From positions 1-42,138 of the forward strand of contig JAHFUS010000035.1 of assembly GCA_023264975.1 (NCBI GenBank): a stretch of DNA of 42,138 bases. The letters are read 5' to 3'. The notes under the pieces were generated by a model. The model made no database searches and was not told the DNA's origin. It worked only from the letters and a program-made list of their open reading frames with translations. Every line of letters starts with the position of its first letter. The first letter of the stretch is position 1. The translations under genes and the position numbers were made by a program. Source of the DNA: Actinomycetes bacterium (GTDB lineage: Bacteria > Actinomycetota > Acidimicrobiia > Acidimicrobiales > GCA-2861595). Shown one piece after another: positions 1 to 42,138 of the stretch.

Positions 1-10
1 GGCGGACCAG

Positions 11-1492
11 TTGCCATATGGTGTGTTTCGTGATATCTCATGTCTCGTGGAGTTCGTGAAGCGGGGCGAACGGGTGGAGGCGGAGGCCGCTGCGCTGGCC
101 GCCGCCTCGCACCCCGGGGTCGTCGAACTGGTCGGGACGGCGGACAGCGTCCTGCGCACCACTTACCTCCGCGAGGCCCGCCCGCTGGCCGCCGCGCTGC
201 CGCTGGCGGCCGACGAGGTGGCCGGCGTGGTGGCGTCGGTGGCAGCCACCCTGGCCGATCTGCACGAGCGGGGCGTGGTGCACGGCGGCCTCGACGCCTC
301 GCACGTGCTGGTGGCGGCGGACGGGCGGCCGGTGCTGTGCAGCCTCGGGCGCGACGGCAGTCCGGCCGACGACGTCCTCGCCCTGGGGACGCTGGGCATC
401 GAAGCCCTGGCCGGCGGCCCCGGGGGCCATCTCGGCTCGCCCTCCGAGCGGTCCCGGTGGCGGCGGCGTGCTCCCGGCGTCGGGCCTCAAGGGGCCGGGG
501 GGGGCGGCCGGCAGCACCGCCGGCGCCGGTCCCTCGGGCCGATGCTGGCGCCGGAGGCGGCCGGCGCCCTTGCCTCGGTTCTGGCCGAGGCCACCGCCGC
601 CGACCCCGATGCCCGGCCCACGGCCAGGTCCCTCGCTGCCGCCGTCCACCAGCGGGTGCCCACCGCCCGTCTCCCCCGACCGGCGGGGCGGCCGCGACTG
701 CTGCTCGCCAGTCCAGGTCCCGCCGCCCGGAGCAGGCGGTGGCACCGGGACGTTGCGGTAACGCCGCCGGTCAGGGTCCCGGCGGGCCCCGGCAACGCCG
801 TACCTGGCACCGCGGTGCGGGCGCCGCTCCAGCGGCGCGGCGAGAACGTCCTGGCCGCACAGGGGGAGAGGGGCTCGGAGGCGGCCCTCGCCGCCGCAAC
901 CCCCCGAGCGCCGGGCCGTCCCGCCGCCCGCCCGGCTCCTCCACGCAGGACCGGCCGGGTGGCGGCGATCGCCGCCGGTGCTGCCGTCCTGGGTGCCGTC
1001 CTCGCGCTGGTGTCCGGCGCGATGCGGGGCGGCCGGCCCGGCGCTGACCCATTTTCGTCCGGCGGCGGGACGGTCCCTGCCCGCCCGAACTCGGCCGGCG
1101 ATGGGACATCGACGACGGTGGTGGCGCCCGACGGCGCGGCGCCGGCGCCCGTCGCCGTGCGGGTGTGGCCCCCGGAACCACTCGACTTCCGCGACGGCGT
1201 CCTCACCGTCGGCAACGCCCGCTATGCCCTCGGTCGCACCGGTGACGTCGTCGTCGCCGGCAACTGGGACTGCTCCGGGCACCGCTCCCCCGCCCTGTTC
1301 CGCCCGGGCACCGGCGAGGTGTTCGCCTTCGCCGGCTGGCCGGCCGAGGGCGAGGCGGTCACGGGCCGGCCGCTCGGCACGGCGGCGGGCGCCACGGACG
1401 TGCGGGTCGTCGACGCCGACGGCGACGGCTGTGACGACCTCGAACTGACCCGGCCCGGCGCCGATCCCGTCCACCTGGCGCCCGCCGCATGA
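11..1492 (+). CDS. Membrane-anchored pseudokinase-like protein, possibly 5'-partial
   Basis: About 493 aa if started at the TTG at 11, but the frame is open to the window edge, so the true start may lie upstream. Residues 20-215 look like a Ser/Thr kinase fold: SHPGVVEL, then LHERGVVHGGLDASHVL (residues 84-100) at the place of the HRDLKPxN loop, and a C-lobe end near 177-212. The catalytic Asp (HRD) is Gly, the Mg-binding Asn is His, and DFG is replaced by SLG (111-113); no glycine-rich loop is visible. It is therefore probably not a phosphotransferase. A Pro/Arg-rich linker leads to one membrane segment (about 317-337). The C-terminal 100 residues resemble FG-GAP/VCBS repeat segments (VVVAGNWDCSG, VVDADGDGCDD). 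The stop overlaps the next start (ATGA), so the two genes are translationally coupled. A signalling or scaffold role is inferred. Confidence 0.6.
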   Translation: MPYGVFRDISCLVEFVKRGERVEAEAAALAAASHPGVVELVGTADSVLRTTYLREARPLAAALPLAADEVAGVVASVAATLADLHERGVVHGGLDASHVLVAADGRPVLCSLGRDGSPADDVLALGTLGIEALAGGPGGHLGSPSERSRWRRRAPGVGPQGAGGGGRQHRRRRSLGPMLAPEAAGALASVLAEATAADPDARPTARSLAAAVHQRVPTARLPRPAGRPRLLLASPGPAARSRRWHRDVAVTPPVRVPAGPGNAVPGTAVRAPLQRRGENVLAAQGERGSEAALAAATPRAPGRPAARPAPPRRTGRVAAIAAGAAVLGAVLALVSGAMRGGRPGADPFSSGGGTVPARPNSAGDGTSTTVVAPDGAAPAPVAVRVWPPEPLDFRDGVLTVGNARYALGRTGDVVVAGNWDCSGHRSPALFRPGTGEVFAFAGWPAEGEAVTGRPLGTAAGATDVRVVDADGDGCDDLELTRPGADPVHLAPAA

Positions 1493-2532
1493 CGCCCGCC
1501 TCGCCCGGCTCCCGCCCGCCGCTCGGCGCAGACGGGTCTGCCACCGGTGGCGCCCTGCGCCTGGTGGGGTGGGTTCTCGCGCTGGTCGCCGGCGTCCTCG
1601 TGCTCCACGGCGTGGGCGGCGCCCTTGCCCCTCCGCCTCTTGGTGAGCCCGGGCAGCTCGGGCGGTGGCTCGACCAGCGTGAGCCGGCCGAGGCAGCCAT
1701 GGCCGTGGTGCGCCTGGTCGCCCTCGGGATGGCCTGGTACCTCCTGGCTGTCACCGTCGCCGGCACGGTCGCCCGGCTGGCTGGCGTCCGAACGCTGGTA
1801 CGCGCCGTCGACATTGTCACCGCGCCTGCCGTGCGCCGCGTGGTGACCGGTGCACTGGGCGTCTCCATGGCCGCTGCCATGTTCGCGGGCACGGGCGGGG
1901 CGGCCGTGGCCGACGAGCGGAGCGGGGTGTCTGCTGCGTCCACCCCTGCGTCCACCCCTGCGTCCAGCCCCGAGACCATGCGCCGCCTCCCCGATGCGGA
2001 GGCGGACGGCTCCGCACCTTCTCCCACGGTGGCGGCCCCGGTGGAGATGCCCCTCCAGCAACCCTCGGCCACCGGTCCGCCACCCACCATGCGCCGCCTC
2101 CCGGCCGCCGCCGCCGAGGACGACCCGCCTTTCGCTCCCCCTTCATCGACACCGCCCACCAGCGCGCCGGCGGGCGCGGCCTCGACGGCGACGACCTCGA
2201 CCGCTCCGCCACCGTCAGCCGGCGCGCCGCCTCCCGCTCGCCAGGGCCCCGCCCCCGGCAACCGGTCTCCGGCGCCTGGCACGGCGTCGGCAACCAGTGC
2301 CGAACGGACATGGCGGGTCCAGCCCGGGGACCACTTCTGGTCGGTGGCCGAACGGGTCCTGGGCGAGGCGTGGCACCACAGCCCGACCGACGCCGAGGTC
2401 GACCCCTACTGGCGGTCTCTGGTGGATGCCAACCGGTCCGTCCTGCGCGACGCCGCCAACCCCGACCTCGTCTTCCCCGGCCAGGTAATCACCGTCCCCG
2501 CCCCGCCGCCGACTCCTTCACAAGGACGCTGA
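1489..2532 (+). CDS. Membrane protein with C-terminal LysM domain
   Basis: 347 aa, starting at the ATG that overlaps the stop of the pseudokinase gene. Three hydrophobic segments (about 23-45, 70-95, 118-140) are followed by a long Pro/Ser/Thr/Ala-rich linker that contains two near copies of TMRRLP and a short run of STPA repeats. Residues about 273-338 form a LysM-type module (WRVQPGDHFWSVAERVL ... NPDLVFPGQVITVP). LysM binds GlcNAc-containing glycans such as peptidoglycan. The insert between its two halves (AWHHSPTDAEVDPYWRSLVDANR) is typical of actinobacterial LysM proteins. The topology suggests attachment of the membrane to the wall; partnership with the upstream pseudokinase is inferred from the overlap. 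Confidence 0.7.
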   Translation: MTPASPGSRPPLGADGSATGGALRLVGWVLALVAGVLVLHGVGGALAPPPLGEPGQLGRWLDQREPAEAAMAVVRLVALGMAWYLLAVTVAGTVARLAGVRTLVRAVDIVTAPAVRRVVTGALGVSMAAAMFAGTGGAAVADERSGVSAASTPASTPASSPETMRRLPDAEADGSAPSPTVAAPVEMPLQQPSATGPPPTMRRLPAAAAEDDPPFAPPSSTPPTSAPAGAASTATTSTAPPPSAGAPPPARQGPAPGNRSPAPGTASATSAERTWRVQPGDHFWSVAERVLGEAWHHSPTDAEVDPYWRSLVDANRSVLRDAANPDLVFPGQVITVPAPPPTPSQGR

Positions 2533-2604
2533 ACAGCCGCACGCCCCCTTCTCGGTACAGAAGCGCACGCTCCGGAACGTGAGGTCCCGTACCCGGGATC
2601 GAAG

Positions 2605-2641
2605 CCGCCGGGCCGGCCGGCAGGCCCCGGCTACCCGGCGG
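2605..2641. terminator. Candidate bidirectional terminator between convergent genes
   Basis: CCGCCGGG (2605-2612) pairs perfectly with CCCGGCGG (2634-2641), leaving a 21-nt loop that can itself fold. It lies between the converging LysM gene and the lipoprotein gene and overlaps the last codons of the latter. There is no U-tract, so the call rests on position and pairing. Confidence 0.35.
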
Positions 2642-3164
2642 TGGTGGTGGTCGTCGGGTCGGTGGGTTTGGTGCCGGCGACGGTGGTGCTCGTCCCCTCC
2701 GCCGGCGCCTCCCTGCACCCGGTGATCCCCGCCGCCGACAGCTTCTGACCTGTGGCGATGAAGGGGTCGACGCCGATGTCGTAGAAGTTCTTGGCCGCTT
2801 CCTGGCTCCTGGTGGCGCCGACGAGTGTCTTCTGGTCGATCTCGGCCTGCTCGATGGCTGCGTCCATCGCCGGCTCGAGGTCCGAGGGCGGGTTGAGCTT
2901 CTTGAAGCCGGCGATGGCCTTGTCGAGCACCGGGACGAGTTTCGTGTAGAACTCCTGCATCTTCTCCGGGGTGAAGGTGATGCCGGTGACCACCGTCTGG
3001 GCCGCTTTCACCACTTCCTCCTTGACGACCGTGCAGACGGCGTTGCCCTGGGTGGTCAGCTCGGCCGCCGTGAGACGGTCGCCGCCCCCACCCCCGCCTC
3101 CGCCGCATCCCACGAGCGCCACACAGGCCGACACCAGCCCGAGCCCCACCGCCCGCTTGCCCAC
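2631..3164 (-). CDS. Putative lipoprotein
   Basis: 177 aa from a GTG at 3164, chosen because GGAGG lies 9 nt upstream; a longer frame to 3215 lacks such a site. The N-terminus is a type II signal peptide: KR, a hydrophobic core, then lipobox LVGC with Cys at residue 20, followed by a Gly run. The mature part is mostly helical, with charged repeats and a conserved-looking stretch IGVDPFIATGQKLSAAGITGC, and ends in a Thr-rich tail (TTVAGTKPTDPTTTTTAG). No enzymatic motif is recognised. It is probably anchored on the outer face of the cytoplasmic membrane. Confidence 0.6.
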   Translation of the reverse strand: MGKRAVGLGLVSACVALVGCGGGGGGGGDRLTAAELTTQGNAVCTVVKEEVVKAAQTVVTGITFTPEKMQEFYTKLVPVLDKAIAGFKKLNPPSDLEPAMDAAIEQAEIDQKTLVGATRSQEAAKNFYDIGVDPFIATGQKLSAAGITGCREAPAEGTSTTVAGTKPTDPTTTTTAG

Positions 3165-3248
3165 TGCTCGCCACCTCCGAAGGGATCCGAGCGGCCACGG
3201 TAACGCACGCCGCACCGGCTCGTGGTCACAGGACGGGGCCTGCGGTGC

Positions 3249-4307
3249 TCACAGGAGGCGGACCGCCACCTCGTTGGTGAGCAGGCGGCCGGCAGGTGTG
3301 AGCACGAGCCGGTCGCCTCGACGCTCGACCAGACCGTCGAGCTCGGAAAGGTCGTCGGCGCCGAAGGAGCCGGCCGGCACGCCCCGGCTGGTGCGCAGCG
3401 CCAGTTGCAGCGCTTCGCGGCGGCGGTCCTCCGGTGCCAGCGTCTCGCCCGCCGCCTCGGGCGACTGCCCGCCGAGCACCCGCTCGATGTAGCGCTCGGG
3501 CGTGCGCACGTTCCACCACCGCCGCCCCGCCTGGTGGGAGTGGGCGGCGCAGCCGATGCCGCGATAGTCGCCCTGCGACCAGTAGAGGAGGTTGTGCCGG
3601 CACTCGTGGCCCGGCCGGGCCCAGTTGGACACCTCGTACGACGCCAACCCCGCCCCCGCCAGGGCCTCGTCGGCGGCCAGGTACCGGGTGGCCTGCACGT
3701 CGTCGTCCGGGTGGCGTGCCGGGTCGCCGGCCAGGGGCGTGCCCGCTTCGACCGTGAGCGCGTAGGCGCTGACGTGCGGTGGCCCCAGGGCCAGGACCTC
3801 GTCGACGGTGGCCTGCCAGTCGGCATCGGACTCCCCCGCCGCCCCGAAGATCAGGTCGACGCTCCACGACGGGAAGCCGGCGCCGGCCACCAGCCGGGCG
3901 GCCCGGACGGCCACGGCCGGGTCGTGCACCCGCCCCAGGGCGGCCAGCACGTGCGGGCGCATCGACTGCACGCCGAGCGAGACCCGGGTGACGCCGGCCG
4001 CCCGGTATGCGTCCAGCAGGTCGGCGGTGACGTCGTCGGGGTTGCACTCCACGGTCACCTCGGCCCCCGGGGCACGGGAGACGGCGGCCACGACCGAGGC
4101 CATGGCGGCGGCGGGCAGGAGCGACGGCGTGCCCCCGCCGAAGAACAGGGTGGAAGCGGGAGGCAGGGCGGCAGCAGCCAGTTCACCGACGCAGGCGTCG
4201 ACGTAGGCCCCCATCAGGCCCGATCGGTCGGTCCAGGTGGCGAAGGCGCAGTAGTCGCAGCGCCGGGCGCAGAACGGAACGTGGACGTAGACGCCAAATG
4301 GTCGCAC
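3249..4307 (-). CDS. hemW: HemW, radical SAM heme chaperone (coproporphyrinogen oxidase-like)
   Basis: 352 aa, GTG start directly before RPFGVYVHVPFC. The radical SAM cluster motif CxxxCxxC is C13-x3-C17-x2-C20. Other family marks are FFGGGTPSLL, VECNPDD, RVSLGVQS and SVDLIFGAAGES, with a C-terminal winged region typical of HemW/HemN-like proteins. HemW binds heme and a 4Fe-4S cluster and is thought to deliver heme to target proteins; it is often misnamed oxygen-independent coproporphyrinogen III oxidase. The gene lies 25 nt after bldD on the same strand. In many Gram-positive genomes it lies between lepA and hrcA; here it has been displaced to the other side of hrcA-dnaJ-rsmE. Confidence 0.9.
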   Translation of the reverse strand: MRPFGVYVHVPFCARRCDYCAFATWTDRSGLMGAYVDACVGELAAAALPPASTLFFGGGTPSLLPAAAMASVVAAVSRAPGAEVTVECNPDDVTADLLDAYRAAGVTRVSLGVQSMRPHVLAALGRVHDPAVAVRAARLVAGAGFPSWSVDLIFGAAGESDADWQATVDEVLALGPPHVSAYALTVEAGTPLAGDPARHPDDDVQATRYLAADEALAGAGLASYEVSNWARPGHECRHNLLYWSQGDYRGIGCAAHSHQAGRRWWNVRTPERYIERVLGGQSPEAAGETLAPEDRRREALQLALRTSRGVPAGSFGADDLSELDGLVERRGDRLVLTPAGRLLTNEVAVRLL

Positions 4308-4332
4308 CGGCGCAGTGCTCGGCGGCGCGAGG

Positions 4333-4881
4333 TCAGGCGTCGGCGCGCAGGCTCAGGTCGTCGAGGCGGTGCCGCATGCCGTCGGCCGTGGTGTCGAACA
4401 GGCAGCCGATGGCCCGGATGTCCTCGGCCCGGATGGTGAGCACCCGGCCGTTGAAGTCCTGCCGCTGCACCTGGATCATGCCCAGGTACCGGCGCAGAAG
4501 GTCCTTCTCGGGCGCCTGCACCGACTCGAGTCGGGTGAGGTCGATGGTGACCCTGCCATTCGCCTCGGGGCGGGGCCGGTCGTCGCTGCTGCTGACGGGA
4601 CGCACCGTGGACGAGGAGCTGCCCATGGCTGTCAGGGCGCCGTTGACGTCCCTCGGCAGGAGCTGGTCGACGGGCACGTTGTAGAACTCGGCGAGCCGTT
4701 GCAGCCGGGGAACCGAGATGGAGCGCTCACCACGCTCGTAGGCGCCGAGCACCGACGCTTTGAACTCCTGGTCGGAGGTTGCCTCGACCGCCTGCAATGA
4801 CAGCCGCTTCTGTTTGCGCACCAAGCGCAGGCGTTCGCCCACTCGGCGGGCGTACCCGCTGGACATCGTCTCGTCGCTCAC
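4333..4881 (-). CDS. bldD: BldD-like transcriptional regulator with c-di-GMP-binding signature
   Basis: 182 aa from a GTG at 4881 preceded by GGAGGGG; an internal ATG at 4866 begins MSSGYARRVG, the match to the start of Streptomyces BldD. Residues 12-75 are an XRE-type helix-turn-helix domain (VGERLRLVRKQKRLSLQAVE ... YERGERSISVPRLQRLAEFY). A Ser/Pro linker leads to the C-terminal domain (110-170), which keeps the BldD c-di-GMP motif RxD-X8-RxxD as R140-Q-D142, eight residues, R151-A-E-D154. In Streptomyces, tetrameric c-di-GMP dimerises BldD and lets it repress development genes; here conserved binding is inferred from the motif. It has its own promoter (4910-4938) and sits between rsmE and hemW. 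Several c-di-GMP enzymes are encoded nearby. Confidence 0.9.
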   Translation of the reverse strand: MSDETMSSGYARRVGERLRLVRKQKRLSLQAVEATSDQEFKASVLGAYERGERSISVPRLQRLAEFYNVPVDQLLPRDVNGALTAMGSSSSTVRPVSSSDDRPRPEANGRVTIDLTRLESVQAPEKDLLRRYLGMIQVQRQDFNGRVLTIRAEDIRAIGCLFDTTADGMRHRLDDLSLRADA

Positions 4882-4909
4882 GTGGCTTTCCCCTCCGGTA
4901 ACCGGTACA

Positions 4910-4938
4910 AGCCTACCCGTTCCCACGTAACGTCGCAA
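4910..4938 (-). promoter_or_regulatory. Sigma-70-type promoter of bldD
   Basis: On the minus strand, TTGCGA (4938-4933) and TAGGCT (4915-4910) are separated by exactly 17 bp. The predicted transcript starts near 4903 and carries a short leader with GGAGGGG before the GTG at 4881. No clear BldD box was found by eye. Confidence 0.55.
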
Positions 4939-4958
4939 TAGGACTACGCAATGTGAGC

Positions 4959-5684
4959 CTACCGCTGGTCGACGCCGATCTGGCGGACCATCCCGTCGCG
5001 AAGACTGCACAGGATGACACCAGCGGCCACCGCCGCTGTCTCCGCCCTCAGCACGCTCGGTCCGAACCCCACGAGTGGCAGCCCGCACGCCAGTTCGCCT
5101 TCGTCCCAGCCGCCCTCCGGCCCCACCAGCACCACCGGCCGGTCGAGCGAGGGCGGACCGCCACCCTGGGAGGCCAGCGCCACTCTCGGCCGGTCGCCTG
5201 CCACCACGTCGGCGAACCCGGTCACCGCCGTCACCTGGGGAAGGCGGGCCCGCCGGCTCTGCATGGACGCCTGGCGTGCGACCCGCCGCCAGCGCTCGGC
5301 CTGGGCGGTCGCCTTGCCGTCGTCCCAGCGCACCACTGAACGAAAGGCACGGAACGGCACGATCCGGTCGACACCCAACTCGGTGAGCTTCTGCACGACC
5401 CACTCCGGTCGCTCCCCCTTGGTGAGGGCGAAGGCCACCGTGACCGCCGGGTCCGGCGCCGCCTCGACCTCGGTGGGACCGGCCGGGTCGAGACGGCCAC
5501 CCGGGCCCCATGTGCACGACCGCCAACCCCCCCGGCCGTCGCTCACGGTCACCGCCTGCCCGGGCTGGAGCCGCAGCACCCGTTCGAGATGGTGAAGGTC
5601 GTCGCCGTCGAGGGCGGGCGCGGCGAGGTCGGCGACGAAGGCGTGGGCAGCGGCGTGCGGCAGCGGCCGGGTCGGCGGGCCCAC
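4959..5684 (-). CDS. rsmE: RsmE, 16S rRNA (uracil-1498-N3)-methyltransferase
   Basis: 241 aa from a GTG at 5684, four nt after the dnaJ stop. Family motifs: an N-terminal PUA-like part (HHLERVLRLQPGQAVTVSDG), then the SPOUT methyltransferase part with ALTKGERPEWVVQKLTELGV, RWRRVARQASMQSRRARLPQV and the SAM-binding knot VLVGPEGGWDEGEL ... GPSVLRAETAAVAA. It methylates U1498 of 16S rRNA in the assembled 30S subunit. Gene order hrcA-dnaJ-rsmE is common, and the tight spacing indicates one transcript. Confidence 0.92.
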   Translation of the reverse strand: MGPPTRPLPHAAAHAFVADLAAPALDGDDLHHLERVLRLQPGQAVTVSDGRGGWRSCTWGPGGRLDPAGPTEVEAAPDPAVTVAFALTKGERPEWVVQKLTELGVDRIVPFRAFRSVVRWDDGKATAQAERWRRVARQASMQSRRARLPQVTAVTGFADVVAGDRPRVALASQGGGPPSLDRPVVLVGPEGGWDEGELACGLPLVGFGPSVLRAETAAVAAGVILCSLRDGMVRQIGVDQR

Positions 5685-5688
5685 CGCG

Positions 5689-6828
5689 CTACTTGAAGGC
5701 GCTGCGGATCTTGGAGAGGAGGCCCGAGTCGGGCGGATCGACCTCTTCGCCCCGCGCCGCCGCCAGCTCCCGGAGGAGTCGCTCGTCGGTGGCCGACAGC
5801 GACGTGGGCGTGTCGACGACCACCTTGAGGACCAGGTCGCCCCGGCCTCGCCCGTTGACGTCGGGCACCCCCTGGCCCCGCAGGCGCACCACCCTGCCGT
5901 TCTGGGTGCCCGGCGGCACGGCCACCTCCTCCTCACCGTCGAGCGTGGTGAGACCGAGATGGGCGCCGAGGGCGGCCTGGGCGGTCGACACGTGCAGCTC
6001 GTGGATGAGGTCCTTGCCCTCGCGGGCGAACCGGGCGTCGGGGCGGACTTCCAGGTGGACGTAGAGATCGCCGGGCGGGCCGCCCCTCGGCCCGGCTGCT
6101 CCCCGGTCGTTCAGGCGCAGCACGATGCCGCTGTCGACCCCGGCTGGGACGGTGACCCGCATGGTTCGGTGGTCGGCCACCCGGCCCTCGCCGCGGCAGT
6201 CCTCGCACGGCGACGCGATCGACTCGCCGGAGCCGTTGCACCGGGGGCACGGGCGGGACGTGACCATCTGGCCCAGGAGGGACTGGCGGACCTGACGGAC
6301 CTCGCCAGCGCCGGCGCACTGGGCGCAGGTCGTGGCCGTGGTGCCCGGCTTGGCGCCGGTGGCCTCGCACGTGTCGCACGCCACCGCCGTGCGGACGGTG
6401 ACCTCCTTCTCCACGCCGAACACGGCCTCGGTGAACTCCAGGGTGAGGCTCACCTCGGCGTCGGGGCCACGCACCGGCCCCCGGGGTCGTCCCCGGCCGC
6501 CGCCACCCCCGAAGCCCGCGGCGTTGCCGAAGAACGCCTCGAACAGGTCGCCCAGACCACCCCCGAAGCCGGCGAAGGGATCGCCACCGCCGCCGGTACC
6601 GGTGCCGCGGAGGCCTTCGACGCCGTAAGCGTCGTACCGCTTGCGCCGCTCCGGGTCCCGCAGGACCTCGTAGGCCAGGCTGACCTGCTTGAACCGCTCC
6701 TCGGCCTCGGCGTCGCCGGGGTTCTTGTCGGGGTGCAGGTCGTGCGCCAGCTTGCGGTAGGCCTTCTTCAGCTCGTCGTCAGTGGCCCCCCGGGGCACGC
6801 CGAGGAGCTTGTAGAAGTCGGTGTCCAC
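5689..6828 (-). CDS. dnaJ: Chaperone DnaJ
   Basis: 379 aa from a GTG at 6828, two nt after the hrcA stop. The J domain carries the HPD motif (LHPDKNP), followed by a Gly/Phe-rich region, then four zinc-binding CxxCxGxG-type repeats (CDTCEATG, CAQCAGAG, CPRCNGSG, CEDCRGEG) and the C-terminal substrate-binding and dimerisation domains. It is the Hsp40 co-chaperone that stimulates DnaK. No grpE or dnaK lies here, so this is the DnaJ2-type arrangement with hrcA. Regulation by HrcA through the CIRCE element at 7860-7886 is expected. Confidence 0.95.
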   Translation of the reverse strand: MDTDFYKLLGVPRGATDDELKKAYRKLAHDLHPDKNPGDAEAEERFKQVSLAYEVLRDPERRKRYDAYGVEGLRGTGTGGGGDPFAGFGGGLGDLFEAFFGNAAGFGGGGGRGRPRGPVRGPDAEVSLTLEFTEAVFGVEKEVTVRTAVACDTCEATGAKPGTTATTCAQCAGAGEVRQVRQSLLGQMVTSRPCPRCNGSGESIASPCEDCRGEGRVADHRTMRVTVPAGVDSGIVLRLNDRGAAGPRGGPPGDLYVHLEVRPDARFAREGKDLIHELHVSTAQAALGAHLGLTTLDGEEEVAVPPGTQNGRVVRLRGQGVPDVNGRGRGDLVLKVVVDTPTSLSATDERLLRELAAARGEEVDPPDSGLLSKIRSAFK

Positions 6829-6830
6829 CC

Positions 6831-7829
6831 CTAGCCCTCGCTGAGCCGCTTTCCCAGCCGGCGGCTCACCAGGGCCACCGCGGCCAGGGCCAACGGGTAG
6901 TTCATGCGGGTGGGGCCGAGCAGCCCGACGGTGCCGCTCATGCCCTCGACGTCGTAGGGCGCCACGACGACGGCACAGGTGGCGAGTTGCTCCAGGCCGT
7001 GCTCCGAGCCGATGGCGACGGACAGGCCGCGGTCGAGCACGTCGCGCAGGAGGGTGACCACCACGTACTGCTGCTCCAGGGTGCCGAGCACCTGGCGCAC
7101 GGTCTCGACCGCGTCGAAGCCTCCCGTCATGCGGGCCACGCCACCCATGAACACCTGGTCGGGCTCGGTGTCGTGCGAGCCGGCGAGCGACTCCAGGGCG
7201 GTCGCCACCACGGCGTCGGTGATCTCGTCGCCGGTGGACCACGCCCTGCCGCCCACCGAGAGGGTCTGGCCGACCAGGTGGGCCGAGAGGCGGGCGGCGG
7301 CGGCGGCCAGGCGGGGATCGTCGACGCCCTCGCCCAGCTCTATGGTGCGCTTCTCCACCACGCCGTTGGCCAGCACCACCACGACCAGCGCCACACGCGG
7401 GGCCAGGCCCACGACCTGGACCGACCGGATGACGGCCTCCTCGTGGGGAGGGCTGATCACGACCGCTGCGTAGTCGGTGAGGCTCGACAGCAGCCGGCTC
7501 GTGTCGTGGAGCATGCGCTCGATCTCGCCGTGGGCCGTCTCGAAGAAGTCCCTGACCCGCTGGCGCTGCACGGCATCGAGGATGCCGGGAGCGGTGAGCT
7601 GGTCGACGAAGAACCGGTAGCCCTTGTCGGTGGGGATCCGGCCGGCGCTGGTGTGCGGCTGCACCAGGTAGCCCTCGTGCTCCAGGACGGCCATCTCGTT
7701 GCGGACGGTAGCCGACGACACGGCCAGGCTGGCGGCCTGGGCGACATGCGCGGATCCCACCGGCTGGGCCGTCTCGATGTACTCCTGCACCACCACCCGG
7801 AGGATGGCCGCCTTGCGATCGTCGAGCAT
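6831..7829 (-). CDS. hrcA: HrcA, heat-shock repressor
   Basis: 332 aa, ATG at 7829. The N-terminal winged helix (MLDDRKAAILRVVVQEYIET ... VSSATVRNEMAVLEHEGYLV) precedes HTSAGRIPTDKGYRFFVDQL, the most conserved stretch of the family, and a GAF-like effector part. HrcA binds CIRCE operators and represses chaperone genes; GroEL activity keeps it folded. The stop is 2 nt from dnaJ, and the CIRCE operator directly upstream implies autoregulation. Confidence 0.95.
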   Translation of the reverse strand: MLDDRKAAILRVVVQEYIETAQPVGSAHVAQAASLAVSSATVRNEMAVLEHEGYLVQPHTSAGRIPTDKGYRFFVDQLTAPGILDAVQRQRVRDFFETAHGEIERMLHDTSRLLSSLTDYAAVVISPPHEEAVIRSVQVVGLAPRVALVVVVLANGVVEKRTIELGEGVDDPRLAAAAARLSAHLVGQTLSVGGRAWSTGDEITDAVVATALESLAGSHDTEPDQVFMGGVARMTGGFDAVETVRQVLGTLEQQYVVVTLLRDVLDRGLSVAIGSEHGLEQLATCAVVVAPYDVEGMSGTVGLLGPTRMNYPLALAAVALVSRRLGKRLSEG

Positions 7830-7859
7830 CTCCAGCTTCCCGGCCCGCCTGGCGGGGGC

Positions 7860-7886
7860 CTGGCACTCGATTGTACCGAGTGCTAA
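7860..7886 (-). promoter_or_regulatory. CIRCE operator overlapping the hrcA -10 box
   Basis: Read on the minus strand: TTAGCACTC, nine bases, GAGTGCCAG. One half is a perfect consensus match and the other has 7 of 9 bases. The 9-bp spacer holds TACAAT (7875-7870), a good -10 box, so bound HrcA would block RNA polymerase directly. It lies 30 bp before the hrcA ATG. Confidence 0.92.
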
Positions 7887-7949
7887 CCCCGTGCTCGTCG
7901 GCTTCCCGGGCCTGGCGCCCGGGCTGCGGGGCTGCCGACTCGGGTACGG

Positions 7950-9200
7950 TCAGCGTGCCCGCTTGCGGCGCCCACGCTGTCCCCGCCCCTGGGGCGTGCC
8001 GATGACCGGCTGAGACGGATGGCTCTGCGCACCCTCCAGAAGGCGGCGATCGAGTTCGAACCGGGAGCGGGCCTCGTGCTGCTCGCGGGCCAGGCGTGCC
8101 GCCCGCTCCCGCTCGGCCTCGAGCACCGAAGCCAGGTGCCGCCCCAGCTCGGCGACCGCCTCGGCCAGGCGTCCCGACGGATCGAGCGGGCCGCCGGTGA
8201 CGGCGGCGCCGGCGCCGGCGTGCGGCTCGTGGCCCGGCGCCGGCCTGCCGGCCGGGATGGCGTCCACCGCCGCGTCGGAGGGACCGTCGGGCCGGTGCAA
8301 CTGGGCCGCCTCCTGCTCGAGGGCACGGATCTCTTCCCCGATGCGTGTCGCCTCCGCCTCATGGGCCAGCTTTGCCTCCTCCGCCCCGGCCCGCTCGGCC
8401 ACGACGGCCTCACTCAGCTCGACGCGGTACTGGCGCAAGGCGGCGACCTCGCCCTCCAGGCGGGTCACTTCGGACACGAGCGCCTCGTGGGCCGACTCGG
8501 CTTCGGCATACTCGGCCTCGACCGTCGCCGCCAGCTGCCGGCGCCGCTCCTCCAGAGCACCCGCCTGGCCATGCAGGTCCGCCATCCGTTGGAAGCGCTC
8601 GGAACGCGCCGCTTCGGCCTCCTCGTGGGCGGTCGCCAGCTCGGCGGCCAGGGCGGCGGAGTGTGCCTCGAGGTCGGCAATCACGTCGTCCAGGTTGCTG
8701 CGGGCGGCGGCGTGCTCCTCCAGGGCGTGGTCGTACTCGGCCTGCTGGGCCTCCAGGCCCGCCACCAGGCGCTGGCGCCGGTCCTCCAACGACCGGATCT
8801 CGGTCTCCAGAGCGGCCTGGGCCTGCACCGCTTCCCGGCGGCTCTGTTCGATGCGGCCCTCGGCCAGGTCGACGGCGGCGGTGAGGTCGACCCGGTACGC
8901 CTCGTGGCGTAAGTCGGCCCGTTCGAACGGCGGCTGGTCCGCCTCGGGACGGGATCGGTCGTAGCCTCTGGCCTCGGGATCGTGCGCCGTCCGGGCGCGA
9001 AGCCAGCGGGCGACCCGCTCCTCCTCGGGTTGCGCCCAGGTCTCGTCCCACACCACGATGTCGTCCGGCTCCTCGGGCATCGCGTCGTCGTCTGCGCCCG
9101 GAACGGACCTCGTGTCATGGTCGGCGCCACCGGCCCGGCGCCTCACATTGCGACGCTTCAACGGACCACCCACCCGCCCGCCGCGATCCTCGGAAACCAC
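7950..9200 (-). CDS. Coiled-coil protein of unknown function
   Basis: Up to 416 aa from a GTG at 9200 (AGGGGGG just upstream); an ATG at 9080 (MPEEPDDIVVWDETW) is a plausible alternative start. From about residue 105 to 300 the protein is almost unbroken heptad-like helix rich in Ala, Glu, Arg and Leu (for example RSLEDRRQRLVAGLEAQQAE). A Gly/Pro-rich break near 305-340 is followed by a second short coil and a very basic tail (GQRGRRKRAR). The acidic segment EEPDDIVVWDETW near residue 43 could be a docking motif. No signal peptide or membrane segment. It lies between hrcA and a nucleotide-sugar dehydrogenase. A DivIVA-like or scaffold role is possible, but no diagnostic motif is present. Confidence 0.6.
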   Translation of the reverse strand: MVSEDRGGRVGGPLKRRNVRRRAGGADHDTRSVPGADDDAMPEEPDDIVVWDETWAQPEEERVARWLRARTAHDPEARGYDRSRPEADQPPFERADLRHEAYRVDLTAAVDLAEGRIEQSRREAVQAQAALETEIRSLEDRRQRLVAGLEAQQAEYDHALEEHAAARSNLDDVIADLEAHSAALAAELATAHEEAEAARSERFQRMADLHGQAGALEERRRQLAATVEAEYAEAESAHEALVSEVTRLEGEVAALRQYRVELSEAVVAERAGAEEAKLAHEAEATRIGEEIRALEQEAAQLHRPDGPSDAAVDAIPAGRPAPGHEPHAGAGAAVTGGPLDPSGRLAEAVAELGRHLASVLEAERERAARLAREQHEARSRFELDRRLLEGAQSHPSQPVIGTPQGRGQRGRRKRAR

Positions 9201-9334
9201 CGACCCCCCTTTCTGGTGCGACGCCGATGCGGTCCGGTGCCGGCGACCGGGGACGGGTGCACTTCCACGGTCCGGCGCCTCGGTGTGCGCCGATGCCAGT
9301 GTGGCACCACCCCGGTCACGACGCAGGTCCCAAC

Positions 9335-10594
9335 CTAGAGGTACTCGACATTGTCGGCAGGGGCGAGGCGCCGGCGGGTGTCGAGCACGTACCTGGCGGA
9401 TGCCACGGCCTCGTAGTCGTAGCGTTCGTGGTCGATGAGCAGGACGACGGCGTCGGCCGCCGCCACCTCCTCGGCCGTGGCCTCCACGCGGGTGGCGCGC
9501 GAGTCGAGCCGCCCGTCGAGCACGTGGGGATCGGCGACGCGCAGGTCCGCCCCGAAGCCGAGGAGCCGCTCGACGACAACATGCGCGGGCGACTCACGGG
9601 CGTCGCTGGTGTTGCGTTTGTAGGCCAGTCCGAGCAGCAGGATGCGTGCCCCGTTCAATGCCATGCCGCGGCGGTTGAGCGCCACCATCAGGCGACGAAC
9701 CACGTAGTCGGGCATGTGGTCGTTCACGTCGTTGGCCAGCTCCACGAAGCGGAAGCTGTGGCCGAGGCGACGGCGCACCCGCCAGGAGAGGTAACTCGGG
9801 TCGATCGGGAGGCAGTGGCCGCCGACACCGGGCCCTGGCGTGAAGCGCATGAAGCCGAAGGGCTTGGTGGCGGCGGCGTCGATGGCCTCCCACACGTCGA
9901 TGCCGAGGTCGCTGGCGAACATGGCGAGCTCGTTCACCAAGGCGATGTTGACGTGGCGGAACGTGTTCTCGAGCAGCTTGGCGAGCTCGGCCTCCTTGGG
10001 CGTCGAAACCGCCACCGTGCGGTCCACCACCGAGTCGTAGAACGACTGCACGGCGGCCAGGGAGGGGCCGTCGATGCCCGACACGACCTTGGGTGTGTTC
10101 ACCAGGCCCCAGGTGGGGTTGCCCGGGTCGATGCGCTCGGGGCTGTAGCCGAGGTGGAACCCGTCGCCCGCCACGAGGCCCGACCCCTGCTCCAGGATCG
10201 GCGCCAGCAGCTCCTCGGTGGTGCCCGGATACGTGGTCGACTCGAGGACCACTGTGGCGCCCTCCCGCAGGTGGGGGGCGAGCACGGCGGCGGACGTCTC
10301 GATGTGCGACAGGTCCGGCACGCCGTCGGTGAGGGGGGTGGGCACGGTTATCACTGCCACGTCGAAGCCCGCCAGGTCGCCCTCCGACGAGGTTGGCGTG
10401 TATCGGCCGGACGCCGACGCGGAGGCCAGCTCGGCATCCGAGATGTCCTCCACGTACGACTCCGCCGCGGCCAGGCGCTTCACCTTGCGCTCGTCGACCT
10501 CGAATCCGATCACGTGATGCCCGACCTCGACGGCCCGCATCGCCAACGGCAGACCCACGTAGCCCTGTCCGATGACCACGACGCGCAATGTCAT
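9335..10594 (-). CDS. Nucleotide-sugar dehydrogenase (UDP-GlcNAc/UDP-Glc 6-dehydrogenase family)
   Basis: 419 aa from an ATG at 10594. The N-terminal Rossmann motif GxGxxG is IGQGYVG (residues 8-14). The middle has ESTTYPGTTEELL, GYSPERIDPGNP and KEAELAKLLENTFRHVNIAL. The active-site Cys is C261 in GPGVGGHCLPIDP, and the C-terminal domain has LGLAYKRNTSDARESP. These enzymes oxidise C6 of a UDP-sugar to the uronic acid with two NAD+. The GLAYK...D.R.SP pattern and overall length fit the WbpA/UDP-N-acetylglucosamine dehydrogenase subgroup better than UDP-glucose dehydrogenase, but substrate is not decided. No glycosyltransferases flank it; a role in surface glycan is inferred. Confidence 0.85.
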   Translation of the reverse strand: MTLRVVVIGQGYVGLPLAMRAVEVGHHVIGFEVDERKVKRLAAAESYVEDISDAELASASASGRYTPTSSEGDLAGFDVAVITVPTPLTDGVPDLSHIETSAAVLAPHLREGATVVLESTTYPGTTEELLAPILEQGSGLVAGDGFHLGYSPERIDPGNPTWGLVNTPKVVSGIDGPSLAAVQSFYDSVVDRTVAVSTPKEAELAKLLENTFRHVNIALVNELAMFASDLGIDVWEAIDAAATKPFGFMRFTPGPGVGGHCLPIDPSYLSWRVRRRLGHSFRFVELANDVNDHMPDYVVRRLMVALNRRGMALNGARILLLGLAYKRNTSDARESPAHVVVERLLGFGADLRVADPHVLDGRLDSRATRVEATAEEVAAADAVVLLIDHERYDYEAVASARYVLDTRRRLAPADNVEYL

Positions 10595-10719
10595 CTGCCC
10601 GGCCGCGGCCCGAACCCCGGCCTCCTCCACGAGGTGGGTTCCCCATCCCCACCCGTTGCCGTCGAATGTCCGGGAGAACTCATCGGGCCATGGTGACACC
10701 CGCCGCAGCGGGCGGCCAC

Positions 10720-11589
10720 CTAGGACCGCAGCTTGCGTCTGGCTTTCTCTTCGAACATCATGTCGTCCGCCTCGGCCCACGCCTCCGCCATACCGGCCGA
10801 CGGCCGCCGGCAGGCGCCCCCCACCGACGCCGACACGCCCTCCACCTCGAGCGCCCTGCGAAGGCGCGAGACGAGGATCCGCAGCTGGGGTTCCTCGCAG
10901 TTGAGGGCGAGCACGGCGAACTCGTCGCCGCCGGTGCGGGCCACCAGGTCGCTGTCGCGGCTGGTCTGCTGGATCACCCGGGCGATCAGGCGCAGCACGA
11001 GGTCGCCGTGGAGGTGGCCCTGGCTGTCGTTGATGTGCTTCAGCTCGTCGAGGTCGACCACGATGACGGCGGCGGTGCCCCCATACCGGCGCCGGCGACG
11101 CTCCTCGGCTTCGAGGGCACGGTCCCATGCCCGGCGGTTGGCAACACCGGTGAGCGCGTCGGTGAGGGCCTCCACCTCGACTTCGTGCGCCCGCTTCGCC
11201 ACCGCTTCGGCGTTCGCGGCGTGGAGCGCGGCCTCCCACTCGGCCCCGGCCACGGCGGTCACGATCTCGCCCCACTGCTCGAGCCGGGCGGTCAGAGCCC
11301 GATCACGGCCGGCCTCGGCCCCGCCGATGCCGCACAGGGCGGCGAAGGTGCTCCCGTCGGGCAGGACGAGGGGCATGGTGAAGTCACGCTCCGGGTCGGG
11401 AGCGATCCGGTCGTCGACGGTGTGGTCGCCGCCGGCAGCCGTGCCCACCACGACGAGGTCGTCGCCCTCGAGCCGGGCGAAGACCCATGTCACGTCGGTT
11501 CGGTGCTCGGCGACATCGGCGACAGCGACGGCCGCCACCTTGCGGACGCGCGCCGACAGCGGGCTCCGCCGGTTGGCCTTCGCGTCCAC
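10720..11589 (-). CDS. GGDEF-domain diguanylate cyclase
   Basis: 289 aa from a GTG at 11589, chosen because a purine-rich ribosome site and a -10 box (11615-11620) lie just upstream; longer starts would lie on or before that box. Residues 10-120 look like a small GAF-like sensor without membrane segments. The cyclase domain begins at ALTDALTGVANRRAW (141 onward) and has VDLDELKHINDSQGHLHGD and an intact active site GGDEF (220-224). The product-inhibition I-site RxxD is present as R211-D-S-D214, five residues before GGDEF. It is expected to make c-di-GMP from two GTP in the cytosol. It sits between lepA and the nucleotide-sugar dehydrogenase on the same strand. Confidence 0.88.
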   Translation of the reverse strand: MDAKANRRSPLSARVRKVAAVAVADVAEHRTDVTWVFARLEGDDLVVVGTAAGGDHTVDDRIAPDPERDFTMPLVLPDGSTFAALCGIGGAEAGRDRALTARLEQWGEIVTAVAGAEWEAALHAANAEAVAKRAHEVEVEALTDALTGVANRRAWDRALEAEERRRRRYGGTAAVIVVDLDELKHINDSQGHLHGDLVLRLIARVIQQTSRDSDLVARTGGDEFAVLALNCEEPQLRILVSRLRRALEVEGVSASVGGACRRPSAGMAEAWAEADDMMFEEKARRKLRS

Positions 11590-11614
11590 ACCGCCCTTTC
11601 TTCCCCCTAGGCAA

Positions 11615-11620
11615 AGACTA
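11615..11620 (-). promoter_or_regulatory. -10 box of the GGDEF cyclase gene
   Basis: TAGTCT on the minus strand. It would start transcription near 11608, giving a leader of about 20 nt with GGGGGAAG/AAGGG before the GTG at 11589. No convincing -35 element. Confidence 0.35.
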
Positions 11621-11678
11621 GAGGGCATCGGGACCCACCGGAAGGGGGGTCCTACCACCAGCCTTTGAATGACACCAA

Positions 11679-13478
11679 TCAGTCGTCGTCGAGCCGAAGC
11701 GCCGACACGAACGCCTCCTGGGGCACTTCCACCCGACCGATGTTCTTCATCCGCTTCTTGCCTTCCTTCTGGCGGTCGAGCAGCTTGCGTTTGCGGCTGA
11801 TGTCACCGCCGTAGCACTTGGCCAGCACGTCCTTGCGCTTGGCCTTCACCGTCTGGCGGGCGATGAACCGACCGCCGATCGCCGCCTGGATCGGCACGTC
11901 GAAGAGTTGTCGGGGAATCAGCTCCTTCAACTTCTCGCACATTTTGCGCCCGTACTCGTCGGCCTTCGACTTGTGGATGATGCTGGAGAAGGCGTCCACC
12001 GGCACGCCGTTGAGCAGGATGTCGATCTTGACGAGCTCCGACGCCTCGTAGCCCGCCGGCTCGTAGTCGAGGCTGGCGTAGCCCTTGGTACGGCTCTTCA
12101 ACTGGTCGAAGAAGTCGACCACCACCTCGGCCAGGGGCACCCGGTACACCAGCTCGATGCGTTCGGGCGAGAGGTACTCCATCTTCACCATCTCACCGCG
12201 ACGGGTCTGGCACAGGTCAATGACCGTGCCAGTATAACCGGTCGGCAGGAGGACGGTGGTGGTGAGGAAGGGCTCCTCGATGGACTCCACATGGTTGGCC
12301 GCCGGCATGGCGCTCGGATTGTCCACCTCGACGACCTGACCGTTGGTGAGGTGGGCCATGTAGGCCACGCTCGGCGCGGTGGCGATGAGGGCGAGGTCGA
12401 ACTCCCGCTCCAGGCGCTCCCGCACGATCTCCATGTGGAGCAGGCCGAGGAAACCGCAGCGGAAGCCGAAGCCCAGCGCCCCCGACGTCTCGGGCTCGTA
12501 GGTGAAGCTGGAGTCGTTGAGGCGCAGCTTCTCGAGCGCCTCCCGCAGGTCGGCGAAGTCGTCCCCCTCCACCGGGAACAGCCCGCAGAACACCATCGGC
12601 TTGGGGTCGCGGTAGCCGGCCAGGGGCTCGGTTGCGCCTTTGGGGCCGGCGGCGGTGACGGTCTCGCCGGAACGGGCCTCGCCGACGTCCTTGATGCCGG
12701 CGATCAGGTACCCCACCTCACCCGGGCCGAGGGTGGCCACGGGTGTGGGCGCCGGCGCCCGGATGCCGATCTCCTCGATGTCGTGGGTGGCGCCCGCCTG
12801 CATGAAGCGCAGCTTCTGGCCGTCGTGCAGCGTGCCCTCGAAGATGCGCACCGCGCTCACGACACCGCGGTACTGGTCGTAGGAGGAGTCGAAGATCAGG
12901 CCCCGCAGCGGCGCCGCCGGGTCTCCTTTCGGCGGCGGGATGCGCTCGACCACGGCGTCGAGGAGTTCGGGAACGCCCTGGCCCGTCTTGGCGCTGATGT
13001 GGAGGATCGATGACGCCGGGATGCCGAGGACAGTCTCGATCTCGGCCGCGTAGCGCTCGGGGTCGGCGCTCGGCAGGTCGATCTTGTTGAGCGCGGCCAC
13101 GATGTCGAGGTCGTGCTCGAGGGCCAGGTAGCAGTTGGCCAGCGTCTGCGCCTCGATCCCCTGGGCCGCGTCCACCAGCAACACCACGCCCTCGCAGGCG
13201 GCCAGGCTGCGGCTCACCTCGTAGCCGAAGTCGACGTGGCCGGGTGTGTCGATGAGCTGCAGGACGTGGTCCCGCCACGTCACCCGCACGTTCTGGGCCT
13301 TGATGGTGATGCCCCGCTCGCGCTCGAGGTCCATCGAGTCGAGGTACTGCTCACGCATCTCGCGGGGGTCCACGGCGTTGGTCGCCTCGAGGATCCGGTC
13401 GGACAGCGTCGACTTGCCATGGTCGACGTGGGCGACGATGCAGAAGTTCCGGATGCGTTCGAGCGCCGTGTCAGGCAT
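11679..13478 (-). CDS. lepA: Elongation factor 4 (LepA)
   Basis: 599 aa, the usual length. Translation GTPase motifs: G1 [10 protein letters not shown]3 DTPGH, G4 NKID. The LepA-specific C-terminal domain is present ([68 protein letters not shown] begins in this part) and ends with the basic stretch around [19 protein letters not shown]4 acts on stalled or misassembled ribosomes. The gene has its own promoter (TACGAT at 13493-13488, nine nt before the ATG) and is divergent from the subtilase gene. Confidence 0.97.
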
Positions 13479-13487
13479 GAACCAGCC

Positions 13488-13493
13488 ATCGTA
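13488..13493 (-). promoter_or_regulatory. -10 box of lepA, leaderless type
   Basis: TACGAT on the minus strand ends 9 nt before the lepA ATG. Transcription would begin at or within a base or two of the start codon, leaving no room for a ribosome binding site. Confidence 0.5.
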
Positions 13494-13659
13494 CGGGCGT
13501 CGACGTCCGACCGGTCGTGGCCACCCACGGACCGCGGGTGGTGACGGTGTCTAGGTCTAGGTGGCGGTTGGTCCCTTCGGGCTATGGCGCCACACCCAAC
13601 GACAGCCGATAGTGGCCCAGGAGTCATCCGGCTCAAGTACTTCAGGGGAGGCGGTGCGG

Positions 13660-15351
13660 ATGTTGAGTTCGGTCAACCGGTGGTGGCGGATGGCGGCCAT
13701 CCTGACGGTCCCGGCAGTGGCGGCAGTTGCCATCGGAGCCCATCCGTCCGCTCCCGTGACGAGGACCGACGACGAGCGCCCGGCGGTGTCCGCACCGGTC
13801 CGGGCCGCTATGTCAACCGTGATCGTGCAGGAGCGGGGCGCCGGCATCGCCGCCGGCGCAGCGGTCGCCCAGGCCGGCGGCCAGGTCACCCGGGACCTCC
13901 CCGTGGTGAACGGCGTCGCCGCAACGGTGCCGACCGAGAACCTGCCGGCGCTCGCCGCCCGGCCGGGCCTGATCGTCACACCGAACTCTGCCATGACGGT
14001 GCAGGGCACCGTGTCAGCGTCGGCCACCACCACGTCGGTGTACCGAAAGGTCGTCGGGGCGGACGACCTCAACGCCGACGGTTACAACGGCAGCGGCGTC
14101 ACCGTCGCCCTCATCGACACGGGCGTCGCCGCCGTGCCCGACCTGGTCGGCAAGGTGCTGCCCGTCGCCGGCCCGACGGGTGGGACCCAGCCGTGCGTGA
14201 ACCTGTCGGGCGAACCGGACTGCTCAGACCGCTACGGGCACGGCACCTTCATGGCCGGGATCATCGCCGGCAGCGGCGCCTCCTCCGGTGGCACCCATCA
14301 GGGCATGGCCCCCGACGCCCGGATCGTGTCGGTGAAGATCGCCGGCGCGGACGGTTCGGCCGACGTCTCCAACGTGCTGGCCGCCATTCAATGGGTCGTT
14401 TCCTTCAAGGACGCCTACGGCATCAAGGTGCTCAACCTCTCGCTCGGCACCGATTCCACCCAGAGCTACCGGACCGACCCGCTCAACTACGCCGTCGAGC
14501 GGGCGTGGGCGTCCGGCATCGCCGTCGTGGTCGCCGCCGCCAACCGGGGCCCCGGGACAGGCACCATCTCCAAGCCCGGCGACGACCCCTGGGTCATCAC
14601 CGTCGGCGCCATCGACGACCGGGGCACCCCCGGCCTGGGCGACGACCACCTGCCCGACTTCACCTCCCGCGGCCCCACCGCCGCCGACGGTTTGGCCAAG
14701 CCGGACGTGGTGGCGCCCGGCGCCCACATCGTCTCCCTCCAGGCGCCCGGCAGTTCCATCGCCACCAATGTCCCCACCTCCATGACCGGCGGCTACCGCA
14801 AGGGCAGCGGCACCTCGATGGCCACCGCCGTCGTGTCCGGCGCGGCCGCCCTCCTCATCGGCGCCGACCCGTCCATGACGCCCGATCGCCTCAAGTTCGC
14901 CCTCGGTTCCACCGCCCGTTCGGGCGTCGACGACGACGTCATGTCCGTCGGAGCCGGTGTCATTTCGGCCACTGCAGCCCGCTCGGCCGGCGCCGGCCTG
15001 GCCAACCAGGGCCTCGACCGCTCCAACGGCCTGGGCAGCCTCGACGCCAGCCGGGGCACGGTGCAGGTCCGCACCCAGGGCCTTGTCGGGCTTCCCGGCA
15101 CGGTCGTGTCCGGCACTCAGACAGCGCAGCTGCTGCTCTGGGATCCGCTCGGCTTCGTCACCGGGAACTGGTCCGGGCCCACCTGGTACCTGTCCACCTG
15201 GTACCTCGCCGGCTGGTCCGCTGTTGCCTGGGAAGGCTCCAAGTGGCAGGGGTCGAAGTGGCAGGGGTCGAAATGGCAGGGTCAGAGCGATCCGACCAGC
15301 ATGTACGGGTCGAAGTGGCAGGGCTCCGACTGGTACGGGGCGTGGGAGTAG
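13660..15351 (+). CDS. Secreted subtilisin-family (S8) protease with Trp-rich repeat tail
   Basis: 563 aa from an ATG at 13660 with GGGGAGG 8 nt upstream; the frame runs further 5' without a better start. Signal peptide: RWWR, then MAAILTVPAVAAVAIGA. Residues about 51-115 resemble an I9-type propeptide. The catalytic triad is D153 (ALIDTG), H194 (YGHGTFMAGI) and S386 (GTSMATAVVSG), with oxyanion Asn in AAANRG (N295). After the catalytic domain the tail (about 490-563) is rich in Trp, Gly, Ser and Tyr: WYLSTWYLAGW, three perfect tandem GSKWQ units, a fourth GSKWQ and GSDWYGAWE. The DNA of this tail is a 15-bp repeat. Such Trp tails may bind wall polymer or surfaces; this is inference. The downstream GGDEF-EAL gene is in the same frame beyond repeated stop codons. 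Confidence 0.9.
   Translation: MLSSVNRWWRMAAILTVPAVAAVAIGAHPSAPVTRTDDERPAVSAPVRAAMSTVIVQERGAGIAAGAAVAQAGGQVTRDLPVVNGVAATVPTENLPALAARPGLIVTPNSAMTVQGTVSASATTTSVYRKVVGADDLNADGYNGSGVTVALIDTGVAAVPDLVGKVLPVAGPTGGTQPCVNLSGEPDCSDRYGHGTFMAGIIAGSGASSGGTHQGMAPDARIVSVKIAGADGSADVSNVLAAIQWVVSFKDAYGIKVLNLSLGTDSTQSYRTDPLNYAVERAWASGIAVVVAAANRGPGTGTISKPGDDPWVITVGAIDDRGTPGLGDDHLPDFTSRGPTAADGLAKPDVVAPGAHIVSLQAPGSSIATNVPTSMTGGYRKGSGTSMATAVVSGAAALLIGADPSMTPDRLKFALGSTARSGVDDDVMSVGAGVISATAARSAGAGLANQGLDRSNGLGSLDASRGTVQVRTQGLVGLPGTVVSGTQTAQLLLWDPLGFVTGNWSGPTWYLSTWYLAGWSAVAWEGSKWQGSKWQGSKWQGQSDPTSMYGSKWQGSDWYGAWE
15235..15336 (+). repeat. 15-bp coding tandem repeats (GSKWQ) in the subtilase tail
   Basis: Three adjacent 15-bp copies at 15235-15249, 15250-15264 and 15265-15279 encode GSKWQ. 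A fourth copy lies at 15307-15321, followed by a diverged copy (GSDWY, 15322-15336). Differences are mostly at third positions, so the peptide is being conserved while the DNA drifts. Confidence 0.9.
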
Positions 15352-15423
15352 AGGGGGGCGTGGGAGTAGAGGGGGGCGTGGGAGTACAGGGGCCGTGGGA
15401 GTAGAGGCGGCGTGGTAGTAGAG
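15340..15423 (+). repeat. 17/18-bp tandem repeat carrying the subtilase stop codon
   Basis: Five copies of a unit like GCGTGGGAGTAGAGGGGG, spaced 18, 18, 17 and 17 bp. The first unit encodes the C-terminal AWE and the TAG stop of the protease. The second repeats AWE-TAG in frame, the third has TAC in place of TAG, and the last two are shifted. The array runs through the GTG start (15412) of the next gene. Confidence 0.9.
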
Positions 15424-17979
15424 ATCGACGCCGACGGGGCAGCGACTGATCACCAGTCCCGGCCGGACCGGTCGTTCCCGGCGTCGGTGCGCTGGTTCTC
15501 CGTCTGGCTGGCGGCGGCCGGCGCGGCCGCCGGCGGCCTGGCGGTCATGGCGGCCGACGGCCCGAGGCCGGGCCTGCCCCCTCTGGCGACCCTGGCCCTG
15601 TCCGTCTCGCTCGTCGCCGCCGGGCGCCTCCAGCTGCGCTTCTCCTACAGCGACGACAACGAGGCCCTCGACCTGTTCGACGCCGTCCTGGCGCCGATGG
15701 TCTTCTTCCTGTTCGGGCCCCTCGTGGTGCTGCTGGCCGCCGCCGCCATGGCGGTGTCCGAGGCCATGCTGCGCACCCGTCCGGTCAAGGCGTGCTTCAA
15801 CGTGGCGCAATGGGCGGCTGGCGCCGGCGCCGGCGTCCTGTGCTTCGCCGTGCTGGCCGACGGGTCGGCCCTGACGACCCGCAACCTCGGTGCCCTGGTG
15901 GCGGCGATGACGGTGGTGGCGGTGGTGAACCACACCTCGATGGTCGTGGTCCTCGCCGTGGTGACCGAACGCCGGGTGGGGCCGACGCTGGCGTCGATGG
16001 CCCCCATCATCCGGGTGGGGTGGCTGGCGGGCGGGGCCGTGAACCTGGCGTTCGGCGTGCTGCTGCTGGCGGCGATCGAGTCGGGCGCCTGGGCCACCGT
16101 CCTCGCACCGGCTTCGCTCGCCATGCTGCACTGGGCCAGCCGGGGCTATGCCGAGGGCCGGGCGGACCGGGCCCGCATGGCCGGTCTCCAGCGGGCCACC
16201 CACGCCCTGGTCGGCCCCATCGACCCCCGCGACGCCATCGGCGACTTCCTGGCCGAGGTGCGTGCGTGCTTCGACGTGGAGGTCGTCGATCTCGTGCTGG
16301 CCGAGACGGACGGCCACCGGGCCCACCGCCTCACGTGCGCAGACGCCAGTATGGCGCGCGCCTGGTTCATCCCCACCGGAACCGAATCGCTCTCGGTCTC
16401 CCTCCTCGACCTGGGGACGTCGGTGCGGGTCTCCCCATCCCACCCCGACGAGTCCGTCCGGGCACGGCTTCAGGACGAGGGCTGGAGGGACTGCCTGGCC
16501 GCTCCCCTCCTGACCAATGGCGAGGCGCGAGGCATCATCTGCGCCTATAACCGAACCGGGCTCCAGGGCTTCGAGACCGGCGAGATGGCGGTTCTCGAGG
16601 CACTGGCCCGGGAGCTTTCGGGTGCGCTGGAGAAGGCCGACCTGGTTGAGGAGGTGCTCCACCAGGCGCTGCACGACGCCCTCACCGGCCTGCCCAACCG
16701 CACGCTGTTCCACCAGCGGGTGCAGCGGGCCATCGGCGCGGCAAAAGCCGGTGGTGCCCACGCAGCGGTGATGCTCATCGACCTCAACCGCTTCAAGGAG
16801 GTCAACGACACTCTCGGCCACCACAACGGCGACCTCCTCCTTCAGGACTTCGCCCGCAGGCTCCGGAACAGCCTGCGCCCGGGCGACACGGTGGCCCGGC
16901 TCGGGGGCGACGAGTTCGCTGTCGTCGTCCCCCACGTGGACGGTGCGGCCGGGGCCGAGCGAGTCGTCAAACGCATCCAGCGGGCGCTGTCCGAGCCCTT
17001 CGCCCTCCACGAGCTGACCCTCGACATGGACGCCGCCATCGGAGTGGCCATGTACCCCCACCACGGCGGCGACCCGGCCACTCTCCTCCAGCGGGCCGAC
17101 GTGGCCATGTACGCGGCCAAGGGCACCCTCGGCGGCTGCGAGCTGTACTCGCCGGAGAAGGACCGCTACAGCCCGCGGCGGCTGGGCCTGGTGAGCGAGC
17201 TCCGCAGCGCAGCCTCACGGGGCGAGCTGGAGGTGTACTACCAGCCCAAGTCCGACCTGCGCAGCGGCCGGGTGACCGGCCTCGAGGCGCTCCTTCGATG
17301 GAACCACCCCAGGCACGGGCCGGTCCCACCCGACGAGTTCATCCCGGTGGCCGAGCAGACCGGCAGCATCCAAGCGCTGACCACCTTCGTCCTGGAACAG
17401 GCACTCACCCAGTGCGGCACGTGGCGAAAGGCCGGACTCGAGGTCGGCATTGCCGTCAACCTGTCGGTGCGTAGCCTCCTCGACACCGACCTGCCCGGCG
17501 AGATCTCCCGCCTGCTGAGCGAAACCGGCATCCCCGGGAGGAGCCTCACCCTCGAGCTGACCGAGAGCAGCATGATGTCGGACCCGGTCCGCACGGCCGA
17601 CGTCCTCGGTCGCCTCCACGAGATCGGCGCCCAGCTGTCCATCGACGACTACGGCACCGGCTACTCGTCGCTGTCCTATCTGCGCCGGCTGCCGGTCGAC
17701 GAGATGAAGATCGACAAGTCCTTCGTGATGAGCCTCGAAGGCGAGGACGACGACGATGTGATCGTCCGCTCCACCGTGGACCTCGGCCACAACCTCGGCC
17801 TGCGGGTGGTGGCGGAGGGCGTGGAGACCGAGGCCAGCTGGGACCGCCTGGCCACCCTCGGCTGCGACTCGGCCCAGGGTTTCTGGCTCAGCCGGCCGAT
17901 CCCGGCGGACGAGGTCATCAACCTGGTGGCCCGCCTCCACGGCGACGTCGACGAAAGCCGGCCCGCCGTCGCCAGCTGA
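15412..17979 (+). CDS. Membrane GAF-GGDEF-EAL c-di-GMP protein
   Basis: 855 aa from a GTG at 15412. About six hydrophobic segments occupy residues 27-243 (MASE-like sensor), followed by a GAF-like region (about 265-405). The GGDEF domain has ALTGLPNRTLF, an intact GGDEF (498-502) and an I-site RPGD (489-492) five residues before it. The EAL domain has EALLRW (625-630), NLSV, ELTES, DDYGTG (745-750), K766 and the EGVE and QGFWLS motifs, so all metal and base residues are present. It may both make and degrade c-di-GMP; bifunctional proteins of this type often have one dominant activity, which sequence cannot settle. The gene lies in the same reading frame as the preceding protease, separated only by stop codons within an 18-bp repeat. 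Confidence 0.93.
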   Translation: MVVEIDADGAATDHQSRPDRSFPASVRWFSVWLAAAGAAAGGLAVMAADGPRPGLPPLATLALSVSLVAAGRLQLRFSYSDDNEALDLFDAVLAPMVFFLFGPLVVLLAAAAMAVSEAMLRTRPVKACFNVAQWAAGAGAGVLCFAVLADGSALTTRNLGALVAAMTVVAVVNHTSMVVVLAVVTERRVGPTLASMAPIIRVGWLAGGAVNLAFGVLLLAAIESGAWATVLAPASLAMLHWASRGYAEGRADRARMAGLQRATHALVGPIDPRDAIGDFLAEVRACFDVEVVDLVLAETDGHRAHRLTCADASMARAWFIPTGTESLSVSLLDLGTSVRVSPSHPDESVRARLQDEGWRDCLAAPLLTNGEARGIICAYNRTGLQGFETGEMAVLEALARELSGALEKADLVEEVLHQALHDALTGLPNRTLFHQRVQRAIGAAKAGGAHAAVMLIDLNRFKEVNDTLGHHNGDLLLQDFARRLRNSLRPGDTVARLGGDEFAVVVPHVDGAAGAERVVKRIQRALSEPFALHELTLDMDAAIGVAMYPHHGGDPATLLQRADVAMYAAKGTLGGCELYSPEKDRYSPRRLGLVSELRSAASRGELEVYYQPKSDLRSGRVTGLEALLRWNHPRHGPVPPDEFIPVAEQTGSIQALTTFVLEQALTQCGTWRKAGLEVGIAVNLSVRSLLDTDLPGEISRLLSETGIPGRSLTLELTESSMMSDPVRTADVLGRLHEIGAQLSIDDYGTGYSSLSYLRRLPVDEMKIDKSFVMSLEGEDDDDVIVRSTVDLGHNLGLRVVAEGVETEASWDRLATLGCDSAQGFWLSRPIPADEVINLVARLHGDVDESRPAVAS

Positions 17980-18004
17980 GCCTGCCACCGGGCGGCCGGG
18001 CTGC

Positions 18005-18010
18005 TAGCCT
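18005..18010 (+). promoter_or_regulatory. -10 box of rpsT, leaderless type
   Basis: TAGCCT ends 9 nt before the GTG start of rpsT. No ribosome binding site is seen between them, in keeping with a leaderless transcript. Confidence 0.4.
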
Positions 18011-18019
18011 CGACACCCC

Positions 18020-18295
18020 GTGGCAAACATCAAGAGTCAGATCAAGCGCAACCTGCAGAACGAGCGCAGGCGCCTTCGCAACAAGGCGGCCCGCTCGGAG
18101 ATGAAGACGCGTGTCAAGAACGCCGTCACCACCGCAGATGCGGGTGCCGAGAACAGCGCCGATGCGCTGCGTCTGGCGGTGAAGAAGCTCGACAAGGCGG
18201 CGGCCAAGGGCATCATCCACAAGAACCAGGCCGCCAACCGTAAGTCCAGCCTCATGCGGCGCCTGAACAGGATCTCCTCCTCATCACAGGGTTAG
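18020..18295 (+). CDS. rpsT: 30S ribosomal protein S20
   Basis: 91 aa, GTG start. Typical S20: [20 protein letters not shown] at the N-terminus, then [11 protein letters not shown] and [19 protein letters not shown]. Highly basic, all-helical, binds the 5' domain of 16S rRNA. It is convergent with holA, with 19 nt between stops, an arrangement seen in many actinobacteria. Confidence 0.98.
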
Positions 18296-18314
18296 TCCGG
18301 TAGTTCCCCGTTTC

Positions 18315-19286
18315 TCAGCGCCCCTTGAGGCGGCTGAGGCGGGCCACCAGGATCTCCAGCACCACCACGTCGGGCGCGCCGGTGCTGCCGCGCAGGTCGA
18401 GGTCGGCGGCGCCGAGCAGCTCGATGGCCTTGGCCACGTTGGCCGGGCCCAGGCGGCTCGCCTGCGTCATGGCCTTCTTGGCCGGGTAGGGCGCGGTGCC
18501 CAGCAGGGCTGCGGCCGCCTTCTCGTCGGGCACGCCCGACCCGTCGAGGCGCAGCATCGAGGCATAGTGGCGGTGCAACGACGCCATCACCGCCAGCGGG
18601 TGGCGGTCGCCGCCTTCGAGCATGCGATGCAACTGGGCCAGGGCGTCGGCCGGGTCGCCCCTGTCCATGGCGTCGGTGAGGTCCCATGGGGCGATGCCGC
18701 CGGCCTGGCCGAGGAACGGCTCGAGTTCCTCCTCCCCCACCCGGGCGCCCTCGCCGTATGCGGCGGCCAGCGCTTCGAGCAGCGCGGGCAGGCGGCTCAC
18801 GTCCTCGCCGAGATGGGCCCCGAGCGCGGCTGCGGTACGAGCGTCGAGGCGCACCGGCGCCGAGCGCAGCCGCTCCCTGAGCCACTGCTCCCGAGCCTTG
18901 CCCGACCCGGCGCCGGCGTCGAGCACCTGGCCCACCTTCTTGACGGCGTTCACGAGCTTCACGCTCACCTGCCCGCCGCCACCCGTGAGGATGAGGGCGG
19001 TGGTGGGCAGCGGGTCGCCGAGCCAGGCCAGCAACGGTTTCAGCTCCTCACTCAGGAACCGACCTATCTCCCGGGCCACCACCACCCGCCGGGCGGCGAG
19101 GAACGGCGGTGTCTGGCACGCGTCGGCGATGGCGGCGACGGTGACGTCGTCGCCGCTCAGGTCCTCGACCGCCATGGGGTCGCCACCGCTCAGCTCCGCC
19201 ACCAGCCGGCGCACCTCGTCGGCGACGAGGGTGGTGTCGTCGCCCTTCACGAGCCAGGCGTGCAGCGCGGTGTCGGCGGTGGTCAT
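18315..19286 (-). CDS. holA: DNA polymerase III delta subunit
   Basis: 323 aa from an ATG at 19286 with GGAG 9 nt upstream; upstream in-frame Met codons have no ribosome site. Features of HolA: LVKGDDTTLVADEVRRLV near the start, TPPFLAARRVVVAREI, then a Walker-like remnant-free AAA+ fold and a C-terminal helical collar domain with HRHYASMLRLDG and PYPAKKAMTQASRL. The delta subunit opens the beta sliding clamp in the clamp loader. Its place after comEA-comEC and next to rpsT is the conserved order. Confidence 0.92.
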   Translation of the reverse strand: MTTADTALHAWLVKGDDTTLVADEVRRLVAELSGGDPMAVEDLSGDDVTVAAIADACQTPPFLAARRVVVAREIGRFLSEELKPLLAWLGDPLPTTALILTGGGGQVSVKLVNAVKKVGQVLDAGAGSGKAREQWLRERLRSAPVRLDARTAAALGAHLGEDVSRLPALLEALAAAYGEGARVGEEELEPFLGQAGGIAPWDLTDAMDRGDPADALAQLHRMLEGGDRHPLAVMASLHRHYASMLRLDGSGVPDEKAAAALLGTAPYPAKKAMTQASRLGPANVAKAIELLGAADLDLRGSTGAPDVVVLEILVARLSRLKGR

Positions 19287-19415
19287 GCGGGCGTCTCCGG
19301 GTGGTTGGGCCGAAGCTTCCACCATCGGGCGCCCCCGGTGCGACATCTGACGCCACACAGCCTGAGAGTCCGCACCTGGAGCCCGGGGCGGGAGCCGGCG
19401 CCGGGCACGCGTCAG

Positions 19416-20291
19416 CTACTGCGCGGACAGCACGGCGTCCAGCGTGTCGCACACCCGCCTCGTACCGAGGACGTCGTGGGCCCGGATCACCCGGCATCCC
19501 AACTTCACGCCCAGGGCGGCGGCCGACAGGCTGGCTTCCCGCCGGCTGTCGATGTCGAGGTGCAGCAGGGCGCCGAGAAACGTCTTGTTGGAAGCCGAGA
19601 GCAGGAGGGGCCAGCCGATGGCGGCGAGGTGGTGGGACGCCCTGAGCAGCTCGAGTGACTGCTCAGCCGTCTTGCCCAGGTCGAGGCCGGCATCGACCAT
19701 GATCCGGTCGGCAGGGATGCCCGCGTGCTCGGCCCGCCGGGCCAGCGCCACCAGCTCGTCGGACACCGTGGCCACCACGTCGTCGTAGCGGGGCCGGGGA
19801 TCGGGGATGCGGGGCAGCAGCCGGATGTGCGTGGCCACCACGGCTGCACCGGCCTCTGCCGCCGCCGTCAGGTAGGCGGGATCGGCGAAGCCGCTGATGT
19901 CGTTGCCCACGCTGGCGCCGGCGGCGAAGGCCGACCGTGCGACCTCCGCTCGCCAGGTGTCGACCGAGATGGCCACGTCGAACCGGTCGGCCAGCGCGGT
20001 CACCGCCGGGATGACGCGGTCGAGCTCCTCTTCAGCCGTGACCTCGGGGCCGGGCCCCGCCTTAACGCCACCCACGTCGAGCACGTCGGCGCCCTCGGCC
20101 ACCAACTGTTCGGCACGGACGAGGAAGCGGTCCATGGCGAAGTGCTCGCCCCGGTCGAAGAAGGAGTCCGTGGTGCGGTTCAGGATGCCCATGACAAGTG
20201 CCCGGGTGGTGACGTCGAAGGCTCGGGGCCCAAGGCAGAGGCGCACAACCCGACGGTAGGCGACCGCCCCGCCGCCCTCTCCTGGACCCAT
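19416..20291 (-). CDS. FolP2-type dihydropteroate synthase paralogue
   Basis: 291 aa from an ATG at 20291 that overlaps the comEC stop (TGATG). TIM-barrel DHPS family: MGILNRTTDSFFD (34-46), DVGGVKAGPG (72-81), ISVDTWRAEVA, GNDISG, and LSASNKTFLGALL. In true DHPS the second motif is DIGGESTRPG, and the late motif is SRK; here the STR segment is replaced by VKA and SRK by SNK. The DVGGVKAGPG form is what I recall for mycobacterial FolP2, a paralogue for which DHPS activity was not found. Folate function is therefore uncertain, and a different small aromatic or pterin ligand is possible. The coupling to comEC is probably transcriptional convenience. Confidence 0.82.
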   Translation of the reverse strand: MGPGEGGGAVAYRRVVRLCLGPRAFDVTTRALVMGILNRTTDSFFDRGEHFAMDRFLVRAEQLVAEGADVLDVGGVKAGPGPEVTAEEELDRVIPAVTALADRFDVAISVDTWRAEVARSAFAAGASVGNDISGFADPAYLTAAAEAGAAVVATHIRLLPRIPDPRPRYDDVVATVSDELVALARRAEHAGIPADRIMVDAGLDLGKTAEQSLELLRASHHLAAIGWPLLLSASNKTFLGALLHLDIDSRREASLSAAALGVKLGCRVIRAHDVLGTRRVCDTLDAVLSAQ

Positions 20292-22030
20292 CACGGCCTG
20301 GGGCCCGGTTTGCAACGACCGCGGCACCGGCTGACGTCGACCACCAGCCTCGGATCGGTCGACCGCACCACCACCCGGAGGTCGCCGACGCTGACGACGG
20401 CGCCCGGCACGGCGTCGGCGGCGGTGAGCACCAGGCGCGCCGGATGGCGGGCCAGCACGGCGTCGAGCGCGGCCCTGGCCGACGGGCTGGAACTGGTGAG
20501 GGCGACTACGGCCAGGCGGCCGACGCCGGCCAGGCGAAGGGCGCCGAGGAGCGGGCCGGGGCGGGGTCGCCCGACCACGAGCACGGTGGCGGCACCGTTG
20601 CGCCACAGGCGGGCGTCGCCGGCGAGGGGGCGGCCGTCCTCCGGGCGGGCGGGGCCGACCGCCGGCCAGAAGCAGACCGCCAGGGCCAGTACCACGGCCG
20701 TGCAGCGGTTTCGGGGTCGGAGCGCAGCGGCGACGGCCAGGGCGCACAGCGCCACCAGATGGACGGCGCCCAGTTGGCCGAGCGGCAGGGCAGCGGCCCA
20801 CCGGGCCACCCCTGCGGTCCACGAGACGAGCAGCCGGTTGGGCAGATGGACCACGCCGGCGACCGGCTCGCCCAGCAGGCCGGCCGGCAGGCCGGCGACG
20901 AGCCCCCACACCATCACGGGACCGGCGGCGGGAACGGCCAGGAGGTTGGCCGGCACAGACGCAACCGGCACGCCGCCGAAGACCGGGATCAGCACGGGCG
21001 CCACGCCGACCTGGGCGGCCAGCGTGACGGCGAGGGGCAGCGGCATGCGGGTCGACAGCGGCCCGGCGATGACGGCGATGCCGGCGCATGCGCCGCACGA
21101 CAGCCCGAAGCCCACCGACCCCACCAGCAGCGGGTCGACGAGGAGCAGCGCGGTCGCGGCGAGCGCCAGTACCCGGAGCGTGGAAGCGGGCCGGCCCAGG
21201 GTGGTGGCCAGCAGGGTGACCCCCGCCATGGCGGACGCCCGAAGCACCGACGGTTCCCACCGGGTGAGGACGCCGAACCCGACCAGGATCGCGATGCCGG
21301 CGAGAAAGCGGCCCCGCAGGCCGAGGAGGCGCAGCACGGGCGCAGCGAGGGCCAGCACGAAGGCGACGTTCTGCCCGGAGACAGCCAGCAGGTGCGAGAG
21401 GCCGGCGGCCCGGAAGTCGTCGACACTTACAGGGTCCTGGTCTCGGTCGTCGCCGAGCACGAAGCCGGCGAACAGCGCCCGCTGCTGGTCGCCGAACGAC
21501 GACGTGCCGCGCAACAGGGTACGCCGCACGTCGTTGGCCAGCCGGGCCAGCGGACCGCCCGGCCGTTCGTTCCCCGCCGACGTGATCGTGAGGCGCGCCG
21601 CGATGTGGCGCCTGAGCAGGTAGGCGCGGGACCGGGCGGGCACCGGCGACAGCCGGCCCACGACCTCGACCGTCTCACCGGCCAGCAGGGGCCGTACCGC
21701 CGACGCCGGCGCGCCCCGGGCCCAGGCTTCCATCCGGCGCGAGCCGAGGCGGGCCTCGACCTTCACCGCCCCGTCGAGGTCGACCGGGTCGGTGAGGAGG
21801 GTGGCACGCCCATGCACCGGCGTGGCCGGGACCGGCGGTCGGAGGCCGGCGTAGGAGCGGGCTCCGAGGGCCGACGCCAGCACGGCTGCACCCACGCACA
21901 GCACAGCCGGCCGGCGGGCACCGAAGGCGATCACCACCAGCACGGCGCCGACCCACAGCGGGAAGGCTCGCGATGCCACCGCACCGACGGCCGTGCTGAC
22001 GGCGAGGGCCACCACCCACCGATCGCTCAC
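20291..22030 (-). CDS. comEC: ComEC/Rec2 family DNA-uptake channel with degenerate C-terminal domain
   Basis: 579 aa from a GTG at 22030. Order: N-terminal membrane segments, an OB-like domain (about 70-160), then the Competence domain with LSHLLAVSGQNVAFVLAL and some eight or more hydrophobic helices. The C-terminal part after about residue 470 has the size of a shortened metallo-beta-lactamase domain but lacks the HxHxDH metal motif; SSSPSARAAL stands where SHPHADH is expected. ComEC forms the inner-membrane channel for single-stranded DNA, and in full-length forms the lactamase domain is the proposed nuclease. It follows comEA by 27 bp and precedes the folP2-like gene with an overlap. Confidence 0.88.
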   Translation of the reverse strand: MSDRWVVALAVSTAVGAVASRAFPLWVGAVLVVIAFGARRPAVLCVGAAVLASALGARSYAGLRPPVPATPVHGRATLLTDPVDLDGAVKVEARLGSRRMEAWARGAPASAVRPLLAGETVEVVGRLSPVPARSRAYLLRRHIAARLTITSAGNERPGGPLARLANDVRRTLLRGTSSFGDQQRALFAGFVLGDDRDQDPVSVDDFRAAGLSHLLAVSGQNVAFVLALAAPVLRLLGLRGRFLAGIAILVGFGVLTRWEPSVLRASAMAGVTLLATTLGRPASTLRVLALAATALLLVDPLLVGSVGFGLSCGACAGIAVIAGPLSTRMPLPLAVTLAAQVGVAPVLIPVFGGVPVASVPANLLAVPAAGPVMVWGLVAGLPAGLLGEPVAGVVHLPNRLLVSWTAGVARWAAALPLGQLGAVHLVALCALAVAAALRPRNRCTAVVLALAVCFWPAVGPARPEDGRPLAGDARLWRNGAATVLVVGRPRPGPLLGALRLAGVGRLAVVALTSSSPSARAALDAVLARHPARLVLTAADAVPGAVVSVGDLRVVVRSTDPRLVVDVSRCRGRCKPGPRP

Positions 22031-22031
22031 C

Positions 22032-22071
22032 GGGCCGTCACACCCGCACCTGGGCCGTCACACCCGCACCC
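22032..22071. repeat. 20-bp direct tandem duplication at the 3' end of comEA
   Basis: Two adjacent near-identical 20-bp copies (22032-22051 and 22052-22071) differing at the last base. One copy encodes the C-terminal residues and stop of ComEA; the other lies between the comEA stop and the comEC start. Confidence 0.85.
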
Positions 22072-22840
22072 GGGTCCGCAGGGCCGCCAATTTCGCCTCC
22101 CCGATACCCCGCACCTCCAGCAGTTCCTGCACCTGGGTGAAGCGACCGTGCTCGGTCCGGTAGTCGATGATGGCCTGGGCGGTGGCGGGGCCCACGCCAG
22201 GCAGGGCGTCGAGCTGGTCGAGCGTGGCCGCATTGAGGTCGACCGGACCGGCGCCCACCCGGCCGCTCGCGCCGGCGTCCCCGGCCACGACGGCGGGGAC
22301 GGCCTGACCCTTGTGGGGCACGAAGACCCGCTCGCCGTCGGCGACCTTGGCGGCCAGGTTCACCTGGTCGAGGTCGGCGTCGGCGGCCAGGCCGCCGGCG
22401 GCGTCGAGCACGTCGGCCACCCGCCCGCCGGCCAGCACCTTGTACACCCCGGGGCGGGCGACGGCGCCCGCTGCGTGCACGTACGTGGGCGGCTCGGCCT
22501 CGGCCGCTGCTCCGGCTCTCCCGGCCGGCGCCGGCCCCCCGACGGCACCGACCCCGTCCCCTTCCGCGCCGCCGGCGCCAACCCTGCCGGACAAGCCCGA
22601 CACGCCGGCACCGCCGCCACCGCCGGCGGATCCGGCGGCGGCGGGCGTCCCCGCCCGGGGTAGCGTCATCTCGGGTGTGGCGGGTGCCCCACGCAACGCC
22701 ACGACGGCGAGGGCGGCGCCTACGGCCACGCCGCCCGCGGCCAGGGCGGCGGCGATGACCCGGGCGGAGCGCTCCCGCGCCGCGATGACAAGCGGCAGTG
22801 CGGCGAACCGCTCCCGCCAGGACACAGGCGCGTCGGGCAC
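22058..22840 (-). CDS. comEA: ComEA family DNA-binding receptor
   Basis: 260 aa, GTG at 22840. One membrane segment (about 28-50), a long Gly/Ala/Pro linker (60-115), a SLBB domain (about 118-177: TYVHAAGAVARPGVYKVLAG ... ERVFVP) and a C-terminal double helix-hairpin-helix (200-258: VDLNAATLDQLDALPGVGPA ... LLEVRGIGEAKL). It binds double-stranded DNA outside the membrane during uptake. A TAACCT box on the minus strand at 22897-22892 may be its -10. The operon comEA-comEC-folP2-like-holA is likely one unit. Confidence 0.92.
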   Translation of the reverse strand: MPDAPVSWRERFAALPLVIAARERSARVIAAALAAGGVAVGAALAVVALRGAPATPEMTLPRAGTPAAAGSAGGGGGAGVSGLSGRVGAGGAEGDGVGAVGGPAPAGRAGAAAEAEPPTYVHAAGAVARPGVYKVLAGGRVADVLDAAGGLAADADLDQVNLAAKVADGERVFVPHKGQAVPAVVAGDAGASGRVGAGPVDLNAATLDQLDALPGVGPATAQAIIDYRTEHGRFTQVQELLEVRGIGEAKLAALRTRVRV

Positions 22841-23001
22841 GGGGCAACCCCAGGGACGAGAGGACGTCGACCGGGGGAAGCGGCTGTGCCGAGGTTAGCC
22901 CCGCCGGCGGCCGGCGGAAAGGGGTCGCGCCGGCCGCAGGCGACAGCACGGAACGCGCGGCGCGCGCCCTGGTCCCCCGCCATGGCAGGGCGGGGCCGGG
23001 C

Positions 23002-23697
23002 TCAGAAGAGGCGGGCGGTGAGGGCTTTGCGGTACTGGGCGGTGCGGGGGTCGTCGGGACCCAGCACCTCGAGCAGGTCGAGGAAACGCCGGCGCGCGTC
23101 GTCGTCGTCCTTCACCCGGTCGAGGAGCCCGTCGAGCTCGCCGGCCGGGTCGGCCGGGGCGTCGGCGCCCACTCGCGCCAGGGCCGCCACCCTGCGCACC
23201 TCGGCCGTCTCCGGCACCCGCGCGAGCAGGGCCAGGGCCTCGTCGGTGTCGCCCCGGGCGGCCAGCATCTCGGCCAGAGCCAACAGGGCGGCGGGGTGAT
23301 CGGCCTCCATGGCGAGCGCTGCTCGCAACGACTCCTCATCGCCCTTGTCGACCAGCAGGTCGACGTCGCGCTTGGCGGGCAGCAGGCCGTCGACGAACTG
23401 GCGGACCTGGGCTTCGGGGACGGCGCCGATGAACTGGTCGACGACCTGTCCGTCCTTCACCGCGAACACGGCCGGGATGGACTGCACCCGGAATTGGGCG
23501 GACACGTTCGGGTTGGCGTCGACATCGACCTTCACCAGCTCGACGGCGCCACCGGTCTCGGCCACGACCTTCTCGAGGATGGGCCCGAGGGTGACGCAGG
23601 GGCCGCACCACGATGCCCACAGGTCGACGACCACGGGGACCTGTGCCGAACGCTGGAGTACGTCGCGCTCGAACGTGGCATCGGTGACATCGACCAT
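23002..23697 (-). CDS. Thioredoxin-TPR protein (CnoX/YbbN-like)
   Basis: 231 aa. Thioredoxin fold in residues 1-110 with the redox motif W30-C-G-P-C34 and the cis-Pro loop QSIPAVFAVKDG. The C-terminal half (115-231) has TPR-like helix pairs (HPAALLALAEMLAARGDTDEAL begins one), matching CnoX/YbbN proteins that act as chaperone-linked holdases and protect proteins from oxidation. In such proteins the second Cys is often lost; here both remain, so reductase activity is possible. The start is fixed by a TAAGAT -10 box 6 nt upstream. It is divergent from the PAC2 gene. Confidence 0.88.
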   Translation of the reverse strand: MVDVTDATFERDVLQRSAQVPVVVDLWASWCGPCVTLGPILEKVVAETGGAVELVKVDVDANPNVSAQFRVQSIPAVFAVKDGQVVDQFIGAVPEAQVRQFVDGLLPAKRDVDLLVDKGDEESLRAALAMEADHPAALLALAEMLAARGDTDEALALLARVPETAEVRRVAALARVGADAPADPAGELDGLLDRVKDDDDARRRFLDLLEVLGPDDPRTAQYRKALTARLF

Positions 23698-23703
23698 GAG
23701 GCC

Positions 23704-23709
23704 ATCTTA
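23704..23709 (-). promoter_or_regulatory. -10 box of the thioredoxin-TPR gene, leaderless type
   Basis: TAAGAT on the minus strand, ending 6 nt before the ATG at 23697. The first transcribed base would be at or near the start codon. Confidence 0.5.
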
Positions 23710-23768
23710 CGGGCAGACGTGCGGTGGCAGATCCGGGACCACGCTCCCCGCCCGGCCACGTGCAGGTC

Positions 23769-23774
23769 TACGGT
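23769..23774 (+). promoter_or_regulatory. Possible -10 box of the PAC2 gene
   Basis: TACGGT lies 6 nt before the GTG at 23781, the same spacing as at aroG, leuS and the thioredoxin gene. It is the main reason for preferring that start. There is no clear -35. Confidence 0.35.
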
Positions 23775-23780
23775 TCCGTT

Positions 23781-24659
23781 GTGGGCCACGCTTTCACCCG
23801 TACGCACGACGGCGGCTTCGACGCCCCCGTGCTCGTCCTCGGCATGGACGGCTGGATCGACGCCGGCTTCGGTGCCGGTGCGGCGATGGCCCATCTGCTG
23901 GCGTCGTCCACCTGGGAGGTCGTCGCCACCTTCGACAACGACCGCTTCCTCGACTTCCGGGACCGGCGTCCCGTCGTGCGCATCGCCGACGGGCTCACCG
24001 AGGGCATCACGTGGCCGGCCATCGAGTTGCGGGCAGGCAAGGACGGCACCGGCAAGGACCTCCTGGTGCTGGTCGGCCCCGAGCCCGACATGGCCTGGCA
24101 CGGCTTCGTTTCCTCCGTCGTCGACCTCGCCATGGAGCTCGGGGTGCGGCTGGTCGTGGCCTTGGGCGCCTTCCCCCTGTCGGTGCCCCACACCAGGCCG
24201 GTGCGGCTGGCCGCCACCGCCACGTCGAGCGAGCTGGCCGAGAAGATCGGCGTGGTGAAGGGCGCCCACAGCGTCCCCGCCGGTATCCATGCCGCGCTAC
24301 AGGAGGGCTTCGGGGCGGCCGGGGTCCCGGCTGTCGGCCTGTGGGCCAGGGTCCCCCACTACGCCGCCGCCATGCCGTACCCGGCCGCCAGTGCGGCCCT
24401 GATCGAGGGGCTGGCGTCACTGGCCGACCTCGTCCTCGACGCCGCCGACCTTCACGCCGCCGCCGACCTGACAAGGGCGCGCATCGACGAACTCATCGCC
24501 GGGAGCGACGAGCACCGCGACATGGTGCGCCAGCTCGAAGCGGCGATCGATGCCGAGCAGGCGCCCGCCCCGTTCGACCCGTCCGACCTCCCGTCGGGCG
24601 ACGAGATCGGAGCCGAGCTGGAGCGCTTCCTCCGTGGGGAAACGGGCACGAACCCGTAA
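23781..24659 (+). CDS. PAC2-family protein (proteasome assembly chaperone-like)
   Basis: 292 aa from the GTG at 23781; a GTG at 23724 would add 19 residues of low-complexity sequence. The protein opens with the PAC2 pattern PVLVLGMDGWIDAGFGAGAA and has LVLVGPEPD, VDLAMELGVRLVVALGAFPL, and GLWARVPHY, then ends in a charged helical tail (RIDELIAGSDEHRDMVRQLE ...). Actinobacterial PAC2 proteins resemble eukaryotic proteasome assembly chaperones and occur widely in genomes with a 20S proteasome, but their role is not established. It is followed 36 nt later by the response regulator gene on the same strand. Confidence 0.85.
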   Translation: MGHAFTRTHDGGFDAPVLVLGMDGWIDAGFGAGAAMAHLLASSTWEVVATFDNDRFLDFRDRRPVVRIADGLTEGITWPAIELRAGKDGTGKDLLVLVGPEPDMAWHGFVSSVVDLAMELGVRLVVALGAFPLSVPHTRPVRLAATATSSELAEKIGVVKGAHSVPAGIHAALQEGFGAAGVPAVGLWARVPHYAAAMPYPAASAALIEGLASLADLVLDAADLHAAADLTRARIDELIAGSDEHRDMVRQLEAAIDAEQAPAPFDPSDLPSGDEIGAELERFLRGETGTNP

Positions 24660-24695
24660 TACGGGTCATTATGGGTCCGCCGACGAGAGGAGACG

Positions 24696-26273
24696 GTGCG
24701 GGCGGTGCTCAGCGATGCGACACATGCCGTACTGGTCGTGGACGACGACCCCTCCATCCGCATGCTCCTGTCGGTCACCCTCACCAACGCCGGCCTCCGG
24801 GTCGAGGAGGCGTCCACCGGGGAGGAGGCGCTCGAGATGGTGCTCCGGCGTCCCTATTCGGTGATGCTGCTCGACAGCAATCTGCCCGGTATGAGCGGCA
24901 TCTCGGTGCTCGCCCGACTGCGGGCCGACGAGGCCACCCGCACCCTCCCGGTGCTCATCGTCACCGCCGAGGAGGAGGTCGATGCCCGGGTCAACGGCCT
25001 GCAGCACGGTGCCGACGACTACATCATCAAGCCCTTCCACCCGGCCGAGCTGGTGGCGCGGGTACGGGCGCAGCTACGCGAGCGGGCGGCCTGGGCCGAG
25101 GCGGTGCGGCGCCGGCTGGCCGAGCGCGCGGCCATCGCCGCCGCCTTGTGCCGAATGCATCCCGAGATCTCGGCCGAGCGGACGGCCAACACCCTGTGCG
25201 CCGAGCTGTGCGAGCTGCGGGACCTGGCCGGCGCCGCCGTGGTGGCCTTCACCGGCGACGACGTGGCCGTGCCCCTCGGCCTCCACGGCACCCCGCCGTC
25301 CGGCCTGCGCTCCGGCGTGCCGCTCCCGCCCGGCACCGCGGCGCGGCTGCGGGCCAACGCCCGCACCGGCCCGTGGGTCGAGACGGTCGACGGCGCCGTG
25401 GCGTGGGCGCCGTTCGGGCCCGCCGATGAGCCGCTCGGCGTGCTGGCGCTCACCGGCAACGGCCGCCCTCGTGGCCCCGGAGCAGCCACAGCCAACCAGC
25501 TGCTGGCCGCCGCCATCGACTTCGCCGCAGTGGCCGGCGGCCTTGTCACTCCCGCCCTGCTGGCCGGCGGCTCCTACGACGCCAGAGCCCACCTGGCCGA
25601 CGTGCTCCGCCGCCAGGCCTTCTCCCCCGTGTTCCAGCCGATCGTCACCCTGCCCACCGGGTCCGTTCTCGGCTTCGAGGCGCTCACCCGCTTCTCCGAC
25701 GGCGCCCAACCGCAGGCTCGTTTCGCCGAGGCAGCCGCCCTCAACCGCGGCATCGACCTGGAGACGGCGACCCTGGCTGCCGCCCTTAGCGCCACCTCCC
25801 GGCTTCGGCCCGGGTGCTGGGTCAGCGTGAACGTGTCGCCCTCCCTGGTGCTCGAACGCACGGTCCTGCCCCAGCTCATCGAGACCTGCCCGGCACAGGT
25901 GGTGCTGGAGATCACCGAGCACGACCCGGTGGAGGACTACGCCGAGCTGTCGGCCGCCCTGGCCGAGTTGCGGCCCAGGACGCGCCTGTCGGTCGACGAC
26001 GCCGGCTCGGGCTTCGCCAGCCTCCGCCACGTGGTGACGCTCGAGCCCGAGTTCGTGAAGCTCGACCAGTCGTGGGTGACGGGGATCGACGACGACCCGG
26101 CCCGCCAGGCGCTCGTCGCCGGGCTGTGCCACTTCGCCGGCAGGACGGGCAGCACGCTCATCGCCGAGGGCGTCGAGACCGCTCCCGAGCGGGGGATGCT
26201 CACCGAGCTCGATGTCGACATGGCCCAGGGCTTCCTGTTCGGTCGCCCCGAGCCCGCCGGCACCTCCTACTGA
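24696..26273 (+). CDS. REC-GAF-EAL response regulator (c-di-GMP phosphodiesterase)
   Basis: 525 aa from a GTG at 24696 with GAGGAG 6 nt upstream. Receiver domain 9-125: acidic DDD at 16-18, phosphoacceptor D60 (LLDSNLPGMSG), T90 and K112. Residues about 140-285 are GAF-like. The EAL domain (about 300-520) has FEALTRF (327-333), NVSPS, EITEHD, DDAGSG (434-439), K455, EGVET and QGFLFG, so the metal ligands and catalytic base are intact and hydrolysis of c-di-GMP to pGpG is expected. There is no GGDEF domain. No histidine kinase is encoded beside it, so it is an orphan regulator. It is probably co-transcribed with the PAC2 gene. Confidence 0.92.
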   Translation: MRAVLSDATHAVLVVDDDPSIRMLLSVTLTNAGLRVEEASTGEEALEMVLRRPYSVMLLDSNLPGMSGISVLARLRADEATRTLPVLIVTAEEEVDARVNGLQHGADDYIIKPFHPAELVARVRAQLRERAAWAEAVRRRLAERAAIAAALCRMHPEISAERTANTLCAELCELRDLAGAAVVAFTGDDVAVPLGLHGTPPSGLRSGVPLPPGTAARLRANARTGPWVETVDGAVAWAPFGPADEPLGVLALTGNGRPRGPGAATANQLLAAAIDFAAVAGGLVTPALLAGGSYDARAHLADVLRRQAFSPVFQPIVTLPTGSVLGFEALTRFSDGAQPQARFAEAAALNRGIDLETATLAAALSATSRLRPGCWVSVNVSPSLVLERTVLPQLIETCPAQVVLEITEHDPVEDYAELSAALAELRPRTRLSVDDAGSGFASLRHVVTLEPEFVKLDQSWVTGIDDDPARQALVAGLCHFAGRTGSTLIAEGVETAPERGMLTELDVDMAQGFLFGRPEPAGTSY

Positions 26274-26354
26274 GCGGCCTTTCCCGTCGGTGGATCGTCG
26301 AGGCTATGGCGACGGTCCGCCGACCAGATCGAGCCGGGCACCGGCGCCCGAACG

Positions 26355-27248
26355 TCAGTGGCTCTGGAGGACGGCGTCGTCGCGCATGTCGGCGAAGAGC
26401 CCGGCCGCACCGCCGCCGACCGTGACGATCGACTGGGCGCCGGCGGTGCCGATGCCGCCGGGCATCACCACGCTGCGGACCTTGGCCGGGTCGATGGTGA
26501 CGGCCAGCCGGCTCAGCCGGTAGAGCTCGACCGGGGTAACGCCGGTGATCCCGACGTAGCGGCCCAGGACGGCGAGGTAGCGGGCCGCTCCGGTGGCGCC
26601 GGGGTTCTCGGCCCGCAGCTTGGTGAGGGCCGACAGGATCAGAAGGCCCTGGTGCTCGCTGCGGGTGAAGTCGCCGCCGGTGATGTGGCGGTTGCGGGAG
26701 AAGGCCAGCGCCTCGTTGCCGCCCATGTGCACCCTGCCCTGTGGGAAGTTGGCGCCCGAGAAGCTGTCGTTCATTGCAATGGGCACGTCGACGTCGACGC
26801 CGCCGGCAGAGTTGACCATGTCCACGAAGGGCGCGAAGCGGGTGGCGAGCACGAACGAGACGTCGATGCCGGTGAGCTGCTCGATGGTGTTGGCGGCCAG
26901 GCCGGGGCCACCGAGGGCGTAGGCGTCGTTGAGCTTGGCCCGGCCGTGCCCAGGGATGGCCACGTAGGTGTCCCGGGGGAAGTTGATCATCGTGCCCTCG
27001 CCGGTGGCGGGGTTGATGCCGATGAGGTGGATCGCGTCGGAGCGGTCGCCGTCGATGCCCGGCCGCCCGCCGTCGAGGCCGAGGGCCAACATGAACACGG
27101 GCTGGCCGGGGCGGGGCGAGAACGCCCCGGTGTCGACCTTGTGGATCTCGAGGGCGGTCTGGCTGCTGCCGGCGGGGCCGCCCCGCACGGCGGCGGTCAC
27201 ACTGAGGACGGCCAGGACGGCGACCGCCACCGCCACGACGCGGGTCAC
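26355..27248 (-). CDS. LytR-CpsA-Psr (LCP) family protein
   Basis: 297 aa from a GTG at 27248 that overlaps the stop of the upstream lipoprotein gene (GTGA). A single N-terminal signal anchor (RVVAVAVAVLAVLSVTAAV) precedes the LCP domain: GDRSDAIHLIGINP, MINFPRDTYVAIPG, KLNDAYALGGP, GGVDVDVP, and the basic cluster FSRNRH...GGDFTRSEHQ. The pyrophosphate-binding Arg and Asp residues are therefore all present. LCP enzymes transfer lipid-linked glycopolymers to peptidoglycan (or arabinogalactan in mycobacteria). It is convergent with the EAL gene. Confidence 0.9.
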   Translation of the reverse strand: MTRVVAVAVAVLAVLSVTAAVRGGPAGSSQTALEIHKVDTGAFSPRPGQPVFMLALGLDGGRPGIDGDRSDAIHLIGINPATGEGTMINFPRDTYVAIPGHGRAKLNDAYALGGPGLAANTIEQLTGIDVSFVLATRFAPFVDMVNSAGGVDVDVPIAMNDSFSGANFPQGRVHMGGNEALAFSRNRHITGGDFTRSEHQGLLILSALTKLRAENPGATGAARYLAVLGRYVGITGVTPVELYRLSRLAVTIDPAKVRSVVMPGGIGTAGAQSIVTVGGGAAGLFADMRDDAVLQSH

Positions 27249-27862
27249 TTCACCCTCGTGTCGTGCTTGGCCACGATGTCGAAACTGTCGATGCGCCAGC
27301 TGCCCCGGTCGGGCACCAGCACCATCTCGCCGCCCCGCACCACGTCGACGAAGCCGCTGCCCGACTTCACGGCGTGCACCATGTCGATCTGGGCGGTGAC
27401 CAGGACCGGCTCGCCCCCGGGGGCGGTGAGCAAGGTGAGCTTGGCGTTGGCGTGCTCCTGCTTCACATCGCCGGTGAGCGGCGTGCCCTCCTCGAGCACC
27501 GCAGCCCGCTCAGGGCCGGGGGCGGAGATCTTGAGGAGGGCGGGCTCGGTGAACACGGCGTCGAGGCCGGACGAAGGCTTGCCCGATCGCAGGGGACCCA
27601 CGATGGCGTGGCCGAGCCAGCCGTCGAGGCTGGCCTGGACCGCGGCGGTGACGTCCGGCGGGAAGCTGGGAGCCGTCGGGGCCATGGGCTCCACGGCGGC
27701 GGTGGTGACAGCGAACGAGTAGGGCCGGGCGGCCGGCGCCGGGCTCCCGCCGCGCGCCACCGCGCCGGAGCCGCTCTCGGCCCCATCGCCGCCCGAACAG
27801 CCGCCGGCGAGCGCGACGACGAGGAGAGGTGGGATCAGCATCCGCCGAGAAAAAGGGCGCAC
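27245..27862 (-). CDS. Putative lipoprotein coupled to the LCP gene
   Basis: 205 aa from a GTG at 27862, supported by a TACGAT -10 box ending 9 nt upstream; an ATG at 27841 is the alternative and an ATG at 27895 lies before the -10 box. Signal peptide RPFSRRMLIPPLLVVALAGGC with a lipobox Cys, then a Gly/Ser-rich spacer. The mature domain (about 60-205) ends with VLVPDRGSWRIDSFDIVAKHD and resembles the SnoaL/NTF2-like fold often seen in actinobacterial Mce-associated and related lipoproteins, which is a weak guess. Overlap with the LCP gene suggests a shared wall-assembly role. Confidence 0.65.
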   Translation of the reverse strand: MRPFSRRMLIPPLLVVALAGGCSGGDGAESGSGAVARGGSPAPAARPYSFAVTTAAVEPMAPTAPSFPPDVTAAVQASLDGWLGHAIVGPLRSGKPSSGLDAVFTEPALLKISAPGPERAAVLEEGTPLTGDVKQEHANAKLTLLTAPGGEPVLVTAQIDMVHAVKSGSGFVDVVRGGEMVLVPDRGSWRIDSFDIVAKHDTRVK

Positions 27863-27871
27863 TTGTCCGTC

Positions 27872-27877
27872 ATCGTA
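27872..27877 (-). promoter_or_regulatory. -10 box of the lipoprotein-LCP operon, leaderless type
   Basis: TACGAT on the minus strand, 9 nt before the GTG at 27862, the same box and spacing as at lepA. A TTGACG lies only 12 bp further upstream, too close for a normal -35. Confidence 0.45.
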
Positions 27878-27944
27878 GGCTCTCCGACACGTCAAACTCA
27901 GGCGGGGGCTCTTCGGCCGTCTTGCCCTGCCACGAGCCGTCCCC

Positions 27945-27964
27945 TCGGCTGACCGGTCAGCCGA
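27945..27964. promoter_or_regulatory. 20-bp perfect palindrome upstream of the lipoprotein-LCP operon
   Basis: TCGGCTGACCGGTCAGCCGA is a perfect inverted repeat with no spacer. The core CGGCTGAC recurs at 27988-27995 and, inverted, at 28007-28014. It lies about 70 bp upstream of the -10 box of the lipoprotein gene and about 45 bp after the stop of the acyl-AMP ligase gene. A dimeric regulator site or a terminator are both possible. Confidence 0.5.
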
Positions 27965-27987
27965 TAGATACCGCAGCGGGCCTTGGG

Positions 27988-28014
27988 CGGCTGACCGGTG
28001 AGCGTCGTCAGCCG
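27988..28014. terminator. Stem-loop at the 3' end of the acyl-AMP ligase gene
   Basis: CGGCTGAC (27988-27995) pairs perfectly with GTCAGCCG (28007-28014) around an 11-nt loop. The stop codon of the ligase gene (28008-28010) lies in one arm. With the adjacent palindrome it could form a two-hairpin terminator. No U-tract. Confidence 0.35.
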
Positions 28015-29668
28015 ACCTCCAGCCGGCCGGTCAGGTAGGCCGCCCGGCACCGCCACCGTTGCAGCTTGCCCGACGATGTCTTGGACAGGCTCCCGGGCGG
28101 GAGGAGCACCACGTCCGGCGCCGGCAGGCCGGTGAACGCAGCGACCCGCCCGGCCACCTCCCGGCCCACACCGGGCCGGGCGCCGTCGCGCACCTCGGCC
28201 GCCACCACCACTGTTCGGGAGCGGCCCTCCCCCACGCCGAAGGCCGCCACATTCCCGGCCCTCACACCGTCCACGGTCGCGGCCGCCTGTTCGATACCGT
28301 CCGGCGCCAGGCGACGTCCGCCCACCGTGATGGCGTCGGCCAGCCTGGTCCACACCACCAGCTCACCACCGGTCAGGTAGGCCAGGTCGCCCGTGCGCAA
28401 CCAACCGTCGTGGAAGGCGGCGGCGGTGGCGTCTGGGCGCCCGTGGTAGCCGGCCGTCACCGACGCGCCCCGCACTTCGAGCTCGCCGACCTGTCGCTCG
28501 CCCAACTCGTGGCCGTGGAGCGGATCGCAGATGCGGAGGTCGAGCCCGGCGACAGGCCCGCCGAGCAGCGGGAGCCGGTGCCCGGTGGCCCCCGGCCGTG
28601 CGGCGGCGCCGGCCTCGAGCGCATGACCGTCGACCTGGTCGCACACCAGGCCGCGGCCGGGCCGGGACAGGGTGGCGCCGGTGACCACCTCGGCCATGCC
28701 GAACGCCGGCAGGACGGCGCCAGGGTCGAGGCCGTGGGCGGCGCCGGCCTCTGTGAACTCCAGCATCGTCCGGACGCCGACCGGCTCCGCCCCGTTGAGG
28801 GCGATGCGCCACCGGGAGAGATCGAGGGCGGTGCCGTCCCGGGAAAGGGCGCGGGTCAGCAGGGCGTAGGAGAAGTTCGGTCCGGCCGTCGCCGTCCCTC
28901 CGAAGTGGCTCATCCACCCGGTCCAGCGCCCGGGGTCGGCGAGGAAGTCGAGGGGGGTGGCCAGCACCAGGTCGGTGCCGGTGACCATGGACAGGCCCAG
29001 GAGCCCGAACAGGCCCATGTCGTGGTACAGCGGCAGCCACGACACGATGACGTCGGCATCGGGGTCGAGCCCGGCCGCCCCTGCTACCGCATCGAGGTTT
29101 GAGACGACGGCTGCGTGCGTGAGCGTGGCCCCACGCGGGTCCGCGGTGACGCCGCTGGTGAACTGGACGGCGGCCAGGGCGGCGGGATCCGGGACTGGGG
29201 CGTCGAACCGGTCCACAGCGGCGGCTGCCTCGCGCTCGAGGTCCGGCAGGAGGACGACGGGCGGATCGCCGGGGACGGGCTCGATGAACGCCGCCAGGAT
29301 CGGATCGGCCACCACCAGCACCGCGCTCGACGCACGCAGCCTCGATCTGGTGGCGGCCACCATGTCCGCCACGTCGAGCAGGCGGCGCGGCAGCGGCAGC
29401 ACGACGGCGGTGGCGCCCGCCAGCCACACGCCTTGGAGGGCCGTGACGAGCAGACGCGAGCTTGGGCCGGCAAGCGCCACGTGGGCCCCGGGCCCGATGC
29501 CCAGGCGCTGGAGGGCGGCGGCCGTGGCCCGGGCGTCGTCGTGGAGGCGCGACCACTCGACACGGGGCGCGCCGGGGTCGCACACGAAGGTGACGGCGCC
29601 GCCCCGGGCGGTGGCTCCCTCGATCCTGGTGCCCAGCGTGGCGGGCGGGTTGCTGCCCTCCGCTCCGC

Positions 29669-29672
<4 letters not shown>
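28008..29672 (-). CDS. Fatty-acyl-AMP ligase-like adenylate-forming enzyme
   Basis: 554 aa from a GTG at 29672 that overlaps the leuS stop (GTGA). ANL superfamily: the nucleotide-binding motif is [16 protein letters not shown], followed by [23 protein letters not shown], and the hinge region [19 protein letters not shown]; near the C-terminus [14 protein letters not shown] carries the catalytic Lys. [10 protein letters not shown] and GMAE are hallmarks of fatty-acyl-AMP ligases (FadD32/FAAL), which pass acyl adenylates to carrier proteins rather than CoA. No acyl carrier protein or polyketide synthase lies in the window, so the acceptor is unknown. Coupling to leuS is unusual. Confidence 0.82.
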
Positions 29673-32086
<2,414 letters not shown>

Positions 32087-32092
32087 TGGGTG

Positions 32093-32098
32093 ATGTTA
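32093..32098 (-). promoter_or_regulatory. -10 box of leuS, leaderless type
   Basis: TAACAT on the minus strand, ending 6 nt before the leuS ATG. No Shine-Dalgarno sequence fits between box and start. Confidence 0.5.
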
Positions 32099-32208
32099 GT
32101 GGCGGGCCCGTCACCGGTGCCCGGGCGTTTCCGGGAACGCGCGTTCGGGTCTGCGATCGGAATGCCACGGCGACGCCGTGCGGCAGTACTGCTACTCTGC
32201 CCCCGTTC

Positions 32209-32282
32209 GGGCCTGTAGCTCAGCCTGGTAGAGCGCCTGCATGGCATGCAGGAAGTCCGGGGTTCAAGTCCCCGCAGGTCCA
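32209..32282 (+). tRNA. tRNA-Ala (anticodon GGC)
   Basis: A complete cloverleaf can be drawn: acceptor GGGCCTG/CAGGTCC (with one G-U pair), D arm GCTC/GAGC, anticodon stem CCTGC/GCAGG with loop ATGGCAT (anticodon GGC), variable loop AAGTC, T arm CGGGG/CCCCG with loop TTCAAGT, discriminator A at 32282. The CCA end is not encoded. The plus-strand TACTCT near 32193 may be its -10. It marks the start of a small accessory stretch. Confidence 0.97.
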
Positions 32283-32533
32283 CCCCGAACCCGCCTGGGC
32301 AGGCCCCTTCCCGTCCCCCGGCGTGGCGGCCAGATCTCCAGGGGAGCCAAAAGGGGAGCCAAGTTGCTCCTGCTCACAGACCGCGCCGAACAGGCGCTCC
32401 ATGGGGGCTGTCGCCGCCCCCACCGTGGGCCGCACCCTCTGACGTGGCCGCTCGTGGGTGGGGTGCCGTCCAGCGGACCACGTGACGACCAGCGCTGGGA
32501 CAGCGGTGCGGGCGTTCCCGGGCGGCCGCCGCT
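32283..32533. other. Non-coding gap after tRNA-Ala with a short direct repeat
   Basis: No convincing gene. Two adjacent copies of AGGGGAGCCAA (about 32342-32364) occur roughly 60 bp after the tRNA. In the frame that runs through them they read RGAKRGAKLL, which recalls the C-terminal ends of some actinobacterial tyrosine integrases. This might be the scar of an integrated element, but no attachment-site duplicate of the tRNA 3' end was found in the window. Confidence 0.3.
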
Positions 32534-32854
32534 CTACGACCCAGGAGGCGCGTAGTTGACGCTCGTGGCGGCCGCACGATCGATCTCTTCCGGCGTCAGG
32601 AGCACGATGGTCTTCGTGGTGGCCATCCCGCTGGCGCCGACCACGAGCCCGACCGCCGCTGCTCCGACGTTGTCCGGCAGGTCTACGACAACGTACGCGT
32701 CCCCTTCGCCGAATCCGAAGTGGAAGCTCTCCACGTGCCCCCCGAGATCGGCGGCCATCTTCTCGACGGCCTCCCGGCGAGCGGTTCCGCCCTTGTCGAT
32801 CACGCCCTTGATGCCTTGGCTGGTGTACGAGGCAACGATCAGGTACTTCGCCAT
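32534..32854 (-). CDS. GYD-domain protein
   Basis: 106 aa with GGGGGAGGGC just before the ATG. It matches the GYD family: MAKYLIVASYTSQGIKGVID at the start, VESFHFGFGEGDAYVVVDLP and a C-terminal TPEEIDRA. GYD proteins are small ferredoxin-like alpha/beta folds of unknown function, found as single genes in actinobacteria and proteobacteria. It is the first gene after tRNA-Ala, on the opposite strand. No operon partner. Confidence 0.88.
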   Translation of the reverse strand: MAKYLIVASYTSQGIKGVIDKGGTARREAVEKMAADLGGHVESFHFGFGEGDAYVVVDLPDNVGAAAVGLVVGASGMATTKTIVLLTPEEIDRAAATSVNYAPPGS

Positions 32855-33229
32855 GCCCTCCCCCTCGCTCGAAACTGCCGATCCCAGTGTGCGACCGTTC
32901 GTGGCCCTTGTCGAGGGGCTACGCCAGACTGGACTCTCGATGACCGCAGGCGGCGCGCAACTCGGCGGGCGTGTACGTCGGCTGGTATACGTCGATCTCC
33001 GCTCCAGCCGGGAAGCGGGCGCACCCCACGGACGCCCGGCTGCCTACCTGCGTCGTCGCGCCGGGGTGGCGGAGCACACTTCCGGCCGAAGCTCGGGAGG
33101 CCGGGAGTGGTGGGGACTTTCGTGCCACCACCGGGGGTCTGAAACTGGCCATTGACACCGGACTCATTCGATCGACTCGCTGCCGACCAGTGGATAGCGA
33201 GGCTCGTCGTGAAATGAAGGGCCAATCGA

Positions 33230-33245
33230 CCTTAGTCGACTAAGG
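33230..33245. promoter_or_regulatory. 16-bp perfect palindrome upstream of the Tat-protein gene
   Basis: CCTTAGTCGACTAAGG, perfect dyad symmetry, about 54 bp upstream of the candidate -35 box. AT content is high for this region. It has the form of an operator for a dimeric regulator. Confidence 0.45.
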
Positions 33246-33298
33246 GCGGCAAGAGCGGCAAGACCGACAGTAAGAACGCTACATCCCCTGCAAATCTA

Positions 33299-33350
33299 TT
33301 GCACCAAGGGTCCCTTGCACCCTATTCTTGCCATGACAACGCGAGTCATG
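33299..33350 (+). promoter_or_regulatory. Candidate promoter with nested inverted repeats
   Basis: TTGCAC (33299-33304), an 18-bp spacer and TATTCT (33323-33328). The spacer contains AAGGG-T-CCCTT (33306-33316), an inverted repeat between the two boxes. Just after the expected start, CATGAC (33332-33337) and GTCATG (33345-33350) form another inverted repeat. Both would suit repressor binding or a leader hairpin. Confidence 0.4.
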
Positions 33351-33377
33351 GCTGTACCCAGAGCGACGGAGGGCGTG

Positions 33378-34295
33378 ATGCGGACGTTCCAGTTCGATCC
33401 AGCCAAGGTAGCTTTTCCATCTGGGCCGCCCCCTCCGGTGCGTCAGCATTCCCACCGGTTCTCGAGGCGTGCGCTGCTCGGTGGTGCGGCAGGTGTCGTC
33501 GGTGGAGTGACGGCGTCGAGTCTGTGGGCAACCAGAGCCGAAGCATCACGACGCTCCAATTCCGCACCCAAGCCGACGACCAACGTCATCAACATTAATG
33601 GTTTGGACTTTGCCGTGACATTCTTCGGGCCCGGCATGGATCCGTCAACCATCACCGACTTCAACGGCTTCGTCGGCGTGGCGCAGGTGCAAGGTGCGGG
33701 AGTGGCCACTTATCCTGACGACAGCGTTGAGCAGTTGCTGTACGACACCGACATGCGGTTCATGAGCGGCGTTTATGTAGGCCAAGACGGTGCTGTCTAC
33801 AAAGGAACGTTCGGTTTCGTCTGACTCGATCTCTATCGAGGTCAGTTCGACTTCACGAACTTCTCGACCCAGGTTCACGACTTCGATCCTGGGATCACCC
33901 CTTATCCCTCAGGGCTGTTTTGGACTGTCCCACTCAAGGCCCCGGACAAGGTGACGATCAACATGGGGGCTGGCGAGGCACGGATGATCATGACTGATCT
34001 GCAGCTTCTCGACTACTTCGACATCCCGAACGCCTTGTTCCAGTTTGAGACCCCCCTGTCAGTTGGGGCGTCGTGCAGCTTCGACGTCCGCTGGAGCGGC
34101 CCTGTGACCGACCGCTCGCCGGTGACCGCTCCCACCGGTTCCTCCGGCGAGCTCGTGCTGAGCCAGGCGACGATGAACTGGTCGGCTAGGAACGCGCAGG
34201 GCTTCAACTTCGTGTCGGACCCGAATGGGACTACGAGCGTCTTTGCCCAGCTCGGCCACGTCAGCAACGGCGTGTTCTTCAGCGATCACCGGTAG
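33378..34295 (+). pseudogene. Tat-exported protein gene interrupted by an in-frame UGA
   Basis: Start ATG at 33378 with GGAGGG upstream. The N-terminus is a twin-arginine signal peptide: FSRRALLGGAAGVVGGVTAS (28-47) and a cleavage site after AEA (residue 56). Translation stops at UGA 33822-33824 after 148 residues, but the same frame continues without another stop to 34295, about 157 further codons with protein-like content (LDLYRGQFDFTNFSTQVHDF ... SQATMNWSARNAQGFNFVSD). The two parts read as one extracellular beta-rich domain of about 250 residues. The family is not recognised. GC content and codon choice are visibly more relaxed than in the flanking genes, suggesting transfer. The UGA lies within a 10-bp hairpin (33821-33845). 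It may be a fresh nonsense mutation, a readthrough site or a base-call error. Confidence 0.75.
33821..33845 (+). other. Hairpin spanning the in-frame UGA
   Basis: CTGACTCGAT (33821-33830), loop CTCT, then ATCGAG-G-TCAG (33835-33845): ten base pairs with a single bulged G. The UGA (33822-33824) is in the base of the 5' arm. The loop has no G and is only 6 nt from the UGA, so it does not fit the known bacterial selenocysteine element. Confidence 0.6.
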
Positions 34296-34389
34296 TTCCT
34301 CCGACCGCTCGCCGATCCGCCGAGACGCGGCAGGGTCGCCACAGGGACGTGGGCACTTCGCCCGGTAGGTGATGGCCGTCGCCGACAAC

Positions 34390-34415
34390 GCCTGACCGGT
34401 TCCATCGGCTCAGGC
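34390..34415. terminator. Candidate bidirectional terminator between the Tat-protein gene and rsfS
   Basis: GCCTGACCG (34390-34398) pairs with CGG-c-TCAGGC (34406-34415), nine pairs with one bulge around a 7-nt loop. It lies between two converging genes. No U-tract. Confidence 0.45.
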
Positions 34416-34439
34416 GGCTCGTCGCGCGATCGGGCCGGG

Positions 34440-34823
34440 TTACCGGCTGGCGGGGCTCGGCTCCTCGTCCCACTCCACCCGGGGCGCGTCGGACCAGAGG
34501 CGCTCCAGGTCGTAGTAGCGCCGCACCTCGTCGAGGAACACGTGCACCACGAAGTCGCCGTAGTCGAGCAGCACCCAGCGGGCGTCGTCGAGACCCTCTG
34601 TGCGCAGCGGTTTGGGGCCGCACTCGGCCGCCACCCGGGCTTCGACCTCCTCGGCGATGGTACGCACCAGGCGGGGGTTGGAGCCGCTCGTGATCACGAA
34701 CGAGTCGGTGATGGCCAGGATCAGGCCCACCTCGAGGATCAAGGTGTCCTCGCCCTTCTTTGCCGCCGCCGCCCGGGCCGCCACCACCGTCTGCCGGCGA
34801 ATGTCCTCTGAGGTGCTCTTCAC
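34440..34823 (-). CDS. rsfS: Ribosomal silencing factor RsfS
   Basis: 127 aa from a GTG at 34823 that overlaps the stop of the upstream LytR_C gene. Family marks: KGEDTLILEVGLILAITDSF, VITSGSNPRLVRTIAEEVE and WVLLDYGDFVVHVF, then YYDLERLW. RsfS binds ribosomal protein uL14 and blocks joining of the subunits when nutrients are scarce. Its pairing with nadD is widely conserved. Confidence 0.95.
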   Translation of the reverse strand: MKSTSEDIRRQTVVAARAAAAKKGEDTLILEVGLILAITDSFVITSGSNPRLVRTIAEEVEARVAAECGPKPLRTEGLDDARWVLLDYGDFVVHVFLDEVRRYYDLERLWSDAPRVEWDEEPSPASR

Positions 34824-36058
34824 GCAGGAACGAAGTCCTTTCCGACGACGATCGTCACATCCACCACATCATTCGGGAGCCGACTGAACACGAGGGCCCC
34901 CACGCCTAGCGCATCGAGCACCTGCTTCGCCATCGCCTGCTTCGCCCGGTCGGAGTACACGATTTCCGTCGTGGCATGGTCGAAGGAGCCGGCATTGCCA
35001 GTCAAGCCTACGGAGAAGGCGGCGCCCAACTTGTTCCGCACCGCCTCGGCCAGGCCGACGGCGCCGGTGCCGTTCAGGATCTGCACCCGGGGCCGGGCGG
35101 AGGTGAAAGCGGACGGGAAGACGGCCGCAACCAGTTTGGACAGCTCGTCCTTCCGCACGCGGTACAGCTCGCCTTCCGCCGCTCCGGTGCCGAACGCGTC
35201 CACCGGCAGCACGCGTGTGCGCACGGTCCCGCTCACCAGCGCGTCGATGGCCTTGGCCAGCGCCGGCGGTTGCGTCGGCGCCGCGTCCCGTCGGTCCCGC
35301 AGGGCGCCGATCCAGGCCTCGAGGAATTTCTGCTGGCGGGCCAGGCGGGCCAGGTCGGTCGAGCGTCCCTTGGCCGCCAGGAACCGGCCGGCGTCGGCGG
35401 GCTGCACCGTCACGGTGCCTGCTTCGTACAACACCTCGACCCGTCCGGTGGGGTCGAGCTGCTCCACTCGCTCGGGGACGTCGACGTCGAGGGGGCCCAC
35501 CGGAGCGAGCAGCGCGGTCAGGCCCGCGTCGTCGAGCACGGCGGTGGCTCCCAGGCTCGCCCCCAGCATGTTCTCGACTGTGGCCTGGAGACGGGTGGCC
35601 CCACCGAACTCCAGCGACCGGGAGATGGGCTCGAGGCCGATGGAGACGATCTCGGTCATAGTGCCCGGTGGGATGAGCACGATCGTGCCCCCCGGCTCCT
35701 TGGCCGGCGACAGCACGAACAGTGAGGTGGCCTTGCCGGCGGCGTCGTTGTAGACGACGAGCACCGGTGGCGCAGCCGCTACCTGGGCCGGCGTCGGGGA
35801 ATCGGCGGCGGTGCCGTCGCCGTCGTCCTTGCCGGGGCCGACCAGGAATACCACCGAACCCAGCACCACGAGGACAGCGGCGCCGATGCCGAAGTTCCGG
35901 ATGCGGCGCTGCCTACGGCGCCGGCGGCGCTGGTGGGCCCGACCCCCACCGCGGGTGGTCTCCGGAATGTGGATCGGCTCGAAGGCCGATGGATCGTCGG
36001 GATCGACCGGGCCGGCCGCGTCGGCCGTGTCGGCCGTGTCGGTGCTGCTCTCGGTCAT
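34820..36058 (-). CDS. Membrane protein with degenerate LCP region and LytR_C domain
   Basis: 412 aa; start ATG overlaps the nadD stop (ATGA). An acidic, repeat-like N-terminus (TADTADA) and a strongly basic stretch (about 41-54) precede one membrane segment (55-74). Residues about 95-260 align loosely with an LCP domain (TIVLIPPGTMTEIVSIGLEP in place of the usual SIPRDT region), but the conserved Arg and Asp ligands for pyrophosphate are absent. The C-terminal 75 residues are a LytR_C domain (RVQILNGTGAVGLAEAVRNK ...). It probably acts at the membrane-wall interface without transferase activity. The nadD-lytR_C-rsfS order recurs in actinobacteria. Confidence 0.82.
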   Translation of the reverse strand: MTESSTDTADTADAAGPVDPDDPSAFEPIHIPETTRGGGRAHQRRRRRRQRRIRNFGIGAAVLVVLGSVVFLVGPGKDDGDGTAADSPTPAQVAAAPPVLVVYNDAAGKATSLFVLSPAKEPGGTIVLIPPGTMTEIVSIGLEPISRSLEFGGATRLQATVENMLGASLGATAVLDDAGLTALLAPVGPLDVDVPERVEQLDPTGRVEVLYEAGTVTVQPADAGRFLAAKGRSTDLARLARQQKFLEAWIGALRDRRDAAPTQPPALAKAIDALVSGTVRTRVLPVDAFGTGAAEGELYRVRKDELSKLVAAVFPSAFTSARPRVQILNGTGAVGLAEAVRNKLGAAFSVGLTGNAGSFDHATTEIVYSDRAKQAMAKQVLDALGVGALVFSRLPNDVVDVTIVVGKDFVPA

Positions 36059-36642
36059 CCTTCACCAGCGTACAGACCGAGGCGCCGGATTTCGCGCACG
36101 GCTGCCGACGGCACCAGAGCGTCGATGGGGCGACCGGCCGCCACGCGGGCCCGGAGATCGCTGCTCGATATGTCGAGGGCGGGGACGGGGACGGCCTGCG
36201 CCCGCCACGGCGGCGCCGGCAGGGTGAGGGCCGCTCCCGGCCGTGTCACCACGACCAGCGTGACCCCCGCCCGCACCTCGTCGACCCGCTCCCACGTGTC
36301 CAGGTCGGCCACGACATCGGTCCCCACCACCAGGTACAGCTCGGCGCCGGGATGGCGGCGGGCCAGCTCGATCACCGTGTCCGCCGTGTAGGACGACCCG
36401 CCACGGTCGATCTCGAGCCGGCTGGCCTCCACACCGTCGATGCCCTCGGCGGCTGCCGCCACCACCGAGCATCGGTCCTCGGCCGGCGTGATGGCTCTCG
36501 TGCCCGCCTTCTGCCAGGGCACATTGGCCACCACGAGCAGGACCCGGTCGAGCGCAAGGGCGGACCGAACCTCGGCGGCGGCGGCCAGATGGCCGACGTG
36601 GATCGGGTCGAACGTGCCGCCGAGGACGCCGATCCGGGTCAC
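36055..36642 (-). CDS. nadD: Nicotinate-mononucleotide adenylyltransferase
   Basis: 195 aa from a GTG at 36642. Nucleotidyltransferase motif GGTFDPIHVGHL near the start, VVANVPWQKAG for the substrate loop, YTADTVIELARR, YLVVGTDVVADLDTWERV, and the ISSSDLRARVAAGRPI signature near the C-terminus. It makes deamido-NAD from nicotinate mononucleotide and ATP. It heads the nadD-lytR_C-rsfS operon, with stop-start overlaps at both joints. Confidence 0.95.
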   Translation of the reverse strand: MTRIGVLGGTFDPIHVGHLAAAAEVRSALALDRVLLVVANVPWQKAGTRAITPAEDRCSVVAAAAEGIDGVEASRLEIDRGGSSYTADTVIELARRHPGAELYLVVGTDVVADLDTWERVDEVRAGVTLVVVTRPGAALTLPAPPWRAQAVPVPALDISSSDLRARVAAGRPIDALVPSAAVREIRRLGLYAGEG

Positions 36643-36818
36643 CGGTTCGTCACCCCTTCGTGCCCGCCAAGGCGTTCTTGTCGGCGGAACGCTCGGATGT
36701 TCCCACCGCTCCGCCGGGAAGGACGGCGCCCGGGAGGCGGCACACCGGGCTCGGCGGTTCGGGGGCGGCGCACGGGCGAAGCCTATGGAGGCGCCCGCCG
36801 GCGGTACCGTCGCGGGCC

Positions 36819-37964
36819 GTGCCCGACGCCCCCCTGCCCGACGGCGTCGACGGCTGGTGCGACGGGCGCTTCGCCGCGGTGGCCAAGGTGCTGGGCGAAC
36901 AGGTGGCGGCCGGCGTCCACTACGGCGTCGCCGTCGCCATCCGTCATAGAGGCGAGCCCGTCGTCGACCTCTGGGGCGGCGATTTCGCCGAGGACACCCT
37001 GGCCGTCTCGTTCTCGACCACGAAGGGCCCGGTGGCGACGTGCGTCCACATGGCCCTCGAGCGGGCTGGGCTGTCCTACGACACGCCGGTGGCCGATGTC
37101 TGGCCCGAGTTCGCCCAGGCCGGGAAGGCTGCCGTCACCATCCGCCAGGCCCTGTGCCACGAGGCCGGCATCCCCCAGATCCGCGACGAGATCGCCGACG
37201 TATGGGCCATGGCCGACTGGGACGCCATGGTGTCGACCGTCGCTTCCCTGCCGCCGCTGTGGGAACCGGGATCGGCGAACGGGTACCACGCCCTCACGTG
37301 GGGCTGGCTGGCGGGCGAGATCCTCCACCGGGTCGACGGACGCCGGCCGGAACGGTTCCTGGCCGAGGAGGTCGCCGGACCTCTCGGGTTGGACGGGTGC
37401 TTCCTCGGCACCCCGCCGGCTGCGGCGGCCCGGCTCGCGCCGTTGCGGTGGAACCCGATCTACCTCGACATGCCCCACCTCCACGAGCTCTTGCCGGCCG
37501 ACTCACTGACGCTGCGGGCGGTGGCCCCGGCCGGCGACATGGTGGAGTTCGTGAACAGCGAGGTGGGGCGCTCGTCGTGCGTGCCCGCCATCTCGGGGGC
37601 GTTCACCGCCCGCTCGCTGGCCGCCGTGTACGCCGCCCTCGAACGCGGGGGCGCGCTCGGCGGCACCCGGCTCCTGTCCCCCGCCACCGTCGACGCGGCA
37701 ACGGCGGTGCAGAACGACCGCCCCGACCTCATCCTCTACCTCCCGATGCACTGGCGGCTCGGGTTCATGGGGCTCGGCGTGGGCGTTGCCGGGGCGTCGG
37801 CCGCCTACGGCCACTCCGGGTTGGGCGGGTCCATGGCGATGACCGACCCCCTGAGGGAACTGGCGGTGGCCGTCACCCTCGACCGCCTGGAGCTCGACCT
37901 GCTGGGCGACGACCGGGCCGGCGCCGTGGTGCGGGCGGCGGTGGCGGCGGTCGAGTCGCTGTAG
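36819..37964 (+). CDS. Beta-lactamase-family serine hydrolase (esterase-like)
   Basis: 381 aa from a GTG at 36819; an in-frame start at 36660 would add a basic low-complexity leader. Class C beta-lactamase/DD-peptidase fold: nucleophile in S66-T-T-K69 (SFSTTKG), YHA (Y156-H-A) in place of YxN, and HSGLGGS in place of KTG. This combination is typical of EstB-type esterases and related hydrolases rather than antibiotic-cleaving enzymes. There is no signal peptide, so it is cytosolic. It stands alone, convergent with the LLM oxidoreductase. Substrate unknown. Confidence 0.85.
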   Translation: MPDAPLPDGVDGWCDGRFAAVAKVLGEQVAAGVHYGVAVAIRHRGEPVVDLWGGDFAEDTLAVSFSTTKGPVATCVHMALERAGLSYDTPVADVWPEFAQAGKAAVTIRQALCHEAGIPQIRDEIADVWAMADWDAMVSTVASLPPLWEPGSANGYHALTWGWLAGEILHRVDGRRPERFLAEEVAGPLGLDGCFLGTPPAAAARLAPLRWNPIYLDMPHLHELLPADSLTLRAVAPAGDMVEFVNSEVGRSSCVPAISGAFTARSLAAVYAALERGGALGGTRLLSPATVDAATAVQNDRPDLILYLPMHWRLGFMGLGVGVAGASAAYGHSGLGGSMAMTDPLRELAVAVTLDRLELDLLGDDRAGAVVRAAVAAVESL

Positions 37965-37978
37965 CAGCCACACCCAAT

Positions 37979-38023
37979 CTGGTCGGCGAATCGCTGCGAA
38001 TTTCGCGCCGTTTCGTCGACCAG
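37979..38023. terminator. Bidirectional terminator between hydrolase and LLM oxidoreductase
   Basis: CTGGTCGGCGAA (37979-37990) pairs with TTCGTCGACCAG (38012-38023), 11 Watson-Crick pairs and one G-T pair in twelve. Inside the loop GCGAA-T-TTCGC forms a second small hairpin. It lies between convergent genes. Confidence 0.6.
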
Positions 38024-38040
38024 AACGGCGGCGGCGGCGG

Positions 38041-38976
38041 CTACTGGCCGGCGAGGCGGGCCACGACCGGGGCGAAGGCCTCGTACGCGTCGCCCGGCAC
38101 GGCCCAGTAGCTGAAGCCGTACTCCTCGCGGCGACGCTCCAGGCTGGCGCAGATCTCGTCGACGCTGCCGACGAGGGCCACCGGCACCTCGAGGGCCTCC
38201 TCGGGGGTGATCCCGAAGCCCGGCGCGATCGCCTCGGCGGTGGCCAGTCGATCGGCGCCGACCATGCAGAAGGCCGTGTTGCAATGGAGCTCGAGCTGGT
38301 CGAAGCGGTCCCCCGCCGCCTCCCGCACCCACGCCACCCGCTCGGCGAAGCGCTGGGCAACCGCCGACCGGGCCGCCTCGGGACCGACCCACCCCGAGGC
38401 CAGGTTCATGTTGAAGCCGACGATGTCCGCCTCCCGGGCAGCCAGGCCGAGGACCCGCTTGCCGCCTCCGGCGATCATGATCGGCGGCCTGGGCCGCTGC
38501 ATCGGCCGGGGCCGGTTGCTCGCCTGCCGCAGCTGGTAGTGGGCGCCCTCGTAGTCCGCCTTGCCCTCCGCCCACAGCGCCTTCACGACCTGGACGCCTT
38601 CCTGCAGGCGGTCCACGCGTGTGGCGGGCGGGTCGTAGGCCATCCCCAGCTCGTCGTAGTCTGACTTCATCCAGCCGGCGCCCATGCCGAGCTCGACCCG
38701 CCCCTCGGACACGATGTCGAGCGTCGCCATCTCCTTGGCCAGCACGGCCGGGTGGCGGTAGTCGTTGTCGAAGACCAGTGAACCGATGCGGATGGTGGTG
38801 GTGGCCAACGCCGCTGCGGTGAGGCCGACGAGCGGGCCCCACTGATGGTCGAAATGGTCGGGCATCCACAGCGTGGCGTACCCGAGGTCCTCGGCTGCCT
38901 TGGCCCGGTCGCGCCAGATCCGGATGCCGGGAGCGGACGCCAGCTGCACCCCGAAGCGGAACGGACTAAGCCCCAT
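38041..38976 (-). CDS. LLM-class F420-dependent oxidoreductase
   Basis: 311 aa. Luciferase-like monooxygenase fold: FRFGVQLASAPGIRIWRDRA, YATLWMPDHFDHQWGPLVGL, RIGSLVFDNDYRHPAVLAKE, EGRVELGMGAGWMKSDYDEL, then RPPIMIAGGGKRVLGLAAR. The GAGWM and HPAVLAKE stretches are typical of the actinobacterial F420-dependent subgroup. Such enzymes reduce or oxidise small molecules with coenzyme F420; the substrate cannot be read from the sequence. It is a single gene, divergent from the DAHP synthase gene. Confidence 0.88.
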   Translation of the reverse strand: MGLSPFRFGVQLASAPGIRIWRDRAKAAEDLGYATLWMPDHFDHQWGPLVGLTAAALATTTIRIGSLVFDNDYRHPAVLAKEMATLDIVSEGRVELGMGAGWMKSDYDELGMAYDPPATRVDRLQEGVQVVKALWAEGKADYEGAHYQLRQASNRPRPMQRPRPPIMIAGGGKRVLGLAAREADIVGFNMNLASGWVGPEAARSAVAQRFAERVAWVREAAGDRFDQLELHCNTAFCMVGADRLATAEAIAPGFGITPEEALEVPVALVGSVDEICASLERRREEYGFSYWAVPGDAYEAFAPVVARLAGQ

Positions 38977-39030
38977 CGCCAGACCCTATTGCCGCACGAG
39001 CCCTGCGCGGCGCCGTCCGCCTGCCATCGC

Positions 39031-39060
39031 TTCGCCGACGAAGTGCGCTGCCCGTAGGCT
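39031..39060 (+). promoter_or_regulatory. Promoter of the DAHP synthase gene, leaderless type
   Basis: TTCGCC (39031-39036), 18 bp, TAGGCT (39055-39060), then only 6 nt to the GTG start at 39067. The -35 is weak; the -10 and spacing match other genes in the window. Confidence 0.45.
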
Positions 39061-39066
39061 GCGAGC

Positions 39067-40407
39067 GTGGAACCGAACGCGTGGACGCCCGGCAGCTGGC
39101 GCGAGCGGCCGGCCACCCAGCAGCCAGACTGGCCGGACGAGGCCGCGCTCGAAAGCGCTCTGAAGCAGCTCACCGGCATGCCACCGCTCGTCTTCGCCGG
39201 CGAGGCCCGCCAGCTCACCGCCTCGCTGGCCGATGCGGCCGAGGGTCGGGCCTTCCTGCTCCAGGCGGGCGACTGCGCCGAGTCCTTCGGCGACTTCTCG
39301 GCCGACGCCATCCGCGACAAGCTCAAGGTCATCCTCCAGATGGCCATCGTCCTCACTTACGGCGCCGGGGTACCGGTGGTGAAGGTGGGGCGGATCGCCG
39401 GCCAGTTCGCCAAACCCCGCTCGTCGCCCACCGAGCTGGTCGGTGACGTCGAGCTGCCGTCGTTCCGGGGCCACATCGTCAACAGCGACGCCCCGGACGC
39501 CGAGTCCCGCGTGGCCGACCCCAGCCGCCTCGTCGGGGCGTACCACCAGTCGGCGGCCACGCTGAACCTGGTGCGGGCGTTCACCAAGGGGGGCTTCGCC
39601 GACCTCAACAAGGTGCACGTCTGGAACCAGCAGTTCGTGGCCTCGAGCGCCGAGGGTCGCCGCTACGAGCTGATTGCGGCGGAGATCGAGCGGGCCATTC
39701 GGTTCATGAAGGCGTGCGGGATCCTGGTGGAGTCCGAAGCCCGCCTCCGGGAGGTCGACTTCTACACGTCCCATGAGGCGCTGCTGCTGGGCTACGAGGA
39801 GTCGCTCACAAGGCTCGACTCCCTGAGCGGCGACTGGTACGACTGCTCGGCCCACATGCTGTGGGTGGGCGACCGCACCCGCGAGCTCGACGGCGCCCAC
39901 ATCGAGTTCCTGGCCGGCGTGCGCAACCCGATCGGCTGCAAGATCGGGCCGACGGCCACCGTCGACGAGGTCCTCGGCATCTGCGAGCGGCTCGACCCCG
40001 ACCGGGTCCCGGGACGGCTCACCCTCATCTCCCGCATGGGCGTGAAGCGGATCGCCGAGTCCCTGCCGCCGCTGCTGGGCGCCGTCCGGCAGGCAGGGCA
40101 CCCCGTGGTGTGGGCGTGCGACCCGATGCACGGCAACACTTTCGTTTCCGCCGGTGGCCGCAAGACCCGGCACTTCGACGACGTCATGGGCGAAATCGAG
40201 CTGTTCTTCGCCGCCTGCCGTGCCGAGGGCACGTGGCCCGGCGGCGTGCACGTGGAGCTCACCGGCGACGACGTCACCGAGTGCCTCGGCGGCGCCGAGG
40301 AGATCCTCGACCTCGAGGTTCGCTACACCAGCGCCTGCGACCCCCGCCTCAACGGCCGCCAGTCGCTCGACCTCGCCTTCCGGGTGGCCGAGCTCCTCCG
40401 CGCCTGA
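39067..40407 (+). CDS. aroG: Class II 3-deoxy-7-phosphoheptulonate (DAHP) synthase
   Basis: 446 aa from a GTG at 39067. Plant/actinobacterial type II enzyme: LVFAGEARQL, LLQAGDCAESF, VVKVGRIAGQFAKPRS, DFYTSHEALLLGYEESLTR, GVRNPIGCKIGP, LTLISRMG, WACDPMHGNT and HVELTGDDVTECLGG. The metal ligands (Cys of AGDC, His of PMHGN, Glu of HVELTG, Asp of SACDPRLN) are all present. It condenses phosphoenolpyruvate and erythrose 4-phosphate, the first step of the shikimate pathway. No other aro genes are adjacent. Confidence 0.96.
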   Translation: MEPNAWTPGSWRERPATQQPDWPDEAALESALKQLTGMPPLVFAGEARQLTASLADAAEGRAFLLQAGDCAESFGDFSADAIRDKLKVILQMAIVLTYGAGVPVVKVGRIAGQFAKPRSSPTELVGDVELPSFRGHIVNSDAPDAESRVADPSRLVGAYHQSAATLNLVRAFTKGGFADLNKVHVWNQQFVASSAEGRRYELIAAEIERAIRFMKACGILVESEARLREVDFYTSHEALLLGYEESLTRLDSLSGDWYDCSAHMLWVGDRTRELDGAHIEFLAGVRNPIGCKIGPTATVDEVLGICERLDPDRVPGRLTLISRMGVKRIAESLPPLLGAVRQAGHPVVWACDPMHGNTFVSAGGRKTRHFDDVMGEIELFFAACRAEGTWPGGVHVELTGDDVTECLGGAEEILDLEVRYTSACDPRLNGRQSLDLAFRVAELLRA

Positions 40408-40436
40408 GAACCGAGCCTGAGGAACCACGAAAGTAC

Positions 40437-40465
40437 TTGTAGAGACCGGTTCGCCGAGATAGAAC
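40437..40465 (+). promoter_or_regulatory. Candidate promoter of the exported-protein pair
   Basis: TTGTAG (40437-40442), 17 bp, TAGAAC (40460-40465), and 6 nt to the GTG at 40472. The last base of the -10 departs from consensus. Confidence 0.4.
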
Positions 40466-40471
40466 TGGTTC

Positions 40472-41074
40472 GTGCGCCGGACGCCGACGTCGCTGCTTGT
40501 GTTGCTGGTGGCCCTGGTCGCCGGCGCCTGCACGGCCGACAGGGTCGCGTCGCCTGACCCAACGGTGCCGACGGCACCCTCCACCACCACCATCGCCGTC
40601 GCCACCACGGCGCCCGACCCCTTCGCCGTCCCCGCGACGATCGACGCCGCCTACGTCGACCGGGTGCTCGTCGAGCTCAACAAGGTCTACGGCGACGTCG
40701 GCCGCAAGATCCGCGCCACCGGCAGGTACGAGCGATCCGACCTCGACCCGCTCGGGGCGATCTTCAACCAGCCGCTGCTCGAGCTCCAGGTCAAGCAGTT
40801 CGCCACGATCCCAGAGATGGACGCCGCTCTGTTCAAGAATCCGCCCGGTGACCGGCGAATGACCGTCGAGGAGCTCATCACGTCAAGACCCGACTGCATT
40901 TTTGCCAAGGTGCTCTTCGATGTGAGCGCAGTGGTCACAAATCCGCCGCCAGCCGAACCGGTGTACCTCACGCTCCGGCCGACGCAGCCCGGGGCGAATC
41001 CGAAGGGGATCAACACCACGCCGTGGTCGATGTCAGGCGAGAGCGATGCGCGGCAGGACCAGTGCGTCGCTTGA
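40472..41074 (+). CDS. Putative lipoprotein
   Basis: 200 aa from a GTG at 40472. Signal peptide MRRTPTSLLVLLVALVAGAC with lipobox Cys at residue 20, then a Thr/Pro/Ala-rich spacer. The mature domain begins near DAAYVDRVLVELNKVYGDVG and is mixed helix and strand, ending with PTQPGANPKGINTTPWSMSG. No family recognised. It overlaps the following gene, and both products are predicted to be exported, so they may act together. Confidence 0.65.
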   Translation: MRRTPTSLLVLLVALVAGACTADRVASPDPTVPTAPSTTTIAVATTAPDPFAVPATIDAAYVDRVLVELNKVYGDVGRKIRATGRYERSDLDPLGAIFNQPLLELQVKQFATIPEMDAALFKNPPGDRRMTVEELITSRPDCIFAKVLFDVSAVVTNPPPAEPVYLTLRPTQPGANPKGINTTPWSMSGESDARQDQCVA

Positions 41075-41880
41075 TCCTCGCTTTCTTGGTGCTCGTGCTC
41101 TGGGGCGTGTCGCGCCCAAGCGCCGCGCAGGCAGTCGCGTGCAACTCGGAGAAGAGCTACACGGGCACAACGAACGGAACGTGCACGGCGGGCGGGACGG
41201 CAAAGGGGCCAACGCCACACGCCCCACGGCGACCCATCGAGCTCATCACAGCGTTGTCGAGCACCCCCGAAGTGGGCTCCTGCACGATCCTGGCCTCCAC
41301 CACGTCCGAACAGGGGGAGGCCGAGGTGCGGTTCCGGGCCGCGCTGGCAGGCATCAACAACGCCTTCGACTTCGTCCTCCGGGAAGGCCTCCTCAACCAG
41401 CTGTGGGCGCAGGTGCTGGCGAGCAAGCCGGGCTGTCCGAGTATCTCGCCGCCCGAAATTGCATTCGCTTTCGTCCGCCAGATCGTCCCGCCGGGGCCAG
41501 ACCCCTGGATCGCACCCGGCTACGCCCTCACCGGGAAGCGGGCGTTCGTGGAAACGCGGGCGCCGACGTCGACACCCCGCTCGTACGGCACGCCGCTCGG
41601 CCCGCTCGGGGTCACGCTCCGGGCCACGACGATCGCCGTGGACTGGGGAGACGGCACCGGCGCCGACGAGGGGCCGTTCGAGTCACCTGCCAAGCCGTGG
41701 CCCGACGGCGAGGCCACCCACACTTTCACGGTCATCGGGAACTACGACGTCGTCGTCACCCAGGTCTGGGACGCCGAGTGGCACCTGGCGGGCCAGGCGG
41801 GCATCGTCCCCGGCCTCACCAGCATCGGCCGCCTCGACGGCTTCGAGGCGCAACAGCTGCAGGCCGTCCGCAACAGGTAG
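41062..41880 (+). CDS. Exported protein with PKD-like domain
   Basis: 272 aa from a GTG at 41062 with AGGA upstream, overlapping the lipoprotein gene by 13 nt; a GTG at 41023 is possible. Signal peptide VRRLILAFLVLVLWGVSRPS ending in AAQA. The N-terminal part has four or more Cys residues (ACNSEKSYTGTTNGTC region and two later) that could form disulfides. The C-terminal half contains a PKD-like beta domain: TIAVDWGDGTG ... THTFTVIGNYDVVVTQVWDA. PKD domains mediate surface protein contacts. Function unknown. Confidence 0.68.
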   Translation: MRRLILAFLVLVLWGVSRPSAAQAVACNSEKSYTGTTNGTCTAGGTAKGPTPHAPRRPIELITALSSTPEVGSCTILASTTSEQGEAEVRFRAALAGINNAFDFVLREGLLNQLWAQVLASKPGCPSISPPEIAFAFVRQIVPPGPDPWIAPGYALTGKRAFVETRAPTSTPRSYGTPLGPLGVTLRATTIAVDWGDGTGADEGPFESPAKPWPDGEATHTFTVIGNYDVVVTQVWDAEWHLAGQAGIVPGLTSIGRLDGFEAQQLQAVRNR

Positions 41881-41988
41881 GGCGTGGACTTCCTTCCCGG
41901 TAGCCGAGGCGCCCAGGATATGTCCAGCCGCGCCGATGGGGATGAGGTCGCGTAGCCGGTGGCATGCGCACGTAGCCAGCGATCGGCC

Positions 41989-42015
41989 GAGGGCGGACGA
42001 ATCTCGCCCGCCCTC
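41989..42015. terminator. Bidirectional terminator at the end of the exported-protein pair
   Basis: GAGGGCGG (41989-41996) pairs perfectly with CCGCCCTC (42008-42015) around an 11-nt loop. It lies between convergent genes and covers the stop codon of the minus-strand HNH-type gene. Confidence 0.5.
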
Positions 42016-42138
42016 AGCAAAGCGCCGCCGTCGCCCCCGGCGGGTAGGTGACCCAGTGCCGCCCGTCGGGCCCGGTGACCTCGAACCTTCCGTCGGGCGC
42101 CAGCTTGGCGTGGCGACCGGGCATGTGGATCATGTGAT
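42014..42138 (-). CDS. C-terminal fragment, probably of a DUF222/HNH endonuclease protein
   Basis: Only the last 40 codons lie in the window; the gene continues beyond the edge. The visible sequence is HMIHMPGRHAKLAPDGRFEV and then TGPDGRHWVTYPP, ending ATAALC. It resembles the end of actinobacterial 13E12/DUF222 proteins, where an HNH nuclease motif is followed by a Trp/His-containing strand pair and DGRxxVTxPP. The family call rests on that short match. Confidence 0.45.
   Translation of the reverse strand, partial: HMIHMPGRHAKLAPDGRFEVTGPDGRHWVTYPPGATAALC

Follow-up and report, generated by a model that had tools for sequence, protein, structure and literature searches.

Does a single UGA inside an otherwise open reading frame mark a damaged gene, or is it a codon that the cell reads? 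The question is raised by a plus-strand frame in the window (the whole stretch of 42,138 nucleotides analysed here, from an Actinomycetes bacterium). In our reading the gene product is very probably an exported selenoprotein of 305 residues that belongs to a new family, with the UGA read as selenocysteine (Sec); both Sec insertion and export are what we infer from sequence. The ribosome would insert selenocysteine, delivered by SelB and tRNA-Sec, at the UGA at 33822, because a short SECIS-like hairpin (33838-33854) lies directly downstream. The protein would then leave the cytoplasm via the Tat pathway, and its single Sec would sit within a small, probably all-beta domain.

The frame and its single UGA lie where the initial annotation had placed them; its counts of 147 codons before the UGA and about 157 after it become 148 and 156 (Table 1), and the TAG terminator occupies 34293-34295. 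The ribosome site that it described is present. Its promoter-like region did not hold up, as a sigma-70-like promoter scan of the plus strand from 33150 to 34500 found none. On one side, the neighbours identified by a family search of six window genes are leucyl-tRNA synthetase and a GYD-domain protein; the other side has RsfS, LytR_C and cytidylyltransferase-like proteins. As every one of these lies on the minus strand, the gene appears to stand outside any operon. Among the neighbourhoods of 15 members of the family (longest flanking ORF on each side, compared by eye) no shared partner gene was seen. A perfect inverted repeat, CTCGAT-CTCT-ATCGAG, stands directly 3' of the UGA (window:33825-33840) and was seen in the window only among 45 entries scanned.

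Table 1. Coordinates of the features of the locus, in window positions
Feature	Position	Strand	Remarks
Predicted selenoprotein gene	33378..34295	+	ATG, 148 codons, putative Sec-UGA, 156 codons, TAG; product 305 residues
Shine-Dalgarno-like GGAGGG	33368..33373	+	4 nt 5' of the ATG; sequence reading
N-terminal signal, twin-arginine SRRALLG (Tat type)	33378..33545	+	End approximate; hydrophobic stretch, by eye
In-frame UGA, predicted selenocysteine, residue 149	33822..33824	+	UGA common to homologues at the site
SECIS-like hairpin GAGGUC-AGUUC-GACUUC	33838..33854	+	Loop start 19 nt past the UGA; covariation
C-terminal half of the protein	33825..34292	+	D151, H167-D168, F181-W182-T183 and W239 invariant in 33 members

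Conservation of the UGA and of the frame beyond it

When six peptide patterns taken from the window protein were run against 84,980 species genomes, an approach that reaches close relatives only, four relatives came up in Chloroflexi MAGs (one each). They share 62-66% identity with the window protein over the whole alignment and have the same frame and the same UGA, with the frame break at a common place (...G[TA]FGFV-UGA-LDLYRG...), so the arrangement is not a chance one. The four MAGs are suggested to come from soil-depth samples. Profile searches covered overlapping samples of 395 genomes from the window's class, 396 from its phylum, 110 from the class of the genome that carries member L003 and 400 from the phylum of that genome, with about 5-22 candidates scored per genome. 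The members obtained come from the window's genome, the class families f63, f78 and f86, the phylum family f128, Chloroflexi and one viral-collection contig.

The UGA stands at the site in all 45 distinct sequences read across it (43 plus two fetched later), down to about 30% identity, a count that is partly by construction, as the extraction scripts looked for TGA. In an independent check, every listed profile match spanning model position about 149-155 carries TGA; the profile models wrote the UGA as C, and a Cys at the site would score well. The homologues continue in frame past the UGA, and one of them (L137) has frame breaks elsewhere. This bears out the bypassed stop that the initial annotation had considered and speaks against the very recent mutation that it offered as the other possibility. 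Multiple paralogues occur in single genomes (three in G784 and in G855; two each in G786, G838, G889 and G1035), and each copy that was read has its own UGA. Duplicates were dropped from these counts (L069-L072 equal L003, L005, L006 and L004, respectively; L094, whose protein is that of L083, and L099 contain 45 nt already present in another member), as was a second pattern match in L084, which is a false frame. Sequences that do not span the UGA (L021, L090, L101, L102, L103 and signal-only matches such as L020 and weak rows of the two phylum samples) were not counted.

The motif around the site is close to GTFxFx-U-[LVIFM]-D-[LVI]-[YFW] in the family. Alignment A7, whose 33 rows predate the later finds, has 14 invariant columns (P64, G97, G106, D125, G131, F145, U149, D151, H167, D168, F181, W182, T183 and W239), the UGA among them. 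Some of these columns vary in the wider family, since H167 is replaced in the later finds L121 and L137 and the F181 region is different in L134 and L137.

The half of the protein encoded after the UGA is under purifying selection. Over 12 chosen member pairs, in which some members are reused, dN/dS is 0.08-0.22 past the UGA, similar to the 0.03-0.29 of the 100 codons ahead of it. The window alone would permit a recent nonsense mutation or a sequencing error that made a fresh pseudogene, and degraded copies of the family do exist (L021, L101 and L137). We rejected this explanation, which we regard as exceedingly unlikely, because the homologues share the UGA (45 distinct sequences) and because downstream dN/dS is well below 1 in the 12 pairs.

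Two further explanations place the anomaly in decoding or in gene structure. A genetic code in which every UGA specifies an amino acid (code 4 or 25) has nothing in its favour beyond the frame being open under it, and 18 of the 43 member frames have TGA as their terminal stop. UGA is thus not a sense codon throughout these genomes, and global reassignment was rejected, its probability being practically nil. Alternatively, the locus might hold two genes, the first stopping at the UGA and the second restarting at the next codon by coupled reinitiation. In L003-L005 the codon after the UGA is TTG, a possible start, but it is CTC in the window and variable elsewhere. The second half also begins without any stretch resembling a signal and would therefore stay behind when the first is exported. 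We rejected reinitiation as very unlikely.

The hairpin downstream of the UGA and the selenocysteine machinery

The available text of PMC13188914 describes the bSECIS model by a loop of 3-9 nt with G in the first two positions, a 4-16 bp stem, a distance of 16-37 nt to the UGA and an energy of -7.5 kcal/mol or better. We found a hairpin of bSECIS geometry, 16-24 nt from the UGA and with a loop starting in GU or GG, in 42 of the 43 distinct members, the window included. It reaches -4 kcal/mol or better in 39 of the 43. At other in-frame codons of the members, used as a control, such a hairpin is present in 1711 of 7999 cases (21%), and in 552 of 7999 (6.9%) at -4 kcal/mol or better. A narrower test (spacing 18-20 nt, -4.2 or better) picked out 12 of 12 UGAs; among the controls, 60 of 2628 in-frame codons and 160 of 4992 other TGAs passed it. 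In almost every member the loop starts 18-23 nt from the UGA; the exceptions to the hairpin are L124, which is without one, and L108, L118 and L120, in which it is weaker than -4.

The stability of the element is less distinctive than its geometry by several measures. The energy of the apical hairpin alone is -5.5 in the window and ranges from -2.9 to -13.9 in the others, and the -7.5 rule is met by some members only. A free fold of 66 nt of the window (33815-33880) gives -18.6, but in a competing pairing rather than in the SECIS-like hairpin. Five free folds have z-scores of -0.2 to -1.45, a stability that is not unusual, and synonymous shuffles of single genes gave values of 0.009-0.123 (12 genes). 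No Rfam SECIS family was found in the hairpin region of the window, where there are chance matches only, and on three loci Rfam gave no match.

The stems vary in sequence with the pairing kept (GAGGUC/GACUUC, GAGCCA/UGGCUC, CUCCC/GGGAG, GGUGCC/GGCACC and GACCCC/GGGGUC). For 38 distinct hairpin segments the covariation score is 0.828 versus 0.207 when shuffled, a value that no shuffle out of 500 equals. Because each segment was centred on a hairpin that had itself been located by its pairing, the set is biased towards pairing, and relatedness is not controlled for by the shuffles. The set leaves out L079, because of its even loop length, and includes L124 despite its having no hairpin. Within it, 90.8% of cells are paired, compared with a shuffled mean of 58.5% and at most 53% in slid registers, and 74 cells are changed on both sides, compared with 21 when shuffled. 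There is no excess of pairs with two-sided change (five versus 4.9; 450 of 500 shuffles as high) or of further pair types (19 versus 16.7; 74 of 500 shuffles as high). The offset of the hairpin centre against the reading frame differs by one to four bases between members.

The window's genome (98.2% complete) encodes adjacent selA and selB as well as selD, and its tRNA-Sec scores 67.3 bits (gathering threshold 47), with the anticodon tca according to ARAGORN. Outside this genome only SelB was tallied, with nine bearing genomes first met in the 400-genome sample left out. In the pooled count, SelB is over the cut-off in 26 of 29 genomes that bear the family (the window's own included) and in 82 of 133 others (Fisher p 0.004, no double counting), a p value that is generous given the relatedness of the genomes. 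The window's order, taken as a control, gives 9 of 11 bearing genomes versus 27 of 44 others, which is not significant (p 0.30). In the class of G784 the difference is weak (18 of 21 versus 55 of 89, p 0.04), with G893 (a fragment) and G872 (a signal-only match) placed among the others and four genomes common to both tallies. The three bearing genomes with no SelB over the cut-off are G785, G787 and G847. Two of them have close counterparts with SelB: the G847 protein is identical to one in G855, and L004 (in G785) is a near-twin of L005 (in G786). In some genomes (G033:C61, G669:C275, G866:C122 and others), EF-Tu-like sequences match the SelB model across in-frame stops; these are probably alignments that overrun the gene end rather than cases of recoding.

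Programmed readthrough without selenium would draw on several of the same observations. Here a near-cognate tRNA would decode the UGA at some rate under stimulation by the hairpin, with a short and a long form of the protein as products. The UGA is conserved and is followed by C in 29 of 43 members, which is a leaky stop context; there is structure 3' of the stop; and SelB over the cut-off is missing in three of the 29 bearing genomes tested. Against this, the window's genome has the complete Sec machinery, no listed match across the site has a sense codon, and we know of no bacterial readthrough kept over such divergence. The hairpin also obeys the loop and spacing rules set out for bSECIS elements in the available text of PMC13188914. 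Readthrough retains a slim chance, and insertion of Sec at the UGA is the reading that we carry forward. Selenocysteine is not named in the initial annotation; it is the hairpin, together with the sel genes and tRNA-Sec, that points to it.

The predicted protein and its possible role

The initial annotation had described a full Tat signal. SRRALLG and a hydrophobic run are present; a match to Tat models is not, since the window's own protein has none at E up to 0.5. Across the family the signal is better defined. TIGR01409 matches 26 of 33 members and PF10518 matches 20 of 33 (E up to 0.5), the twin arginine is invariant in alignments A1 and A3, and it is found in 37 of 39 members with at least 130 open codons ahead of the UGA. 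The other two are L036, which is without RR, and L037, whose KRRTSF falls outside the scanned pattern; with these two deviating, Tat export would be usual and perhaps not universal.

Beyond the signal, comparison with Pfam, NCBIfam and PDB sequences bears out the assignment to an unknown family. Only Tat-signal models match the 33 members consistently in Pfam and NCBIfam. When PDB sequences were searched with A7, 18 of them fell within E 5, the best at E 0.034, and almost all align to the signal region. Two AlphaFold models are poor (mean pLDDT 38.3 and 46.6), and the second, used as the query of a fold search in the PDB, gave no match at E 0.001 or better; from these models the protein is probably a small, all-beta domain.

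None of the 43 members has a Cys within 10 residues of the UGA, and no other A7 column has Cys in 30% or more of its rows, so a UxxC-type redox motif is absent. Given the lack of a nearby Cys in the 43 members, we tentatively suggest, as a possibility somewhat short of even, that the protein is a redox enzyme acting outside the cytoplasm, its Sec assisted by the conserved Asp/His residues in place of a resolving Cys. The main alternative to an oxidoreductase role is that Sec serves as a metal ligand.

Novelty, descent and atypical copies of the family

A Cys homologue is a usual computational criterion for a selenoprotein, not a defining feature of one. No Cys homologue is listed in the 58 other genomes of the window's genus, family and order, in the four profile-searched samples, in plasmids or in phages; the queries carried Trp at the site in the genus/family/order search, the 84,980-genome scan, the first plasmid search and the phage search, and Cys elsewhere. 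Plasmids (searched with four members) and phages (searched with one) yielded no match. The best reading of these searches is a family of Chloroflexota and the window's phylum, mostly Tat-exported as predicted from the signals, for which no Cys homologue was found. We lean slightly towards a strictly Sec-only family, in which Cys could not replace Sec in nature and whose members would be extracytoplasmic, with Asp/His partners and no resolving Cys.

According to the available text of PMC12013277, the deep-Sep method discards every candidate for which there is neither a known Sec homologue nor any Cys homologue. Its authors state there that Cys-containing homologues now seem to exist for every known selenoprotein, and that selenoproteins lacking them may be filtered out by the method. 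Under this retention rule, and with no Cys homologue found here, Sec-only families may have been filtered out. If the Sec-only reading is true, methods that demand Cys homologues would miss this family and others of its type. A gene caller that stops at the UGA would likewise split the gene of this widespread and diverse family in two.

The family is new relative to what was searched; it is of a known kind, the selenoproteins, and unusual in having no Cys relatives so far. By names and motifs, rather than sequences, no similar family is among the 119 prokaryotic families and subfamilies in Table 1 of the 2026 review PMC13188914. No recognisable report of it was found in the literature searched, outside which most subscription journals fall. 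Like bacterial selenoproteins such as the formate dehydrogenase alpha subunit and peroxiredoxin (as described in the available text of PMC13188914), it combines an in-frame UGA with a SECIS-type hairpin inside the frame downstream and with selA, selB, selC and selD. In contrast to them, it has no NCBIfam or Pfam domain, no UxxC or CxxU, no Cys close to the UGA and no Cys homologue found, and is all-beta, by a weak prediction, rather than thioredoxin-like. It shares the N-terminal twin-arginine signal with Tat-exported proteins of unknown function that are recognised by TIGR01409 or PF10518 over the signal only, but its mature domain matches nothing. The hypothetical selenoproteins DG, DW and DF of deep-Sep are likewise predicted and without a known domain; in the available text of PMC12013277 they have Cys-containing homologues and come from Desulfosediminicola and Desulfosarcina, whereas the phylum of the window and Chloroflexi are where the present family is found. 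Its dozens of diverged members, its paralogues inside single genomes and its covarying hairpin make it directly testable why some proteins must keep selenium.

A tree of 33 members places the window gene inside a Chloroflexi clade (support 97/92 with L003, L073, L004 and L005, and 100/99 with L006), well apart from members that belong to the window's own class and phylum. The 58 other genomes of the window's genus, family and order contain no match. Among three plasmid-collection records, actinomycetes come closest to the window's RsfS region, and the genomes listed from the 400-genome sample have none in common with the 396-genome sample, so the phylum of the window is probably one other than Chloroflexota. 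The simplest reading of this pattern is a gene transfer from Chloroflexota to the window's lineage.

Degraded copies take several forms. L021:1380-1831 still has its C-terminal third and a start like that of the family but has lost the UGA region, L101 is truncated ahead of the UGA region, and L137 retains the UGA with frame breaks on both sides. Finally, scans of the viral-contig collection returned one relative, a UGA-bearing member (L134:139-954, IMGVR_UViG_3300047160_016774, the same as L135). Its N terminus has a LEALEDR motif, which we take to be typical of Planctomycetes. Its C terminus is lost beside an opposite-strand gene that looks terminase-like by eye, which would mean either that a prophage has inserted into the gene or that the contig is chimeric.
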